From positions 253,975 to 317,974 of the forward strand of contig NZ_LMJA01000031.1 of the NCBI RefSeq assembly GCF_001428895.1: 64,000 bases of DNA. The letters run 5' to 3'. Under the pieces are notes generated by a model, which searched no databases, was not told the origin of the DNA, and saw only the letters and a program-made list of their open reading frames with translations. The stretch is from Mycobacterium sp. Root265. Its GTDB lineage: Bacteria > Actinomycetota > Actinomycetes > Mycobacteriales > Mycobacteriaceae. The position numbers and the translations under genes are program-made. Each line of letters begins with the position of its first letter. Position 1 is the first letter of the stretch. Shown here one piece after another: positions 1 to 64,000 of the stretch.

Positions 1-287
1 GTGGTTGGGAACCGGCAGCGAAACCCGACGGCCGCATCCAATGGTCAGCACCGACCGGGCACACCTACACCAAGGCGCCCGGGGCAGCAATCATGTTCCC
101 GCATTGGAACATCGAGACCCCCATCCCGCGGAAGCGCGCCATCCGGCTGATTAACGACACCGACCGCGACACCAAGATGCCGGTCCGAAAACGCACCCGC
201 GCCCAAGACCGCGCCCAGCGCATCACAGCCGAACGCACCCGCAACGCAGCCGAACTCGCCGAAAACAACAGCGACCCGCCCTTCTAG
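1..287 (+). CDS. C-terminal fragment of a 13E12/DUF222-type HNH endonuclease-like protein (cut by window edge)
   Basis: The frame is open from the first complete codon (position 3) to the TAG at 285-287, so the gene begins outside the window. About 94 residues are visible. They hold a segment (GRIQWSAPTGHTYTKAPG, then IMFPHWN) of the type seen at the end of mycobacterial 13E12-repeat proteins, which carry DUF222 and an HNH nuclease domain. The HNH core itself would lie upstream. A strongly basic tail rich in Arg, Thr and Gln follows. The stop overlaps the stop of the convergent membrane-protein gene by four bases (CTAG). These genes are repeated and often mobile in mycobacterial genomes. Whether this copy is intact cannot be seen. 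The family call rests on motif memory. Confidence 0.65.
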   Translation, partial: GWEPAAKPDGRIQWSAPTGHTYTKAPGAAIMFPHWNIETPIPRKRAIRLINDTDRDTKMPVRKRTRAQDRAQRITAERTRNAAELAENNSDPPF

Positions 288-973
288 CGGGCCGGCTCCT
301 CCGGGCCGTCATGGTGCAGGTCGATCACCCCGGCCCGCGCCAGGAGCAGCATGCTGACCACCAGAACCCACACCGGGAAAGCCAGCACCACCCACATGCT
401 GACCCCACCCGATACCAGAAGGCTCAGCGCCACAAGGTAAGTCACGATGACCAGCCAGCGCGGCATCAACCCGGTCCGCAGCCAGATGGTGGCCAGCGAG
501 ATCATGAACACCGCCCCCATCCGCAGTCCGTACGTGGTGGCGAGGCTCTCCAGCATGCCCTGGCCGAACACCGCCAGCTCGTCGCGCACCGTCACATCGG
601 GCAAGCCGACCCTGGTGGCAACCAACCCGGCGCCCACCGCCGAGGACACGAACATCATGGCCAGGAAAAGCAGGCCACTACCGATGAACACGGTCGCGAA
701 GAACTTGTCCTCGTACCGGCCGAACCCGTCGCGGATGACGCCGATGAACCAGAGGAACGTGATGCCGGCGAACGGCATCAGCACCGAGGCCACCTTCAAC
801 TGTCCGCTCGCCCCGGCGATCCACTGCGATCCGTGTTCGGCGCCCTCGGGCAGCGCAGTCCGGATCAACGCGAGCGCGGTCCCGAACAGCAGCGCGAACA
901 GCACGCCGGCCACCGCGGCCGCACGCGGCGTGGTGAGCTTGCGAAGATGCCGATCTGACGGGTGTGTGGTCAC
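284..973 (-). CDS. Multi-pass membrane protein of unknown function
   Basis: A 229-residue protein with about six hydrophobic segments: roughly residues 17-37, 60-80, 90-115, 150-165, 172-190 and 195-215. It has a short basic N-terminus and an acidic/Arg cytoplasmic tail. The chosen GTG start at 971-973 begins MTTHPSDRHLRK. No clear Shine-Dalgarno sequence precedes it, so the start is uncertain. No catalytic motif was recognised. It resembles the loosely defined DUF4386-like membrane proteins in size and topology, but I would not assign it. It is tail-to-tail with the HNH fragment and lies downstream of the purA/thioesterase pair on the same strand. Confidence 0.7.
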   Translation of the reverse strand: MTTHPSDRHLRKLTTPRAAAVAGVLFALLFGTALALIRTALPEGAEHGSQWIAGASGQLKVASVLMPFAGITFLWFIGVIRDGFGRYEDKFFATVFIGSGLLFLAMMFVSSAVGAGLVATRVGLPDVTVRDELAVFGQGMLESLATTYGLRMGAVFMISLATIWLRTGLMPRWLVIVTYLVALSLLVSGGVSMWVVLAFPVWVLVVSMLLLARAGVIDLHHDGPEEPAR

Positions 974-991
974 GCCGTCATGGTGACACGC

Positions 992-3642
<2,651 letters not shown>

Positions 3643-3643
3643 G

Positions 3644-3649
3644 TAGCGT
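3644..3649 (+). promoter_or_regulatory. Candidate -10 (TAGCGT) for a leaderless M50 protease mRNA
   Basis: TAGCGT fits the mycobacterial TANNNT -10 pattern and ends six bases before the GTG start at 3656, where no Shine-Dalgarno sequence is visible. This spacing is what a transcript starting at the GTG would need. Confidence 0.5.
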
Positions 3650-3655
3650 CGAAAC

Positions 3656-4435
3656 GTGAACATCCGTCCGCTGCGCCAGTCGGTACGACCCAGCCCGATC
3701 TTCCTGGGGATCGTCGCGCTCACCCTCGCCGGTGGCGGGCTGGCCTGGTTCTGCGGGGACGCCATCGAGCCGCTGTCCTATGCCGCGGTGTTCGTCCTGG
3801 TGGTCGCGGGGTGGCTGGTGTCGCTGTGCCTGCACGAGTTCGGCCACGCCTACACGGCGTGGAAGTTCGGCGACCACGACATCGCGGTGCGCGGCTATCT
3901 GACGCTGAACCCGCTCAAGTACTCCAACCCGATGCTCTCGCTCGGATTGCCGCTGCTCTTCATCGCCCTGGGCGGCATCGGCCTGCCCGGTGGTGCCGTG
4001 TATGTGCGTACCGGCTGGATGACGGCACGGCAGCGCACCCAGGTCAGTCTGGCCGGCCCGTTGGCCAACGTGGTGTTGGCGGTGCTGCTGCTGGCCGCGG
4101 TGAGCCTGTTCTACGACCCGGCTCATCTGGTGTTCTGGGGCGGTGTCGCCTTCCTGGGCTTCCTGCAGGTGACCGCGGTGCTGCTGAACCTGCTGCCGAT
4201 TCCGGGCCTGGACGGCTACGGCGCGCTGGAACCGCATCTCAAGCCGGACACCCAGCGCGCCCTGGAGCCGGTCAAGGGCTGGGGTTTCCTGATCCTGCTC
4301 ATCGTGCTGCTGGTGCCGCAGCTCAACCAGGTGTTCTTCTCGGTGGTGTTCTGGTTCGTCGACCTTTCCGGGATCAACGGCTCGCTGGTATCGATCGGCG
4401 GCGGACTCACCCGGTTCTGGTCGGCCTGGCTCTGA
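3656..4435 (+). CDS. Site-2 protease family (M50) membrane metalloprotease (Rv0359-like)
   Basis: A 259-residue polytopic protein with the M50 zinc motif HEFGH at residues 60-64 (two His ligands and the catalytic Glu) inside the second hydrophobic segment. The second conserved motif NLLPIPGLDG lies at 178-187, where the Asp provides the third zinc ligand. It is the short, PDZ-less form of the family. Such proteases cleave within membrane segments, but the substrate is unknown. GTG start at 3656 with no ribosome-binding site and a TAGCGT hexamer just upstream, so a leaderless mRNA is likely. Neighbours are the Rv0358-like gene and a metal exporter. Confidence 0.88.
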   Translation: MNIRPLRQSVRPSPIFLGIVALTLAGGGLAWFCGDAIEPLSYAAVFVLVVAGWLVSLCLHEFGHAYTAWKFGDHDIAVRGYLTLNPLKYSNPMLSLGLPLLFIALGGIGLPGGAVYVRTGWMTARQRTQVSLAGPLANVVLAVLLLAAVSLFYDPAHLVFWGGVAFLGFLQVTAVLLNLLPIPGLDGYGALEPHLKPDTQRALEPVKGWGFLILLIVLLVPQLNQVFFSVVFWFVDLSGINGSLVSIGGGLTRFWSAWL

Positions 4436-4438
4436 GCC

Positions 4439-4468
4439 TTGCAACATATGCGACTTTCCGCATATATT
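4439..4468 (+). promoter_or_regulatory. Promoter and ArsR/SmtB-type operator of the CDF exporter
   Basis: A -35 element TTGCAA (4439-4444), an 18-base spacer and a -10 element TATATT (4463-4468) lie seven bases before the ATG at 4476. Most of the spacer is filled by an inverted repeat, ATATGCG (4446-4452) and CGCATAT (4459-4465) separated by six bases. AT-rich repeats of this layout are typical sites for metal-sensing ArsR/SmtB repressors. A repressor bound here would cover the -10. No sensor gene is adjacent, so the regulator would be encoded elsewhere (inference). Confidence 0.7.
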
Positions 4469-4475
4469 CGGCTGC

Positions 4476-5372
4476 ATGGGAGCTGGACACGACCACAGCC
4501 ACGGCGGCGGTGACACGCGCGTCGGCCGGATGATCATCGGCGCGGCGATCCTCGGTGCGTTCTTCGTGCTGGAACTGGTCACCGCGCTGACGATCAACTC
4601 GATCGCACTGCTCGCCGACGCCGGGCACATGCTCACCGACCTGGTCGCGATGTTCATGGGCCTGACCGCCGTGCTGCTGGCCCGCCGCGGATCCACCTCC
4701 GCGGCCCGCACCTACGGCTGGCACCGCGCCGAGGTGTTCACCGCCGTCGCCAACGCCGCGCTGCTGCTGGGTGTTGCCGGATTCATCCTCTACGAGGCCT
4801 TCGAGCGACTCGGGGACGCACCCGATGTCCCCGGTGTGCCGCTGATCGTCGTCGCGCTGGCCGGCCTGGCCGCCAACGCCGTCGTGGTGCTGTTGCTGCG
4901 CGCGGACTCCGAGCACAGCCTGGCCGTCAAGGGCGCCTACATGGAGGTCGTCGCCGACACCGTGGGCAGCATCGGGGTGCTGATCGCGGGCATCGTCACC
5001 GTCACCACCGGCTGGCCGTATGCCGACGTCGTCGTCGCCGTCCTGGTCGCCCTGTGGGTACTCCCGCGGGCCTTCGCCCTCGCCCGCGCCGCGCTGCGGA
5101 TCCTCAGCGAGTCATCGCCGGCCCACATCGACGTCGACGAGTTGCGCACCGCCTTGCAGGACGTCCCCGGGGTCACCGAGGTGCACGACCTCCACGTGTG
5201 GACGCTGGTACCCGGCCGGGACATGGCCACAGCGCACCTGACCAGCACCCACGACGCCGCCCGGGTACTGGTCGACGCCCAGGCAGTGCTGGCCGCGCGC
5301 GGCCTCGAACACGCCACCGTCCAGGTCGAGCCGCCCGGCGGCGTCGGCGATTGCGGTGCGAAGAACTGCTAG
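4476..5372 (+). CDS. Cation diffusion facilitator (CDF) metal exporter
   Basis: A 298-residue protein with a His-rich N-terminus (HDHSHGGG), six predicted membrane helices and a cytoplasmic C-terminal domain (from about residue 205). It exchanges divalent cations for protons across the plasma membrane. The first transport-site motif, in helix 2, is canonical (HMLTD in LLADAGHMLTDLV). The equivalent in helix 5 reads EVVAD within AYMEVVADTVGS, so the usual His is replaced by Glu. That position governs Zn/Cd selectivity in the family, so Zn may not be the main substrate. The mRNA is probably leaderless. The stop overlaps the convergent DUF3151 gene by CTAG. Confidence 0.93.
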   Translation: MGAGHDHSHGGGDTRVGRMIIGAAILGAFFVLELVTALTINSIALLADAGHMLTDLVAMFMGLTAVLLARRGSTSAARTYGWHRAEVFTAVANAALLLGVAGFILYEAFERLGDAPDVPGVPLIVVALAGLAANAVVVLLLRADSEHSLAVKGAYMEVVADTVGSIGVLIAGIVTVTTGWPYADVVVAVLVALWVLPRAFALARAALRILSESSPAHIDVDELRTALQDVPGVTEVHDLHVWTLVPGRDMATAHLTSTHDAARVLVDAQAVLAARGLEHATVQVEPPGGVGDCGAKNC

Positions 5373-5785
5373 TTCACCCCGAGAGCGGCCCGCGCGGACG
5401 GGTCGCAATCATCGAGCAGATCCAGGCAACGCGCGTACTCGGGCGTCTCACCGATCACTTGAGCGGCCCGCGCCAGCGCGGCCACACAGCGCAGGAAGCC
5501 ACGGTTCGGCACGTGCGAGTACGGCACCGGGCCGAAGCCCTTCCACCCGTTGCGGCGCAGCTGGTCGAGCCCGCGGTGATACCCGGTCCGGGCATATGCG
5601 TAGGCGGCCACCGGCTGGTCCTCGTCCAGCGCCTGCTCGGCGAGCGTCGCCCAGGCCACCGACGCACTCGGATGCGCGGCGGCGACGTTGGCGGGAGTCT
5701 CCCCGGCTTCGAGTTCGCCCTCGGCTTCTGTATCGCCCGGTAGCAGCGTCGGATCCGGCCCCAGCAGGTCACCCATACGAGTCAT
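5369..5785 (-). CDS. DUF3151 family protein (Rv0360c-like)
   Basis: A 138-residue soluble acidic protein. The ATG at 5783-5785 gives MTRMGDLLGPDPTLLPGD, the usual opening of the family. The longer upstream frame overlaps the divergent gene's leader and is rejected. The central region (ATLAEQALDEDQPVAAYAYARTGYHRGLDQLRRNGWKG) is helical and repeat-like, compatible with a small alpha-solenoid. No enzymatic motif is visible and the function is unknown. The family is conserved across actinobacteria, and the neighbours (fba, purA region) match those I recall in M. tuberculosis. Confidence 0.85.
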   Translation of the reverse strand: MTRMGDLLGPDPTLLPGDTEAEGELEAGETPANVAAAHPSASVAWATLAEQALDEDQPVAAYAYARTGYHRGLDQLRRNGWKGFGPVPYSHVPNRGFLRCVAALARAAQVIGETPEYARCLDLLDDCDPSARAALGVN

Positions 5786-5865
5786 AGGCCTATTGTGCCG
5801 TGCGGGCGTATGCCGGCTGTGATTAGGCTTGCGCTGAAGCATCACGAGGGAGGACTGCAGTAGGG

Positions 5866-6576
5866 ATGTCGAACCCAACAGAGCCCCAAGGCGGCAAGCA
5901 GGAACCCGATCCGGATGCACCGGAGACCGACGATTCGTCGGAACGCCGGTACACCGCGCCGTCGGGTTTCGACGGCTCCACCCAGATCATCCAGTCGGTG
6001 CCCGAGCCTCCCACCGAGATCTTCGCTGCCGGTGAACCCACCGAGATGATCGACAGCACCGCGTTCACCGACAGCTCCAAAGTGGCTGCACCGCAGGTTA
6101 TTCCGCCGCGCGATGATGCACCCAAGTCGCCTCGGACCCGGCGCAGCTGGGGCTGGGTGATCGCCGTCGTGCTGGTGATCGCCGCGCTGGTGGCGCTCGC
6201 CGTGCTGGGCACGGTGCTACTGACCCGCGGTGGCGCCAACGCCACGTCGCAGGAAGACCAGGTCCGTTCCACCATCGAGAGCTTCGACGTCGCCATCCAG
6301 AAGGGTGACCTGGCCGCGCTGCGGGGCATCACCTGCGGCGCCACCAGGGACAGCTACGTCCAGTACGACGACCGCTCGTGGACCGAGACCCACAAGCGGG
6401 TCGCGGCCGCCAAGCAGTACCCGGTGGTGGCCAGCATCGACGAGGTGGTCGTGGTGAACGACCACGCCGAGGCGAACGTCACCACCTTCATGGCCAACGC
6501 GCCGCAGACGCGTTCCACCCGGAGCTTCGACCTCCAGTTCCGCGACGACCAGTGGAAGATCTGCCAGAACGGCTGA
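5866..6576 (+). CDS. Single-pass membrane protein with extracytoplasmic NTF2-like domain (Rv0361-like)
   Basis: A 236-residue protein. Residues 1-85 are low-complexity, acidic and Pro/Thr-rich (cytoplasmic, disordered). A transmembrane helix spans about 88-112 (WGWVIAVVLVIAALVALAVL). The remaining 120 residues form an alpha+beta domain beginning EDQVRSTIESFDVAIQKGD and holding two Cys, resembling DUF4878/NTF2-like sensor domains. ATG start with GGGAGGA nearby. It shares architecture with the product at 22203-22772. The function is unknown. Position next to DUF3151 and fba agrees with Rv0361. Confidence 0.8.
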   Translation: MSNPTEPQGGKQEPDPDAPETDDSSERRYTAPSGFDGSTQIIQSVPEPPTEIFAAGEPTEMIDSTAFTDSSKVAAPQVIPPRDDAPKSPRTRRSWGWVIAVVLVIAALVALAVLGTVLLTRGGANATSQEDQVRSTIESFDVAIQKGDLAALRGITCGATRDSYVQYDDRSWTETHKRVAAAKQYPVVASIDEVVVVNDHAEANVTTFMANAPQTRSTRSFDLQFRDDQWKICQNG

Positions 6577-6601
6577 CCCCCGACCCAGAGTTCGGGTGCC
6601 C

Positions 6602-6660
6602 GGCAAACTGAGTGCCGCTCTCCCCTATCAAAAACGTGGGGCACTGATTGCCAGTTTGCC
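6602..6660. terminator. Interrupted inverted repeat between the Rv0361-like gene and PPE
   Basis: GGCAAACTG (6602-6610) pairs with CAGTTTGCC (6652-6660), and AGTGCC (6611-6616) pairs with GGCACT (6640-6645) with a six-base bulge on one side. It starts 26 bases after the stop of the upstream gene and can fold into a long stem. No U-tract is present, so termination is plausible but unproven. It also abuts the PPE promoter. Confidence 0.45.
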
Positions 6661-6678
6661 TGTGCCATAGTCGCTTTC

Positions 6679-8154
6679 ATGATGTGGATGGCAGTGCCAC
6701 CCGAGGTCCATTCAGCACTCCTGAGCAGTGGCCCCGGCGCGGGCCCACTCCTGGCCGCCGCGGCGGCATGGCATCAGCTGAGCATCGAATACGCCACCGC
6801 GGCAGCCGAGCTGACGGCCACCCTGGGCACCGTGCAGGCCGGTGGGTGGGAAGGCCCGAGCGCGCAGCAGTACATCGTCGCGCACTCCCCCTTCCTGGGC
6901 TGGCTGGCTCAGGCGAGCGCGAACAGTGCCGCGACCGGGGCTCAGCACGAGACGGCGGCCGCGGCGTACGCGACGGCGCTGGCGACCATGCCCACCCTGC
7001 CCGAACTGGCGCTCAACCACGCCACCCGCGGCGTGCTGGTGTCCACCAACTTCTTCGGCATCAACACCATCCCGATCGCCGTCAACGAAGCCGACTATGT
7101 GCGGATGTGGGTGCAGGCCGCCACCACCATGACCACCTATCAGGCGGTGTCGACAGCCGCGGTGATGGCGGGTCCGGTCACCGCACCCCCGCCGCCGGTG
7201 CTCGTCCCAGGTGCCGGCGAGATGGGCGCCGCGATGGCGAGCTCGCTGACCGCCCAGCCGCAGGCCCTCGATGCGGCCGCCGCCCTGAATTCGTCGAACT
7301 GGCTGGCCGACTGGCTGGAGCAGTACACGCTCGGGTTGCCCGGCGGCGACATCCTCTGGGACTTTCTGCAGAACCCGCTGGGCAACTCGATCGCATTGAT
7401 CCGGGACTTCCTGACGAATCCGGCGGCGGCGCTGCAGACGTGGGGGCCGTTCCTGGCGGCCGTCGCCTATCAGGCGATCTCGTGGGTCGGCGCGCTGACC
7501 ACCTACCCGATGATCTTCCTGGCGCCGCTGATGGCCGCCGCGGCGTTGGGCATCCTGATCGGCGTGGGCGCCTACATGCTCAACGAGCTGCTCAAGCTGC
7601 AGGACCTGCCGCCGCTGGATCTGGGTGAGCCGGCCGCGCAGCCGCAGGGTGAGCAGCAGCAGCTGACCCCGGCGGCGTTCCCGGGCGGCGGTGCGCCGGC
7701 GACGGCAGCCGCGGGAGCTCCCGCGGGATCCGCGACGGCGGCGGCACCTGCCGCACCCGCGGCGACCGTGGCCGCACCGCTGGTTCCGTACGCGGTGGCC
7801 GGCGGCGATCCAGGCGAGGGTTTCACCCCGACGCTGCGGGATCACAACAGCGCGCAGGCACCGGCCGAGGGCATTCCGGCCGCCGCGGCCGGGATCGCGG
7901 CGTCATCGGTCGCGCAACGCAAACGGCGACGCAAGAAGGCCGCCGTCATCGAGGACCGCGCGTACGCCGACGCGTACGCAGACTATGAACCCGAGGAGCC
8001 CGAGCCCGAACGCCGGGCCGCATCCTGGATCGGCACCTCGACGCGCAGCGGTATCGACGCACAAGGGCTGACCACCGTGCGCACCGATCAGTTCGGCGGC
8101 GCGGCGGTCAGCCCGATGCTGCCGGGCGGCTGGCGCCCGGACGACGAGAACTAG
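6679..8154 (+). CDS. PPE family protein
   Basis: A 491-residue protein opening with MMWMAVPPEVHSALLSSGPG, so the PPE residues lie near position 7. The conserved helical-domain motif WEGPSAQQY around residues 58-66 is characteristic of PPE proteins. The helical PPE domain covers about 1-175. Two or three hydrophobic segments follow (about 255-310), then an Ala/Pro linker and a charged C-terminus. It ends PMLPGGW, similar to the short C-terminal motif of fast-grower PPEs. PPE proteins are normally exported by type VII (ESX) systems as PE-PPE pairs. No PE gene or ESX component lies nearby, so the partner must be encoded elsewhere. A CATAGT hexamer seven bases before the ATG suggests a leaderless mRNA. 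Confidence 0.9.
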   Translation: MMWMAVPPEVHSALLSSGPGAGPLLAAAAAWHQLSIEYATAAAELTATLGTVQAGGWEGPSAQQYIVAHSPFLGWLAQASANSAATGAQHETAAAAYATALATMPTLPELALNHATRGVLVSTNFFGINTIPIAVNEADYVRMWVQAATTMTTYQAVSTAAVMAGPVTAPPPPVLVPGAGEMGAAMASSLTAQPQALDAAAALNSSNWLADWLEQYTLGLPGGDILWDFLQNPLGNSIALIRDFLTNPAAALQTWGPFLAAVAYQAISWVGALTTYPMIFLAPLMAAAALGILIGVGAYMLNELLKLQDLPPLDLGEPAAQPQGEQQQLTPAAFPGGGAPATAAAGAPAGSATAAAPAAPAATVAAPLVPYAVAGGDPGEGFTPTLRDHNSAQAPAEGIPAAAAGIAASSVAQRKRRRKKAAVIEDRAYADAYADYEPEEPEPERRAASWIGTSTRSGIDAQGLTTVRTDQFGGAAVSPMLPGGWRPDDEN

Positions 8155-9188
8155 CCGGCGGACACCGAACGGCCCGCGCTGTGCAGGTCGTTGCACGCCT
8201 CGATGACGCGCTCGGTCATCCCGGCTTCGGCCTTCTTCAGGTAGCTGCGCGGGTCGTAGGCCTTCTTGTTGCCGACCTCGCCGTCGACCTTCAACACCCC
8301 GTCGTAGTTGGTGAAGAAGTGGCCGGCGATGGGCCGGCTGAAGGCGTACTGGGTGTCGGTGTCGACGTTCATCTTCACCACGCCGAAGTTCAGCGAATCC
8401 TCGATCTCGGACTTCAGCGAACCGGACCCGCCGTGGAAGACGAAGTCGAACGGCTTGCTGCCCTCGGCCAGACCGAGCTTGGCCACCGCGACCTTCTGGC
8501 CCTGCTCGAGGATGTCGGGGCGCAGCTTGACGTTGCCGGGCTTGTACACGCCGTGCACGTTGCCGAACGTGGCGGCCAGCAGATACTTGCCGTGCTCACC
8601 GACGCCGAGCGCGTCGATGGTCTTCTCGAAGTCCTCGGGCGTGGTGTAGAGCTTGTCGTTGATCTCGGCCTCGACACCGTCCTCCTCGCCGCCGACCACA
8701 CCGATCTCGATCTCCAGGATGATCTTGGCTTCGGCCGACAGCTTGAGCAGTTCCTGGGCGATCTGCAGGTTCTCGTCGATCGGCACCGCGGAGCCGTCCC
8801 ACATGTGCGACTGGAACAGCGGGTTCTGCCCCTTGGCCACCCGCTCGGCAGAGATCGCGAGCAGCGGCCGGACGAAGGTGTCCAGCTTGTCCTTGGGGCA
8901 GTGGTCGGTGTGCAGGGCCACCGTGATGGGGTACTTGGCGGCGACGACGTGCGCGAACTCGGCCAGCGCGGTGGCGCCGGTCACCATGTCCTTGACGCCC
9001 AGACCGGACCCGAATTCCGCACCACCGGTGGAGAACTGGATGATCCCGTCGCTGCCCGCGTCGGCGAAGCCCTTGATGGCGGCGTTGATGCTCTCCGAAC
9101 CGACACAGTTGATGGCCGGGAAGGCGAACGAGTGCTCCTTGGCACGGCCCAGCATCTCGGCGTATACCTCGGGCGTGGCGATGGGCAT
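8151..9188 (-). CDS. fba: Class II fructose-1,6-bisphosphate aldolase
   Basis: Catalyses reversible cleavage of fructose 1,6-bisphosphate to dihydroxyacetone phosphate and glyceraldehyde 3-phosphate, a Zn-dependent step of glycolysis and gluconeogenesis. 345 residues, the usual class II length. The metal/catalytic stretch HTDHCPKDKLD starts at residue 93. Further conserved pieces are EIEIGVVGGEEDGV, the glycine-rich phosphate site VFHGGSGS and the Asn-Val-Asp tract VVKMNVDTDTQYAF. The ATG at 9186-9188 is preceded by a strong GGAGGAAG site on the minus strand. The upstream in-frame extension is rejected. Stop overlaps the PPE stop (CTAG). Confidence 0.97.
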   Translation of the reverse strand: MPIATPEVYAEMLGRAKEHSFAFPAINCVGSESINAAIKGFADAGSDGIIQFSTGGAEFGSGLGVKDMVTGATALAEFAHVVAAKYPITVALHTDHCPKDKLDTFVRPLLAISAERVAKGQNPLFQSHMWDGSAVPIDENLQIAQELLKLSAEAKIILEIEIGVVGGEEDGVEAEINDKLYTTPEDFEKTIDALGVGEHGKYLLAATFGNVHGVYKPGNVKLRPDILEQGQKVAVAKLGLAEGSKPFDFVFHGGSGSLKSEIEDSLNFGVVKMNVDTDTQYAFSRPIAGHFFTNYDGVLKVDGEVGNKKAYDPRSYLKKAEAGMTERVIEACNDLHSAGRSVSAG

Positions 9189-9275
9189 TGACTTCCTCCT
9201 GTGTCGCGAGCGCTTTCCCCGGCAGTATCTCAATAAAGCGACGCCGGCGGCAGGGCGGATACCGCCTTCACCGTT

Positions 9276-9281
9276 TACCGT
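9276..9281 (+). promoter_or_regulatory. Candidate -10 (TACCGT) for the LpqH-like lipoprotein
   Basis: TACCGT ends seven bases before the GTG at 9289 and fits TANNNT. This favours the 9289 start over the in-frame GTG at 9280, which would overlap the hexamer. Confidence 0.45.
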
Positions 9282-9288
9282 GGACGAA

Positions 9289-9777
9289 GTGCGCGCCAAA
9301 CCGGTCCTGATTCTGCTGGCGTCAGTGGCATCGGCATCGGTGGTCGGGTGCGCCCCTGCCTCTCCTTCCACACCGATATCCACTCCCGTCGCCGCGCCGA
9401 CTCGCCCGCCGGAACCCGAGTTGGCCAGGTCCGTGGCCCCGGGGCGCGCTCAGGTCATCGTCAACGGGGACACCGGCCCGACCGGCCCGGTGAGCTGTTC
9501 CACCGATGACGGGCTGACCACGATCAGCGTCGGGGACAGCTCCCTGGGTGTCAGCGTGATCGTGACCGACGACGACGTGCCCGCGGTCCGGTCGGTCAGC
9601 ATCGGCGATGTCGGCGGCGTCGCTCTCGGGTTCGCCGTGGGCACCGCGAGTCAGGCACCGACCGCCTCGCGCAACGGCGCCACGGTCATCGTCTCCGGGT
9701 CCGGCAGCGGCACCGATTCGGCCGACCCCGCGCGGGTCGTCGCCTCCAGCTATCAGATCGCCGTGGCCTGCCCGTAA
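9289..9777 (+). CDS. LpqH-family (19 kDa antigen-like) lipoprotein
   Basis: A 162-residue exported lipoprotein. The signal peptide VRAKPVLILLASVASASVV ends in a lipobox (VVGC), giving a lipidated Cys at about residue 20. A Pro/Thr linker and a beta-rich domain follow. In order, AQVIVNGDTGPTGPVSC, SLGVSVIVTDDDVPAVRSV, VALGFAVGT, a glycine/serine stretch and SYQIAVACP line up with the layout of LpqH, including the two Cys expected to form a disulphide. LpqH is an abundant surface lipoprotein and TLR2 ligand in M. tuberculosis. This looks like a paralogue next to fba rather than lpqH itself. Confidence 0.8.
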   Translation: MRAKPVLILLASVASASVVGCAPASPSTPISTPVAAPTRPPEPELARSVAPGRAQVIVNGDTGPTGPVSCSTDDGLTTISVGDSSLGVSVIVTDDDVPAVRSVSIGDVGGVALGFAVGTASQAPTASRNGATVIVSGSGSGTDSADPARVVASSYQIAVACP

Positions 9778-9802
9778 GCCCCAGCCGGTATCTTGGGGCC
9801 TC

Positions 9803-10516
9803 ATGACCACCACCCATCTGGCCTTGATGCCGGATTTCATGGATCCGATCAATCTGTTGAGTTATTTCGGAACCTGGGCCCTGGTCGGGCTGCTGGTGGT
9901 CGTCTTCGTCGAGTCCGGGGTGCTGTTCCCGATCCTTCCCGGTGACTCGCTGCTGTTCGTGGCGGGCATGCTGGCCGCCGGTATCCAGACGGCATCGGCG
10001 GAGGGCAACGTCGCCAGCACGGACTTCCAGCTCTGGCAGCTCCTGGTGTTCATCCCGATCGCCGCGATCCTCGGTGCGCAGGTCGGTTACTGGATCGGCC
10101 GCAATGTCGGTACCGCCATGTTCAAGCCGAACGCGCGCTTCCTCAAGCAGAAGTACCTCGACGAGGCGCACCTCTTCTTCGAGCAGCGCGGGCCGTTCGC
10201 CATCGTGATCGCCCGCTTCGTCCCGATCGTGCGCACCATCGCCCCGATCACCGCGGGCGCGGCCAAGATGAACTACGCCGTCTTCACGCTGTACAACGCG
10301 GTGGGCGCCATCGTGTGGGGTGTCGGGCTGACGCTGCTCGGCTACTGGCTGGGCCGCTTCGAGATCATCCAGAAGCTGCTCGAACCGATCGTCATCGGAA
10401 TCGTCCTGCTGTCGGTGCTGCCGATCGCCATCGAGTGGTACAAACGCCGCAAGGCCGCCAAGAAGGCCGGCATCCCCACCCCGCCCATGGAGTCCGGCGA
10501 GCAGCCGTCAGCCTAG
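9803..10516 (+). CDS. DedA family (SNARE-associated/VTT) membrane protein (Rv0364-like)
   Basis: A 237-residue polytopic protein. The hallmark VTT-domain stretch is present: ESGVLFPILPGDSLLFVAGMLAA near residue 38, the re-entrant glycine-rich region GAQVGYWIGRNVG, then FFEQRGPFAIVIARFVPIVRTIAPITAGAAKM with the conserved R-x3-P-x-R-T pattern. DedA proteins are linked to lipid-carrier (undecaprenyl phosphate/phospholipid) translocation and need proton motive force. ATG at 9803, with a TATCTT hexamer eight bases upstream. The fba-dedA neighbourhood matches Rv0363c-Rv0364. Stop overlaps the TetR stop (CTAG). Confidence 0.92.
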   Translation: MTTTHLALMPDFMDPINLLSYFGTWALVGLLVVVFVESGVLFPILPGDSLLFVAGMLAAGIQTASAEGNVASTDFQLWQLLVFIPIAAILGAQVGYWIGRNVGTAMFKPNARFLKQKYLDEAHLFFEQRGPFAIVIARFVPIVRTIAPITAGAAKMNYAVFTLYNAVGAIVWGVGLTLLGYWLGRFEIIQKLLEPIVIGIVLLSVLPIAIEWYKRRKAAKKAGIPTPPMESGEQPSA

Positions 10517-11121
10517 GTCGGCACTCCGCTGCGCAGCGCATCGAACAGCCGTCCCAGCCGCTCACGGTGGTCGTCCACCACGGCATCCGGCCGGCCTTCG
10601 GCGATGACGCGTCGCGCCGTTCCGGTCATCACCGTCGCGTAGCCCGCGATGAAGAGCGCGGCGAACAACGGGGCGTCCCCGGCGAAACCCGGGTCGCCGT
10701 CGAGAAGCTCCGCCAGGGTGCGCTCCATCTCCGACGCGATCTCCCTCGCCCGCGCGATCAGCGCCGGTGACGCCGCGACGGTCCGGTAGAAGGGTATCGA
10801 CCCCTCCTTGATGCCGGACAGCGCGTGACGGTCGTCGACGAGACGAAACGCGACGTCGCGCAGCGACGCGAGGACGTCGACGCCGGACGCGCGGTCGCTC
10901 ACGGCCGTCCGCAGGATCTCGACGGCATCCTCCTCGCGGTCGAAGAGCAGGTCCTCCTTGCGCGGGAAGTGCTTGAACACCGTGACGCTGGAGACCCCCG
11001 CCTCGCGTGCGACGTCGGCGACGGTGACGGTGTCGAACCCGCGATCGAGGAACAACACGGTCGCGACATCGGAGATTTTCCGGCGCGTGAGCGGGCCGCC
11101 GCGCTCCGCGTTTCTCGGCAT
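10513..11121 (-). CDS. TetR family regulator of the adjacent MFS exporter
   Basis: A 202-residue protein. The N-terminal HTH region reads TRRKISDVATVLFLDRGFDTVTVADVAREAGVSSVTVFKHFPRKEDLLFD (about residues 12-61), the standard TetR layout. The C-terminal ligand domain is unassigned. It is divergent from an MFS transporter with only 49 bases between start codons, holding a repeat that overlaps the MFS promoter. The usual logic is autorepression plus repression of the exporter, relieved by an exported compound (inference). Confidence 0.92.
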   Translation of the reverse strand: MPRNAERGGPLTRRKISDVATVLFLDRGFDTVTVADVAREAGVSSVTVFKHFPRKEDLLFDREEDAVEILRTAVSDRASGVDVLASLRDVAFRLVDDRHALSGIKEGSIPFYRTVAASPALIARAREIASEMERTLAELLDGDPGFAGDAPLFAALFIAGYATVMTGTARRVIAEGRPDAVVDDHRERLGRLFDALRSGVPT

Positions 11122-11135
11122 TTCACCTCACTGTG

Positions 11136-11167
11136 TTGACTGACTTAGTTTAGTCACTTAGTTTAGT
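11136..11167 (+). promoter_or_regulatory. MFS promoter overlapped by direct-repeat/palindromic TetR operator
   Basis: A -35 TTGACT (11136-11141), a 17-base spacer and -10 TAGTTT (11159-11164) lie six bases before the ATG at 11171, consistent with a leaderless mRNA. A perfect 12-base direct repeat ACTTAGTTTAGT occurs at 11143-11154 and 11156-11167, a 13-base period. The first copy is part of an imperfect palindrome, TGACTTAGTTTAGTCA (11141-11156). These elements cover the spacer and -10, exactly where a repressor would block transcription. Confidence 0.8.
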
Positions 11168-11170
11168 TGC

Positions 11171-12595
11171 ATGGTTGGTACTCAGAGCATTGTGCCGCCT
11201 CGCTCGCTGCGGGAGGCCTGGCCGGCGCTGATGGGCCTGTCGGCGGTGTTCCTCTTCGAGATGCTGGACAACTCGATCCTCACGGTGGCGCTTCCCACGA
11301 TCGGGCGTGACCTGCACGCCTCCACCGCCGCGCTGCAGTGGGTGACCGGCGCCTACGCCGTCGTCTTCGGCGGGCTGATGCTCATCTTCGGCGCCGTCGC
11401 CGACCGGTTCGGGCGACGCCGGGTCATGGTCATCGGGCTGGTGCTGCTCGCCGTCGCGAGTCTGTCCACCGCCTTCGTCGAGACCGCGGGGCAGTTGATC
11501 GCCGTCCGGGTGCTGACGGGTTTCGCGGCGGCGATGACCACGCCCGGTTCGATGGCGCTGGCGTTCCGGTTGTTCACCGACGACGCCCTGCGCATCCGGG
11601 CGATCACCCTGATCTCCACGGTGGGCCTGGTCGGGCTCGCGATCGGCCCGACCGTCGGCGGATTCGTCATCGCGGTCGCGCCCTGGCAGATCCTGCTGCT
11701 GGTCAATGTGCCGATCGCCATCCTCGCGATCATCGGGGTGCGGTCCGGGATCGGCGCGGACCAGGCGGACGACCTGCATCACGATCCGTTGGACAGCGCC
11801 GGCGCCGTGCTGGGGACGGCGGCCATCGTGCTGGCATTGGTGGCTCCGACGCTGTTCGTCGAGCAGGGTCCTGGGTCGTGGATCCCGTGGCTGGTCGCCA
11901 CCGTGGCAGCCGTGACGACGGTGTTGTTCGTGCTCAGGGAAAGGTCAGCGCGCTACCCGTTGATCTCGCTCGACCTCCTTGCGCGCCCACTGGTTTCGAG
12001 CGGATTGGCATTCAAGGCCGCGGCCGGCCTGGCGCTCGCGGGCCTCGGCTATTTGGTCACGCTGCAGCTGCAACTGGACTGGGGCTGGTCGCCGGCGCTG
12101 GCCGCGGTCGGGATGCTGCCGCAGGTCATCGTGCTGGTGGTCGGCAGTTTCTTCGTCAACCCGTTCGTCGCGCGGGTCGGCCCGGAGCGGGCAGCCTGGC
12201 TGAGCGCCTCGGCGGTGGTGGCCGGGCTGGCGGTCTACGGGCTGCTGGGCAACTACTGCTATCCGTGGGTGGCGGTGGCGCTGGTCCTCGTCGCGGCCGG
12301 GATGCGGGTGGTCGGGGTGGTCGCCGCGGTCAACGTGCTGCGCGGTCTGCCGGAGAACCGGACCACGATCGGCACCGCGCTCGTCGATACCGCCTCCGAG
12401 GTCACCTCCGGTGTCGGGGTCGCGGTCAGCGGCACGATCCTGGCGGCACTGTTCACCGGCGCCATCGCCACCTCGCACTGGAGCGCGGCGCAGACCGCGC
12501 AATTCCGGGAGTCCGTCACGATCGCGGGACTGGTGCTGACCGTGCTGGCCGGCGCACTGGTGGCGTTCGGGATCGTGCGGAGCCGCCGGGCCTAA
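11171..12595 (+). CDS. MFS drug exporter of the DHA2 (EmrB/QacA) type
   Basis: A 474-residue protein with about 14 hydrophobic segments. It carries the DHA2 motif LDNSILTVALP near residue 27, motif A (GAVADRFGRRRVM, about 76-88) and motif C (GLAIGPTVGGFV, about 155). It should export small molecules by proton antiport. The substrate is unknown but is probably sensed by the divergent TetR. Tail-to-tail with the nhaA fusion, with a four-base stop overlap (CTAA). Confidence 0.93.
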   Translation: MVGTQSIVPPRSLREAWPALMGLSAVFLFEMLDNSILTVALPTIGRDLHASTAALQWVTGAYAVVFGGLMLIFGAVADRFGRRRVMVIGLVLLAVASLSTAFVETAGQLIAVRVLTGFAAAMTTPGSMALAFRLFTDDALRIRAITLISTVGLVGLAIGPTVGGFVIAVAPWQILLLVNVPIAILAIIGVRSGIGADQADDLHHDPLDSAGAVLGTAAIVLALVAPTLFVEQGPGSWIPWLVATVAAVTTVLFVLRERSARYPLISLDLLARPLVSSGLAFKAAAGLALAGLGYLVTLQLQLDWGWSPALAAVGMLPQVIVLVVGSFFVNPFVARVGPERAAWLSASAVVAGLAVYGLLGNYCYPWVAVALVLVAAGMRVVGVVAAVNVLRGLPENRTTIGTALVDTASEVTSGVGVAVSGTILAALFTGAIATSHWSAAQTAQFRESVTIAGLVLTVLAGALVAFGIVRSRRA

Positions 12596-14436
12596 CGTTC
12601 TTCGAGCGCCCGGATCAGACTGGCCGCATCCCACGGCCCCTGGTGTCGTATGCCGTTGACGAACAGCGTCGGCGTGGCGTTGAGATCCATCGCCTCGGCG
12701 TCCTCGGCGTCATCGGTGACCCGGTGCAGCACCTTCGACGAATGCACCCGCACGTCCTGGTCGAACTGCTCGATGTCGCACCCTGCGGCCACCGCATACC
12801 GGTAGATGTCCGACCATTCCAGGTCGTCCTGGTGGGCGAACAATTCGTGCGCCATCTCCCAGAACTTGCCCTGCAGTGCCGCGGCCTCACTGGCCCGCGC
12901 GGCGTCGAAGGCCCGCGGGTGGGCGCGCTCGAGCGGGAAATGCCGCCACACATAGAGCAATTCGTCGCCGAAATGCGCCCGCACTTCGTCGATCGCGCCG
13001 GTCGCGCGGCTGCAGAACGGGCATTCGAAGTCACCGTACTCGACCAGGGTCAGCGGGGCGCCGGGCTCGCCGCGGGCGTGGTCCCGGTCGAGATCGATGG
13101 GGCGCAGCAGTTTCAGCCCGACCGGCTCGGGGGGACTGAGCCAGTCGGTGAGCCGGAAGATGGCCCAGCCGAGGGCGAATGCGATGACCGACGCCGCCAG
13201 CACACCGATGCGCGCCTGGTCCTGACGGCTGGGGTCGGTGATTGCGATGTCGACGATGAACAGCGAGATGGTGAAGCCGATACCGGACAGCGCTGCGCCA
13301 CCGGCGATCCGGCGCAGGGTGAGTCCGGGGGCGAGCTCGCCGAGCCCGATGCGCTGGATCAGCCAGGTGGCCCCGGTGATGCCGACGAACTTGCCGATCA
13401 CCAGGCCGGCGACGATGCCCCACGTCAGCGGTGACTGCAGCGCCGTGGACAAGCTCTGCGCGTCGAGCCGCACGCCGGCATTGACCAAGGCGAACAGCGG
13501 CAGCACGACGAACGAGACGGTGGGTCCGACCGTGGTCTGCAGCCGTTCGTTGATCGAGATCGATTCGCGCAGCGCGCGACTCGCGGCGCGGGCGTACTCG
13601 GAATTGGGCGACTGCCGGAACGCGCGGATCTGGTCGACGGCCCGCTCGACGGGACGCCGCTCGGGCGTGAACACCGGGATCAGCAGCGCGATCACCACGC
13701 CGGCCAGCGTCGGATGAATCCCGGCCATGTACAGGGCGACCCAGAGCGCCACCCCGAAAACCGCGTAGGCGGGTCCACGGAATCCCGGCGGCAGGTACCG
13801 CACCAGCGCGAGGGCGCCGGTCAGCGCCGCCGAGACCAGCAGCGGGCCGACCTGGACGCTGTCGGAGTAGAACAGCGCGATCGCACACAGCGCCCCGACG
13901 TCGTCCACCACCGCCAGGGTGAGCAGGAAGATCCGCACGCGCGCAGGGAATTTGGGCTTGATGATGGCCAGCGCACCGACCAGGAACGCTGTGTCGGTGG
14001 AGATGACCACGCCCCACGCCTGGGCGTTCTCACCCGTCGGGTTGAACGCCAGGAACACCACGGCCGGGATCACCAGGCCCGCGGCCGCGGCGATCACCGG
14101 CACCGCGGCCCGCGACCGGTCGGTCAGCTCACCGATGGTGAATTCGCGGGTCACCTCGAGCCCGACGATGAAGAAGAAGAACGTCATCAACGCGTCGTTG
14201 ATGAAGTGCTTGACCGTCATCTCGAAGTGGTGCGCACCGACACTGAAACCCACGTGGGTGTCCAGCAGGGCCGAATAGCTCTCGGCCCAGGGCGAGTTCG
14301 CCCACGCGATGGCGATGACGGTGAACAACAGCAGCAATGCGGCCGCCGTGTTGTCCGTCGTCCTGGTGGCCTTGCTGCCACGGCTGAACCGCGACGGCAG
14401 CAGCGGGAAACCCCGCTCGGTCGTCGGCTCAGTCAC
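12592..14436 (-). CDS. nhaA: NhaA Na+/H+ antiporter fused to a C-terminal DsbA/thioredoxin-like domain
   Basis: A 614-residue protein. Residues 30-430 are an NhaA antiporter with 11-12 helices, the conserved transport Asp pair at 178-179 (LTLAVVDDVGALC) and STDTAFLVGALAI before it. Residues 455-614 are a DsbA-like thioredoxin fold with CPFC at 472-475 in LVEYGDFECPFCSRATG, and a cis-Pro region NATPTLFVNG. Standalone NhaA proteins are about 390 residues, so the extension is a true second domain. Such fusions are known in actinobacteria. The role of the redox domain is not established. The GTG start overlaps the GH76 stop (GTGA), so it is the last gene of a minus-strand operon. Confidence 0.93.
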   Translation of the reverse strand: MTEPTTERGFPLLPSRFSRGSKATRTTDNTAAALLLLFTVIAIAWANSPWAESYSALLDTHVGFSVGAHHFEMTVKHFINDALMTFFFFIVGLEVTREFTIGELTDRSRAAVPVIAAAAGLVIPAVVFLAFNPTGENAQAWGVVISTDTAFLVGALAIIKPKFPARVRIFLLTLAVVDDVGALCAIALFYSDSVQVGPLLVSAALTGALALVRYLPPGFRGPAYAVFGVALWVALYMAGIHPTLAGVVIALLIPVFTPERRPVERAVDQIRAFRQSPNSEYARAASRALRESISINERLQTTVGPTVSFVVLPLFALVNAGVRLDAQSLSTALQSPLTWGIVAGLVIGKFVGITGATWLIQRIGLGELAPGLTLRRIAGGAALSGIGFTISLFIVDIAITDPSRQDQARIGVLAASVIAFALGWAIFRLTDWLSPPEPVGLKLLRPIDLDRDHARGEPGAPLTLVEYGDFECPFCSRATGAIDEVRAHFGDELLYVWRHFPLERAHPRAFDAARASEAAALQGKFWEMAHELFAHQDDLEWSDIYRYAVAAGCDIEQFDQDVRVHSSKVLHRVTDDAEDAEAMDLNATPTLFVNGIRHQGPWDAASLIRALEER

Positions 14437-15560
14437 TGATCGGCGTCTCCGTCAGCGTCGTCGGTGTCGTCGAGCGTGTGGGCGGCTTCCATCAGCATCC
14501 AGCCGGACAGCTGCACCGAGAGGTCACGCTCGGCGATCTCGGAGGCGTTGACCGCTCCCTCCACGAACTGGGCATCCCCGGTCACCGATTGCGGCACCAC
14601 GGCGTTGCGGTCCCAGAAGGCGCCGAACAACGGCAACCCGTCCACCGTCTGCCGGTAATCCCACGCCGACCGCGCCGAGGTGAGCACCAGATCCCGGGCG
14701 GTGGTGCGGGCCTGCTCGTCCTCGGGTGCGGTGCCGGGCAGATCGGTGGCGACGAACGCCAGATAGCGGGCCAGGATCGCGTTGAACAGCCCGCCGTCAC
14801 CACCGCCGGCACCGCGGATGACCCCATCGGTGGTCATCTCCTTGGCGACCGCGGCCACCAGTCGGTGCACCCGCTGGGCGTGTTCGGGGTCGTCGGTGCG
14901 GTTGGCCAGCTCGACCTCGAGCCCGAGCACCACGCCCTGGCAGTAGGTGTATTGCGCGCGCACCAGCGAACCGCCCTTGACACCGTCGAACACCAGGTGG
15001 GTCTCGGGGTCGATCAGCGTCTCGTCGATCCAGTCGGCCATCTGCTGGGCGCGGCGCACCCGGTCGTGGCGCGCCAGGAAGATCGCGGCGGGTCCGTTGG
15101 CCGGTGCGTTGAAGAACTGGTCCTGTTTGCGCCACGGGATGCCGCCGCCGTCCTCGGGCACCCAGGAGTTCAGGAACTGATCGGCCAGCTTGTCGAGCGC
15201 GTTTGGTCGTCCGATGTCGCACAGCCGCCCGGAACGTTCCAGTGCGAGCGCCAGCCAGGCCATGTCGTCGTAGTAGTCGTTGGTCCAGCGGAGGTTGTTG
15301 CGGATGTGGTGCCCGCGGATCTGACGGTTGATGCGGGTGAGGCGCTGCGGCTGGGGGTCGCGCAGCTGCGCGTCGACCAGGCAGTCCAGCAGGTGGGCCT
15401 GCCACCAGTAGTGCCAGGTACCGAACAGGGTCTGTTTGCGGGCGGCCGGCCAGGCCACCACGCCGAGCTGGGTGCCGGGCAGCCCCCACAACCGTTTGAG
15501 GTGTCGCTTGGTGATCGCGGCTTCCGAACTGGCTGCACGATTTGCCCACACCTGAACCAT
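14433..15560 (-). CDS. Glycoside hydrolase family 76 (alpha-1,6-mannanase-like), Rv0365c-like
   Basis: A 375-residue protein, matching the length I recall for Rv0365c. The GH76 tandem-Asp catalytic motif is present in RWTNDYYDDMAWLALALER (about residues 72-90). Other family features are GGGIPWRKQDQFFNAPANGPAA and the TYCQGVVLG stretch. GH76 enzymes cleave alpha-1,6-mannan backbones, which in mycobacteria occur in lipomannan and lipoarabinomannan. No signal peptide is seen at the chosen start (ATG 15558-15560, MVQVWANR), so a cytoplasmic location is implied unless the start is wrong. It lies 14 bases after the SpoU methyltransferase gene. Confidence 0.85.
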   Translation of the reverse strand: MVQVWANRAASSEAAITKRHLKRLWGLPGTQLGVVAWPAARKQTLFGTWHYWWQAHLLDCLVDAQLRDPQPQRLTRINRQIRGHHIRNNLRWTNDYYDDMAWLALALERSGRLCDIGRPNALDKLADQFLNSWVPEDGGGIPWRKQDQFFNAPANGPAAIFLARHDRVRRAQQMADWIDETLIDPETHLVFDGVKGGSLVRAQYTYCQGVVLGLEVELANRTDDPEHAQRVHRLVAAVAKEMTTDGVIRGAGGGDGGLFNAILARYLAFVATDLPGTAPEDEQARTTARDLVLTSARSAWDYRQTVDGLPLFGAFWDRNAVVPQSVTGDAQFVEGAVNASEIAERDLSVQLSGWMLMEAAHTLDDTDDADGDADQ

Positions 15561-15574
15561 GCTTAGATCCTGCC

Positions 15575-16231
15575 CTACCAGGCCCGGGATGTGTCGGCAT
15601 GCGTGCGGATCCACGCGTGCATCGCGATGCCGGCGGCGACACCGGCGTTGATGCTGCGGGTCGAGCCGAACTGGGCGATGGACACCGTCAATTCGGCCCC
15701 GCCGGAGGCTTCCGGGGTGATGCCCGGGCCCTCCTGCCCGAACACCAGCAGGCATTCCCGGGGCAGCGTGACGTGTTCGAGGGGCTGGGACCCCGGCACA
15801 TTGTCGACGGCGACGACGGTGAGGCCCGCGCCGGCGGCGAAGTCCAGCAGCTCGGCGGTGGAGTCGTGGTGGCGCAGCCGTTGGTAGCGGTCGGTCACCA
15901 TGGCGCCGCGACGGTTCCAGCGGCGCCGGCCGACGATGTGCACGGTGTCCACCGCGAAGGCGTTGGCGGTGCGCACCACGGTGCCGATATTGGCATCGCT
16001 GCCAAAGTTCTCGATGGCCACGTGCAGCGGGTGCCTTCGGGTGTCGATATCGGCGATGATCGCCTCACGCGTCCAATACCGGTATGCGTCAACGACATTG
16101 CGGGTGTCCCCGTCGCGCAACAAGTCCGGATCGTAGCGTGGGTCATCGGGTGCGGGCCTGTCCCAGGGGCCGACGCCCGGCGTCTCGCCCCATTCGGTGG
16201 GGCCTGGTCGCTCTGACGAGCTGTCAGTCAC
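15575..16231 (-). CDS. SpoU/TrmH-family RNA 2'-O-ribose methyltransferase (Rv0380c-like)
   Basis: A 218-residue SPOUT-fold protein. The three family motifs are present in order: motif 1 ENFGSDANIGTVVRTANAFAV, motif 2 LLVFGQEGPGI, and motif 3 STRSINAGVAAGIAMHAW, which forms the deep-trefoil-knot SAM site. It transfers methyl from SAM to a 2'-hydroxyl of rRNA or tRNA. The exact nucleoside is not predictable. GTG start at 16229-16231, overlapping the lipoprotein gene's stop by eight bases. The longer frame would run further into that gene and is rejected. Confidence 0.9.
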   Translation of the reverse strand: MTDSSSERPGPTEWGETPGVGPWDRPAPDDPRYDPDLLRDGDTRNVVDAYRYWTREAIIADIDTRRHPLHVAIENFGSDANIGTVVRTANAFAVDTVHIVGRRRWNRRGAMVTDRYQRLRHHDSTAELLDFAAGAGLTVVAVDNVPGSQPLEHVTLPRECLLVFGQEGPGITPEASGGAELTVSIAQFGSTRSINAGVAAGIAMHAWIRTHADTSRAW

Positions 16232-17123
16232 CGGTCGTCCACAGCGCCGCGTGGGTGCCGACCAGTGACACCGACGGGTAGAGCAGCGCGGCGTTGATCT
16301 CACCCTGGGTGCACATCGATGCCCGGATGGACACCGCGTCCCGCGCCGCGTCGGGCATCACCAACAGCGAGGAGCCGTACAACGAACAGGCATGGGAGAG
16401 GCCACTTCCCGGCAGGGTCGGGCCGGTCAGCACCATCAGCGGACCACCGCGCGCCTTCGAGTCGTCCTGGTAGCGTTCGGCCAGCCCGTCGATCGACAGG
16501 CCAAGCAGCATGTATCCGTTGCCGCTGAACGCCTCCGGGTCACCCAGCGCGGTCGGCGCCAGCTGCGAGCCGTCGGCCTTGAAAGCATCCACGCTGGTCG
16601 AGCGCATCGCCAGGCCGGTCTCGGTGGCGCTGGTGGGCGCCAACCCGACCGGGAAGGCCGCCGCGTAGGCGACCGTCGTCTTGGGCATCCGGTCGTGCGG
16701 CGAGTACAGGTACACCCCGCGCACCTGGCTCTGGTCCCGGATCGGGCCCAGACATGCTGTGCCACTGAGGCGCTGCGGGTCCCGCGCGGTGATGGGCTGC
16801 AGGCTCAGGTCGGGCGCCGACGCGCACCCGCCGATGGCATTGCCTTCGATGGGGTGGGCGAGCGCACCGTACAGACCGAACCGCAGGGTCTCCGCCGGAG
16901 CGTGCGCGCCGCCCTCCTCGGCGACGGCGGCATCGACGTCGATGAGCACCTGATCGCCCTCGAACCGCAGATTGGCCACCGACACGTTCCAGCCCAGGAC
17001 GGACAGCGACTCGCCCACCTTGGCCTGCTGGGTGCCGAAGGGGCCTGCGGTGTCGTCGCTGCCGGAGCACGCCGCAAGCGTCAGCACCGCCAGCGTGGCC
17101 GCCAGCATCCGTTTCCACCGCAT
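16224..17123 (-). CDS. Conserved lipoprotein of unknown function (Rv0381c-like)
   Basis: A 299-residue protein with a signal peptide MRWKRMLAATLAVLTLAAC and a clear lipobox (LAAC), so the lipidated Cys is about residue 19. The mature part is beta-rich and contains several Cys (GGCASAPDL, GTACLGP, SHACSLYG, SMCTQGE) likely to form extracytoplasmic disulphides. No catalytic motif was recognised. The start ATG follows directly after the SDR stop codon, so the genes are co-transcribed. Confidence 0.82.
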   Translation of the reverse strand: MRWKRMLAATLAVLTLAACSGSDDTAGPFGTQQAKVGESLSVLGWNVSVANLRFEGDQVLIDVDAAVAEEGGAHAPAETLRFGLYGALAHPIEGNAIGGCASAPDLSLQPITARDPQRLSGTACLGPIRDQSQVRGVYLYSPHDRMPKTTVAYAAAFPVGLAPTSATETGLAMRSTSVDAFKADGSQLAPTALGDPEAFSGNGYMLLGLSIDGLAERYQDDSKARGGPLMVLTGPTLPGSGLSHACSLYGSSLLVMPDAARDAVSIRASMCTQGEINAALLYPSVSLVGTHAALWTTGD

Positions 17124-17894
17124 TCAGGTCCGCCCGCGGCCTTTACCGACCCTTTTGGTCAAGCCGCGCAACAGGTTCCGAGGAACCAGCCGGCTGCCGG
17201 TGGTGAGCACCTTGTACTGCAGGCCGGGCACGATCACGATCTCACCCTTGGCGACATCGGCCAGGCAGTCCCGGACCACGTCGTCGACCTCAAGCCAGAA
17301 CCAGGACGGCGTGCCCGACATCTCGATGCCGGCCCGCTCGTGGAACTCGGTGCGCACGAAGCCCGGGCACAGTGCGTGCACGCCGACACCGGTGCCGCCG
17401 AGGCCGTTGGCCAGGCCCTCGGAGAAGGCGATGACCCAGGATTTGGACGCCGAATAGGTGGAGCCGCGGCCGGGCAGCAGGCCCGCCACACTGGCCACGT
17501 TGATGACGGTGCCCTCTCCGGCGGCCAGCATGGCAGGCAGCGCGGCATGGGTCAGTTGCATGACGGCGGTGACGTTGACGTCCAGCTGGGACTGCAGCAG
17601 CGCGAAGTCAGCGGTCCAGAACTCGCCCGAGGTGCCGAACCCGGCGTTGTTGATCAGGGTGTGCACCCCGGCGGACAGCCGCTCGGCGACCCGTTGCCGA
17701 TCCGCGGCGACGGCCAGGTCGGCGGGGAGTACCTCGACGGTGCTTCCGGCTTCATCGCGCAGTTCGGCGGCGAGTTGTTCCAGGCGTGCGGTGTCGCGGG
17801 CTACCAGGACCAGGTCGTACCCGTCCTGGGCGTAACGGCGGGCGAAACCCTCTCCGAGGCCGGAGGTCGGCCCGGTGATCAGTGCTACCGGCAC
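17124..17894 (-). CDS. Short-chain dehydrogenase/reductase
   Basis: A 256-residue classical SDR. The NAD(P)-binding TGPTSGLG (about residues 7-14), NNAG (about 86-89) and the catalytic YSASK with the preceding Ser ([20 protein letters not shown]) are all present. VARD after beta-2 suggests NADP preference. The C-terminus is basic ([10 protein letters not shown]). The substrate is unknown. GTG start six bases after the Rv0383c-like stop. In M. tuberculosis I recall pyrE at this position between Rv0381c and Rv0383c, so this SDR occupies a variable slot. Confidence 0.9.
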
Positions 17895-17900
17895 AGGCGG

Positions 17901-18725
17901 TTACCGCTGGTAGTGCGGTGACTGCCGGGTGCTGTTGTGCACCGGCGGACGCTGCTGGACATAGCGGCCCACGTCAGCGCGGCCGGGCGGCAGGTCGCCG
18001 CGTCCGGCGGGAAGTTCGGCGGGGCGCGGCAGCAACGGACGGCTCGGCGAACCGCTGCGGCGGGCCAGTGCGGGCTGACCGCTGCGGGCACCGACACCGT
18101 TGTGGCCGGGCTGCGGGACCGGAGGCAGCACCCGGAGCAGGTCGTTGAACTGACGCACGGTGCGCAGTCCCTCGTCCCACTGGGCGCGGCTGCTGGTGAT
18201 CGGCATGGCCACCAGCGTCCAGTTCTGCTCGTTCCACATGATCTCGGCGCAATCGGGTGCGGTGTGCGCGAACGTCACCATCCGGCGGTCGCACGCGCGG
18301 CGGGCCGCATCGAGATTGGTGGAGTACACCATCCGCGGGCCGATGGCGCCGAGCAGCCAGATATCGCTCTCGCGGGGCTCCTTGATGTCCTTGAGACGCA
18401 GGTCCACCACGACATTGGTGCCGACTTTGCGGTGCAGCGCGATCACGGTGGCGACATCGTCGAGATCGAAGATGAAGACAGCCTCGCCGCGGATCTGGCC
18501 CAGCACCACATTGCGGGCCGTGACGCTTTCCCCGACGGTCGACATCACGCCGCGCTTCCAGCGGCTCAGGATGTCGGCAGATTCGTGTTCATAGTCGAAA
18601 CCGTGCGACTTCGCCCACGACTTACGCCGCCGGCCCAACCCGCGCCGGCGGTCGATATCCACGTACAGCAAGACCGCAGCTCCGACAAAGCAGAGGGCGG
18701 ACAGCGTGAACCAGAGAGGAACCAT
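17901..18725 (-). CDS. Membrane-anchored conserved protein (Rv0383c-like)
   Basis: A 274-residue protein with one N-terminal hydrophobic helix (residues 4-24, WFTLSALCFVGAAVLLYVDID) followed by a basic stretch (RRGLGRRRKSW) that fits an N-out or uncleaved signal anchor. The main domain (about 40-215) is alpha/beta with no motif I can name. The C-terminal 55 residues are Arg/Pro/Ser-rich and disordered. First gene of the operon that runs to nhaA. A TACGCT hexamer (18733-18738, minus strand) ends seven bases before the ATG, so a leaderless start is likely. It lies downstream of clpB, separated by a strong hairpin. Confidence 0.8.
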   Translation of the reverse strand: MVPLWFTLSALCFVGAAVLLYVDIDRRRGLGRRRKSWAKSHGFDYEHESADILSRWKRGVMSTVGESVTARNVVLGQIRGEAVFIFDLDDVATVIALHRKVGTNVVVDLRLKDIKEPRESDIWLLGAIGPRMVYSTNLDAARRACDRRMVTFAHTAPDCAEIMWNEQNWTLVAMPITSSRAQWDEGLRTVRQFNDLLRVLPPVPQPGHNGVGARSGQPALARRSGSPSRPLLPRPAELPAGRGDLPPGRADVGRYVQQRPPVHNSTRQSPHYQR

Positions 18726-18798
18726 TGCCCTCAGCGTACTTGCTGGAGCCCGATTCGCCAGAACTCGAGATGGTCACAACAGGGTTACTCGAGCACCA

Positions 18799-18849
18799 AT
18801 GGCCACTTGTTGCACGGAATCGCGGGGGAACCGTGCAACAAGTGGCCAT
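18799..18849 (-). terminator. Perfect 19-bp stem hairpin downstream of clpB
   Basis: ATGGCCACTTGTTGCACGG (18799-18817) is exactly complementary to 18831-18849 across a 13-base loop. It begins 14 bases past the clpB stop. There is no U-tract, but this is the only structure separating clpB from the Rv0383c-like operon, so termination or mRNA 3'-end protection is likely. Confidence 0.75.
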
Positions 18850-18862
18850 CGAGCGGGGTGGA

Positions 18863-21409
18863 TCAGGCCAAGATCAGGCCCTCGCCGTCGGCGCTGACGT
18901 CGACGGTGACGGTGTCTCCGTCGTGCACCTGGCCGGCCAGCAACATCCGGGCCAGCTGGTCGCCGATCGCCTGCTGCACCAGCCGGCGCAGCGGGCGGGC
19001 ACCGTAGAGCGGGTCGAATCCGCGATCGGCCAGCCACTGCTTGGCCTCCAGCGACACCTCCAGGGTGAGCCTGCGCTGAGCCAGCCGCTTCTGCAGCTGG
19101 TTCAGCTGGATGTCGACGATGGACACCAGCTGGTCGGGGGTCAGCGCGTCGAAGATCAGCACGTCGTCGAGACGGTTGATGAACTCCGGCTTGAACGCCG
19201 CCCGAACGGCCGCCATCACCTGCTCCTCGGTGCCGCCCGACCCGAGGTTGGACGTCAGGATGAGGATGGTGTTGCGGAAATCGACCGTGCGACCCTGACC
19301 GTCGGTCAGCCTGCCCTCGTCGAGGACCTGCAGCAGCACGTCGAACACGTCCGGGTGCGCCTTCTCCACCTCGTCGAACAGCACCACGGTGTACGGCCTG
19401 CGCCGCACCGCCTCGGTGAGCTGACCGCCCTGGTCGTAGCCGATGTAGCCCGGAGGCGCACCGACCAGCCGAGCGACGGAGTGCTTCTCGCCGTACTCGC
19501 TCATGTCGATGCGGACCATCGCGCGTTCGTCGTCGAACAGGAACTCCGCGAGCGCCTTGGCCAGCTCGGTCTTACCGACACCGGTGGGCCCGAGGAACAT
19601 GAACGAGCCCGTCGGACGGTTCGGGTCGGCGACGCCGGCGCGTGAACGCCGCACCGCGTCGGAGACCGCGGCGACCGCGTCCTTCTGACCGATGACGCGA
19701 CGACCCAGCTCGTCCTCCATGCGCAGCAGCTTGGCGGTCTCCCCTTCGAGCATCCGCCCGGCCGGGATACCGGTCCAGGCCTCCACCACCTCGGCGATGT
19801 CGTCGGGACCGACCTCCTCCTTGAGCATCACGTTCTCGCGGGCCTCCGCGACCGGCAGTGCGGCGTCGAGCTTCTTCTCGATCTCCGGGATGCGGCCGTA
19901 GCGCAGCTCGGCGGCCTTGGCCAGGTCACCGTCGCGCTCGGCGCGGTCGGCCTCGCCGCGCAGCCGGTCCAGCTGTTCGGTGAAATCGCGGACGATGTCG
20001 ATGGCGCTCTTCTCGTTCTGCCACCGCGTGGTCAGTTCGGACAGCTGTTCCTTCTTGTCGGCCAGCTCGGCGCGCAGCTTCTCCAGGCGGTCCTTCGAGG
20101 CGTCGTCCGATTCCTTGGCCAGCGCCATCTCCTCGATCTCGAGGCGGCGGACCAGCCGTTCGACCTCGTCGATCTCGACGGGCCGGGAGTCGATCTCCAT
20201 CCGCAGCCGCGATCCGGCCTCGTCGACCAGGTCGATGGCCTTGTCGGGCAGGAAGCGGCTGGTGATGTACCGGTCGCTCAGCGTCGCGGCGGCCACCAGC
20301 GCGGAGTCGGTGATGCGCACACCGTGGTGCACCTCGTAGCGGTCCTTGAGACCACGCAAGATGCCGACGGTGTCCTCGACGGAGGGTTCGCCGACCAGCA
20401 CCTGCTGGAAGCGGCGCTCCAGCGCGGCGTCCTTCTCGATGTACTTGCGGTACTCATCGAGCGTGGTGGCACCGACCAGGCGCAGCTCGCCACGGGCCAG
20501 CATGGGCTTGATCATGTTGCCGGCGTCCATCGCCGACTCACCGGTGGCACCGGCGCCGACGATGGTGTGCAGCTCGTCGATGAACGTGATGACCTGCCCG
20601 GCCGAGTTCTTGATGTCATCGAGGACGGCCTTGAGGCGCTCCTCGAATTCACCGCGGTACTTGGCGCCGGCCACCATGGCACCCAGGTCCAGGGAGACCA
20701 GGGTCTTGTCGCGCAGGCTCTCCGGCACGTCGCCGGCGATGATGCGCTGGGCCAGGCCCTCGACGATGGCGGTCTTGCCGACACCGGGCTCACCGATGAG
20801 CACCGGGTTGTTCTTGGTACGGCGGCTCAGCACCTGCACGACGCGACGAATCTCGTTGTCGCGCCCGATCACCGGGTCGAGCTTGCCTTCCCGGGCGGCG
20901 GCGGTCAGGTCGGTGGAGTACTTCTCCAGCGCCTGATAGGTGCCCTCGGGGTCGGGGCTGGTGACCCGGGCGCTGCCACGCACCTTGGTGAACGCGTCAC
21001 GCAGGGCTTCCGGCGATGCGCCGGCACCGGTGAGCAGCTTGGCCGTGTCCGCATTGCCGGTGGCCAGGCCGACCAGCAGATGCTCGGTGGAGACGTACTC
21101 GTCGTCCATCTCGGTGGCCAGGTGCTGCGCCGTGGTGATCGCGGTGATCGCGTCCGGGCTGAGCTGGGGTTGCGAGCTGGAACCGGAGGCGCTGGGCAGC
21201 CGGGCGACGAGGCGCTCGGCCTCGGACCGGATCCTCGCGGGCTCGACTCCGACCGCTTCCAGCAGAGGCGCGGCGATACCGTCGTTCTGCGTCAGCAACG
21301 CCATCAACAAATGAGCGGGAGTGATCTGCGGGTTGCCTGCCGACGTCGCCGCCTGCAGGGCCGAGGTCAGTGCCGCCTGGGTCTTCGTGGTCGGATTGAA
21401 CGAGTCCAC
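18863..21409 (-). CDS. clpB: ATP-dependent disaggregase ClpB (Hsp100)
   Basis: An 848-residue AAA+ protein that extracts polypeptides from aggregates together with DnaK. Domains in order: double Clp-N repeat (1-145), first AAA+ module with Walker A GEPGVGKT (206-213) and Walker [10 protein letters not shown], coiled M-domain (about 400-525, rich in Glu/Lys/Leu), and second AAA+ module with Walker A GPTGVGKT near 605 and the sensor/arginine-finger region. No ClpP-docking loop is expected for ClpB. GTG start (21407-21409) with AGGTAGGT upstream. Its promoter region carries both an HspR-type repeat and a SigH-type promoter. Confidence 0.97.
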
Positions 21410-21464
21410 GACACCTACCTTTCTAGGTTCTTTACAGCTGGGTAAAAATGCTTGTCGTGTTGTG

Positions 21465-21498
21465 CAACGCAGTCAAGGTTGAGTCTGTTCCGCTCAAC
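21465..21498 (-). promoter_or_regulatory. clpB control region: HAIR-type HspR site overlapping a SigH-type promoter
   Basis: An inverted repeat GTTGAGT (21478-21484), seven bases, GCTCAAC (21492-21498) matches the HspR-associated inverted repeat (HAIR; CTTGAGT-N7-ACTCAAG). On the minus strand, CGGAAC ending at 21487 and CGTTG at 21469-21465 are separated by 17 bases, matching the SigH consensus (SGGAAC-N17-22-SGTTS). The -35 lies inside the HAIR element, so HspR would occlude the stress promoter. A TTGACT at 21476-21471 could serve a housekeeping promoter, but its -10 is weak. Confidence 0.8.
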
Positions 21499-21567
21499 TC
21501 TATAAATTTTCGGTGAGTCGCGCCGCGCACCCGCCGACGTTCGACCGGACGGGGTTAACGTCTGTGT

Positions 21568-22185
21568 ATGTCCGAGTCCGGTTCCGGCGATTTCGAGTTC
21601 GAACGGAAGTTCTTCGTCCGCGAGATGCCCGCCGTCGCGGCGTCCGATCCCACTCCGGCGCTGATCGTGCAGGCCTACCTGTTCGCCGCGGACGGCTACG
21701 CGGTCCGCATCCGCCTCCAGGGTCCGGCCCCCGCCGAGCTCAGTGGGACGCCCGCCGAACTCGTGCAGGCACTGAGTGACGACACGATCGGCACCATGAC
21801 CGCCAAGGGGCCCGCCACCGGCGGCACCCGCTACGAGGCCGAGCGCGAACTCGATCCGGTGGTGGCCGGGCAGATCGTGGCGCGGGCCGAGCACGTCGTC
21901 GTGAAGGTCCGGTACTCGGCGTGGCTGGGCGAGGACGGCTGGATCATCGACCGGTTCCTGAGCGGCAACGCTCCCCTGGTGATCGCCGAGGTCGAGCGCG
22001 GCGGGCCCGTCGTCGATCTGGTGATACCGGAGTTCTGCGCCACCGAGGTGTCCGAGGACGACCGCTTCCGCAACGAGTACCTCGCGCACCATCCGTTCGG
22101 CGGCTGGGCAGGCACCTACCTCGACGAGCTCGAGCTGCTCGGTCCCCGGTTCGTGGAAAGTCTCGGACGAAATACCTTCGGCTGA
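21568..22185 (+). CDS. CYTH-domain protein (triphosphate tunnel metalloenzyme-like)
   Basis: A 205-residue protein starting with the CYTH signature ExExK variant FEFERKFFV (residues 7-15). Alternating basic/acidic beta strands follow (YAVRIRLQG, TMTAKGPATGGTRYEAERELD, VVVKVRYSAW, WIIDRFLSGNAPLVIAEVE), expected to form the eight-strand tunnel that binds triphosphate and metal. Family members hydrolyse inorganic or thiamine triphosphate or act as class IV adenylate cyclases. The substrate here is unknown. ATG start with TAACGT (21556-21561) six bases upstream, so probably leaderless. Divergent from clpB. Confidence 0.88.
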   Translation: MSESGSGDFEFERKFFVREMPAVAASDPTPALIVQAYLFAADGYAVRIRLQGPAPAELSGTPAELVQALSDDTIGTMTAKGPATGGTRYEAERELDPVVAGQIVARAEHVVVKVRYSAWLGEDGWIIDRFLSGNAPLVIAEVERGGPVVDLVIPEFCATEVSEDDRFRNEYLAHHPFGGWAGTYLDELELLGPRFVESLGRNTFG

Positions 22186-22202
22186 TCGGCGACACTGTGG
22201 CG

Positions 22203-22772
22203 ATGCGCTTCAATCCCCCGCCGAACTGGCCGCCTGTCCCGCCGGGGTGGGCGCCGCCCGCCGGCTGGCAGCCCGACCCGTCCTGGCCGCCGCCGCCACC
22301 GGGCTGGCCGCTGTGGGTGCCGGCGGGGAAGTCCGGGCGCCGCAACGGACTCATCCTCGGTGCGGTGGGCGCCGTGCTACTGATCGCCGTCGGCGCGGTC
22401 GTCACCATCGCCGTGACCCGCGACGGACCGACCGCTGGTCCGGTCGGCGCCCCGACGACGACCACGACCGCCGCGGCGCTCTCCGATGAGGACCAGATCG
22501 AGAAGGTCGTCGAGCAGTTCCAGCAGGCTTGGAACGGACAGGAATTCGACAACCTGCGCAATCTGATGTGCGCCGACATGCGTGCCGATGAACAATTCTC
22601 CCGGGCCAATTTCGCCCAGATGCGCGACGAGATGGGTCAGTTGGATCTGAGCGTCACGTCGATCGACGTCAATGGCAAGACTGCCGACACCGTGATCGAG
22701 AACGACGGCAAAGACCCCGACGACATCGCGTTCTCCTACGAGAACGGCCAGTGGAAGTGGTGTGAACTATGA
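22203..22772 (+). CDS. Pro/Trp-rich membrane-anchored protein with extracytoplasmic domain
   Basis: A 189-residue protein. Residues 1-38 are a repetitive cytoplasmic PP-W tract (PPNWPPVPPGWAPP and similar). A basic stop KSGRR and a transmembrane helix at about 48-70 (LILGAVGAVLLIAVGAVVTIAV) follow, then a Thr-rich linker. The C-terminal domain beginning EDQIEKVVEQFQQAWNGQEFDNLRNLMCADM resembles the DUF4878/NTF2-like domain of the Rv0361-like product. Pro/Trp tracts of this type can bind WW/SH3-like or FHA-region partners, but none is predicted here. An in-frame GTG at 22197 is an alternative start. The stop overlaps the next gene (ATGA). Confidence 0.78.
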   Translation: MRFNPPPNWPPVPPGWAPPAGWQPDPSWPPPPPGWPLWVPAGKSGRRNGLILGAVGAVLLIAVGAVVTIAVTRDGPTAGPVGAPTTTTTAAALSDEDQIEKVVEQFQQAWNGQEFDNLRNLMCADMRADEQFSRANFAQMRDEMGQLDLSVTSIDVNGKTADTVIENDGKDPDDIAFSYENGQWKWCEL

Positions 22773-23440
22773 CCGACAGCTGGGGTTCCGTGCTGACCGA
22801 GCTCATTCCGCTGGCCATGGTGATCGCGCTCTCACCGCTGTCCATCATTCCCGCGGTGCTCGCCCTGCACACCGACCGACCGCGTCCGACCGGGCTGGCC
22901 TTCCTGGCCGGCTGGCTGTTGGGGCTGGCCGCGCTGGTGTCGCTGTTCGTGGTGGCCTCCGATCTGGTCGGCTCCCTGGACAAGCCGCCGAGCTGGGCGT
23001 CCTGGCTGCGCATCATCGTCGGTGCGGCACTGATCGTGTTCGGCGGATACAAGTGGGTGACCCGCAAGAAGTCCGAGCATTCACCGGCCTGGATGCGCAA
23101 GCTGAGCGGCCTCACCCCGACCCGGGCCGTGGTGACCGCCGCGGCGCTTGCGGTGGTGAACCCCAAGGTGTTGTTCATCTGCATCGCCGCGGGTTTGGCG
23201 ATCGGCACCGCCGGTATCGGCCAAGCGCACGCCTGGCTGGCAATGATCTACTTCGTGCTGATCGCCGGTAGCACCGCGCTCCTGCCGATCCTGGCCTATG
23301 TCGTCAGTGGGGAACGGTTGGCGGCCCCGTTGACCCGACTGAAGGAGTGGATGGAGCACCAGCACGCCACCCTGGTGGCCGCCATCCTGGTCCTCATCGG
23401 TCTCATGTTGCTGTACAAGGGAATTCACGCACTCGCATAG
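22769..23440 (+). CDS. GAP/Sap family (LysE-like) membrane exporter
   Basis: A 223-residue protein with six hydrophobic segments and an opening typical of the GAP family, to which the sulfolipid-addressing protein Sap belongs (LIPLAMVIALSPLSIIPAVLAL, then RPTGLAFLAGWLLGL). A cytoplasmic basic loop (KWVTRKKSEHSPAWMRK) sits between helices 3 and 4. In M. tuberculosis, Sap-type proteins assist glycolipid export. The cargo here is unknown. The start overlaps the upstream stop by four bases, so the two genes are coupled. The 3' end overlaps the convergent gene by 16 bases. Confidence 0.85.
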   Translation: MTDSWGSVLTELIPLAMVIALSPLSIIPAVLALHTDRPRPTGLAFLAGWLLGLAALVSLFVVASDLVGSLDKPPSWASWLRIIVGAALIVFGGYKWVTRKKSEHSPAWMRKLSGLTPTRAVVTAAALAVVNPKVLFICIAAGLAIGTAGIGQAHAWLAMIYFVLIAGSTALLPILAYVVSGERLAAPLTRLKEWMEHQHATLVAAILVLIGLMLLYKGIHALA

Positions 23441-24345
23441 TCCCAGAACTGCAACCATCGGACCGAATCGAACAGCAGCAACGTGGCCCCGTAGAGCAGC
23501 AGGATCACCAGCGCGCCGGCCAGGCTGCTGCGCCGGCCCGCACCGTCCACCGGATCCAGCCACCGCCGGAAAGGCCTCGACGCCCAAGGCATCAGCCACC
23601 ACTGCATCAGGACCACGCTGACCACCTGACTCAGCCACAGCGACAGCCAGGGCTCGGCCCCGAACCGGTCCAGCACCGGACCGAGGAACCTCGACAGCAG
23701 CATCACCGTCGGGTACAGCACGACCATGACGAGCATGACCGACTTCCAGTTGGGTGTCATCAGCATGCGGCCACCGTCGGTGCGCACGGTGGTGCCGAAA
23801 CCGGTGGTGCCCGACGCTGCGGCGAACTCCGCGGTCAGGCTCGACCGCAGACCGGGCAGGGCGGACTCGCGTTGACCCGATGACATCCACCCGGCCAACT
23901 GCCGATCGGTGCGAAAACGCAGCACCGAGAGTGCTTCTCCCCCATCCACAAAGAGAACGGTGCCCTCATACCCGCTGAATCCGCGCGCGGCCGCGGCGAG
24001 TCCGCGCTGCGAATCCAGGAACTCGCCGGCCTTGCCCTCGACGAGCTGATGCCGAAAGGCTGCGATGCCGGCCGGAGGCGGCTCGTCGGTCGCGAGCTGG
24101 ATTGCCGGAGCCGCCGGTAGCCATCCCGCAGTGCGCAACACGTCGGCGTCGTCCAGCCAGGCGTCCACTTCCGTTGTGCCGGTGAAGGTCACCGCAACGG
24201 CGGGCTCGAAGCATCCGTCGACCACCGACACCCGAGCTCTGATGCAGCCGGGTGCGGTGGCGGTCAACGCGTTCGCCCACTCCGAGAACGTGCCGTCGCC
24301 GCCGGGGTGGAACACCAGCACCGCGGTCACCTCGCGCCCGGTCAC
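23425..24345 (-). CDS. Two-part protein: ABM (ferredoxin-like) domain plus three-helix membrane domain
   Basis: A 306-residue protein. Residues 1-90 and about 95-180 look like tandem antibiotic-biosynthesis-monooxygenase (dimeric alpha/beta barrel) units. The second contains RHQLVEGKAGEFLDSQRG and GYEGTVLFVDGGEALSVLRFRTDRQLAGWM. Residues 205-300 hold three hydrophobic helices (MLVMVVLYPTVMLLSRFLG, LWLSQVVSVVLMQWWLM, LAGALVILLLYGATLLLF). This architecture recurs in bacteria as ABM proteins fused to DUF membrane tails. The reaction is unknown. GTG start overlaps the TetR stop (GTGA), so it shares the regulator's mRNA. Confidence 0.75.
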   Translation of the reverse strand: MTGREVTAVLVFHPGGDGTFSEWANALTATAPGCIRARVSVVDGCFEPAVAVTFTGTTEVDAWLDDADVLRTAGWLPAAPAIQLATDEPPPAGIAAFRHQLVEGKAGEFLDSQRGLAAAARGFSGYEGTVLFVDGGEALSVLRFRTDRQLAGWMSSGQRESALPGLRSSLTAEFAAASGTTGFGTTVRTDGGRMLMTPNWKSVMLVMVVLYPTVMLLSRFLGPVLDRFGAEPWLSLWLSQVVSVVLMQWWLMPWASRPFRRWLDPVDGAGRRSSLAGALVILLLYGATLLLFDSVRWLQFWDYASA

Positions 24346-24968
24346 TCGGGCAGCCCCAACTCGACGGCCGAGGCCGTCAGGTAGCGGTTCACGGTGGGCC
24401 CGATCAGGGTCACCACATCCTCGGTCGGCAGATCCGCCAAAGGGGGCACCTTCATCACATAGCGCAGCAGTGCGGTGCCCAGCAGATTGGTGGCGGCCAG
24501 CATCGCCCGCAGCGGGGCCTGCTCGCCACCGCCGATGACTCCGGACACCGCGGTCAGCACGTAAGTCTGGATGAAGGACCGCAGCGCCTCGTTCGCGTCG
24601 GGGTTCGAGGTGGCGGACTGCAGCATCGCGATCATGCTCTGCCCGGTCTCCGGCCCCTCCCAGATCTGCAGGTATCGGCGGACCAGGCGGGTGCCGACAT
24701 CTCCCTCGGCGGCGGTCATCGCCGCGACGAGTTGTTCGGGATCGAGCAGCAGCCGCAGGGATTCGCGAAACAGGTCGGCCTTGGACCCGAACAGATACAG
24801 CACCATCGACGGGTCGACGTGGGCGTCGCGGGCGATGGCGCGCAGCGTCGTCTTCTCGTATCCGTGCGCCGCGAAATGGTGCTTGGCCGCTGCCAGCACG
24901 GCGTCCCTGGAGACCGGCTCACCCTGCCTCCTACCCCGCTTCGAGGTTCTCTGTGCTGGTGAAGGCAT
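24342..24968 (-). CDS. TetR family regulator of the divergent membrane genes
   Basis: A 208-residue regulator with HTH at about residues 15-62 (GEPVSRDAVLAAAKHHFAAHGYEKTTLRAIARDAHVDPSMVLYLFGSKADLFRESL). The N-terminus is basic (TSKRGRRQ). The C-terminal domain resembles the TetR_C_16-type fold but is not assigned. Coupled to the ABM membrane gene downstream and divergent from a seven-helix membrane protein. A GATAAT hexamer (minus strand, 24982-24977) lies eight bases before its ATG, so its mRNA is likely leaderless and under its own operator. Confidence 0.92.
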   Translation of the reverse strand: MPSPAQRTSKRGRRQGEPVSRDAVLAAAKHHFAAHGYEKTTLRAIARDAHVDPSMVLYLFGSKADLFRESLRLLLDPEQLVAAMTAAEGDVGTRLVRRYLQIWEGPETGQSMIAMLQSATSNPDANEALRSFIQTYVLTAVSGVIGGGEQAPLRAMLAATNLLGTALLRYVMKVPPLADLPTEDVVTLIGPTVNRYLTASAVELGLPE

Positions 24969-24982
24969 GTTTCGACATTATC

Positions 24983-25055
24983 ATTTCACTCACTGTTGAA
25001 ATACCGCCGAGGCGGAGTTACGCTCTGCGGACATTATTTCAACACTGGATGAAAA
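24983..25055. promoter_or_regulatory. Two TTTCA-N8-TGAAA operators flanking the divergent promoters
   Basis: Two copies of TTTCA-N8-TGAAA are present: 24984-25001 (within ATTTCACT...TTGAAAT) and 25037-25054. For the plus-strand gene, a -35 TTGAAA (24996-25001), a 17-base spacer and -10 TACGCT (25019-25024) lie between them. One operator covers the -35 and the other the first transcribed bases. The left copy also abuts the GATAAT of the TetR gene. GACATTAT occurs beside each copy (24974-24981 and 25030-25037). Confidence 0.8.
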
Positions 25056-25064
25056 GAGCGCACG

Positions 25065-26048
25065 ATGACCGCTCCCGCCCCCGCCAGGCCGGCCCACCAT
25101 GCCGTCCCCGAGCTCCAGCCCCCTGCCGCGGCCCGGGCGGCGGCCGTCGTGTTCGCCCTCACCGCCCTGCTGGCGATCCTCGCGCTCGCCTTCGCGCTGC
25201 CCGCGGCGAAGTCGAAACCACACGAGGTACCGATCGGGATCGCCGGGCCCACAGCGGTGGCCGAGATGCTCGAGCGGACCGCCCCCGGTGCCTTCGCCGT
25301 CACCTACTACCCCGGTGCCGCCGCGCTGCGGCAGGCTGTGCTGGACCGGCAGGTGTACGGCGGCATCGCCTTCGACACGGGCCAACCGACGCTGTTCACC
25401 GCCACCGGCGGCAGCCCCGCAATCGCACAGCTGCTCACCCAGATCGGGTCGGGTATCGCCGGGCACAACGGAGTGCAGCTGAACACCGAGGACATCGCCC
25501 CGCCCAGTGCCGATGACCCGCGCGGCGCCGGCCTGGCCGCGTCGGCACTGCCCATCACGCTGGCCAGCATCCTGCCCGCGATGGCGCTGGTCCTCGTCCT
25601 TAGGCAGCAGGTATGGCTCCGCTTCGCCGCGGCGATCGCCTTCGCCGGCCTGATGGGTGTGACGGCCGCGGTGCTGCTGCGCTACCCGCTGGGGTCGATC
25701 GATGAGAACTTCTGGGGCGTCGCCGGTGGACTGGCGCTCGGCATTGCGGCCGCACTGCTGTTCGTCCTCGGGCTGGGGTCGCTGTTCGGACGGACCGGGT
25801 TGGCCATCGGGTCGGGGCTGGCGGTGCTGGTCGGCAACCCGCTGTCGGGGCTGACCAGTGCACCCGAGATGTTGCCCGCCGGCTGGGGCACGATCGGCCA
25901 GCTGCTGCCCCAAGGTGCCACCGCCACCCTGTTGCGGTCGACGGCCTACTTCGGCGGTTCCGGCGCCACCTCGGCGATTTTGGTGCTGAGCTGCTGGGCG
26001 ATCGCGGGCACAGCGCTGATTGCGACCGCCGCGATCCGCCGCGCCTAA
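25065..26048 (+). CDS. ABC-2/YhgE-like membrane protein, TetR-controlled
   Basis: A 327-residue protein. One helix at about residues 27-48 is followed by a ~100-residue extracytoplasmic region (KSKPHEVPIGIAGPTAVAEMLE...), then about six helices from residue 160 to the end. This one-plus-loop-plus-six topology is that of ABC-2 type permease/YhgE (Pip) or DUF3533-like proteins. No ATPase subunit lies nearby, so it is either a stand-alone transporter or pairs with a distant ATPase. AAAGAG precedes the ATG. Export of an amphiphile sensed by the TetR is inferred. Confidence 0.75.
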   Translation: MTAPAPARPAHHAVPELQPPAAARAAAVVFALTALLAILALAFALPAAKSKPHEVPIGIAGPTAVAEMLERTAPGAFAVTYYPGAAALRQAVLDRQVYGGIAFDTGQPTLFTATGGSPAIAQLLTQIGSGIAGHNGVQLNTEDIAPPSADDPRGAGLAASALPITLASILPAMALVLVLRQQVWLRFAAAIAFAGLMGVTAAVLLRYPLGSIDENFWGVAGGLALGIAAALLFVLGLGSLFGRTGLAIGSGLAVLVGNPLSGLTSAPEMLPAGWGTIGQLLPQGATATLLRSTAYFGGSGATSAILVLSCWAIAGTALIATAAIRRA

Positions 26049-26051
26049 ACT
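26046..26051 (+). promoter_or_regulatory. Candidate -10 (TAAACT) for the flavohaemoglobin gene
   Basis: TAAACT overlaps the preceding stop codon and ends eight bases before the GTG at 26060, which lacks a ribosome-binding site. A leaderless mRNA is suggested. Confidence 0.45.
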
Positions 26052-26059
26052 CGTACCCC

Positions 26060-27211
26060 GTGGGACTCGACGACCGCGACGCGCTGCAGACCCTGCGTGC
26101 CGCGGTCGGCACCGATGAGGTGATCCGCAGGATCTACACGCGCTGGTTCGCCATCGACATGTCGGCGCGCGATCTGTTTCCTCCCGACCTGACCCGCCAG
26201 CGGGCGTCCTTCGGTGAAGCCCTGAGCTGGCTGCTAGCCGAGATGATCGCCCAGCGCGCCGACGAACCGGTCGCCTTCATGGCCCAACTCGGGCGGGATC
26301 ACCGCAAATACGGTGTCACCGGGGCGCATTACGACACCCTGGGCCAGGCGCTGCTGGCCACCCTGCGCGGCGAGCTCGCCGAGGCCTGGGACGGCCGGAT
26401 CGCCGAGGCCACAACGGATTTCGTGGGGCTCGTGATCGGTGTGATGCGCGGCGCCGCCGACGCCGAGCAGACGCCGCCGTTCGTCGACGGCACGGTGCTC
26501 GAGCACATCCGGGCGACGCGGGACGTCTCGATCGTCCGGTTGCAGCTGGACCGGCCGCTGTCCTATCACCCCGGGCAGTACGTGACGGTGCAGGTGCCGC
26601 AGTGGCCGCGCCGGTGGCGTTATCTGAGTCCGTCGATACCCGCCGACGGCAGCGGTGCCATCGAGTTCCACGTCCGGTCCGTCAGCGGCGGAATGGTCAG
26701 CACGGCAATCGTCGGCGAAACCGTGCCCGGGGACCGGTGGCGACTGTCCAACCCGCACGGCGGACTGCAGATCGACCGCGACGGTGAGGACGTGCTGCTG
26801 GTGGCGGGCAGCACCGGGCTGGCGCCGCTGCGGGCGTTGATCTCCGACCTGTGCCGTTTTGCCGAGAACCCGCGGGTGCACCTGTTCTTCGGCGGCCGTT
26901 ATCCCTGCGATCTCTACGATCTGCGCACACTGTGGGAGATCGCCTCGACCAACCCGTGGCTGTCGGTGACGCCGGTCTCGGAGTTCTCCACCAATCCGCC
27001 GTGGGCCGCCGACTATCCCGATCACCAGCCACCACGCGGCCTGCATGTGCGTCAGACCGGGCAGTTGCCCGAGGTGGTGACGAGCTACGGCAGCTGGGGT
27101 GACCGCCAGATCCTGATCTGCGGCGGTCCGGACATGGTGACCGCGACCAAGGCCGCACTGATCGCGAAAGGCGCACCGCCCGAGCGGATCCAGCACGACC
27201 CGCTGGCGTGA
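26060..27211 (+). CDS. Flavohaemoglobin-like protein (globin plus FAD/NAD reductase), Rv0385-like
   Basis: A 383-residue protein. The globin domain (about 1-135) contains FMAQLGRDHRKYGV with the likely proximal His. The FAD-binding barrel (about 140-240) has YHPGQYVTVQVP and RYLSPSIP in place of the canonical RxYS. The NAD(P) domain (about 245-383) has GSTGLAPLRALI, FFGGRYP and the terminal ICGGPDMV. Classical flavohaemoglobins dioxygenate NO to nitrate. The Rv0385 group is the divergent type II form, reported to behave differently (D-lactate oxidation). Which activity applies here cannot be read from sequence alone. Confidence 0.9.
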   Translation: MGLDDRDALQTLRAAVGTDEVIRRIYTRWFAIDMSARDLFPPDLTRQRASFGEALSWLLAEMIAQRADEPVAFMAQLGRDHRKYGVTGAHYDTLGQALLATLRGELAEAWDGRIAEATTDFVGLVIGVMRGAADAEQTPPFVDGTVLEHIRATRDVSIVRLQLDRPLSYHPGQYVTVQVPQWPRRWRYLSPSIPADGSGAIEFHVRSVSGGMVSTAIVGETVPGDRWRLSNPHGGLQIDRDGEDVLLVAGSTGLAPLRALISDLCRFAENPRVHLFFGGRYPCDLYDLRTLWEIASTNPWLSVTPVSEFSTNPPWAADYPDHQPPRGLHVRQTGQLPEVVTSYGSWGDRQILICGGPDMVTATKAALIAKGAPPERIQHDPLA

Positions 27212-27223
27212 CAGAATTCCGTC

Positions 27224-28114
27224 ATGGCCGAACTCGAGCGCATCACCCTGCGGGACCCATCGTCGGCGCTGACGGCCGCGTTCGTGCCCGGCGCGGGCAT
27301 GATCGGTACCTCGCTGGCCGATGACGGCGTCGAGTTCCTCGGCCAGCGACGCGGCCTCGAGGCCTACGTCACCGACGGGAAGACGATGGGTATCCCCATC
27401 CTCTACCCGTGGGCCAACCGGCTCAGCGGTACCGACTACGCGGTGGACGGGAAGAGCGTCGATCTGGCGGCTGCACCGGGGGTGCGTACCGATCCGCACG
27501 GCGCACCGATGCACGGAGTGCTGGCCGCCCATCCGGGCTGGCAGATCAGTGAGCTTTCCACCAATACCGTTGTCGCCACGCTGGATTACCGCACACCCGA
27601 ACTGCTGGCGGCGTTCCCGTTCCCGCACCTGCTGACGCAGCGGATCACGCTGGCCGACCGGACGCTGACCATCGCCACCACCGTCGAGCCGGGTGACGGT
27701 CGGGTTCCGCTGTGTTTCGGGTATCACCCGTACTTCACGATTCCGGATGCGCCGCGCGACGAGTGGGAATTGAGCACTCCCGCGATGCGCCACCTACCGG
27801 TCGACGACCGCGGCCTCCCGACCGGCGCGCACGAGCCGTGGGCCGCGGAGTCGGCGCCGCTGGCCGACCGGGTGCTCGATGACGGCTTCGACGACGTGGC
27901 CCAGGGGTCGGTGTTCGCGATAGCGGGCGGTGACCGCCGGATCGAGGTCACCTTCGAGCGGGGCTATCCGGCAGCGCAACTGTTCGCACCCGCCGGTGAC
28001 GCACTGGTGGCGATCGAGCCGATGACCGCTCCCACGGACGCGCTGCGCCGCGGTGGCTACCGGGTGGCCGCGGGTGAACCGGTGACCACGCAATTCAGCA
28101 TCCGGGTGGTCTAA
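27224..28114 (+). CDS. Aldose 1-epimerase (mutarotase) family protein
   Basis: A 296-residue beta-sandwich epimerase. Recognisable pieces are IPILYPWANRLSGTDYAVDG (substrate-loop Asn/Arg), GAPMHGVLAAHPGW (first conserved His) and CFGYHPYFTIP (catalytic His). A conserved Glu is expected near QLFAPAGDALVAIEPMT. It interconverts alpha and beta anomers of free sugars. 12 bases after the flavohaemoglobin gene, so it may be co-transcribed. The stop overlaps that of hspR (CTAA). Confidence 0.9.
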   Translation: MAELERITLRDPSSALTAAFVPGAGMIGTSLADDGVEFLGQRRGLEAYVTDGKTMGIPILYPWANRLSGTDYAVDGKSVDLAAAPGVRTDPHGAPMHGVLAAHPGWQISELSTNTVVATLDYRTPELLAAFPFPHLLTQRITLADRTLTIATTVEPGDGRVPLCFGYHPYFTIPDAPRDEWELSTPAMRHLPVDDRGLPTGAHEPWAAESAPLADRVLDDGFDDVAQGSVFAIAGGDRRIEVTFERGYPAAQLFAPAGDALVAIEPMTAPTDALRRGGYRVAAGEPVTTQFSIRVV

Positions 28115-28464
28115 CGGGCGCGGCGCGCTCCGGGCTGCCACAGCACCAGGGCGGTGCTGGGCTTGCGCAACTGCTCGACCTCCGTGGCCAGTTCGACGAC
28201 GCGGTTCTGGAGCGCCTCGACCTGGTTCGTCAGCTCGATGATTCGTTTGATACCAGCGAGGTTGACGCCCTCGTCCTGGGACAGCCGCTGCACCTCGCGG
28301 AGCAGGTCGACGTCATGCTGCGAGTAACGCCGACCTCCTCCAGAGCTGCGCTGCGGGCTGACCAGGCCGAGCCGGTCATAGGTGCGCAGGGTCTGCGCAT
28401 GCATACCGGCAAGCTCGGCGGCCACCGAGATCAGGAACGTCCGGGCGTCGTCGCTGCGGCTCAC
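28111..28464 (-). CDS. hspR: Heat-shock repressor HspR (MerR family)
   Basis: A 117-residue MerR-type regulator. The HTH reads TFLISVAAELAGMHAQTLRTYDRLGLVSPQRSSGGGRRYSQHDVDLL (about residues 9-55), followed by a coiled dimerisation helix (LTNQVEALQNRVVELATEVEQL). HspR, with DnaK as co-repressor, binds HAIR sequences, and such sites are present before dnaK and clpB in this window. GTG start overlaps the dnaJ stop (GTGA). Last gene of the dnaK operon. Confidence 0.96.
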   Translation of the reverse strand: MSRSDDARTFLISVAAELAGMHAQTLRTYDRLGLVSPQRSSGGGRRYSQHDVDLLREVQRLSQDEGVNLAGIKRIIELTNQVEALQNRVVELATEVEQLRKPSTALVLWQPGARRAR

Positions 28465-29642
28465 GAGAGGTTTCCTGCCCAGCCGGCACGCGGGTCGAAC
28501 CCGCTGGCCCGTTCGGCTTTCGCGTATGCCTCGAGCGCCTCGGCGGCCTCCCCTTCCAGGTTCGGCGGCACTGCCACCTTCACCGTGACGAGCAGGTCTC
28601 CGTGACCACCCGAACGCTTGGGCACACCGCGCCCACGCACGCGCAGGATACGACCGTCCGATGTGCCCTTGGGCACCCGCACCCCGACCTTGCCCTCCAG
28701 GGTCGGCACCGAAAGCGTTGCGCCCAATGCCAACTCGTGGAAGCTCACCGGAACGGTGACGGTCAGGTCGTCGCCGTCACGACCGAACACCTTGTCGGCG
28801 CGGACGTGCACCGTGACATACAGGTCCCCCGAGGGGGCACCCCGCAGCCCGGCCTCGCCCTGGCCGGCCAGCCTGATCCGCTGACCGTCCTCGACGCCCG
28901 GTGGGATCCGCACGTTGATGGTGCGGGTCCTGGTCGTGACACCGGTGCCATGGCACTCATCGCACGGGTGCTCGATGATCGAGCCGCTGCCCCGGCATTC
29001 GGTGCACGGCTCGGAGAACCCGAACGCGCCCTGGTTGCGGTTGATGACACCCGCGCCGTTACAGCTCGGGCACACCTTTGGGCTGGTGCCCGGCCGCGCA
29101 CCGCTGCCGTGGCAGTTGGTGCACGGTGCCGGGCTGGTCAGCCGCAGCGGCATCGCCACGCCCTTGGTGGCCTCCAGGAACGACAGTTCCGTTTCGGTCT
29201 CCAGGTCGTTGCCTCGCCGCGGACGGCTCGGACGCGGCTGTTGGGCGCCGCGGCCGAACAGGCCACCGAACAGGTCGCCGATATTGGCGCCGCCGGACTG
29301 ACCCGCCTGATCGAACAGGTCACCGAGGTTGAATTCGGCTCCCTCGCTGGAGAATCCGCCGAAGTTGCCACCTGCTGTGGGCCCGCGGCGGCCGAAGCCC
29401 CCGTTGGCGAACAGGCGCCGCGTCTCGTCGTACTCCTTGCGCTTGGCGTCGTCGGTCAGCACCTCTTTGGCTTCGGAGGCGGCTTTGTAGCGCTCCTCCG
29501 CCGCGGAGTTGCCCGGATTCCGGTCCGGGTGGTTCTCGGCGAGGATCTTGCGCGCGGCGCGCTTGATCTCGTCTTTGCCGGCATCAGAGGTGACGCCGAG
29601 CTCTTTGTAGAAGTCCTTCTCGACCCATTCACGCTGAGCCAT
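28461..29642 (-). CDS. dnaJ1: DnaJ (Hsp40) co-chaperone
   Basis: A 393-residue type I Hsp40. The J-domain (about 10-75) has HPD in AENHPDRNPGN. A Gly/Phe-rich region (about 80-135, FANGGFGRRG and FGGLFGRG) follows, then four CxxCxGxG zinc-finger repeats (CTNCHGSG, CPSCNGAG, CTECRGSG, CDECHGTG) and the C-terminal substrate-binding beta domains. It stimulates DnaK ATPase and delivers unfolded clients. ATG preceded by GAGGAGG, 19 bases after grpE. Confidence 0.97.
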   Translation of the reverse strand: MAQREWVEKDFYKELGVTSDAGKDEIKRAARKILAENHPDRNPGNSAAEERYKAASEAKEVLTDDAKRKEYDETRRLFANGGFGRRGPTAGGNFGGFSSEGAEFNLGDLFDQAGQSGGANIGDLFGGLFGRGAQQPRPSRPRRGNDLETETELSFLEATKGVAMPLRLTSPAPCTNCHGSGARPGTSPKVCPSCNGAGVINRNQGAFGFSEPCTECRGSGSIIEHPCDECHGTGVTTRTRTINVRIPPGVEDGQRIRLAGQGEAGLRGAPSGDLYVTVHVRADKVFGRDGDDLTVTVPVSFHELALGATLSVPTLEGKVGVRVPKGTSDGRILRVRGRGVPKRSGGHGDLLVTVKVAVPPNLEGEAAEALEAYAKAERASGFDPRAGWAGNLS

Positions 29643-29661
29643 GCGTCACCTCCTCACCGGG

Positions 29662-30254
29662 TCAGTCTTCTGATTCTGCGGGTTGTTCACTGTTCACGTC
29701 GGCATTCTCGACCGTGTCGACCACACCAACCATGGCGTGGCGGACCACCTGGTCGCCCACCTTGTAGCCGCGGCGCATGACCGTGCCCACCACCGGCGAC
29801 GATCCGTCGCCTTCGTGCTGGACGGCCTCGTGCAGCGAGGGGTCGAAATCCTCGCCCTCGGCGCCGAAGCTGGTCAGGCCGAGACCTTCCAGGGTGGTGA
29901 CGAGCTTCTCCGACACCGCCTTGAGGGGTCCGGACTCCAGATCACCGTGGCTGCGGGCGCGATCGAGATCGTCGAGCACGCCGAGCAGTTGGGTGATGAC
30001 CGCCGCCTTCGCGCGCTCGCCGGTGACCTGCTGATCGCGCAGGGCCCGCTTGCGGTAGTTGGCGAAATCGGCCTGTACCCGTTGCAGATCGGCGGTGAGC
30101 TCGGCGACCTTGTCGCCTTCCTCGGACGGGGCGGGGTCCGCACCCGGCGCCGCCCCACTGGGGGCGGACGCCGGGTCACGAGCCTCGCCGGTCTCCGGAT
30201 CGATGCGCCGTTTGTCGGTGATGGTCACCGGCTCTTCGTGCGAATCGCCCTGGC

Positions 30255-30258
<4 letters not shown>
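29662..30258 (-). CDS. grpE: Nucleotide exchange factor GrpE
   Basis: A 198-residue protein. An acidic, disordered N-terminus (about 1-50) is followed by a long coiled-coil helix ([27 protein letters not shown], about 50-85) and the beta-wing ([37 protein letters not shown]). It releases ADP from DnaK. GTG start overlaps the dnaK stop by four bases (GTGA), giving tight translational coupling. Confidence 0.96.
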
Positions 30259-32114
<1,856 letters not shown>

Positions 32115-32147
32115 AGTTGTTGCCTCCTGATTAGCTTTTCTTCGGAT

Positions 32148-32222
32148 CTGAGTGAACCTCGCTCAAGCCTGCACCTGGAGGCGGTTGCCTGTCAAGCCAG
32201 AGTTGAGCCTGTGTCACTCAAG
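32148..32222 (-). promoter_or_regulatory. dnaK: dnaK promoter region with two HAIR-type HspR sites
   Basis: Site A (32202-32222) reads GTTGAGC-N7-ACTCAAG. Site B (32148-32167, minus strand) reads CTTGAGC-N7-ACTCAG. Both match the HAIR consensus CTTGAGT-N7-ACTCAAG with one or two changes. Between them, on the minus strand, TTGACA (32195-32190) and CAGGCT (32171-32166) with an 18-base spacer could be -35 and a weak -10. Site B would then sit over the transcription start. Confidence 0.82.
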
Positions 32223-32274
32223 TTGTCGAAATGGTCAACGGGGTGCCGCACGGATTTGTTCCCGCCACGCCGAA

Positions 32275-32323
32275 ACCGACGTTTCTGCGGCCGCGGAGGC
32301 TCCCGAACAGCAGAAACGTCGGT
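32275..32323 (-). terminator. 14-bp stem hairpin after the PE-PPE hydrolase gene
   Basis: ACCGACGTTTCTGC (32275-32288) is exactly complementary to 32310-32323 across a 21-base GC-rich loop. It begins right after the stop codon of the PE-PPE-domain gene and separates it from the dnaK control region. No U-tract. Confidence 0.65.
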
Positions 32324-32324
32324 C

Positions 32325-33905
32325 TCACTCGTCGTTCGGTTGCCTGTCGGTGCCGGTTGAACCGGCTTCGGTGTCGCCGGATTCCTCGGTGTCGCCAGAT
32401 TCCTCGGTGTCACCACCCTGCTCCGTGTCCTCGGTCACACCGGTATCGCCGAAGTCCTGGGTGCCGCCGGCACCACTCCCACCCGTCGCGTTGTCATCTG
32501 TCGCGCCGTTGCTCAGCTGGTGGCTGTCATCGTTGCCGGACGGGTCGGAGGCTTCCAGCTCGTCCTCGAAGGCTTCGCGCGACTCGGGCTCGGGGTCCGG
32601 CGTCGATGAAGGATCGAGGGTCGGGTCGGCGGACGAGTCGAGTGCGCTGCTTCCGGGAGTGTCGATCACCGAACCATCGGGTGTGTCGCCGTCGCGCTTC
32701 GAGGTCGTCAGCTCAAACGGCTCCGACTTCTTGGTCTCGGTGATCGTGGTCGTGATGGTTGCGGCGGCAGGTTCAGGAGTGCGCACCAGCGGCGGTAAGC
32801 CGACGATGGCCGCTGCGTTGTTGATGCCCTCGCCGACCGCGTTCAGCAGATCGATCAGTACCTTCGCCGGATCCAACCGGGGGATCAATCGCGCCGGCGT
32901 CGGCTCCCACGCCGGGATACTGCGGTCGTAGCCCAGTTCCACGAGCACCCGGAAGAACGGCTCGACCACGTCGATCAGGGCCTCGGGCACTCCGAGCGTG
33001 CGCAGCGGTGCGAACAACGGCAGGTTCTGCGACTCGAAGAAGTAGTAGCTGGTGTCGCCGTGAACTCCTTGGTACGCAGGCGATTTCGTGGGATCGTCGG
33101 CGGGCAGGCTGGGGTCGAACGGCCATCCGTGCACGTAGGCGATACCCAGGATCGCATTCACGGTGGCGAGGAGATTGAGCGGATACAAGGGGAAATCGAC
33201 GAACCCGTCGTACTGGCCGTTGATCTCGACCGTGTCGAACTCGGTGTCGGATTTCGCGGCGCCGTTGAACGAGAAATCGAGGAGCGGTATGTAGAGCCCC
33301 GGGAACCGGGACATCAAGCCGCCGTTGGGCAGATTCGGATCGCCACCAAGCACGAAGTCGATATCGGGGGCACCGGGTCCGGGGTACTGCGCGGCCAGCC
33401 TGCGCTTCACCACATTCGCGACGCCTGCGCCCTGCGAGTAGCCATAGATCACCTGATGCTCGCTGGGGTTCGCGGCCATCGCGTCTTGCAGAGCAGCCGC
33501 CCCCACCTGCACCGATCGGTTGGCGGTGAGGTCGAACAGTCCGGATAGTTTCCACAGCGGCACATCCGGCCACGCACCGCCACCGAGTCCGCCCAACCTC
33601 GGATCCGCGAGGGCGAGCAAGACGAGGCGCGCGAGTCCGGTGAGGGGCCAGAGCTCCCCCGGCGCAGTCACCGCGACCGTTGTCACGGTGTCACCGGGTA
33701 GCAGCGGATGGGTGGGCGTGACGAACTGATCCATGATGCGTTCGATGTCGGCGGGGAGCCATGTCGGGCAGGTGACGCCGCACACCGTGAGAACTGTCGA
33801 CTCCGCAGCCAGCTTCACCGCCGGCGGCTGCGGTATCGGAGCGGCCGCCGCCGTCATCACCAGCGCCGTGACTGCCAGCGCCCCGAAGTGCTTGCCAATG
33901 CTCAT
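32325..33905 (-). CDS. Secreted PE-PPE-domain serine hydrolase with acidic disordered tail
   Basis: A 526-residue protein. A signal peptide (MSIGKHFGALAVTALVMTAAAA) is followed by a PE-PPE alpha/beta-hydrolase domain (about 40-290) with the nucleophile motif GYSQG at residues 155-159 (Ser157), FVLGGDPNLPNGG and YVHGWPFD. After about residue 385 it becomes a ~140-residue Ser/Thr/Asp/Glu-rich tail with near-repeats (TEESGDTEESGDTEAGS). Members of this domain family are esterases/lipases, and some act in trehalose-lipid assembly. A substrate is not predictable. No PE or PPE N-terminal domain is attached. Between the dnaK operon and a TetR unit. Confidence 0.85.
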   Translation of the reverse strand: MSIGKHFGALAVTALVMTAAAAPIPQPPAVKLAAESTVLTVCGVTCPTWLPADIERIMDQFVTPTHPLLPGDTVTTVAVTAPGELWPLTGLARLVLLALADPRLGGLGGGAWPDVPLWKLSGLFDLTANRSVQVGAAALQDAMAANPSEHQVIYGYSQGAGVANVVKRRLAAQYPGPGAPDIDFVLGGDPNLPNGGLMSRFPGLYIPLLDFSFNGAAKSDTEFDTVEINGQYDGFVDFPLYPLNLLATVNAILGIAYVHGWPFDPSLPADDPTKSPAYQGVHGDTSYYFFESQNLPLFAPLRTLGVPEALIDVVEPFFRVLVELGYDRSIPAWEPTPARLIPRLDPAKVLIDLLNAVGEGINNAAAIVGLPPLVRTPEPAAATITTTITETKKSEPFELTTSKRDGDTPDGSVIDTPGSSALDSSADPTLDPSSTPDPEPESREAFEDELEASDPSGNDDSHQLSNGATDDNATGGSGAGGTQDFGDTGVTEDTEQGGDTEESGDTEESGDTEAGSTGTDRQPNDE

Positions 33906-33965
33906 GATCGACCCCCGCCGCCGTTGCCGAGTCCACTGGGGCCGATGCTCCTCGCGCCCGGCGCC

Positions 33966-33997
33966 GCAGACCTGAGTAGTGCACTACTCAGGTCTGC
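33966..33997. promoter_or_regulatory. 32-bp perfect palindrome upstream of the PE-PPE hydrolase
   Basis: Positions 33966-33981 are exactly self-complementary to 33982-33997, with no spacer (centre TAGTGCACTA). It starts one base after the stop of the alpha/beta hydrolase and lies 61 bases upstream of the PE-PPE start. It could be a terminator stem, but the perfect two-fold symmetry without a loop is more like a protein-binding site. Confidence 0.6.
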
Positions 33998-34870
33998 CTA
34001 AAGCACCTCGGCGAGGAAGTTCCGGACCACGGCAACGAACTCGTCGGGACGGTCATAGGTCACGATGTGGCCGGCGTCCGCGACGGTGACAAACCTCGAA
34101 CCAGGCGTCTGCGCGTGGGCGGCAGCAAGGTCGGCCGCGGCGACCAACGGGTCTCGACCGCCGCGCATCCACAAGATCGGGACGGTCAGCGTGTGCAGCG
34201 CGGGTGTCAGGTCGAGGCGCATCGCGCGGGGGCCGTATGCCTCGATCTGCCAGTCGTCCAGCGCTTTCTCTCGGTGGCGGTTCTTCGCCCGGGCCTCGGT
34301 GACAGCCTGGACGATGATGCGCTCGAATCCCGGGGTATCGGCACCGGCCGTCAAGTTAGCCGCCATGGATGACCGGACGTAGCCGGGATACCGGGCCAGA
34401 ATCCAGCTGCACAGCCTCAGCAGACCGGGTGTGTGCATCGTCGCCCAGGTGAGGAATTGATGGGGCCGCTTGGCGCCGATCCCCCCGGGGCCGATCGACA
34501 CCAGCGCGCTCACCCGGTCCGGGTGCTCCAGCGCGAATCCGACTGCCACACCGCCACCCATCGACAGTCCGATCAGTGCGGCCCGCGCCAGCCCGATCTC
34601 ATCGAGCAGCTCCGCGATGAACCGGCGGTAGAAGGCGTCGTCGAGTGTGCCGGCCCAGGGCCTGCTGCCGCCGTGCCGGGGCAGATCGATGATGTGGACG
34701 CGGTGGTCGCGCGCCAAGTCCGGGACCACGTCGTGCCACACGCCCTGGCCGGTGTCGAGCATCGCACCGTGCAACAACAGCAGGGGTGGTCCGGACCGGC
34801 CCGCACGGTACAGCCGCACGGGCCCTCCACAGACCGTCAGATCGGTATGGGATTCGAACACCGCGGACAT
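33998..34870 (-). CDS. Alpha/beta hydrolase
   Basis: A 290-residue soluble hydrolase. An oxyanion-loop HGAM (residues 34-37), a nucleophile elbow GLSMGG with Ser103, a C-terminal Asp in RGGRDPLV and the catalytic His in DAGHIV are all present. A cap domain sits at about 120-200. Similar enzymes are esterases, C-C bond hydrolases or haloperoxidase-like. The substrate is unknown. ATG shares one base with the TetR stop (TGATG), so it is co-expressed with and probably controlled by that regulator. Confidence 0.88.
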   Translation of the reverse strand: MSAVFESHTDLTVCGGPVRLYRAGRSGPPLLLLHGAMLDTGQGVWHDVVPDLARDHRVHIIDLPRHGGSRPWAGTLDDAFYRRFIAELLDEIGLARAALIGLSMGGGVAVGFALEHPDRVSALVSIGPGGIGAKRPHQFLTWATMHTPGLLRLCSWILARYPGYVRSSMAANLTAGADTPGFERIIVQAVTEARAKNRHREKALDDWQIEAYGPRAMRLDLTPALHTLTVPILWMRGGRDPLVAAADLAAAHAQTPGSRFVTVADAGHIVTYDRPDEFVAVVRNFLAEVL

Positions 34871-35550
34871 CAGGGCGCGTCCAACTGATGCAGCTGGGCA
34901 TCGAGCCGTTCCAGCAGAATCAGTTGCGCCCGCCGGGCTGCCGCGGGATCGACGGGCAGACCGGTCGCCAGTCCCCGCCCGACCAGATCGGCGAACAGCC
35001 CGACGGTGTCGCGGAGCTGGTCGTCGCCGCCGACGTCCACGATGCCCGGCGCCTGCAGCAGCCCGACGGTGAAGACACTCAACATGCGCACCAGCGGTTC
35101 GATCGCCATCTCCGCGTCGATCACCCCGATGCGTTGCAGGGCGACGATGTAGTCGGCGAGCCAGTCGAACCGCTGCTGGTACCGGCCGTCGGAAACGGCG
35201 CGGACATGATCGCCGAGGATGGCCTCGTCGCCGAGATACAGGGCGCGCATCAAGGGTTCGGCGAGCAGCGCCTCCACACCGAACCGGTAGATCATGGGCA
35301 GGTCGATCACCTCGCCCGCGTCGAGCACCCGTCGATGGACGTCGACTGTCATGGCGCGCATGCTGCGGTTCAGCACGGCCGCCAGGATCGCGGACTTGTC
35401 CGGGAACTCAAGGTAGACAGCGCCTTTGCCGATGCCGGCCCGGGCAGCAATTTCGGCGACGGTGGTAGTCGTCCACCCCTTGTCGAGCGCGAGTGCGCGC
35501 GCCGCGGTCAGCAGACGTTCTCGCCGATCGGGGATCAGCGGACGGGGCAT
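34870..35550 (-). CDS. TetR family regulator
   Basis: A 226-residue regulator. The ATG at 35548-35550 gives MPRPLIPDRRERLL, placing the HTH (TTTTVAEIAARAGIGKGAVYLEFPDKSAIL) at about residues 27-57, the normal distance. The longer frame would include part of the operator and is rejected. The C-terminal domain is unassigned. An inverted repeat lies just upstream, and the next gene encodes a hydrolase whose substrate or product may be the ligand (inference). Confidence 0.9.
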   Translation of the reverse strand: MPRPLIPDRRERLLTAARALALDKGWTTTTVAEIAARAGIGKGAVYLEFPDKSAILAAVLNRSMRAMTVDVHRRVLDAGEVIDLPMIYRFGVEALLAEPLMRALYLGDEAILGDHVRAVSDGRYQQRFDWLADYIVALQRIGVIDAEMAIEPLVRMLSVFTVGLLQAPGIVDVGGDDQLRDTVGLFADLVGRGLATGLPVDPAAARRAQLILLERLDAQLHQLDAP

Positions 35551-35564
35551 CACGAGGCCCTTTC

Positions 35565-35596
35565 GTAGTGACCACAATCTGTTGTCTGGTCACTAC
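35565..35596 (-). promoter_or_regulatory. Inverted-repeat operator of the TetR/hydrolase operon
   Basis: GTAGTGACCA (35565-35574) and TGGTCACTAC (35587-35596) are perfect complements separated by 12 bases. The repeat lies 15-46 bases upstream of the TetR ATG and 12 bases beyond the 3' end of the neighbouring lipoprotein gene. Position and symmetry fit an autoregulatory TetR site. Confidence 0.75.
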
Positions 35597-35607
35597 CATA
35601 CCTCGCC

Positions 35608-36198
35608 TCAGGTCACCGAACTGATCAGCGCACTGCACATCGGCATCCCGACGTCCAGGTGCCGCGACTGGAAGGTGTTGGGGGCGATGATGACGACCAG
35701 TCCCCACTTCCCGCACGGGCTTTCGGTCTCCCGGTTCACGTCGCTGGCCTGCAGATCAGCGGTGGCGATGTCGCCGGGCGCCAGGGTCAGCAGGGGCGCG
35801 GCGTTCTGGTGGCGGCGCTCGACGTGCACGATCGGCAGGTCCACGTCGACGATGTCCGCGCCCGGGTAGCCCTGCAGTGTGCACGCCTTGTTGGTCACGT
35901 TCTCGAACAGCAACACCAGCAGGTACTCCGAGCCCTGCGATTCCAGCGGTTTGTTCGACACCACCAAATCGGTATCCGCGCAGGGCGTGGGCACTCCCGG
36001 CTCCGAGGCGACCGGTGACGGCGGCGCGGTGACGGTCACGGTGACCGGCGGGGTCGCGACCACCGTGGTGGTTTGAGCCGGTGCACTGGTCGGGACCGGC
36101 GAGGTATCGGACTCGGCGGCCGGCGTGACGGGCTCCGACGTGCAACCCGCGAGCAGTGCGGCCGCGATGACGGGCAGCGACAACTTCCACATGTTCAT
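35608..36198 (-). CDS. DUF4232-type lipoprotein
   Basis: A 196-residue lipoprotein. The signal MNMWKLSLPVIAAALLAGC carries a good lipobox (LLAGC, Cys about residue 19). A Thr/Val/Pro-rich linker (about 30-65) is followed by a beta-sandwich domain starting TPCADTDLVV. It contains LVLLFENVTNKACTLQGYPG and LAPGDIATADLQAS, which are DUF4232 features. The function is unknown. Divergent from the large membrane protein, with a 74-base gap in which only that gene's -10 is visible. Confidence 0.82.
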   Translation of the reverse strand: MNMWKLSLPVIAAALLAGCTSEPVTPAAESDTSPVPTSAPAQTTTVVATPPVTVTVTAPPSPVASEPGVPTPCADTDLVVSNKPLESQGSEYLLVLLFENVTNKACTLQGYPGADIVDVDLPIVHVERRHQNAAPLLTLAPGDIATADLQASDVNRETESPCGKWGLVVIIAPNTFQSRHLDVGMPMCSALISSVT

Positions 36199-36260
36199 GA
36201 CATGAATGAGACGGCATATCGGCGGCTACCGATCCCAAGTCGATTGCAAGCGCCTTCGGC

Positions 36261-36266
36261 CATAGT
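36261..36266 (+). promoter_or_regulatory. Candidate -10 (CATAGT) for the 575-residue membrane protein
   Basis: CATAGT ends six bases before the GTG at 36273, with no ribosome-binding site between, so a leaderless start is plausible. CATAGT also precedes the PPE gene at the same spacing. Confidence 0.4.
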
Positions 36267-36272
36267 TCTGCT

Positions 36273-38000
36273 GTGCAACCTGAATCTGGCCGACGGTCGG
36301 CCGTACAACACGCTTTGTCCCCGCTCTGGCAGGAAGCCCGCCGCCGGCCCACCCATCTGAGGCCCCGCGCTCTTCCTGCGTCCCTGCTCGCCCTGGCGGT
36401 GACCACCTGGGTGGGCGCGGCGGTGATGCTCGCCTTCGGCTTCATCCCCGGCTTCTTTGCACCCGAGGAGCATTCACTTTTCGGCGGCGAGCTGGTCTTC
36501 AAGTACTCACCGATCTGGCCGCTGCTGTGCGGTCTGGCGGTGGGCTCCGGTGTCGCGGTGGTCGGCTACGTCTACACCGCCACAGCTCCGGATGCGCCCC
36601 GGCATCATGCGCTGCTGGCCTGGTGCGCGGGTATCGCGACCCCACTCCTGCCGATCCTGATCCTGACCGCCGACCGGGCCTGGCAGGTATTCCCGGCGCT
36701 CGCGGCGTGGCTGGTGGCCGCGACGCTGGTGATCGCCCAGCTCCATATCCGTCGGCGACCGACCGGTCCCTGGCTGAGCCTCCTGCTGACCTGCCTGGTT
36801 GCCGCGCCGTGGATCCCGAGCATCTGGGCCAACATCCGGTTCGGCCAGGCGCTGCACGCTGCGCCACCCGCGGACCCGAACGACCTCCTCTACCTGCTGC
36901 TCGATGACATCGGGGCCCAGACCTACGTCCCGGCGATCGCGCTGGCATTCGTGGCAGCGATGGCCACCGGCGGTGTCGCGCTGGCCGCACATTCCCGGTC
37001 GGCCATCGCGCACAGCGTGTCGCGGCACCGGCAGGGCTGGAAGTACACCGCGCTGCTGTGCACGGTGGCCGTGATCATCGTCGTCCTCGAGATCACCGAA
37101 GTGGGCGGCATCTCCTCGGGTTTCAAGGAGAACTACTGGACCCCCGGCGGTCCGGGCACCTGGCCGCACGCGATCCTGGTCGCCCTTGCCATTGCCTACG
37201 GCACGCGCCGATCGTTCCGGTCGGCCCTGCTGCCCCGCGGCGATGTGCGCACCACGCTGGCTGTCGGGATCAGTGCGCTGGCCGGCCAGATCGTCATCGC
37301 GGTGGTGATCATCGTGAACCTGGTCGCCAATGCGATCACCGGCCCCACCGAGGCCAGCATCGCGCCGCCGGCGGGTCTGGAGCTCGCCATCATGTGGCTG
37401 GCGCTGTTCACCTTGGTGCCCGTCGCCGTGCGCCGAAGCCGCAACGGCACGGTCGGACAGCTCGTCGCCCGGGTGGGTCTGCTGTATCTCCTACCCGTCT
37501 ACGTGAACATCACGTTGGGCCAGTTGGGCGTGACCGTACCCGTCGCGTTCTGGGCCAAGCCCACCCAGGTCGTCACCTGCCTCGTCGTGATCGGATGTGC
37601 GGCAACCATTCTCGGCCTCGTGGGCCGGCCCACGCCCATCCCGTCCGAGCTGGTGAATCGACTGGTGCTGATCCCGCTGCTCATCGTCGTCGGCACCGCG
37701 TGGATCCCGAGCGTCCTCGCGGTGCCGCTGACGCCGGTCATCGCGGTGACGGCCGCGCTGTTCGCGCTGCTGTGGGCCATGCCGCCGGATTCCGGAGCGG
37801 CGCACACCGGAGTCGTGCTCGCGGTATCGGCGCAATTGCTTCTGGTCGCGGCGGCGGCCGGCATCGTCACCGTCTATCAGGACTTCTCACCCGACGACAC
37901 GACGCTGGCCCTGTTGCTGTTCGCGGTGCCGCTGAGCACGCTGCTGTGCACCCAGGTCCGGTCCGCGACCGAGGGCACCGACCCGCCGCCGTCGCTCTAG
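36273..38000 (+). CDS. Large polytopic membrane protein of unknown function
   Basis: A 575-residue protein with about 14 hydrophobic helices. An N-terminal basic segment (RRRPTHLRPRALP) precedes the first. One extracytoplasmic loop contains GGISSGFKENYWTPGGPGTWP. There is no transporter or glycosyltransferase motif that I can name, and loops are short. GTG start. It stands alone: divergent from a lipoprotein gene, with a 75-base gap to the DUF4393 gene. Confidence 0.75.
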   Translation: MQPESGRRSAVQHALSPLWQEARRRPTHLRPRALPASLLALAVTTWVGAAVMLAFGFIPGFFAPEEHSLFGGELVFKYSPIWPLLCGLAVGSGVAVVGYVYTATAPDAPRHHALLAWCAGIATPLLPILILTADRAWQVFPALAAWLVAATLVIAQLHIRRRPTGPWLSLLLTCLVAAPWIPSIWANIRFGQALHAAPPADPNDLLYLLLDDIGAQTYVPAIALAFVAAMATGGVALAAHSRSAIAHSVSRHRQGWKYTALLCTVAVIIVVLEITEVGGISSGFKENYWTPGGPGTWPHAILVALAIAYGTRRSFRSALLPRGDVRTTLAVGISALAGQIVIAVVIIVNLVANAITGPTEASIAPPAGLELAIMWLALFTLVPVAVRRSRNGTVGQLVARVGLLYLLPVYVNITLGQLGVTVPVAFWAKPTQVVTCLVVIGCAATILGLVGRPTPIPSELVNRLVLIPLLIVVGTAWIPSVLAVPLTPVIAVTAALFALLWAMPPDSGAAHTGVVLAVSAQLLLVAAAAGIVTVYQDFSPDDTTLALLLFAVPLSTLLCTQVRSATEGTDPPPSL

Positions 38001-38075
38001 CCGGTAACGTGCCTTATCCGGTCAGAGTGGACCGCAGAGCCGCTCACCCGTCGCGCACATAGGGGTCGATCACAG

Positions 38076-38969
38076 GTGTCAGAGCAAAGTCGTCATCACG
38101 GCCCGGCCGAGGTCCCCGTAGACGTCCCGATCGAGGATGTCATCGACAGCCCGGCCGAGACCGTCGAAACCCCCGAGGCCGAGGAACCTGTCGAGGCCAC
38201 CGTCACCGACAAGACACCGGTCAAGCGCAACGGCTTCAACCGCCGCGGGTTCCGTTTCGCCACCCCGCTCGGTGACATCGCCATCGCCATCCGCACCCCC
38301 AAGCAGCAACCGGTGGTGCCGAAATGGTTCGACCCGCTGGGGATCACGGATCGCGCGATCGACGCCGCCAAGACCGGCCTCAAACTCGCCAGCTGGACCG
38401 AGGAGCAGCTCGCCACCTTGGTGAAGAACCGGTTGGAAGCCCTGGACGCCGCGCCGCGGCCGTTGAAGTCCGCAGAGGATGCGCCGTCGGCGACCGACTC
38501 GCTGCACACCAAGCTGGGCCGGCTGCTGGATCGCGCCCTGGACCAGAGCACCAGCGGCAGCCAGCAGGAGCTCTATCACCGGCTACTCGACCAGCTCGTC
38601 GCCGATGAAGCTCGCATCGTCGGCGCGTTGTCGGACGGCACGTCCTCACCGCTGGTCAACGTGCACAGCCGGTCGCGCAACCAGGTCGTGCTGCAGAACG
38701 CGTGCCTCATTGGGCGCACCGCAAACGTCGCACTTCCCCATATGGTCCCGCAGTACGTCGATCATCTGCTATCCCTTGGTCTGGTTGAGACCGGTCCCGA
38801 GGACCCGTCCCGAAAAGCGGACTATGAGGTGTTGATGGCGGAGCCGATGGTGCTGAAGGCGGTCAAGAGCGCATCGCGCGGGCCGTTGATCGCCCGGACG
38901 GAGAAGTTGTCGTTGCGCCTGTCGGGGCTGGGCCAGGGGCTGTGGGCGGCCGCAGTCGCCAATGAGTAG
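38076..38969 (+). CDS. DUF4393/Abi-alpha-like family protein
   Basis: A 297-residue soluble protein. Residues 1-45 are acidic and disordered (Glu/Val/Thr/Pro). The rest matches the layout of DUF4393 (Abi-alpha) proteins: a helical region LLDRALDQSTSGSQQELYHRLLDQLVADEARIVGALSDG, then a winged-helix-like part (ALPHMVPQYVDHLLSLGLVETGPED). The family name comes from a plasmid abortive-infection gene, but most members have no tested function. GTG start. The end overlaps the DUF445 gene by eight bases, so the two form an operon. Confidence 0.7.
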   Translation: MSEQSRHHGPAEVPVDVPIEDVIDSPAETVETPEAEEPVEATVTDKTPVKRNGFNRRGFRFATPLGDIAIAIRTPKQQPVVPKWFDPLGITDRAIDAAKTGLKLASWTEEQLATLVKNRLEALDAAPRPLKSAEDAPSATDSLHTKLGRLLDRALDQSTSGSQQELYHRLLDQLVADEARIVGALSDGTSSPLVNVHSRSRNQVVLQNACLIGRTANVALPHMVPQYVDHLLSLGLVETGPEDPSRKADYEVLMAEPMVLKAVKSASRGPLIARTEKLSLRLSGLGQGLWAAAVANE

Positions 38970-40278
38970 CCAGACGGTCCTCGCCATCCAGTCCTGGCAG
39001 GAGATTCAGGCCGATTTCGGCGCCAACTGGTTCATCTACCTGTCCATGCCGTTCGTGGCGGCCTTCGTCGGGTGGAGCACCAAGATCGTCGCGGTGGAGA
39101 TGCTCTACCGCCCAATGGAATTCAAGGGGATCGGCCCGTTCGGCTGGCAGGGCATCGTGCCGCGCCGGGCCGGCAAGGTGGGCTCCAAGACCATCGAACT
39201 GCTCACCCAGAACCTGCTCAAACCCGAGGAACTGCTCGACCGCGTCGACGCCAAGGAAGCCGTCGAGGCGCTGCGCGAACCGCTGACCGAAGCCATCGAC
39301 GAGATCTCCCGCGAGGTCGCCGAACAGATCCGGCCCGGCCTGTGGGACTCGCTGCCCGAAGCCGGCCGGCGCGCCATCCAGAAGCGCATCCACGATGAGA
39401 CACCGCGCGTCGTGGAATCGCTGATGAACGAGATGCGCTCCGATCTCCCCCGATTCGTCGACATCCAGTACCTGGCCGTCACCACCCTGGTCCGCAACAA
39501 GGACAAGCTGAACAAGCTGATGCGCGGTATGGGCGATGACGCGATGGCGTTCGTCCGGCGCAGCGGCATCTATTTCGGGCTCGTCATCGGCGTCGTGCAG
39601 ATGTTCGCCTGGGCGTTGTTCCAGAATCCGTGGATCATGCCGGCCTTCGGTTTCGGCGTCGGCTTCATCAGCGACTACATCGCCTTGAACATGTTGTTCC
39701 GACCCATCGAACCGAAGAAGTATCTCGGCTTCATCCCGTTCCAAGGTCTGCTGCACGCGCAGCGGGACAAGGTCACCCGCGACTACGCCAGGATTCTGGC
39801 CGAGGACCTGTTCTCCCCCGAGATCCTGTTCGACGGCGTGCTGCGCGGCCCGGGCGCGGACAAACTGTTCAGTCTCGTCGGCAAGGAAGTCAGCGCGGCC
39901 ATCGATGCGCAGACCGGGATGGCCGCCCCCTTGGTCAAGCTGGCCGTCGGCACCCAGCGGTACAACGCACTGAAGGACAATATGGTCCAGATGGTGCTGG
40001 CGCAGCTGCCGACCACGCTGCTGGAGGCCCAGGATTACGCGATGAACGTACTCGACCTGGAGAACACCATCATCGACAAGATGAGCCAGCTCAGCAACGA
40101 GGAGTACGAGTCCATCCTGCGGCCGGTCTTCAAGGACGACGAGCCGACCATGATCGCGGTCGGTGCCGTCCTCGGCGGGGTGGTCGGCGAACTCCAGGTG
40201 GTGCTCATCGAGAACTTCGGCAACGAGCCGGGCCACCAGGCGCTGCCCGACGCGCTGCGCATCGCGCTGCACCAGTAG
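38962..40278 (+). CDS. DUF445 family membrane protein
   Basis: A 438-residue protein. One hydrophobic segment lies at the N-terminus (NWFIYLSMPFVAAFVGWSTKIVAVEMLYRP) and another near the middle (about 193-240). Each is followed by the same motif pattern: STKIVAVEMLYRPMEFKGIGPFGWQGIVPRRAGKV in the first half and SDYIALNMLFRPIEPKKYLGFIPFQGLLHAQRDKV in the second. The protein is therefore an internal duplication with long amphipathic helices between. DUF445 proteins (YheB-like) are widespread and uncharacterised. Coupled to the DUF4393 gene. Confidence 0.85.
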   Translation: MSSQTVLAIQSWQEIQADFGANWFIYLSMPFVAAFVGWSTKIVAVEMLYRPMEFKGIGPFGWQGIVPRRAGKVGSKTIELLTQNLLKPEELLDRVDAKEAVEALREPLTEAIDEISREVAEQIRPGLWDSLPEAGRRAIQKRIHDETPRVVESLMNEMRSDLPRFVDIQYLAVTTLVRNKDKLNKLMRGMGDDAMAFVRRSGIYFGLVIGVVQMFAWALFQNPWIMPAFGFGVGFISDYIALNMLFRPIEPKKYLGFIPFQGLLHAQRDKVTRDYARILAEDLFSPEILFDGVLRGPGADKLFSLVGKEVSAAIDAQTGMAAPLVKLAVGTQRYNALKDNMVQMVLAQLPTTLLEAQDYAMNVLDLENTIIDKMSQLSNEEYESILRPVFKDDEPTMIAVGAVLGGVVGELQVVLIENFGNEPGHQALPDALRIALHQ

Positions 40279-40322
40279 CCGGAAGCACGGTGTGCTGCCC
40301 CGATGATCGGCGATCTGCCCGG

Positions 40323-40328
40323 TAGCCT
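40323..40328 (+). promoter_or_regulatory. Candidate -10 (TAGCCT) for the lipoprotein-TIGR03085-hypothetical operon
   Basis: TAGCCT ends seven bases before the GTG at 40336. This spacing selects that GTG over the ATG at 40303, which lies before the hexamer. Confidence 0.5.
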
Positions 40329-40335
40329 CGAACTC

Positions 40336-40890
40336 GTGGCAGGCAGGGCGATACGGGCAGCGGCGTGCATCGGGACCGGCGCCATCGCGCTCACCCTGGT
40401 GCTCGCCGGATGCAGCGACAGCACAGACGGAAACCCAGTCGGTTCGGCGCCCTCGGGTACCGAACCCGACTTCCCGACGACGCGGCCCAGCCGCACCACC
40501 TCCACGACGCCACCTGCGCCGCCCACATCGGCCACCCCGGTGCCGGCCGGTCCCGAGGCCCTCGCACCGCAGAACGGTTACGTCTATCTCGAGACGAAAT
40601 CGGGGCTCACCCGCTGCCAGCTCAACGTCGAAGCAGTCAGCTGCGAGGCCGAATTCGAGAAGTCACCGAGCATCGACGGGTTTCCGGCCAACGGCGTGAA
40701 CCTCAACGCCGACGGCGCCGTCACCTGGGTGTCCGGGAACCTCGGCGACATCCCGACGGTGCCGCTGGATTACCGCACCTACACCGCGCTGGGCTGGACC
40801 ATCGAGGCCACGGAGGCCGGCACGCGTTTCACCAACGACGGGACCGGGCATGGCATGTTGGTCCGAATCGAAGGTGTGGAGACGTACTGA
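40336..40890 (+). CDS. Lipoprotein of unknown function
   Basis: A 184-residue protein from the GTG at 40336. Signal VAGRAIRAAACIGTGAIALTLVLAGC ends in a lipobox (VLAGC). A Ser/Thr/Pro linker rich in TTRPSRTTSTTPP follows, then a ~100-residue beta-rich domain with two Cys (TRCQLNVEAVSCEAEF). The domain resembles secreted mycobacterial proteins of unknown function. The stop shares a base with the next ATG (TGATG). Confidence 0.75.
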   Translation: MAGRAIRAAACIGTGAIALTLVLAGCSDSTDGNPVGSAPSGTEPDFPTTRPSRTTSTTPPAPPTSATPVPAGPEALAPQNGYVYLETKSGLTRCQLNVEAVSCEAEFEKSPSIDGFPANGVNLNADGAVTWVSGNLGDIPTVPLDYRTYTALGWTIEATEAGTRFTNDGTGHGMLVRIEGVETY

Positions 40891-41513
40891 TGACTGTTGC
40901 CCGCAAGGAACGTGCGGCGTTGGTGGACACCATGCGGGCCGCCGGACCCGACGCACCCACCCTCTGCGAGGGCTGGAACGCCCGTGACCTGGCCGCGCAT
41001 CTGGTGGTCCGCGAACGGCGCCTGGACGCCGCGCCCGGAATCCTGGTGCCCAAGCTGGCCGGTTACACCGCCCGCGTGCAGGAGCAGGTGACAGCGTCCA
41101 CCGACTGGCCCGAACTGCTCGCCCAGGTCGCGGCCGGCCCGCCGCTCTACTCCCCCTTCATCCTGATCGACCGATTCGCAAACGTCAGCGAGATGTTCAT
41201 CCACAACGAGGATGTCCGCCGTGCCGGAACCAGCTGGGAACCAAGGATTCTCGACGAAGAGACGACGGACGCGCTGAGCAACCAGGTCGGCATGTTCGCG
41301 CGGATGACGCTGTCGAAGTCCCCGGCCCGGGTATCGCTGACCACGCGAGAGGGCAAGGTGCTGGCCACCGCGGGCAAGGGTGCGCCGGTGACAGTCACCG
41401 GCGATCCCGGTGAGTTGTTGTTGTTCTCCGCCGGACGCGAGCCGGCCCGGGTCAGCTTCGACGGGGACGCCGACGCCATCGCCGCGGTACAGGGCAGCCG
41501 CCGCGGTCTGTGA
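40890..41513 (+). CDS. TIGR03085-type DinB/mycothiol-like metal-binding protein
   Basis: A 207-residue protein of the mycothiol-dependent maleylpyruvate-isomerase/DinB four-helix superfamily. The N-terminus RAAGPDAPTLCEGWNARDLAAHLVVRERRLDAAPGI contains the conserved C-x-x-W and the first metal His. A second His occurs in VSEMFIHNEDVRRA. C-terminal beta strands (ARVSLTTREGKVLA, GDPGELLLFSAGREPARVSFDGD) complete the fold. Many members await a substrate. Co-transcribed with its neighbours by stop/start overlaps on both sides. Confidence 0.82.
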   Translation: MTVARKERAALVDTMRAAGPDAPTLCEGWNARDLAAHLVVRERRLDAAPGILVPKLAGYTARVQEQVTASTDWPELLAQVAAGPPLYSPFILIDRFANVSEMFIHNEDVRRAGTSWEPRILDEETTDALSNQVGMFARMTLSKSPARVSLTTREGKVLATAGKGAPVTVTGDPGELLLFSAGREPARVSFDGDADAIAAVQGSRRGL

Positions 41514-42061
41514 TGGCCGACGGGTCCTGGACCGATGAGGGTCACTGCGTCACACTGCTCAGCGGCATCGAACCCGACGCGGTCCTCGCGGCGCTCGGCG
41601 CGAGCACCATCGCGCACGCCGACGGTATCGACGCCGTCGTGGCCCGCACGGTCGAGCGCTGGGATGCCGGCTACCGGCCCGACGAGGCGATCATCGCGGT
41701 CACCGAAGCCGGCCCCGGCTGGTCGTTGATCGCCGAGGTCAACGGCTATCTCGGCGTCACCGAAGCCGCCATGGAGCCGCTGTCCGGTGGCCGGACCGTC
41801 GTCTCGCATTTCCGCAACATCAACTCGGTCAGCCGCTTCCACTGGTGGCGTGACGGCCGGTTACTGCTTGATGTCGATCTGCTGTTCCCGGACGAGCGGC
41901 TCGGCGCCGAACCCCATGTGCTCGGGGACCTGCAGGATCTGGGCGCCGACCTGACCGCAGCCGGTTTCACACTCGCCGAGCGGATCACCGGGGTGAGCTG
42001 CACCCAAGAACTGTTCGAGCGGGCCGGGTTCACCGTCGCGATCGCCGCCCTGCCCGGGTGA
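41510..42061 (+). CDS. Conserved hypothetical protein (DUF6461-like)
   Basis: A 183-residue acidic soluble protein. Two adjacent starts (GTG 41510, ATG 41513) overlap the preceding stop. Sequence such as CVTLLSGIEPDAVLAALGA, GWSLIAEVNGYLGV and SRFHWWRDGRLLLDVDLLFPDERLG resembles the DUF6461 group of actinobacterial proteins, which are often in immunity or toxin-related neighbourhoods. No catalytic motif. Third gene of a small operon. Confidence 0.7.
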   Translation: MMADGSWTDEGHCVTLLSGIEPDAVLAALGASTIAHADGIDAVVARTVERWDAGYRPDEAIIAVTEAGPGWSLIAEVNGYLGVTEAAMEPLSGGRTVVSHFRNINSVSRFHWWRDGRLLLDVDLLFPDERLGAEPHVLGDLQDLGADLTAAGFTLAERITGVSCTQELFERAGFTVAIAALPG

Positions 42062-42067
42062 AGCAAC

Positions 42068-42073
42068 TAGGCT
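42068..42073 (+). promoter_or_regulatory. Candidate -10 (TAGGCT) for the LLM oxidoreductase
   Basis: TAGGCT ends seven bases before the ATG at 42081 and no ribosome-binding site is visible, so the mRNA is probably leaderless even though the upstream gene ends only 19 bases away. Confidence 0.5.
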
Positions 42074-42080
42074 TGCTCGC

Positions 42081-43022
42081 ATGCCTTCCCTCGACTTCCG
42101 TGTCTTCGTCGAACCCCAGCAGGGCGCGAGCTACGCCGATCAGCTCGCCGTCGCGCAAGCCGCCGAACAGCTCGGATATTCCGCCTTCTTCCGGTCCGAC
42201 CACTACCTGGCGATGGCCGGTGACGGCCTGCCCGGCCCGACCGATTCCTGGGTGACGCTGGCCGGCATCGCGCGCGAGACGAACACCATCCGGTTGGGCA
42301 CCATGGTCACCTCCGCTACCTTCCGGCACCCGGGACCGTTGGCCATCGCCGTCGCGCAGGTCGACGAAATGAGCGGCGGCCGAGTCGAACTCGGTATCGG
42401 CGCCGGCTGGTTCGAGGCCGAGCACGCGGCGTACGCCATCCCGTTCCCGCCGTTGGGTGAGCGTTTCGACCGGCTCACCGAGCAGCTGCACATCCTCACC
42501 GGGCTGTGGGACACCCCGGTCTTCGAGACCTTCGACTACGCGGGAACGCATTACACCGTCAAGGATTCCCCGGCGCTGCCCAAGCCTGCGCAGACACCGC
42601 ACCCGCCGATCATCATCGGCGGCGGCGGCCCCAAGCGGACACCCGCGCTGACCGCGCAGTTCGCCGACGAGTTCAACATTCCGTTCGCCTCGCTGGAAGA
42701 CCTGACAGCGCAATACGATCGGGTCGCCACCGCGGTCGCCGCCGCCGGCCGCGCCCCGGACTCGCTGATCTACTCGGCCTGCTTCGTGCTGTGCGCGGGC
42801 AGCGGCGAATCCGAGCTCACCCGCCGCGCCGCAGCGATCGGCCGGGAACTCGATGAGATGCGCGGCAACTCACCGGTCGCGGGCACCGCCGACGAGATCG
42901 TGGACAAGCTGGGCGCCTTCACCCGGGCCGGCGTCCAGCGGGTCTACCTGCAGGTTCTGGACATGTCCGATCTCGACCACCTGGCGTTCTTCTCCTCGGA
43001 GGTCATCCGGCAGCTGGATTGA
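42081..43022 (+). CDS. LLM-class F420-dependent oxidoreductase
   Basis: A 313-residue luciferase-like TIM-barrel protein. Typical segments are AEQLGYSAFFRSDHYLAM (residues 25-42), NTIRLGTMVTSATFRHPGPLAIAVAQVDEMSGGRVELGIGAGWFEAEHAAYAIPFPP, and the phosphate-binding TPHPPIIIGGGGPKRTPALTAQFADEFN. The GIGAGWFEAEH pattern marks the F420-using mycobacterial subgroup. The substrate is unknown. Confidence 0.9.
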   Translation: MPSLDFRVFVEPQQGASYADQLAVAQAAEQLGYSAFFRSDHYLAMAGDGLPGPTDSWVTLAGIARETNTIRLGTMVTSATFRHPGPLAIAVAQVDEMSGGRVELGIGAGWFEAEHAAYAIPFPPLGERFDRLTEQLHILTGLWDTPVFETFDYAGTHYTVKDSPALPKPAQTPHPPIIIGGGGPKRTPALTAQFADEFNIPFASLEDLTAQYDRVATAVAAAGRAPDSLIYSACFVLCAGSGESELTRRAAAIGRELDEMRGNSPVAGTADEIVDKLGAFTRAGVQRVYLQVLDMSDLDHLAFFSSEVIRQLD

Positions 43023-43030
43023 TCCGGGGC

Positions 43031-43036
43031 TACTAT
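43031..43036 (+). promoter_or_regulatory. Candidate -10 (TACTAT) for the Ser/Thr-rich membrane protein
   Basis: TACTAT ends eight bases before the GTG at 43045. The in-frame GTG at 43039 would be only two bases away, which favours 43045 as start. Confidence 0.45.
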
Positions 43037-43044
43037 CGGTGGCC

Positions 43045-43458
43045 GTGACGGGCGATCCCAAGTGGCATGAGCGAACGCCCACCCTGCTGGCGGCCAGCGT
43101 GGCCGCACTCGCGGCCATCGCACTGATCGTGTGGTTGACGATGTTCGTGGTCCGCCAGGCCGGCACCACCGAGCCGGCACCGCTGGAGTACGTGACGCCG
43201 TTCTCGGACAGTTCGTCCAGCACCGACTCATCGTCGACCACGACGTCGACGATCACCAGTACCCGGCCACCCGAGACGACCGATATCACCGACATCTCCG
43301 CGCCGTCGTCCTCCTCGGAGACCTCATCCTCATCGGAGCGGCCGACCCGCACGCCGCGCTCGCGGGCGAACGACGATGACGACGAAGAGGACGAGACCAC
43401 CACAACCCGGCGCCGGGCCCGCCAGAACGAGACCCGGACGCTGTACCCGCAGCCCTAG
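43045..43458 (+). CDS. Small membrane-anchored protein with Ser/Thr- and Asp/Glu-rich tail
   Basis: A 137-residue protein. A single helix (about 12-37, TLLAASVAALAAIALIVWLTMFVV) is followed by 100 residues of low complexity: Ser/Thr runs, then an acidic block (NDDDDEEDE) and a basic end. Such tails are often glycosylated or cell-wall spanning in mycobacteria (inference). No domain was recognised. Convergent with iniC, 28 bases away. Confidence 0.65.
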   Translation: MTGDPKWHERTPTLLAASVAALAAIALIVWLTMFVVRQAGTTEPAPLEYVTPFSDSSSSTDSSSTTTSTITSTRPPETTDITDISAPSSSSETSSSSERPTRTPRSRANDDDDEEDETTTTRRRARQNETRTLYPQP

Positions 43459-43486
43459 CGTCGTCGTCTTCTCGTCGCGCGAGCGC

Positions 43487-44986
43487 TCATCGACCCCGCG
43501 CGTGGAACTCCGCGACGAGCCCTTCGGCGCTGCGCACCGCCGCCCGGCACGCCCTGGTGGTGAACGGATCGTTGAGCGGGTGATCGGCGCGACGGCGCCA
43601 TCGCTGGGTGGCGGCGAACGCCGCGCGGGGGCCATCGTTGGGAGCGTCGGGACCCAGGCCCAGCCTGCTGGCCGCGTCGGTTCCCGAGCCACCGATCAGG
43701 CGCCGCAGCGAGGACATCTCGTCCTCGGTCAAGGTGGTTGGCCGGGAACGCAATTGGCTCAACAGGCGCAGCTCCTCGAAGGCGTGCGCATCGGCGAGCA
43801 GCGGTTCGATGTCGGCGAGGATCTGCCGGCTCGCGAAGATCGGATTGATCTGGACGAATCGACGCAACGACAGCAGCGCGGTATGCGCCTTGAGCAGGTC
43901 GGAGCGCTGCGCGAACTGCTGGTCGATGACGTCGCGCAGCGCGATCAGGCCGCTGCGTTCCAGCAGTTCGTCGGCCAGCGCCACCGAATCGCTGATCCCG
44001 GCGCTGAGCACGGCGATGGAGATCCGGATACCGAACATGCCGAACCGCTCCAGCAGGGCGGCGCGGGTCGCGGCGTCGACCGGCAGCGAGGCATCCTCCC
44101 GCACGAAGCGGTCCACGCTCAGCATCGCCTTCGCCAGCTCCGCGGACGGCACCCCGGCCAACTTCTCCAGCGCGACGAACTCGCTCTGGCGCAGTGTGCG
44201 CGCGGTCAACGCGAGCAGCCCTGACACCGGCACCACGGCCTGGCAGATGCCGGTCTTGTCCATCTCGGCGGTGAACCGGGTAGCGACATCACGGGCCGAG
44301 AGCATGGCGTCGATGCGACCGGCACCGATCTCGTCGGCGCGGGAGGCCACCCCGATCACGCCGAGCGCACCCGAGGACCCACCGACGAGTTCGCCGATCT
44401 GTTTGAGCAGCGCGATGTCGGCGGCATTGAGGGTGCGCAGCAGGAAGACCACCGCGTCCACCCGCGGCACCCCGTCCTCGGGGACCAGCAGCCGCAACGT
44501 CCGCTGCGACACGTCGCGCGACAGCGACGAGGTGCCCGGGGTGTCGATGATCGTGGCGTCGGTCAGTTCGGCGGCCGGCCATTCCACGTCGAGATCCTCG
44601 ACGTCCTCGGGGTCGAGTCCGGTGAAGCTGAACGTCAGGCTGCGTTGCTGGTCGCCGGCGGCGCGGGCGATCGGAACGTTGGACCGTCGGCCGTCACGGT
44701 GATTGGCCGTCACCTTCGGGGACGGCCCGTGCCGGAACCGGGTGACGATGCGGGTGGCCTCGGTGGCGTCGGTCGGGGCGATGTCCTCGCCGACCAGTGC
44801 GTTGACGAGCGTGGATTTGCCGGCTTTCAGTGTGCCGGCCAGCGCGATGCGCATCGGCTGGTTCAGCCGGCGCTCGATCCGTTCGAGTTCGGCGTGCACA
44901 TCGGGGCGCTGCCGGTACACGGGGTCGGCCCGGTAGGCCGCAATCGTGCCACCGAGAATTGCGCGCACGTTATCGCTGGTGCTCAT
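43487..44986 (-). CDS. iniC: Dynamin-like GTPase IniC
   Basis: A 499-residue bacterial dynamin-like protein, close to the length I recall for M. tuberculosis IniC. The P-loop reads GTLKAGKSTLVNALVG (about residues 50-65), switch I includes TDATEATRIVTRF, and G3 is DTPG in DATIIDTPGTSSLS. The C-terminal half is helical (SLRRFVQINPIFASRQILADIEPLLADAHAFEELRLL) and predicted to form the bundle/stalk. The iniBAC operon is induced by cell-wall inhibitors and its dynamins are implicated in membrane remodelling. Separated from iniA by 75 bases that contain two direct repeats. Confidence 0.9.
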   Translation of the reverse strand: MSTSDNVRAILGGTIAAYRADPVYRQRPDVHAELERIERRLNQPMRIALAGTLKAGKSTLVNALVGEDIAPTDATEATRIVTRFRHGPSPKVTANHRDGRRSNVPIARAAGDQQRSLTFSFTGLDPEDVEDLDVEWPAAELTDATIIDTPGTSSLSRDVSQRTLRLLVPEDGVPRVDAVVFLLRTLNAADIALLKQIGELVGGSSGALGVIGVASRADEIGAGRIDAMLSARDVATRFTAEMDKTGICQAVVPVSGLLALTARTLRQSEFVALEKLAGVPSAELAKAMLSVDRFVREDASLPVDAATRAALLERFGMFGIRISIAVLSAGISDSVALADELLERSGLIALRDVIDQQFAQRSDLLKAHTALLSLRRFVQINPIFASRQILADIEPLLADAHAFEELRLLSQLRSRPTTLTEDEMSSLRRLIGGSGTDAASRLGLGPDAPNDGPRAAFAATQRWRRRADHPLNDPFTTRACRAAVRSAEGLVAEFHARGR

Positions 44987-45004
44987 GACGGAGCCAAGCT
45001 TAGA

Positions 45005-45059
45005 GGGGGCGAGCGAAGCGACGGGGGAACAAACACAGGGGGCGAGCGAAGCGACGGGG
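45005..45059. repeat. Two copies of a GAGCGAAGCGAC-containing intergenic repeat between iniA and iniC
   Basis: A 22-base unit occurs at 45005-45026 and 45038-45059 (33-base period). Both carry GGGGGCGAGCGAAGCGACGG. The second ends two bases before the iniA stop codon. A variant lies directly after iniB (46982-47000), and the same 12-base core appears in reverse at 63000-63011. Confidence 0.85.
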
Positions 45060-45061
45060 AA

Positions 45062-46882
45062 TCAACGGGGGGCTACCAGCTTGTCGACGTTGTCGACGAC
45101 CTGCTTGAGGATGTTGAGCTGACGTTCCAGCTCCTTGATGCGGGTGTTGCGCTCGTCCTCTTCCATCTTGGCCGACGCGAGAGTGGCCTGCAGCGACTCG
45201 TTGAGTGAGCGGCTGGTCTGGTTGGCGATACCGCGGTAATGGTCGCGCAGTTGCCGTTGCACGGCGCGCAACCGGTCCCGGGATTCTTTGTTCACGATGA
45301 AGGAGATGTCGTCGACGAATCGGCGCGCATTGGTCTTCGCCTCGTTGCGTACCCGCAGCATCCGGTTCTCCATGTCCTCCTTGTAGGCCTTGCGGCCCAA
45401 CAGGAATCCCGCCCCCAGCGACAACGGATTGAACATGCCCAGCCCGGCGAACGAGGTGAGCATGCCGAACATCAGGATGCCGCCGTAGGAGCCGCGCATG
45501 CCGGTGACCACCTTGTGGCCGGCCTTGATCGGTTTGGCCTCCAGCCGGGCCACCGACTTGAACTCCCCGAAACCGGCGCCCATGTCGCGGGCACTGACCT
45601 CGGGCAGTTCGACGACGTCGAGGCCCGCCTCGGTGAACAACCGGGCGACCTCGGCGGCCAGCGCCTCGGCACGCTGGTAGGCCCAGACGAAGTTGTCCCC
45701 GACCGCGGTGGCCACGGCGGTCTCCAGTTCGGTGCCGATCTCGGCCCAGTGCTGAGTGGGATCGCAGCCGTCGATCACCTTCTCGGTGTGGGCGGTGATA
45801 TGGCGGAAGCGGTTGCGCAGATCGTGATCGACATCGGCGGTCAGGTCGGCGATGCCGTCGTTGAGGGTCTGCTGCCACAGCGCGGTCTGCTGCAACGCTT
45901 CCTGGGCTTCTTCTTTGCGCCGCTCAAGGTCCGCGGTGAGCCGTTCGCGGGCAGCCGGATCATTGAGCACGGACAGCTCACTGTGCACGGTGAGCGTCAG
46001 ATGTTCTGCGGCGGCGCGGATCTCACCGAGCACATGGTCACGGATCCGATCGTTCTCCCGTGACATCACCTTTTCGGACAGGAATTTGATGATGGCCGGG
46101 AAGTTGGATTCCTCGTTGAGCTCTTTGTCATTGAGGGTGACGGCGTGACTGCGCAGCACCGAACTGGCTGGGATCACCGGGGTGCTCACGGCGGCGTGGC
46201 GCAGGTGGGCCTCGTTCGCGGCGACGACGTCCCGCCAATGCGGGTACAGGTCGGTCTTGGTGGCGACAATTGTTGCGACCGGGCAGATTTCGACGGCCTG
46301 CCGGATGAAGGTCATTTCCGGTTCGGTGAATTCCTGGCTGGTGTCGCTGATCATCAGCATGGCATCGGCGTCGGGCAGCAGACCCAGCGTCGCCGACAGG
46401 TGGGGCTGGCCGTGCCCGCCGACACCGGGGGTGTCCACGAACGCCAGGCCGTTCTTGAGCATCTGGCTGGGCACGCCGACCTCGACCCGGAGCACCTCGC
46501 GCCCCTCGGCGGCCGGTGCCCGGCGCAGATCGTTCTTCAGCTCCGACATGTCGATGTCGACGAATTCGGCATCGTCGCCCTCGGGGGTCACCACCACCAG
46601 GCGTGCGGTCGGCGTCTCGGCGTAGAAGACCACGGTGGCCAGCACGGTGCTCTCGTCGTCCCCGACCCGGGCCACCGGGATGTTCAGCAGCGAGTTGAGC
46701 AGTTGGCTCTTGCCCTGCTTGAGCTGGCCGGCGATGACCACCCGGATCTGCGGATCGGTGATCCGCTCCTTGGCGATGCGCAGCCGTTCCGCCAGGTCGG
46801 CGCGTTCGTACAGACCGGCGATCTTGGTGGTGTGGTCGATGAGTTCGACGATCACCTTGACCGGGCGTGCGGATTGCGTCAT
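45062..46882 (-). CDS. iniA: Dynamin-like GTPase IniA
   Basis: A 606-residue bacterial dynamin. The P-loop GQLKQGKSQLLNSLLN lies near residues 52-67, switch I DDESTVLATVVFY, G3 DTPG in LAFVDTPGVGGHG and G4 TKTD in IVATKTDLYPHW. A long helical stalk follows. Near residue 460-490 a hydrophobic hairpin (GSYGGILMFGMLTSFAGLGMFNPLSLGAGFLLG) fits the membrane-inserting tip of IniA. The C-terminus is coiled (IKELERQLNILKQVVDNVDKLV). IniA of M. smegmatis has been shown structurally to be a membrane-fission dynamin. RBS AGGAAGGGG. Confidence 0.93.
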   Translation of the reverse strand: MTQSARPVKVIVELIDHTTKIAGLYERADLAERLRIAKERITDPQIRVVIAGQLKQGKSQLLNSLLNIPVARVGDDESTVLATVVFYAETPTARLVVVTPEGDDAEFVDIDMSELKNDLRRAPAAEGREVLRVEVGVPSQMLKNGLAFVDTPGVGGHGQPHLSATLGLLPDADAMLMISDTSQEFTEPEMTFIRQAVEICPVATIVATKTDLYPHWRDVVAANEAHLRHAAVSTPVIPASSVLRSHAVTLNDKELNEESNFPAIIKFLSEKVMSRENDRIRDHVLGEIRAAAEHLTLTVHSELSVLNDPAARERLTADLERRKEEAQEALQQTALWQQTLNDGIADLTADVDHDLRNRFRHITAHTEKVIDGCDPTQHWAEIGTELETAVATAVGDNFVWAYQRAEALAAEVARLFTEAGLDVVELPEVSARDMGAGFGEFKSVARLEAKPIKAGHKVVTGMRGSYGGILMFGMLTSFAGLGMFNPLSLGAGFLLGRKAYKEDMENRMLRVRNEAKTNARRFVDDISFIVNKESRDRLRAVQRQLRDHYRGIANQTSRSLNESLQATLASAKMEEDERNTRIKELERQLNILKQVVDNVDKLVAPR

Positions 46883-46915
46883 CTCGCCCCTTCCTGAGGG
46901 TCAACCGTAGGCGCG

Positions 46916-46954
46916 CCGACTGGCGGGGACCAGGAAGCGGTCCCCGCCAGTCGG
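46916..46954 (-). terminator. 16-bp perfect hairpin in the iniB-iniA gap
   Basis: CCGACTGGCGGGGACC (46916-46931) is exactly complementary to 46939-46954, with a seven-base loop. It lies 49 bases past the iniB stop and 33 bases before the iniA start, inside the operon. There is no U-tract. It may attenuate transcription or stabilise the iniB message, lowering dynamin output relative to IniB (inference). Confidence 0.75.
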
Positions 46955-46981
46955 ATTGTCGGGTCCGGGATCAGGGCTCCC

Positions 46982-47000
46982 GGGCGAGCGTAGCGACGGG
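46982..47000. repeat. iniB: Third copy of the GAGCGAAGCGAC-type intergenic repeat after iniB
   Basis: GGGCGAGCGTAGCGACGGG differs from the iniA/iniC copies by one base in the core. It lies three bases past the iniB stop codon. Confidence 0.75.
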
Positions 47001-47003
47001 AAA

Positions 47004-47969
47004 TCAGAACAGTCCGGCGTCGACGTTCGTCTCGATGGTGTTGTCCACGTCGAGAGTGTTGGAGTTGTCCACCGAGTTGTCGATATCGGTGTCCACCACC
47101 GTGGTGGTCACGCTGTCGTCATCGCTGGCGTCCAGGGTGCCGGAGTTGTCGATGATGGTGATGCCGCCACCGTTGCCGGCGTCGCCGCCGCTGGAGTGAC
47201 CGCCCCCAATCAGGCCGCCGCCGGCCACCGAGCCGCCACCGTTGCCGCCGCTGGTGTCGACGTCGTTGAGCACCGGGCCCTCGTTGTCGGAGATGATGTC
47301 GTCCCCGGCGATCTGGGAGTTGTCCTCCACCTCGTTCTCGTCGCCGATGATGACCGGCGAGTGGTTGCCGGTCTCGACGTCGACCTTGGTGTTGTCCGTG
47401 ACGTTGTCGTCGCCGACCACATTGCTATCACCGGTGACGTTCTCGTCGCCGACCACGATGTCCTCGCCGGTGATGTTCTCGTCGCCGACCACGTTGCCGT
47501 TGCCGGTGGTGACGGTGCCCGCGTTGTCACCGTCGACCACGACGCCGCCGTCGGTGGCGGTGTTGGAGGTCTTGTTGCCGAAGGTGATGTCACCGAAGCC
47601 GAGGTTGAAGCCGCCGACCTGCGAGTTGGCACCGGAGCTCTGGTCGGGGCTCAGGAACTCCGCGTTGGTCTTGTTGTGGCTGGCGATGTCGGTCTCCGGG
47701 GCGAAGGTCCGCTGCGGGGCGTACATCGGGGCGAACGAGTTGGCCAGGCTGTGGTGATCGGCGACCGCGCGCTGCAGGCCGAGCACCGGGTCCCCGCCAC
47801 CGAGGGCGACGCCGGCCGGGGCTGCGGTGGCCGCGACGGCCGACAGCTGGGCGGCGGTGACGTTCGGCAGGCCGGCGTCACGCAGGGCCTGCTCCGGATC
47901 GCTCACGAAGGCACCGGCCAGGTCGGGGCTACGGAAGAGGTCGAGGATGTAGTCGATGATGGTGGTCAT
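47004..47969 (-). CDS. iniB: IniB-like protein
   Basis: A 321-residue protein. The N-terminal ~55 residues (MTTIIDYILDLFRSPDLAGAF..., DPEQALRDAGLPNVTAAQL) form the IniB domain. The rest is Gly/Asn/Asp/Thr-rich. Three near-identical 12-residue repeats (VVGDENITGED type) occupy about residues 159-194, like a short beta-roll. Gly-rich (240-270) and Asp/Asn/Thr-rich (275-318) blocks follow. It is shorter than the 479 residues I recall for M. tuberculosis IniB. No signal peptide is obvious. IniB is the first and most strongly induced product of the operon in M. tuberculosis. Its biochemical role is unknown. Confidence 0.88.
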   Translation of the reverse strand: MTTIIDYILDLFRSPDLAGAFVSDPEQALRDAGLPNVTAAQLSAVAATAAPAGVALGGGDPVLGLQRAVADHHSLANSFAPMYAPQRTFAPETDIASHNKTNAEFLSPDQSSGANSQVGGFNLGFGDITFGNKTSNTATDGGVVVDGDNAGTVTTGNGNVVGDENITGEDIVVGDENVTGDSNVVGDDNVTDNTKVDVETGNHSPVIIGDENEVEDNSQIAGDDIISDNEGPVLNDVDTSGGNGGGSVAGGGLIGGGHSSGGDAGNGGGITIIDNSGTLDASDDDSVTTTVVDTDIDNSVDNSNTLDVDNTIETNVDAGLF

Positions 47970-48113
47970 TGGAGTGCCTTTCTCAGGAGGTATGTGGTTC
48001 CTGTCGCTGGGTGGTCCGGCGAACTGAAGACAACGTTATGGGCGCCGCGACCCCCGTGAAACGGGGCCGAATCCCCTCCTCCACCACCCCCGTACCGGGG
48101 TGTGGGGGACGCC

Positions 48114-48133
48114 CCCATTAGGGGATTAGGGGG
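48114..48133 (-). promoter_or_regulatory. iniB: CCCATTAGGGG motif plus partial copy upstream of iniB
   Basis: CCCATTAGGGG lies at 48114-48124 with ATTAGGGGG directly after (48125-48133), about 145-165 bases before the iniB start. A nearby symmetric element CACCCC-N6-GGGGTG occupies 48085-48102. The same CCCRTTAGGGG core is repeated upstream of the other IniB-domain gene, so a shared activator (IniR) is suggested. Confidence 0.55.
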
Positions 48134-48148
48134 TCGTGGGGGCACACG

Positions 48149-48190
48149 AAAAAGCCCGCCCTGCCGCGGGGAATCGCAGCTGGGCGGGCT
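48149..48190 (-). terminator. Rho-independent terminator after the Rv0340-like gene
   Basis: On the minus strand, AGCCCGCCC (48190-48182) pairs with GGGCGGGCT (48161-48153), followed by a T5 tract (48153-48149). This is the only canonical stem-plus-U-tract terminator in the window. It starts 15 bases past the stop and isolates the upstream gene from iniB, so iniB needs its own promoter. Confidence 0.85.
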
Positions 48191-48204
48191 CGGGTCGAGC
48201 GTGA

Positions 48205-48702
48205 TCAGTCGAAGAGGTCGAAGCCGGCCGCGTCCGGTGCCGCGCTCCACTCGTGATCGAGGATGTTGTCGTGCAGCGGGAGATCCTCGACCACGGTGTT
48301 CACCGGGACATCGGCGTACTCATCGTCGAGGCCCTGGACGACCCCGACACCGTCATCGGTGATGCTCGGCACCTCGTGGACGGGTAGGTTGTCCAGCCCG
48401 TCGGCGATCACCGGCACCGAATCGTCGATACCGAAGGCATCGAAGGCCGCGGTGGCGGCGCCGCTGGTCCAGACGTTGGAATCGACGGCCGGAAGGGTGC
48501 CGGCCCAGCTGGTGGCATCGACACCGGGTACCGCCGAGGACAGCGATTCGGCGACGACCGGGATCAACTGGTCGACGTCGGCACTCGTCACATCAGACAG
48601 GTGGGCGTCGGCGATGGCCGCGGCGGGATCCGCGGCGTAGCGTGCCGCAGCGTCGGAGTCCCGCACCAGCGACATCACGAAGTCGAGCAGTGAGTTGGCC
48701 AT
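48205..48702 (-). CDS. Second IniB N-domain protein (Rv0340-like)
   Basis: A 165-residue acidic protein. Residues 1-50 (MANSLLDFVMSLVRDSDAAARYAADPAAAIADAHLSDVTSADVDQL) align with the IniB N-terminal domain: an amphipathic helix, the DP-x-x-A-x-x-A/D pattern and the VTxAxxxQL turn. The remainder is Val/Asp/Leu-rich without the Gly repeats of IniB. Position and size fit Rv0340, which precedes iniB in M. tuberculosis. It is followed by a strong terminator and preceded by an array of CCCGTTAGGGG motifs. The function is unknown. Confidence 0.82.
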   Translation of the reverse strand: MANSLLDFVMSLVRDSDAAARYAADPAAAIADAHLSDVTSADVDQLIPVVAESLSSAVPGVDATSWAGTLPAVDSNVWTSGAATAAFDAFGIDDSVPVIADGLDNLPVHEVPSITDDGVGVVQGLDDEYADVPVNTVVEDLPLHDNILDHEWSAAPDAAGFDLFD

Positions 48703-48811
48703 GAGTTGGTGCCCGCCCCATCCTTCCCGGAGTTACATCTGAAGCTTGTGCACCGATGTTATCGAGGGATGGGCCCGCCGAGATCGGTGCTGAACCCAGC
48801 CATCAGGTGCA

Positions 48812-48855
48812 CCCGTTAGGGGATCGCCCGTTAGGGGTTCCGACACGTTAGGGGG
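48812..48855. promoter_or_regulatory. Array of three CCCGTTAGGGG motifs between the divergent ini arms
   Basis: CCCGTTAGGGG occurs at 48812-48822 and 48827-48837, and a variant ACGTTAGGGGG at 48845-48855 (offsets 15 and 18). A degenerate copy (CCGTTAAGG) overlaps the plus-strand -10 (TAAGGT, 48884-48889). Copies are in the same orientation, as expected for an activator such as a LuxR/MalT protein. They lie about 110-150 bases before the Rv0340-like start and 58-100 bases before the Hsp70-like start. Confidence 0.65.
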
Positions 48856-48912
48856 ATTCCCGCTGATGGGGTATGCCAGCCGTTAAGGTGAGTGCTTGCA
48901 GAAGGAGGTCGC

Positions 48913-50706
48913 ATGAGCGACTCGCTCGGATTGTCCGTCGGGATGACCAATCTGGTGGCGGCCCGCGAGGGTCGGCCGCCGGTCACACGCCGGTCGGTGC
49001 TGACCCTGTTCAGCGACCGGGCGCCCGAGGTCGGCGTCCCCAGCGAGAACCCCAACCTGGGCCAACCCGGCCTGGTGCTCGGCGGTTTTGTGGACCGCGT
49101 CGGTGACCCGGTACCGCTGGTGGCCTCCGACGGGTCCTCACACCGCGGCGATCAGGTACTCGCCGAAGCTCTCGACGCCATGACCCACACGGTCGGCGGC
49201 GGCAACCCCATCACCATTGCGCTGCCCGCGCACTGGGCGCCCTCGGTGGTGGCTGCCCTGCAGACCGCCCTGCGCAACAAGCCCGGACTGGCCGCCGCGG
49301 CGGTGGTGCCGGATTCGGTCGCCGCGCTGGCCGGTCTGCGTTCCAGCCTCCCGCCCCAGGGTGTCGTCGCCCTCGTCGACCTCGGTGGCAGCGGCACCAG
49401 CGTGACGCTGGCCGACGCCGGCGCTCAGCTCGCCCCGATCGGCGCGACCCTGCGGTACGCCGATTTCTCCGGTGAGCAGATCGACCAGGCGCTGCTCAAC
49501 CACGTCATCGCCGGTATCGCCGATGCCGGCGACGCCGACCCGGCAGGCACCGCCGCCGTCGGGTCACTGGGACGGCTGCGCGACGAATGCCGCCGGGCCA
49601 AGGAACGCCTGTCCGCCGACACCGCCACCGTGGTGCCCGCCGAACTTCCCGGCTACAGCTCCGATGTGCGGGTCACCCGCGCCGAGCTCGACCAGCTCAT
49701 CGATGCGCCGCTCGGCGGGCTGTTGGCCGGTGTCGAAGAACTGTTGCAGCAGAGCGGCATTGCGCCCGGACGGTTGAGCGCGGTCGCGACCGTCGGTGGC
49801 GGTGCCGCCATTCCGCTTGTCACGCAACGGCTCTCCGAACGCCTGCAGGTTCCGGTCGTCACCGCCCCGCAGGCCGCGACCCTCGCGGCGGCCGGCGCGG
49901 TCCTGGTTGCCGATCTCGCCTCCGAGGCCGGCGCGGCGACGGGCCTGGCCCCGGCGGCGGTCCCGGATCCCGAAGCCACCGGAATGGCCCCGACGATGGG
50001 CTGGGCCGGTGGTGCAGCCGCCGCCGACGCGGAGGCCCCCGGCGGCCTGGCGTGGTCCCAGGATGAGGACGCACCGACCGGTGAACCGGTCCCCTACCAG
50101 GGTCCTGATTACGAAACCGGTTACGCCCCAACCCCTACCGATGCCCGCCCGCCGATTGCGTTCACCCCCGGCGAGGACGATTACCCCGCCGAGCCCGAAC
50201 CGCTGCCCTGGTACAAGCGCCCGCCACTGCTGTTCGGCGCCGCCGCCGCGGCCGCCCTGCTGGCCGTGGGTGGCCTCGCCGTCACCCTGACCGGGACCAG
50301 CAGCCCGAGTGGTCCGGTCACCGAGACCGCGACGAGTTTCTCCACCGAGCCCGGGCAGCCCGGCGAGCCGGTGGTGACCGAACCCCAGACCGTGACCGTC
50401 ACCGGTGACGACGGTCTGGTGACGACCTCCGAGATTCCGCCGCCACCGCCGCCGTCGACCACGACGACGACCACCACCCCGTCGACCACGTCGTCCACCA
50501 CGACGACGACCACCACCACCACCACGACCACCACCACGACGACGACCACGACGACTCCGCCCACCACGACGACGACGAAGCCGGTCACCACGACCACTGC
50601 ACCGCCCGTCACGACGACCACCGTGGTGCCGCCCCCGCAGCCCGAACCCGAGCCGGAGCCCATACCGGAGCCCGAGCCCGCGGAGCCCGCCGCCGCGGCC
50701 GGATAG
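48913..50706 (+). CDS. Hsp70-like ATPase-domain protein with transmembrane helix and poly-Thr extracytoplasmic stalk
   Basis: A 597-residue protein. The ATG at 48913 follows GAAGGAGG, which decides the start. Residues 5-335 are an actin/Hsp70-fold domain: a degenerate phosphate-1 loop (LGLSVGMTNLVAA), phosphate-2 VALVDLGGSGTSVTL (152-166) and the adenosine motif VATVGGGAAIPLVTQRL (291-307). The Hsp70 substrate-binding domain is missing. After an acidic Pro-rich linker, a helix at 438-460 (PLLFGAAAAAALLAVGGLAVTL) leads to a Pro and Thr stalk with a threonine run at 516-549 and a PEPEPEP end. It is five bases upstream of iniR and divergent from the IniB-domain gene. I do not recall this gene at the M. 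tuberculosis locus. Confidence 0.85.
   Translation: MSDSLGLSVGMTNLVAAREGRPPVTRRSVLTLFSDRAPEVGVPSENPNLGQPGLVLGGFVDRVGDPVPLVASDGSSHRGDQVLAEALDAMTHTVGGGNPITIALPAHWAPSVVAALQTALRNKPGLAAAAVVPDSVAALAGLRSSLPPQGVVALVDLGGSGTSVTLADAGAQLAPIGATLRYADFSGEQIDQALLNHVIAGIADAGDADPAGTAAVGSLGRLRDECRRAKERLSADTATVVPAELPGYSSDVRVTRAELDQLIDAPLGGLLAGVEELLQQSGIAPGRLSAVATVGGGAAIPLVTQRLSERLQVPVVTAPQAATLAAAGAVLVADLASEAGAATGLAPAAVPDPEATGMAPTMGWAGGAAAADAEAPGGLAWSQDEDAPTGEPVPYQGPDYETGYAPTPTDARPPIAFTPGEDDYPAEPEPLPWYKRPPLLFGAAAAAALLAVGGLAVTLTGTSSPSGPVTETATSFSTEPGQPGEPVVTEPQTVTVTGDDGLVTTSEIPPPPPPSTTTTTTTPSTTSSTTTTTTTTTTTTTTTTTTTTPPTTTTTKPVTTTTAPPVTTTTVVPPPQPEPEPEPIPEPEPAEPAAAAG
50458..50620 (+). repeat. ACG/ACC trinucleotide tract encoding the threonine stalk
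   Basis: A run of Thr codons (ACC and ACG mixed) with a few Pro and Ser codons. It lies in frame within the Hsp70-like gene. Such tracts are prone to length variation by slippage and to assembly error. Confidence 0.9.
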
Positions 50707-50711
50707 TCATC

Positions 50712-53144
50712 GTGGGCTCGGACTCCGGTGCGATCGCGGCGTTGATCGCGGCTCCCTCCGAGCCGGTCAAGGTGCTGATCTCCGGGGGTATCGGCGCCGG
50801 TAAGACGACACTGCTCAGCACGGTACGCACCGCCTTGCGGGAGGCCGGCGTGCCGGTGCTGAGCCGGCCCGCGGACGACAGCCCCGGCGCCCTGATCGTC
50901 GATGACGCCCATCTGCTCGGCGACGACGAACTCGCGTTGCTGTGCGAGCGGGCCGCCGAGCCGGGGCGCACCGTCGTCGTGGCCGCCGAACCACTGGCCC
51001 ACCACGGCGCCCTGCGTGCACTGACGCTGGCGCTGACCCGGGAGAATCCCGCGGTGATACTGGGTGCCCGCACGCCCGCCGAGCTGGCCCATGTCGAGCA
51101 GCTGGACGCCGTGCTGGCAGCGACGGCGGGGATACCGTTCCTGCTCGCGGCCGCGGAGGGCGCCGACGCACCGGCCGACGCTGCCCGGTTCGCGCTCGTG
51201 GAACGATTGCGCCGCCTCGATCAACCGGTGCTCGACACCCTGCTGCTGTGCTCACTGGATCCGCGTCTCGGGCCCGACGATATCGCCGCCGCGTTGCGGG
51301 TGGAAGCCGTTGCGGCCCAAGCACTTGTGGATCGCGCCCGGGCCAGTGGGCTGCTGGAGCCGGGCCGGCACCGAGCGTTCCGGCGCACCCTGCATCAGGC
51401 GGTGGCCGAGATCGTCGGCACCGCGCGCCACCATGACACCGAGATTGCGCTGCTGCAGTCGCAGCTCGACATGACCACGCTGTCAGCCGATCTCGCGCTC
51501 GGACTGGCAGAACACGGACTGCGGGACGGCCGACTGGCCGAGGCGTTGACCTCGTTGGCGGCGCGGCACCGCGACGAACCCGCGCGGGCGGCGCGGCTGT
51601 ACCGCGCGGCATCCGATGCCGGCTCGACCCAGCTGAGCACCGAACTCGGCGATGCGCTGGCTCTGACCGGTGACTGTGCAACCGCCGCGCGGCTGGCCGA
51701 CGACCTACTGGGCTCCGCCGACCCCGCGCAGCGTGCCGCGGCGGTGCGGATCGCGGCGAGTGTGTCCATGCATGACGGCAGCGCCACCGCGGCAGCCGAC
51801 CTGTTCCGCTGGCTCGGTCCGTACCCGGATGCGTTCATCGGTTCGGCGGGCGTTGTGGTTTCGGTCGCCACCGGTGACATCGCCACCGCCCGGGCCGCAC
51901 TCGATGTCGAGGACAGCGGTCCGCCGACTTCCACCGCGCGCGCGGCCCGCAGCCTCGCCGAAGGACTGCTCTACACCTTGGATCGGCCGTTCCCGACCGC
52001 CATCGGCCGGCTGAGTCAGGCGATCACCGCGGAGTGGTCGTCCACCTGGGTCGCGCCGGACAGCCCCGCCGCCCTGGTCACCCTGGCGGCGCTGCACGGC
52101 GGCGATCCGGTTCGCGCCCGCAGCATCATCGGGCGCGCCGCCGGTGCCGAACCCGGGCACGGCGAGGTCTTCAGCGCTCACCGGCACCGGCTGCTGCTGG
52201 GCTGGACCCGGATGCTGGATGGCCAGCTCAACCGGGCCGCCGCCGATGCCGCCGCGGTCGACCCGGCGGCCCTGCACCGCCGCGACGCGCTCTGGTCGGC
52301 AGCGCTGCGCACCGCGATCGCGCGGCGCGCCGGTGACACCGGCGCCATGCAACAGCACTGGTATGCCGCCATGGAGGTGCTGGCCGAGTATTCGATGGAC
52401 CTGTTCTCGCTGCTGCCGTTGGGCGAACTGTGGGTCGCGGCCGCCCGGCTGCGCCTGGTGGACCGGCTGCAACATCACCTCGATGACGCGCTGGACCTGC
52501 TGGACACGCTGGGCCGGCCGCCGCTGTGGTCGGTGCCGCTGCACTGGTCCGGGGTGCACGCCGGGATCCTGGCCAATTCACCGGACGCGGTCGCCCCGCA
52601 CGGTCAGGCCCTCACCGCGGCGGCCGCCGACAGCACCTATGCGCGGGCGCTGGCCACCGCCGGGCGGGCGTGGCTGCGGGTGCTCGCCAACCAGGTCGAC
52701 GTCGACGACGTGACGCTGGCCGCCCGCGCGCTCGCACAGTTCGGGCTGACCTGGGATGCGACCCGGCTGGCCAGTCAGGCCGCGTTGCAGACACCTGATC
52801 CCCGGGTGTCCGGGGTGATGCTGCAACTCGCGCGGGACCTGAAGTCCACCACCCCCGACGCCCCGGACGGTCCGGATGCGCGCGAGACCTTCGCCGACGC
52901 CGCGCGGCCGCCGGGAGCCGTCCCGCGTGCCGACGCGGCGCCGTCATCGCGACTGTCGGACCGCGAACGCGAGGTCGCCGAATTGCTGTTGCTCGGTATG
53001 CCCTACCGCGATATCGGTAGCCAACTTTTCATCTCGGCCAAGACCGTCGAACATCACGTCGCACGCATCCGGCGCCGCCTCGGAGCGGAGTCCCGCTCGG
53101 AGATGTTGTCGATGTTGCGCGCACTTCTGGGCACTCCGGCCTGA
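50712..53144 (+). CDS. iniR: LuxR/MalT-type transcriptional activator IniR (Rv0339c-like)
   Basis: An 810-residue STAND/LAL-type regulator. Walker A GGIGAGKTTLL is at residues 25-35, and Walker B LIVDDAHLL around 64-72. A ~600-residue TPR-like helical solenoid follows. The LuxR HTH occupies the last 65 residues (LSDREREVAELLLLGMPYRDIGSQLFISAKTVEHHVARIRRRLG). In related mycobacteria Rv0339c (IniR) controls iniBAC induction. GTG start five bases after the Hsp70-like stop, with no separate promoter, so the two proteins are made together. Confidence 0.9.
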   Translation: MGSDSGAIAALIAAPSEPVKVLISGGIGAGKTTLLSTVRTALREAGVPVLSRPADDSPGALIVDDAHLLGDDELALLCERAAEPGRTVVVAAEPLAHHGALRALTLALTRENPAVILGARTPAELAHVEQLDAVLAATAGIPFLLAAAEGADAPADAARFALVERLRRLDQPVLDTLLLCSLDPRLGPDDIAAALRVEAVAAQALVDRARASGLLEPGRHRAFRRTLHQAVAEIVGTARHHDTEIALLQSQLDMTTLSADLALGLAEHGLRDGRLAEALTSLAARHRDEPARAARLYRAASDAGSTQLSTELGDALALTGDCATAARLADDLLGSADPAQRAAAVRIAASVSMHDGSATAAADLFRWLGPYPDAFIGSAGVVVSVATGDIATARAALDVEDSGPPTSTARAARSLAEGLLYTLDRPFPTAIGRLSQAITAEWSSTWVAPDSPAALVTLAALHGGDPVRARSIIGRAAGAEPGHGEVFSAHRHRLLLGWTRMLDGQLNRAAADAAAVDPAALHRRDALWSAALRTAIARRAGDTGAMQQHWYAAMEVLAEYSMDLFSLLPLGELWVAAARLRLVDRLQHHLDDALDLLDTLGRPPLWSVPLHWSGVHAGILANSPDAVAPHGQALTAAAADSTYARALATAGRAWLRVLANQVDVDDVTLAARALAQFGLTWDATRLASQAALQTPDPRVSGVMLQLARDLKSTTPDAPDGPDARETFADAARPPGAVPRADAAPSSRLSDREREVAELLLLGMPYRDIGSQLFISAKTVEHHVARIRRRLGAESRSEMLSMLRALLGTPA

Positions 53145-53244
53145 GCTCGGGCACCCGTCCCTCGAGGCGACCAACTAGTGAGTTAGGTCAGCCTTGCTAG
53201 CGGTATGACAAACGGTGATGTAACTATGAGCAGGCAAATAGCCT

Positions 53245-53289
53245 AAGTTACCGGTCAGTAACTACACTCAAGTTACCGGCTAGTAACTT
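53245..53289 (+). promoter_or_regulatory. etfD: Two tandem palindromic operators before etfD
   Basis: AAGTTAC-CGGTCA-GTAACTA (53245-53264) and AAGTTAC-CGGCTA-GTAACTT (53270-53289) are 25 bases apart. The second is a perfect 7-6-7 inverted repeat. A candidate -10 TACACT (53263-53268) lies between them, and a GGGGAGG ribosome-binding site follows. The layout suggests a TetR/GntR-type repressor, probably responsive to fatty-acid metabolism given the gene (inference). The preceding 100 bases after iniR hold no other feature. Confidence 0.75.
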
Positions 53290-53309
53290 AAACCTCGGGG
53301 AGGCACGCG

Positions 53310-56300
53310 GTGCAGCACACGCTCGAAGTGAGCAGGTTGGTCCTCGCAATGCTGATGACCGCCGTCGTCTTGGTGTTCGCCGCCAAGCGCGTGCTGTGGC
53401 TTACGAAGCTGATCAGCTCGGGCCAGAAAGTGGGCGACGAGCGCGGCCGGAAGAACGATCTGGTCAAGCGCTTCCTGAATCAGAACAAGGAAGTCTTCGC
53501 CCAGTCGAAGCTCCTGAAATGGTCGATCCCCGGTATCGCGCACTTCTTCACCATGTGGGGCTTCTTCGTCCTCGGCTCGGTGTACGTCGAGGCCTTCGGC
53601 GTGCTGTTCGACCCCGAGTTCCACATCCCGTTCGTCGGCCGCTGGGCCGTCCTGGGATTCCTGCAGGACTTCTTCGCCCTCATGGTGCTGCTCGGCATCC
53701 TGACCTTCGCGATCATCCGTCTGACCCGCGAGCCCAAGAAGATCGGCCGTGACTCCCGCTTCTACGGCTCGCACACCGGCGGCGCGTGGGAGATCCTCTT
53801 CATGATCTTCCTGGTCATCGCCACCTACGTGCTGTTCCGCGGTGCCGCGGTCAACGTGCTCGGCGAGGAGTTCCCCTACCAGTCCGGCGCCTTCCTCTCC
53901 GATGGCATGGCCTGGCTGCTGGCCCCGCTCGGCGCGACCGCGAACATGTGGATCGAGACCCTGGCCCTGATGGGTCACATCGGCGTCATGCTGGTGTTCC
54001 TGCTGATCGTGCTGCACTCCAAGCACCTGCACATCGGCCTGGCCCCCATCAACGTCACCTTCAAGCGCCTGCCCGACGGCCTGGGCCCGCTGCTGCCCAT
54101 GGAGCACAAGGGCGAGCCGATCGACTTCGACGATCCCGCCGAGGACGCGGTGTTCGGCCGCGGCAAGATCGAGGACTTCAGCTGGAAGGGCTACCTCGAC
54201 TTCACCACCTGCACCGAGTGCGGCCGCTGCCAGTCGCAGTGCCCGGCCTGGAACACCGGCAAGCCGCTGTCCCCCAAGCTCGTGATCATGAACCTGCGCG
54301 ACCACATGTTCGCGAAGGCGCCGTACTTCCTCGACGGCAAGGAGAGCCCGCTCGAGAACACCCCCGAGGGTGGTCTGGGCGAGGAGATCCGCGGCGAGAA
54401 GCACGACGAGAAGCATTCGCACGACCACGTGCCCGAGTCCGGCTTCGAGCGCATCCCGGCCGATTCCCCGCTGCAGGCGACCCGGCCGCTGGTCGGCACC
54501 CTTGAGCAGGGCGGCGTCATCGATCCCGACGTGCTGTGGTCCTGCACCAACTGCGGTGCCTGCGTGGAGCAGTGCCCGGTCGATATCGAGCACATCGACC
54601 ACATCGTGGACATGCGCCGCTACCAGGTCATGGTCGAATCCGAGTTCCCCGGCGAGCTCGGCGTGCTGTTCAAGAACCTGGAGAACAAGGGCAACCCCTG
54701 GGGCCAGAACGCCAAGGACCGCACCAACTGGATCGACGAGGTCGACTTCGACGTCCCGGTCTACGGCGAGGACGTGGACTCGTTCGACGGTTTCGAGTAC
54801 CTGTTCTGGGTCGGCTGCGCCGGCGCCTACGAGGACCGCGCCAAGAAGACCACCAAGGCGGTCGCCGAACTGCTCGCCACCGCGGGCGTGAAGTACCTGG
54901 TGCTGGGCACCGGAGAGACCTGCACCGGCGACTCCGCCCGTCGCGCCGGTAACGAGTTCCTGTTCCAGCAGCTCGCGGCGCAGAACGTCGAGACCATCAA
55001 CGAGCTGTTCGAGGGCGTCGAAGCCGTCGACCGCAAGGTCGTCGTCACCTGCCCGCACTGCTACAACACGATCAACCGCGAATACCCGCAGCTGGGCAGC
55101 AACTACACCGTGGTGCACCACACCCAGCTGCTGAACCGCCTGGTCCGCGACAAGCGACTCATCCCGGTGACCTCGGTCGACCAGGAAGTCACCTACCACG
55201 ACCCCTGCTTCCTGGGCCGGCACAACAAGGAGTACGAGGCCCCGCGTGAGCTGGTCGGCGCTGCCGGCGCGAAGCTCACCGAGATGCCCCGCCACGCGGA
55301 CCGCGGCCTGTGCTGTGGTGCCGGTGGTGCTCGGATGTGGATGGAAGAGCACATCGGTAAGCGCGTCAACACCGAGCGCACCGAGGAAGCCATCGACACC
55401 GGCGCCTCCGCGATCGCGACCGGTTGCCCGTTCTGCCGCGTGATGATCACCGACGGTGTCGACGACGTCGCCGCCGCCCGGGACATCGAGAAGGTCGAAG
55501 TGCTCGACGTCGCGCAGCTGCTGTTGAACTCGCTGGACACCAGCCTGTACACGCTGCCCGAAAAGGGCACCGCCGCAGCGGCTTCCGCAGAACGCGCCGA
55601 GGCCCGTGCCACGCTGGAGGCCGAGCAGGAAGCGGCCGCTGTCGCGGCTGCTCCCGCCGTCGAAGACGAGGTCGAGGAGGCCGACAAGCCGGCCGCTGCG
55701 GCCGCCGCAGCTCCGGTCACCGGACTCGGATTGGCCGGGGGCGCCAAGCGTCCGGGCGCCAAGAAGGCCGCCGCGCCGGCCGCCGAGGCCGCACCCGCTG
55801 CCGAGGCAGCCGCCCCCGCGGCACCGGCCAAGGGGCTCGGCTTGGCCGGGGGCGCCAAGCGTCCCGGTGCCAAGAAGGCCGCTCCTGCCGCTGCTGCCCC
55901 GGCTGCCGAGGCCGCACCCGCCGCTGAGGCCGCTGAGGCCGCTGCCCCCGCGGCACCGGTCAAGGGGCTCGGATTGGCCGGCGGCGCCAAGCGTCCGGGC
56001 GCCAAGAAGGCCGCCGCGCCCGCTGCACCTGCTGCTGCGGCCGCTCCGGCTGCCGAAGCCCCCGCCGAGGCCGCACCTGCCACGCCCGAACCGGAGGTCA
56101 AGGGACTCGGGATCGCCTCGGGCGCACGCCGTCCGGGTGCCAAGAAGGCTGCTCCGGCAGCGGCCGCGCCGGCCGCTCCGAAGGCCGAGGAGGCCCCGGT
56201 CGCCGAGGCGCCTGCGGCCGAGCCCGCTCAGCCCGCGGAACCGGCCAAGCCAGAGCCGCCGGTCGTGGGTCTGGGTATTGCCGCCGGCGCACGCCGTCCG

Positions 56301-56543
56301 GGTGCGAAGAAGGCAGCGCCCACGGCGCCGGCTGCTGAGCCGACTCCCGCGGCGGAGCCCGCCGCCGAACCTGTCGCCGAGGCCGAGCCCGAGGTGGTCG
56401 ACGAAGCACCTGAAGCACCCGAGGCACCGGCCGCCGAGCCGTCGTCGAACGGTTCCAGCGGTGCGGACCGGGTCGTCGGCGACGAAGCACCGGTCAAGGG
56501 TCTCGGTATCGCCAAGGGCACCCGCCGACCGGGCAAGCGCTGA
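53310..56543 (+). CDS. etfD: EtfD-like membrane FeS oxidoreductase (Rv0338c-like) with extended repeat tail
   Basis: A 1077-residue protein. Five or six N-terminal helices (about 8-240) form the haem/quinone-side membrane domain. Two 4Fe-4S motifs follow, CTECGRCQSQCP (about 301-312) and CTNCGACVEQCP (about 412-423). Two CCG-type cysteine-rich domains (VTCPHCYNTI; DRGLCCGAGGARMW) follow. EtfD passes electrons from EtfBA, and thus from acyl-CoA dehydrogenases, to the respiratory quinone. After about residue 760 there is an Ala/Pro/Glu-rich tail with six lysine-rich repeats. I recall 882 residues for Rv0338c, so the tail is the length difference. GTG start with GGGGAGG. Confidence 0.93.
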   Translation: MQHTLEVSRLVLAMLMTAVVLVFAAKRVLWLTKLISSGQKVGDERGRKNDLVKRFLNQNKEVFAQSKLLKWSIPGIAHFFTMWGFFVLGSVYVEAFGVLFDPEFHIPFVGRWAVLGFLQDFFALMVLLGILTFAIIRLTREPKKIGRDSRFYGSHTGGAWEILFMIFLVIATYVLFRGAAVNVLGEEFPYQSGAFLSDGMAWLLAPLGATANMWIETLALMGHIGVMLVFLLIVLHSKHLHIGLAPINVTFKRLPDGLGPLLPMEHKGEPIDFDDPAEDAVFGRGKIEDFSWKGYLDFTTCTECGRCQSQCPAWNTGKPLSPKLVIMNLRDHMFAKAPYFLDGKESPLENTPEGGLGEEIRGEKHDEKHSHDHVPESGFERIPADSPLQATRPLVGTLEQGGVIDPDVLWSCTNCGACVEQCPVDIEHIDHIVDMRRYQVMVESEFPGELGVLFKNLENKGNPWGQNAKDRTNWIDEVDFDVPVYGEDVDSFDGFEYLFWVGCAGAYEDRAKKTTKAVAELLATAGVKYLVLGTGETCTGDSARRAGNEFLFQQLAAQNVETINELFEGVEAVDRKVVVTCPHCYNTINREYPQLGSNYTVVHHTQLLNRLVRDKRLIPVTSVDQEVTYHDPCFLGRHNKEYEAPRELVGAAGAKLTEMPRHADRGLCCGAGGARMWMEEHIGKRVNTERTEEAIDTGASAIATGCPFCRVMITDGVDDVAAARDIEKVEVLDVAQLLLNSLDTSLYTLPEKGTAAAASAERAEARATLEAEQEAAAVAAAPAVEDEVEEADKPAAAAAAAPVTGLGLAGGAKRPGAKKAAAPAAEAAPAAEAAAPAAPAKGLGLAGGAKRPGAKKAAPAAAAPAAEAAPAAEAAEAAAPAAPVKGLGLAGGAKRPGAKKAAAPAAPAAAAAPAAEAPAEAAPATPEPEVKGLGIASGARRPGAKKAAPAAAAPAAPKAEEAPVAEAPAAEPAQPAEPAKPEPPVVGLGIAAGARRPGAKKAAPTAPAAEPTPAAEPAAEPVAEAEPEVVDEAPEAPEAPAAEPSSNGSSGADRVVGDEAPVKGLGIAKGTRRPGKR
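55722..56543 (+). repeat. etfD: Six repeats of GLGLAGGAKRPGAKKAA in the EtfD tail
   Basis: Units begin near 55722, 55836, 55965, 56103, 56268 and 56499. The first three read GLGLAGGAKRPGAKKAA, the next two are GLGIA(S/A)GARRPGAKKAA, and the last is GLGIAKGTRRPGKR and ends the protein. Spacers are Ala/Pro/Glu-rich and vary from about 20 to 60 residues. The alternation of basic repeats with acidic spacers suggests a flexible, polyvalent binding tail. Confidence 0.9.
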
Positions 56544-56563
56544 CTCTCAGCTCCACCCGCGAT

Positions 56564-56606
56564 TTGCGCACATTCCGTAACGCTCACCGTTACGGAATGT
56601 GCGCAA
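56564..56606. terminator. Perfect 19-bp stem hairpin between etfD and a convergent gene
   Basis: TTGCGCACATTCCGTAACG (56564-56582) is exactly complementary to 56588-56606 across the five-base loop CTCAC. It lies 20 bases after the etfD stop and 6 bases beyond the stop of the opposite gene, so it can terminate both directions. No U-tract. Confidence 0.8.
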
Positions 56607-56612
56607 CTTCGT

Positions 56613-57032
56613 TCAGGAGACCTGTTTCAGCTGGAATGGCGTCGCACTGGTGATTCCGCCCGGACACGCGCCATTGGAATCGGCGGACAAGATGCCGCGC
56701 AGCGACACCGGGTCGACCTCCATCGAAATGACGGCCGGCTGGAAACTGCCGTCCGGACAAATGAATCCGTCGGGTTTGGTGACGGAGAAATACCAGATGC
56801 CATTGGTCAACGTCATCGGGCTTGTCCAGCCCGCATTGCTGGCGACGGTCCCCGCGCAGCCGGCCGGCCCGCAGGTACTCGCGATGTTCCAGACGTTCTC
56901 GGGGTCACCCTCCGCGCCGGAATAGGCGCCATTGAGCAGCGGTGGTTCAGCCTGCGCAGCGGCGGCGAATGCCACACCGACAGCCACAGTGATCCCGAAT
57001 GCCGCGCCCAGCGAACGTGTTATCGACGTCAT
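56613..57032 (-). CDS. Small secreted protein of unknown function
   Basis: A 139-residue exported protein. ATG at 57030-57032 begins a signal peptide MTSITRSLGAAFGITVAVGVAF, likely cleaved after AQA (about residue 27). The mature part has four Cys (STCGPAGCAG, GFICPDG, GACPGG) and a beta-rich layout (GIWYFSVTKPDGF). It resembles small secreted mycobacterial proteins whose function is unknown. The start is within 140 bases of the aspC start on the other strand. The intervening sequence is AT-richer than the surroundings but shows no clear operator. Confidence 0.75.
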   Translation of the reverse strand: MTSITRSLGAAFGITVAVGVAFAAAAQAEPPLLNGAYSGAEGDPENVWNIASTCGPAGCAGTVASNAGWTSPMTLTNGIWYFSVTKPDGFICPDGSFQPAVISMEVDPVSLRGILSADSNGACPGGITSATPFQLKQVS

Positions 57033-57169
57033 AATGATCCGGAAAATAGCACCGCGCCACCGAAAAACCACGGATACGCACCGGTTATGCCCGTCAATTT
57101 ATGGCGCGGGTGTCGAATTGTTACTTCGGCCAGAAAATCGGTTTGCGAACCCGTGGGAGACTTGAGCCC

Positions 57170-58441
57170 GTGAGTACCCATCAGCTGCCGGACAAGACGT
57201 GGCATTCCAGCCAGCAGCCGCGCCCGCGGACGTTCGCTCAGTCGACCAAGCTGCAGGACGTTCTCTATGAGATCCGCGGCCCGGTGCACGAGCAGGCCTC
57301 CCGTCTGGAGGCCGAGGGGCATCGCATCCTCAAGCTCAACATCGGCAACCCGGCGCCGTTCGGCTTCGAGGCCCCCGATGTGATCATGCGCGACATCATC
57401 GGTGCGCTGCCGCACGCGCAGGGCTACTCCGACTCCAAGGGCATCATCCCGGCCCGCCGCGCCGTGTTCACCCGCTACGAGCTGGTCGAGGGCTTCCCGA
57501 AGTTCGACGTCGACGACGTCTTTCTGGGCAACGGCGTCTCCGAGCTCATCACCATGACCTTGCAGGCCCTGCTCGACAACGGCGACCAGGTCCTGATCCC
57601 GGCACCGGATTACCCGCTGTGGACGGCGTCCACGGCGCTGGCCGGCGGCACCCCGGTGCACTACATGTGCGACGAGACCCAGGGCTGGAATCCCGATATC
57701 GCCGACCTGGAATCCAAGATCACCGACCGCACCAAGGCGCTGGTCGTGATCAACCCGAACAACCCGACCGGCGCGGTGTACAGCCGCGAAATCCTGGAGC
57801 AGATGGTCGAACTCGCGCGCAAGCATCAGCTGCTGCTGCTCGCCGACGAGATCTACGACAAGATCCTCTACGACGACGCCAAGCACATCAGCCTGGCGAC
57901 GCTGGCACCCGACATGCTGTGCCTGACGTTCAACGGGCTGTCCAAGGCCTACCGGGTGGCGGGATATCGCTCGGGCTGGCTGGTGATCACTGGACCCAAG
58001 GAGCATGCAAGCAGCTTCCTGGAGGGCATCAACCTGCTCGCCAACATGCGGCTGTGCCCGAATGTGCCTGCCCAACATGCGATTCAGGTGGCCCTCGGCG
58101 GCCATCAGAGCATCGACGACCTGGTGCTGCCCGGTGGCCGGCTGCTCGAACAGCGCGATACCGCCTGGACGAAGCTCAACGAGATTCCCGGTGTCTCCTG
58201 CGTCAAGCCCGAGGGTGCGCTGTACGCCTTCCCCCGGCTCGATCCGGAGGTCTACGACATCCACGACGACGAGCAGCTGGTGCTCGATCTGCTGCTGCAG
58301 GAGAAGATCCTGGTGACCCAGGGCACCGGATTCAACTGGCCCACACCGGATCACCTGCGCATCGTGACGCTGCCGTGGTCGCGCGATCTGGCCAGCGCCA
58401 TCGAACGTCTCGGCAACTTCCTGGTGAGCTACCGGCAGTAG
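57170..58441 (+). CDS. aspC: Class I/II PLP aminotransferase (AspC/AlaA-like, Rv0337c-like)
   Basis: A 423-residue fold-type I aminotransferase. Recognisable elements: KLNIGNPAPFGFEAPDVI near the N-terminus, VFLGNGVSELITMTLQALL, the PLP phenolate/ring pocket VINPNNPTGAVY, LADEIYDKI with the conserved Asp, and the PLP Lys in FNGLSKAYRVAGYRSGW. It converts oxo acids and amino acids. Annotated as aspartate aminotransferase, but this branch often uses alanine/pyruvate. GTG start after GGGAGA. Follows etfD as in M. tuberculosis. Confidence 0.92.
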   Translation: MSTHQLPDKTWHSSQQPRPRTFAQSTKLQDVLYEIRGPVHEQASRLEAEGHRILKLNIGNPAPFGFEAPDVIMRDIIGALPHAQGYSDSKGIIPARRAVFTRYELVEGFPKFDVDDVFLGNGVSELITMTLQALLDNGDQVLIPAPDYPLWTASTALAGGTPVHYMCDETQGWNPDIADLESKITDRTKALVVINPNNPTGAVYSREILEQMVELARKHQLLLLADEIYDKILYDDAKHISLATLAPDMLCLTFNGLSKAYRVAGYRSGWLVITGPKEHASSFLEGINLLANMRLCPNVPAQHAIQVALGGHQSIDDLVLPGGRLLEQRDTAWTKLNEIPGVSCVKPEGALYAFPRLDPEVYDIHDDEQLVLDLLLQEKILVTQGTGFNWPTPDHLRIVTLPWSRDLASAIERLGNFLVSYRQ

Positions 58442-58454
58442 CCGAGACGCCGCC

Positions 58455-58460
58455 TACGCT
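58455..58460 (+). promoter_or_regulatory. Candidate -10 (TACGCT) for the YibE/F gene
   Basis: TACGCT ends six bases before the GTG at 58467 with no ribosome-binding site between, pointing to a leaderless start. Confidence 0.45.
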
Positions 58461-58466
58461 GTTGCG

Positions 58467-59717
58467 GTGGCACACTCGCATTCCCACTCATTGAGCGGTC
58501 CGGCACCGCTGGGCCCGTTGGCCGCCCGGATCGTGGTCGGACTGCTGATCGCTCTCGGCGTCCTGACGCTGGCGGGCGCGGCGTGGTTGTGGCCGAGCCA
58601 GCAGAAGGTCGACATCCCGCTGCCGTTCCAGAGCTCGGCCGGCGGCAGCGTCAGCACCGAAGCCGGGCAGGTGCAGTCCGTCAGCGCAGCCCAATGCGGG
58701 GGCCCATCGGTAGGGGTGGTCATCACCGCCCCGCCGGCCGCGACCACCGGCGCGGACACGCACTGCACCCAGGCGTTCATCGCAATCAACTCCGGACCCA
58801 ACGCCGGGGCGTACACCCTGCTGGAGTTCAGCGGCGGTCCCGGCCAGCCACAGCTGGCGGTCGGCGACGACATCCGGATCACCCGCGCGGTCGATCCCAC
58901 CGGCACCACGGCCTACTCGTTCTACGACTACGAGCGCGCGTGGCCGCTGGCGGCGCTGGCGGCCGCCTTCGCGGTGGTGGTCGTGGCGATCGCCGGCTGG
59001 CGCGGGTTGCGGGCGCTGATCGGTATCGTCGTCGCGTTCGGGGTGCTGGTGGTGTTCATGCTGCCCGCGCTGCGCGACGGCGCCGACGCGATTCCGGTCG
59101 CGCTGGTGGCCTCGTCGCTGATCCTCTACGCCGTGCTCTACCTAGCGCACGGCGTCAGCCTGCGTACCAGCGCCGCCCTGCTCGGTACCTTGACCTCACT
59201 GGTGCTTGCCACCGTGTTGTCCTGGGCGGCAATCGAACTGACGCAGCTGACCGGGTTGTCCGAGGAGGAGAACAACGCCGTCGCGACCTATCTCGGCGGC
59301 GTGTCGATCACCGGACTGCTGCTGGCCGGGTTCATCATCGGCTCGCTCGGTGTGCTCAACGATGTCACCGTGACGCAGGCGTCGACGGCCTTCGAGCTCG
59401 CCGAGCACAGCGAGTCCCGGCGTGCGGTCTTCTTCGGTGCGATGCGGGTGGGTCGCGACCATATCGCCAGCACCGTCTACACCCTGGTGCTCGCCTACGC
59501 CGGTAGCGCGCTGCCCTTGCTGCTGCTGTTCAGCGTGGCCAACCGGTCGCTGGGTGATGTGCTGGTCAGCGAGAGCGTGGCCATCGAGATCGCGCGTTCC
59601 GCGGTCGGCGGTATCGCACTGGCGCTGTCGGTGCCGTTGACGACCGCGATCGCGGCGGTGCTCTCGACCCCTACCGCTGCAGCAACTCCAACAGATACGC
59701 CCCGTACCCGGACTTGA
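58467..59717 (+). CDS. YibE/F family membrane protein
   Basis: A 416-residue protein. A His/Ser-rich N-terminus (MAHSHSHSL) and one helix (about 20-43) are followed by an extracytoplasmic segment of ~100 residues with two Cys. Six or seven further helices then carry the YibE/F signature, including [37 protein letters not shown] and the conserved GMLNDV-like piece [19 protein letters not shown]. The family is uncharacterised. The 3' end runs 47 bases into the convergent rmlA gene, which also removes a longer C-terminal tail. Confidence 0.85.
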
Positions 59718-60534
59718 GCAGTCCCTGCGCCCGCTCGGCGAGCTGCTCGTCGTCGATGAAGCCCAGCCGCCACGCCACCTCTTCGGGGGCGCTGATCTTC
59801 AGGCCCTGGCGCTGCTCGATGGTCCGCACGAAATCGCTTGCGTCCAGTAGGGAATCGAAGGTCCCGGTGTCCAGCCAGGCGGTGCCGCGGGCCAGGGTCT
59901 CCACCGACAGCCTGCCCTGGCGCAGATAGATCTGGTTGATTTCGGTGATCTCGTACTCACCGCGCGCCGACTTCTGCAGCGACCGGGCGATCTCCACCAC
60001 GTCGTTGTCGTAGAAGTACAGCCCGGGCACCGCGTAGTGCGATTTCGGTTTGGCCGGCTTCTCCTCGAGCGACAGCGCCCTGCCGTCGGCGTCGAACTCG
60101 ACCACACCGTAGGCCGACGGGTTCGCCACCCAGTACGCGAAAATGGCTCCGCCGCTGACATTCTGGAAACGTCGCAGCCCGGTACCCAGCCCGGGACCGT
60201 AGAAGATGTTGTCGCCCAGCACCAGTGCCACCGTGTCGTTGCCGATGTGATCGGCGCCGATGACGAAGGCCTGCGCCAGTCCGTCGGGTTCATCCTGCAC
60301 CGCGTAGGTCAGGTTGATGCCGAGATCGGCACCGTCGCCGAGCAACCGGTGAAACGCCGCAGCGTCATGCCCGGTCGTGATGATCTGGATGTCGCGGATG
60401 CCCGCCATCATCAGGGTGCTCAGCGGGTAGTAGATCAGCGGCTTGTCGTAGACCGGCAGCAGCTGCTTGCTGATCCCCCGGGTGATCGGGTGCAGCCGGG
60501 TGCCAGATCCGCCGGCCAGGATGATGCCGCGCAT
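59671..60534 (-). CDS. rmlA: Glucose-1-phosphate thymidylyltransferase RmlA
   Basis: Makes dTDP-glucose from glucose 1-phosphate and dTTP, the first step to dTDP-rhamnose used in the mycobacterial arabinogalactan linker. 287 residues, the standard length. The N-terminal [35 protein letters not shown] is the nucleotidyltransferase signature, with the metal Asp in [14 protein letters not shown] and the substrate stretch [25 protein letters not shown] directly after the stop of the NTF2-like gene, so it sits at the end of an operon. Confidence 0.97.
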
Positions 60535-60900
60535 CTAGGTGTCGAGATCCCGTTCGGACAGGCCCGTCGCGGCCAGCGCTGCCTCCAGCGTCTCGTGCCG
60601 GAACACCGAGGTGACGTGGTCGTGCACGACCCGGAACGCCGATGCGTCGGCCACGCCGTCGGCCCCGGTGGCGGTCTGTTCGGCGACGACGACGCCGTCG
60701 TGCACGTAGAGCCTGCCGACCTCCACGACGCCGCGGCCGGAGTTCTGCACCCAGTCCAGCAGGGCCTGGTGTCCCTGGAACGCGCCGTTCGAGTCGCCGA
60801 CCTCGACATCGTCGCTGCACAGGGCCAGCAGGGTGTCGTTGTCGCCGGCGTTCAGCGCGTCGTGCCAGGCAAGGACGGTGGCGATTTCCGAGGTGCTCAT
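60535..60900 (-). CDS. NTF2/SnoaL-like small protein (Rv0333-like)
   Basis: A 121-residue protein with the SnoaL/NTF2 pattern: helix MSTSEIATVLAWHDALNAGDNDTLLALCSDDVEVGDSNGAFQGHQALLDWVQNSGRGVVEVGRLYVHDGVVVAEQTATG, then beta strands to the end. The cone-shaped pocket may bind a small ligand. The enzymatic role is undefined. Tight spacing: nine bases after the mycothiol-type gene and zero before rmlA. Confidence 0.82.
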   Translation of the reverse strand: MSTSEIATVLAWHDALNAGDNDTLLALCSDDVEVGDSNGAFQGHQALLDWVQNSGRGVVEVGRLYVHDGVVVAEQTATGADGVADASAFRVVHDHVTSVFRHETLEAALAATGLSERDLDT

Positions 60901-60909
60901 GCTGCAACC

Positions 60910-61647
60910 TTAGAACGGCGAGTTGGCCAGCCAGCCGTCCCATACCGAGGCGTCGCCCAGGACCTCCAGGCCGGCGTCGGCGGCGGTGCGTCTGCGGGTG
61001 ATGGCCATCAGCAGGTCGACGGCCGGCCCGCGCACGGCCACGTCGCCCTTGCCGTGCGCATGCGACCAGGACACCCCGTCCTCGTCGTGCACGATGGTCC
61101 ACTCGCCGGTCGGGCCCAGGCCGTCGTCGGTGGCGTGCAGATGCAGCGTCTGGCCGCGTTCGATGGGTGCATACCGTGCGGTCGCCAGGTCGATCCATTC
61201 ACTGACACCGTCGGCGGCCAGCTCGGCGGGCAGGGTGAACTCCCTGCCCAGCGCCATCTCGGCGTCGGCGCGGTGCACAGCCTGCTCGTGCACCCGGCGC
61301 CGGATCCACCAGCCCGGGATGTGCGGGCCGACGAAGGTCCACACCTTGGCGTGCGGGCCGATCCGTTCGACGGTGTCGATGAGCGCCTGCGCACCGTCGT
61401 TGAGCCAGTCGACGGCCTCGTTGATGTCCTCGGGCGGCTTACCGTTGGACACCTCGCGCGGGTCCAACGGTTCGGTGCGGCGCTCGGCGATTATCTGTGT
61501 GCACCAACGGTTCCCGCGTCCGACATGGCGGAACAACTGTTTCAAGGTCCACTCGTCGCAGGTCGGCACCGGCGTCGACGGGTCAGCGTCGCGAATCAGG
61601 TCACCGAAGGTCTTGGTCTGCTCGAGCAGGGCGGCTCGGAAATCCAC
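60910..61647 (-). CDS. Maleylpyruvate isomerase family mycothiol-dependent protein (Rv0332-like)
   Basis: A 245-residue DinB/MDMPI-type protein. GTG at 61645-61647 gives VDFRAALLEQTKTFGDLI. The metal ligands are expected in TCDEWTLKQLFRHVGRGNRWC and in RRRVHEQAVHRADAEMALG. The C-terminal MDMPI_C beta domain runs from about residue 165 (TLHLHATDDGLGPTGEWTIV). Known members use mycothiol as cofactor. The substrate here is not known. It starts only two bases after the P450 stop, so it is in the same operon. Confidence 0.85.
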   Translation of the reverse strand: MDFRAALLEQTKTFGDLIRDADPSTPVPTCDEWTLKQLFRHVGRGNRWCTQIIAERRTEPLDPREVSNGKPPEDINEAVDWLNDGAQALIDTVERIGPHAKVWTFVGPHIPGWWIRRRVHEQAVHRADAEMALGREFTLPAELAADGVSEWIDLATARYAPIERGQTLHLHATDDGLGPTGEWTIVHDEDGVSWSHAHGKGDVAVRGPAVDLLMAITRRRTAADAGLEVLGDASVWDGWLANSPF

Positions 61648-61649
61648 GC

Positions 61650-62978
61650 CTACGACCGTAGCGCGGTGCGGGAGTCGCCGAGGGCGATTGGCAGGCTGGA
61701 CCACCCACGCAGCACCCGGGTATCCCGGCGGGCGCCGTCACCGGCGAGCCGCGCGTTCGGGTAGCGCTCGAAGAACGTCCGCAGCCCGACCTCGCCTTCG
61801 GCGCGGGCCAACGCCGCGCCCAGGCAGAAGTGCCGCCCGCCGGAGAACGACAGGTGCCTGCCGGCGTTGTCGCGTTCGATGTCGAAGCGGTGCGGATCGG
61901 TGAAGACGTTCGGGTCGCGGTTGGCGCCGGAGATGTAGACCAGGATCCCGGCGCCCGCGGGCACGTGCATGCCCCCCAGTTCGGCGTCCTTGACGGCGAT
62001 GCGGGCGCTGAGCTGCACCGGGGATTCCAGCCGCAGGATCTCCTCGACGGCCGTCGGCCACAGTTCGGGACGTTCGGCGAGCGTCTGCAGGTGCTCGGGG
62101 TGTTCCAGCAGCAGCCGGATCCCGCTACCCAGCAGGTTGACCGTGGTCTCGAAGCCGGCAGCGAGCACCAGCCCGGCGGTGGCCACCAGCTCGCGCTGCG
62201 TCAGCGGCCCTTCCTCGGAGGCCTCCGAAGCGCGGATGATCTGGCTCATCAGGTCATCACCGGGATTGCGCCGCAGCTCCTCCAGATGCGCGGACAGCCA
62301 GTCGTTGAAGCCCTGCACGGCCCCGCTGACCACCTTGTACTGCGGCCAGGTCAGTCCGATGTCCAGGCTTGCGGCGCCGTGCTCGCCGAATTCCAGGATG
62401 TGCGGACGGGCGTCTTCGGGTACCCCGAGGATGTCGCCGATGACGGTGACGGGCAGTTGCCCGCAGTAGCGCGCCACAATGTCGACGGTGCCGCCCTCGT
62501 CGGCGAGGTCGTCGAGCAGCCGGTTGGCGGTGTCCTGCACCCTGTCCCGCAGCGCGGCGACGGCCCGGGTGGTGAACACCGAGGACACCAGCTTGCGGTA
62601 GCGGGTGTGATCCGGCGCCTCCACCGACAGCATGGACGGCGGCTGCAAGGGGTGCAGCACATCGGGTTTGGTGCGGTCGATGACCCACTGCAACGGTTTG
62701 GGCAGATTGGATCCGAGCGCGATGACGCGGAAGTCCTCGGAGCGCAGCACGTCGCTGCAGATCTTGTGGTCGACGCTCATGTAGACGACGCGGGCCTTCA
62801 CGATGGGGCCTTGGGCGCGCAGTTCCTCGGTGAACGCGACCGGGTCCGCCCGCACCGAGAGGTCGGCGATCAACCGGCCCTGCGGATCGCCGCGGCGGGC
62901 GAACACCTTGGATATCCCGCGGATGACGCCGTGCATCGCCAGCCAGTGCAGACGTTGTTGAATCGGGCCTTGCTTCAT
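61650..62978 (-). CDS. Cytochrome P450 (CYP140-like)
   Basis: A 442-residue P450. The I-helix reads LVLAAGFETTVNLLG (the A/G-G-x-E-T oxygen-activation motif, Glu in place of Asp). ExxR lies in EEILRLES, and the haem loop FSGGRHFCLGAALARAEGE carries the Cys ligand. The N-terminus (LHWLAMHGVIRGI) resembles my memory of CYP140A1 (Rv1880c). Soluble, needing a ferredoxin partner not encoded here. The substrate is unknown. The ATG follows AAAGGGGA and lies beyond two inverted repeats that serve the divergent TetR. Confidence 0.92.
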   Translation of the reverse strand: MKQGPIQQRLHWLAMHGVIRGISKVFARRGDPQGRLIADLSVRADPVAFTEELRAQGPIVKARVVYMSVDHKICSDVLRSEDFRVIALGSNLPKPLQWVIDRTKPDVLHPLQPPSMLSVEAPDHTRYRKLVSSVFTTRAVAALRDRVQDTANRLLDDLADEGGTVDIVARYCGQLPVTVIGDILGVPEDARPHILEFGEHGAASLDIGLTWPQYKVVSGAVQGFNDWLSAHLEELRRNPGDDLMSQIIRASEASEEGPLTQRELVATAGLVLAAGFETTVNLLGSGIRLLLEHPEHLQTLAERPELWPTAVEEILRLESPVQLSARIAVKDAELGGMHVPAGAGILVYISGANRDPNVFTDPHRFDIERDNAGRHLSFSGGRHFCLGAALARAEGEVGLRTFFERYPNARLAGDGARRDTRVLRGWSSLPIALGDSRTALRS

Positions 62979-63024
62979 GACATCCCCTTTGATTCCCGGG
63001 TCGCTTCGCTCCTGCCCGCCGGGA

Positions 63025-63078
63025 AACCGAATCGTGGTTCGGTACTGTGATGGCAGCCTACCGAATTACAATTCGGTA
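63025..63078. promoter_or_regulatory. Two operators between the P450 operon and its TetR
   Basis: A near-perfect palindrome TACCGAATT-AC-AATTCGGTA (63059-63078) overlaps the -10 TACAAT (63067-63072) and the first base of the TetR ATG. A second repeat ACCGAA-N6-TTCGGT (63026-63043) lies nearer the P450 side. Shared half-site ACCGAA/TTCGGT. The position predicts autorepression and P450-operon repression by the TetR. Confidence 0.82.
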
Positions 63079-63695
63079 TGGCAAGGACTCGGATCCCGGC
63101 GGCACAGCGGCGTGCCCGCATCCTCGATGCGGCCGTCGAAGCCTTCGCCGAGCACGGATTCGCCGAGGCCAAGATGCAGGACATCGCCAAGCTCGCCGGC
63201 GTGGTGCCCTCGGTGCTCTACGACCATTTCGGTTCCAAGCGCGAGCTGCACATCGCGGTGCTGGAGCTGCACGCCGAGCAACTGCGGGAGCGTTCGCTGC
63301 GCCGGGTCGAAGGCGCCAGCGCCGAGGAACTGGTGCGCGCGAGCATCGCGAACTACTTCGCGTTCGTCGAGGCCGATCCGTTCATGTGGCGCTTCCTGCA
63401 CCGCGATCCCCCGGCCGACCCACAGACCGCGGCGGTGGTCCAGGAGATCGCCGACCGCGGCACCGCGGCCATCGCCGACCTGATCCGGTTCGGCGCCGGT
63501 GACACCACCTCGGTGCGGGGCATCAGCCTCGACGATTCGGCGTGGATCCTGGCGCGCGCCACCCAGTCGGCCTGCCACGGGGTGGCCACCTGGTGGTACG
63601 AGAACCGCGAGGTGCCCCGTGAACGGGTCGTCGAGCTGGTGTCCATGCTGCTGTGGCAGGGCTTCGACGGGATGCTCAAACAGGCATCGCGTTAG
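63078..63695 (+). CDS. TetR family regulator of the P450 operon
   Basis: A 205-residue regulator. HTH at about residues 10-57 (RRARILDAAVEAFAEHGFAEAKMQDIAKLAGVVPSVLYDHFGSKRELHIAVL). The C-terminal domain is longer-helical with WRFLHRDPPADPQT and is not assigned to a ligand. The ATG at 63078 lies five bases after a good -10 (TACAAT), so the mRNA is probably leaderless and its start is buried in the operator. The stop overlaps the SDR stop (TTAG). Confidence 0.92.
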   Translation: MARTRIPAAQRRARILDAAVEAFAEHGFAEAKMQDIAKLAGVVPSVLYDHFGSKRELHIAVLELHAEQLRERSLRRVEGASAEELVRASIANYFAFVEADPFMWRFLHRDPPADPQTAAVVQEIADRGTAAIADLIRFGAGDTTSVRGISLDDSAWILARATQSACHGVATWWYENREVPRERVVELVSMLLWQGFDGMLKQASR

Positions 63696-64000
63696 GTGTT
63701 GCGGCCGCCGTTGACGCCGAGGATCTGGCCGGTGATGTAGCCGGCTTCCTCCGAGATCAGGAACGAGCATGCCGCGGCGATGTCCTCGGGCCTGCCCATC
63801 CGCCGCACCGGCGTGGCGGCGATGGTGTCGTTGATATCGCCCAGCAGTCCCCGGCTTTCGGCGCCGCGCAGCATCGGGGTGTCGATGAAGCCCGGCGGCA
63901 CCGCATTGACGGTGATGCCGAACTGGCCGTATTCCAGGGCCAGCGATTTGGTCAGGCCGTTGACCGCCGACTTGGCCGACACGTAGTGGCTCATGAACGG
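63692..64000 (-). CDS. Short-chain dehydrogenase/reductase, C-terminal part (cut by window edge)
   Basis: The frame is open to the window end, so only the last ~102 residues are visible. They begin within the catalytic helix: HYVSAKSAVNGLTKSLALEYGQFGITVNAVPPGFIDTPM contains the end of the YxxxK motif (Tyr and Lys) and the post-active-site PG. The family-typical C-terminus RMGRPEDIAAACSFLISEEAGYITGQILGVNGGRNT follows. The product is a classical SDR of the FabG-like type. The N-terminal cofactor motif lies outside. Convergent with the TetR gene. Confidence 0.88.
   Translation of the reverse strand, partial: PFMSHYVSAKSAVNGLTKSLALEYGQFGITVNAVPPGFIDTPMLRGAESRGLLGDINDTIAATPVRRMGRPEDIAAACSFLISEEAGYITGQILGVNGGRNT

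Follow-up and report, generated by a model that had tools for sequence, protein, structure and literature searches.

The window analysed here, a stretch of 64,000 nucleotides from Mycobacterium sp. Root265, holds a complete mycobacterial iniBAC locus, in which iniC-iniA-iniB-iniB* diverge from an Hsp70-like gene (hsp) and iniR. The pairing of the Hsp70-like gene with iniR is old, regular, and non-random, and the gene shares a putative operator with iniB: direct repeats with the consensus CRTTAGGGGAT, new to this study, precede hsp-iniR, iniB, and most second copies of hsp. With a probability of about 0.45, the best explanation is that the Hsp70-type nucleotide-binding domain (NBD) acts as a signalling module, an ATP-responsive co-regulator that would restrain IniR as MalK restrains MalT.

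The locus is made up of the same iniB*, iniB, iniA, iniC, and iniR as the IniR/iniBAC system of M. marinum and M. tuberculosis (PMC5760070). On the plus strand, iniR (50712..53144) encodes a STAND-type ATPase with a LuxR-type DNA-binding domain (NF038181, scoring 1270 bits where the cut-off is 750), its domain matches being GerE and P-loop/STAND NTPase. On the minus strand lie iniB* (48205..48702), of the Rv0340 family and with an IniB N-terminal domain (NF038176, 164 bits), and iniB (47004..47969), with the IniB N-terminal domain (NF038175, 67 bits) and, in its C-terminal part, repeats of the VVGDENVTGDSNVVGDDN type. A terminator-like inverted repeat (48153-48190; 16 nt with a 6-nt loop) separates the two. 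They are followed on the same strand by iniA (45062..46882) and iniC (43487..44986), both recognized as dynamin-like GTPases by PF00350 and by their place in the locus. Downstream of iniR on the plus strand is a gene for an Fe-S oxidoreductase (53310..56543), taken as a neighbour and not claimed as a member of the system, and past it an aminotransferase gene. At its C-terminus, the oxidoreductase has a long tail rich in Ala and Pro in which GLGLAGGAKRPGAKK-like units recur.

The Hsp70-like gene (48913..50706, plus strand) opens with an ATG preceded by AGAAGGAGGT and encodes 597 amino acids, comprising the NBD (residues ~1-345), a linker, a membrane helix (~438-457), and a Thr/Pro-rich tail of ~140 residues. 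Its stop codon ends at 50706, and iniR starts five bases on, at 50712, as had been noted in an earlier, sequence-only reading of the locus. That reading had recognized an actin/Hsp70 fold from the motifs DLGGSGTS and VGGGAA, which are found at residues 156-163 and 294-299, and had seen no substrate-binding domain, and we agree on both counts. Pfam's HSP70 profile (PF00012) matches the protein with E=4.9e-18 over profile positions 108-375 of 599 only, and a profile built from 70 relatives matches DnaK with E=1.7e-43 over DnaK residues 1-349, i.e., its nucleotide-binding domain. A substrate-binding domain or lid is not matched by either comparison (the one ends at 375/599, the other at DnaK residue ~349), and homology is confined to the NBD. 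The one hydrophobic helix, likewise anticipated, is predicted to begin at ~438, right behind WYKRPP, and the tail beyond it is 39% Thr and 21% Pro and contains the expected PEPEPEP at the C-terminus. The threonine run, put earlier at about 34 residues, is shorter: the longest unbroken run is 20 (529-548), within a 53-residue stretch (514-566) that holds 38 Thr. The genome also encodes DnaK proper (30255-32114) and one closer paralogue of the window protein (G000:C28:440778-441962, minus strand; locus L004), 58% identical over the first 400 residues, which has its own Thr-rich tail and adjoins a YkuD L,D-transpeptidase-like gene. Among the best 80 of 307 named loci, those nearest to the window's belong to Mycolicibacterium frederiksbergense and other fast growers like it.

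An alignment of 23 sequences from the genus and 34 from other genera with DnaK bears on what the domain might do with a nucleotide. Residues are numbered as in Hsc70, where we take D10, K71, E175, D199, and T204 to have catalytic roles. The equivalents of D199 (23/23 in the genus, 33/34 in other genera), K271 (23/23, 29/34), S275 (23/23, 32/34), G338 (all 57), and G339 (23/23, 33/34) are kept, and that of E175 is Asp in 23/23 sequences of the genus and Glu in 28/34 of the others. Lost are the equivalents of D10 (Ser in 23/23 in the genus; Asp in 1/34 elsewhere), T204 (Thr in 0/23 and 3/34), R342 (57/57), and D366 (55/57). Lys is found at the K71 column in 0/57, a column whose alignment is uncertain because an Arg (R62) lies two positions off in 56/57 rows. 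This near-invariant Arg may replace the Lys, and for that reason the protein might still hydrolyze ATP. From its sequence, the domain probably binds ATP, with hydrolysis probably poor or absent. Since adenosine-contact residues are kept and the equivalents of D10, K71, and T204 are lost, it resembles a switch that binds ATP more than a functional chaperone, and the replacement of catalytic residues makes doubtful the ATP-driven gate for IniR that had been proposed before.

The pairing was surveyed in 80 iniR loci of the same genus, fetched from 89 iniR-positive genomes among 128 searched, and in 40 loci from the rest of the family, picked from 92 hits so that each of the 17 other genera with a hit was represented. 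In 58 of the 78 evaluable same-genus loci (two of the 80 were left out, their upstream part being too short) and in 40/40 loci of other genera, the gene immediately upstream of iniR, on the same strand, is the Hsp70-like one. The gap between the two genes is -4 to +18 nt in 49/58 and 27/40 pairs, respectively; we take the remaining gaps, mostly large negative ones, to result from over-long ORF calls. A divergent iniA accompanies 69 of the 80 same-genus loci and 36 of the 40 others. Extra copies of the Hsp70-like gene occur around the locus in the genus: 21 on the minus strand beyond iniC, 11 on the plus strand beyond iniC, and 11 downstream of iniR (11/80 loci). Fusion of the two genes was also considered, and no ORF was found that matched both proteins.

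Presence of the two genes is also linked. Among 201 genomes of the family (kinship not corrected for), a hit to the Hsp70-like protein was found in 97/102 with IniR versus 9/99 without (co-occurrence thresholds E<=1e-60 and 1e-20, the latter defining an Hsp70-like hit). Five family genomes have IniR without a hit at that threshold, and one of them, G011, has a weak match adjoining iniR. In the order outside the family, 25 genomes are iniR-positive; coordinates place the two genes side by side in 12 of these, from three families, and for the other 13 no adjacency appears among the matches listed. The sequence-only reading had asked for a survey of iniR neighbourhoods and had named random association as the outcome that would speak against it; the association is non-random. 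It had also supposed an extended ini system of fast growers, which is too narrow, the arrangement being the same in all 40 loci of other genera. Within the genus, the slow-grower-type locus is the one that differs.

In that type of locus, iniR stands without the Hsp70-like neighbour (20/78 same-genus loci). Among the best 80 of 307 named loci, 72 are evaluable, with the gene upstream of iniR in 64 and iniB* there in 8. Those of the 8 with species names come from M. simulans, M. asiaticum (two), M. szulgai, M. triplex, and M. gordonae, which are presumably all slow growers; two others are metagenome assemblies. The gene appears to have been relocated rather than lost, since 11 of the 20 loci carry a plus-strand copy beyond iniC, and the 7 of these copies that are long enough for a tree all fall inside the iniR-adjacent clade (support 0.996 and 0.967). 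All 21 slow-grower-type genomes searched hold Hsp70-like genes, with at least two strong matches each.

In the same tree, all mycobacterial copies form one clade nested among the iniR-adjacent copies of other genera (support 0.953), and so paralogues elsewhere in mycobacterial genomes appear to be descended from the iniR neighbour. With low support, the tree puts three of the iniR-adjacent copies (L110-L112) alongside the downstream ones. One or two Hsp70-like genes of the iniR clade precede Fe-S and aminotransferase genes in three genomes that have no iniR (L234, L235, L236); their persistence after the loss of iniR implies that the protein can have another job. Another group of paralogues directly follows a gene with a DAP_DH_C dehydrogenase domain (L240, L242, L249, and L252, the four scanned with Pfam).

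One membrane helix is predicted by hydropathy in 57/58 same-genus and 40/40 other-genus copies adjacent to iniR. Thr, Ser, and Pro together make up more than half of the tail in 57/58 of the former versus 0/40 of the latter, and the Thr-rich tail is therefore a trait of the genus. Of eight relatives in other families, five stop soon after the domain and lack a helix, one has a helix followed by 20 residues, and the remaining two carry long tails. What all relatives have in common is the cytosolic domain beside IniR, which argues that the ancestral partner was cytosolic. Of the envelope-anchored protein with a threonine stalk that had been pictured earlier, the anchor thus stands for the family, and the stalk cannot be the functional core, because the tails of other genera differ and five of the eight relatives lack even the helix. 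The linker motif RPP[VI]xxTP, seen in the window protein and in relatives from other families, was considered as a peptide for docking IniR and was rejected, as the strict pattern occurs in 7/58 same-genus and 0/40 other-genus iniR-adjacent copies.

The repeats that would constitute the ini operator are found in the window at two places, both read on the plus strand. Three copies of TTAGGGG, 15 and 17 bases apart, lie in the divergent promoter region between hsp and iniB* (48816..48854), and two copies, 8 bases apart, lie ~150 bp upstream of the start codon of iniB (48118..48132). Across loci, repeats recur ahead of hsp and of iniB with constant orientation. All 58 same-genus copies adjacent to iniR have TTAGGGG between -200 and +60 of the gene, always in the same orientation. 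Within a 330-base stretch spanning the start of hsp, or that of iniR in loci without hsp, 75/79 same-genus loci have a site, with 163 sites in all against 3.3 expected from mononucleotide shuffling, as do 29/40 loci of other genera, with 48 sites against 1.6 expected by the same measure. Spacings of 15, 17, and 18 are common. Twelve regions from other genera have no exact forward site, and 11 of these have sites with one mismatch, mostly ATAGGGG (24 against 3.6 expected).

An exact pair of sites (1-12 bases between) occurs three times in the 6.67-Mb assembly of the window's genome, each time at the ini locus, and the backwards control pattern 0 times. In the set of 128 same-genus genomes, 86/89 with iniR have the pair versus 2/39 without, and the backwards control is found in 29/89 versus 7/39. 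That the pair tracks iniR could reflect loss of the locus as a whole, and it is for this reason that copies downstream of iniR, copies without iniR, and remote pairs matter as further results. Copies of hsp just downstream of iniR have repeats of their own, in reverse orientation, in 8/10 cases, as does one third copy, and in L045, which is one of the two misses, sites precede a split ORF. The iniR-clade copies in the three genomes without iniR have no TTAGGGG within the fetched 16-19 kb, nor was a site found at 18 loci of other paralogues. Of 11 listed remote pairs with the one-base spacing seen at iniB, six were fetched, and all six lie ~140-165 bases before genes encoding the IniB domain. 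These genes, in six same-genus genomes (L265-L270), stand outside the ini locus and likely point to a wider ini regulon; some of the 11 listed pairs may be pieces of broken ini loci. Sites were found ahead of 0/19 minus-strand copies beyond iniC and 0/11 of the relocated slow-grower-type copies. The absence of the neighbour from 20/78 loci, taken together with these relocated copies devoid of the operator, implies that this lineage has lost the coupling of the two genes.

Outside the family, the exact pair was of no use as a marker (14 genomes with the pair versus 22 with the control pattern among 130). Nonetheless, pairs there adjoin hsp-IniR genes in G370, G434, and G439 and lie 1.7 kb upstream of IniR in G423, and when 8 of the 12 adjacent gene pairs from other families were fetched, 8/8 carried one or more TTAGGGG sites a short way ahead of the hsp-like gene and in the same direction. 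Most simply, the repeats would be the operator of IniR. That IniR reads them fits the single strong IniR ChIP peak reported ahead of iniBAC (PMC5760070). The motifs already known at iniBAC differ from TTAGGGG, both those of MtrA (CACGCCG/CACGAGG; PMC2945938) and the palindrome of InbR (PMC4564863), as given in those sources, and the searched parts of the main text of PMC5760070 hold no mention of such a binding motif. Encoding with iniR in a conserved arrangement and a cis-regulatory site in common with iniB would each mark a gene as part of the ini system, and the Hsp70-like gene has both, the site being putative and absent from the relocated copies of slow-grower type.

The gene has been noticed before. 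One sentence of PMC5760070 (2017) mentions a dnaK-like gene beside iniR in M. smegmatis, placing it downstream of iniR, whereas the constant copy in the loci considered here is upstream; the consulted sections of that paper describe M. marinum and M. tuberculosis without an Hsp70-like gene at this place and offer for the dnaK-like gene no function and no survey. In the open-licence literature searched, no survey, function, or operator motif was found for an Hsp70-like gene beside iniR. The window gene's counterpart in M. smegmatis is probably MSMEG_0692, judged from its description and from a locus number between those of MSMEG_0691, termed a putative transcriptional regulator in PMC8088520, and MSMEG_0695, given as IniA in PMC2945938. 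MSMEG_0692 (Rv0312) is reported as an interactor of FhaA with one membrane helix, ATP binding, and a Pro/Thr-rich composition (PMC11898655), all of which resemble the window protein.

Three better known systems provide points of comparison. The window protein has an NBD homologous to that of DnaK/Hsp70 chaperones, but its family differs from them in having no substrate-binding domain, replaced catalytic residues, and a helix with a presumably extracytoplasmic tail. Wsc1-type sensors of wall stress in yeast have a single helix and a Ser/Thr-rich outer stalk; here the likeness is in layout only, as the domains differ throughout and the stalk of the window protein is not conserved beyond the genus. 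A parallel to the proposed role is MalT-MalK (also MalY and Aes) of E. coli, likewise a MalT-like STAND/LuxR activator together with a membrane-bound ATP-binding protein. There MalK, an ATPase bound to the membrane, keeps MalT from acting, as cited in PMC5760070, where IniR is likened to MalT. MalK, however, is the ATPase of an ABC transporter, while the partner in the window has an Hsp70 NBD and would exert its restraint without an evident transporter, none having been seen with the hsp-iniR pair.

In the proposed scheme of restraint, the Hsp70-like protein and IniR are made from one operon that, like iniB* and iniB, adjoins CRTTAGGGGAT repeats. In mycobacteria and their relatives in the family, the single helix would hold the NBD against the cytoplasmic side of the plasma membrane and leave the tail outside the cytoplasm. 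In its resting nucleotide state, the Hsp70-like protein would dock IniR, as a MalT-like STAND ATPase, and block its activation. Damage to the wall, conveyed by the tail, by trehalose, or by a rise in ATP, would free IniR, and the IniR-controlled promoter would then supply fresh Hsp70-like protein to reset the switch. A co-encoded, membrane-held, ATP-binding protein under the operator of the target genes has the look that might be expected of a feedback brake. It is consistent with this scheme that the iniBAC promoter in BCG is reported to follow the level of ATP (PMC6104191). Counting against it, over-expression of IniR on its own is reported to induce iniBAC in M. marinum (PMC5760070); a partner would then be unneeded for activation, though that would fit an inhibitor.

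Close behind this explanation, and quite possible, is that the protein is not a regulator but an effector, a membrane-anchored ATP-binding scaffold that works with the IniA/IniC dynamins and IniB at the plasma membrane or where the wall grows. The gene would then adjoin iniR because the whole locus is one regulon. The putative operator common to the gene and iniB, copies that cluster round the ini locus, copies that persist without iniR, and the proximity of the paralogue in the window's genome to an L,D-transpeptidase-like gene all speak for an effector. So does the finding that MSMEG_0692, taken as this gene or a neighbouring copy, was cross-linked in M. smegmatis to FhaA, a protein of the growth pole with which it co-purifies, and not to IniR (PMC11898655). 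The mirror tree (83 of 120 loci; 37 with absent or short proteins were dropped) fails to point to IniR alone, which counts against a co-regulator: in the genus, distances track IniR better (partial r of 0.76 for IniR given IniA versus 0.35 for IniA given IniR), which an effector would not lead one to expect, but in other genera they track IniA at least as well (0.44 versus 0.62). Against an effector, the near-overlapping junction is with iniR, not iniA, and the helix-less relatives in other families still adjoin IniR.

A genuine Hsp70-type chaperone, one that folds the STAND protein IniR or keeps it activatable as Hsp70/Hsp90 do for the NLRs of plants and animals, would account for the homology of the NBD and for a conserved pairing with a STAND ATPase. 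We consider it unlikely, given the unmatched substrate-binding domain, the replaced D10, K71, and T204 equivalents, and the report that IniR is active in species whose form of the locus has no Hsp70-like neighbour (PMC5760070). Slightly less likely again is a passenger, whose old place in the operon would be due to linkage and which would do nothing connected with IniR. Its move away from iniR in one lineage and its survival without iniR in three genomes are what a passenger might do, but order and spacing are conserved in three further families as well as in the 17 other genera, the second copies that lie downstream of iniR bear the operator, and the contrast in co-occurrence is strong (97/102 versus 9/99).

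For the restraining role favoured above, one can tentatively propose a history, though the odds are somewhat against its being right. A catalytically dead Hsp70 NBD may have been the ancestral nucleotide-sensing negative partner of IniR, the cytosolic pair and the CRTTAGGGGAT operator coming first, in the order. The helix and then the Thr stalk would have been added to give a sensor of wall stress, and slow growers would later have uncoupled the genes.

Of all responses, iniBAC is the one that ethambutol and isoniazid induce most strongly. Both trehalose and ATP have been put forward as its triggers, and we know of no demonstration that IniR senses either. For the missing sensor of wall damage, or for a brake, the conserved ATP-site protein encoded together with IniR offers a concrete candidate. 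Work on M. marinum and M. tuberculosis would miss it, because there the gene is not beside iniR. The proposed operator would make the regulon readable from sequence and would add to it iniR itself, the Hsp70-like genes, and remote genes with the IniB domain. An Hsp70 fold that partners a bacterial STAND activator would parallel the control of NLR proteins by Hsp70/Hsp90.
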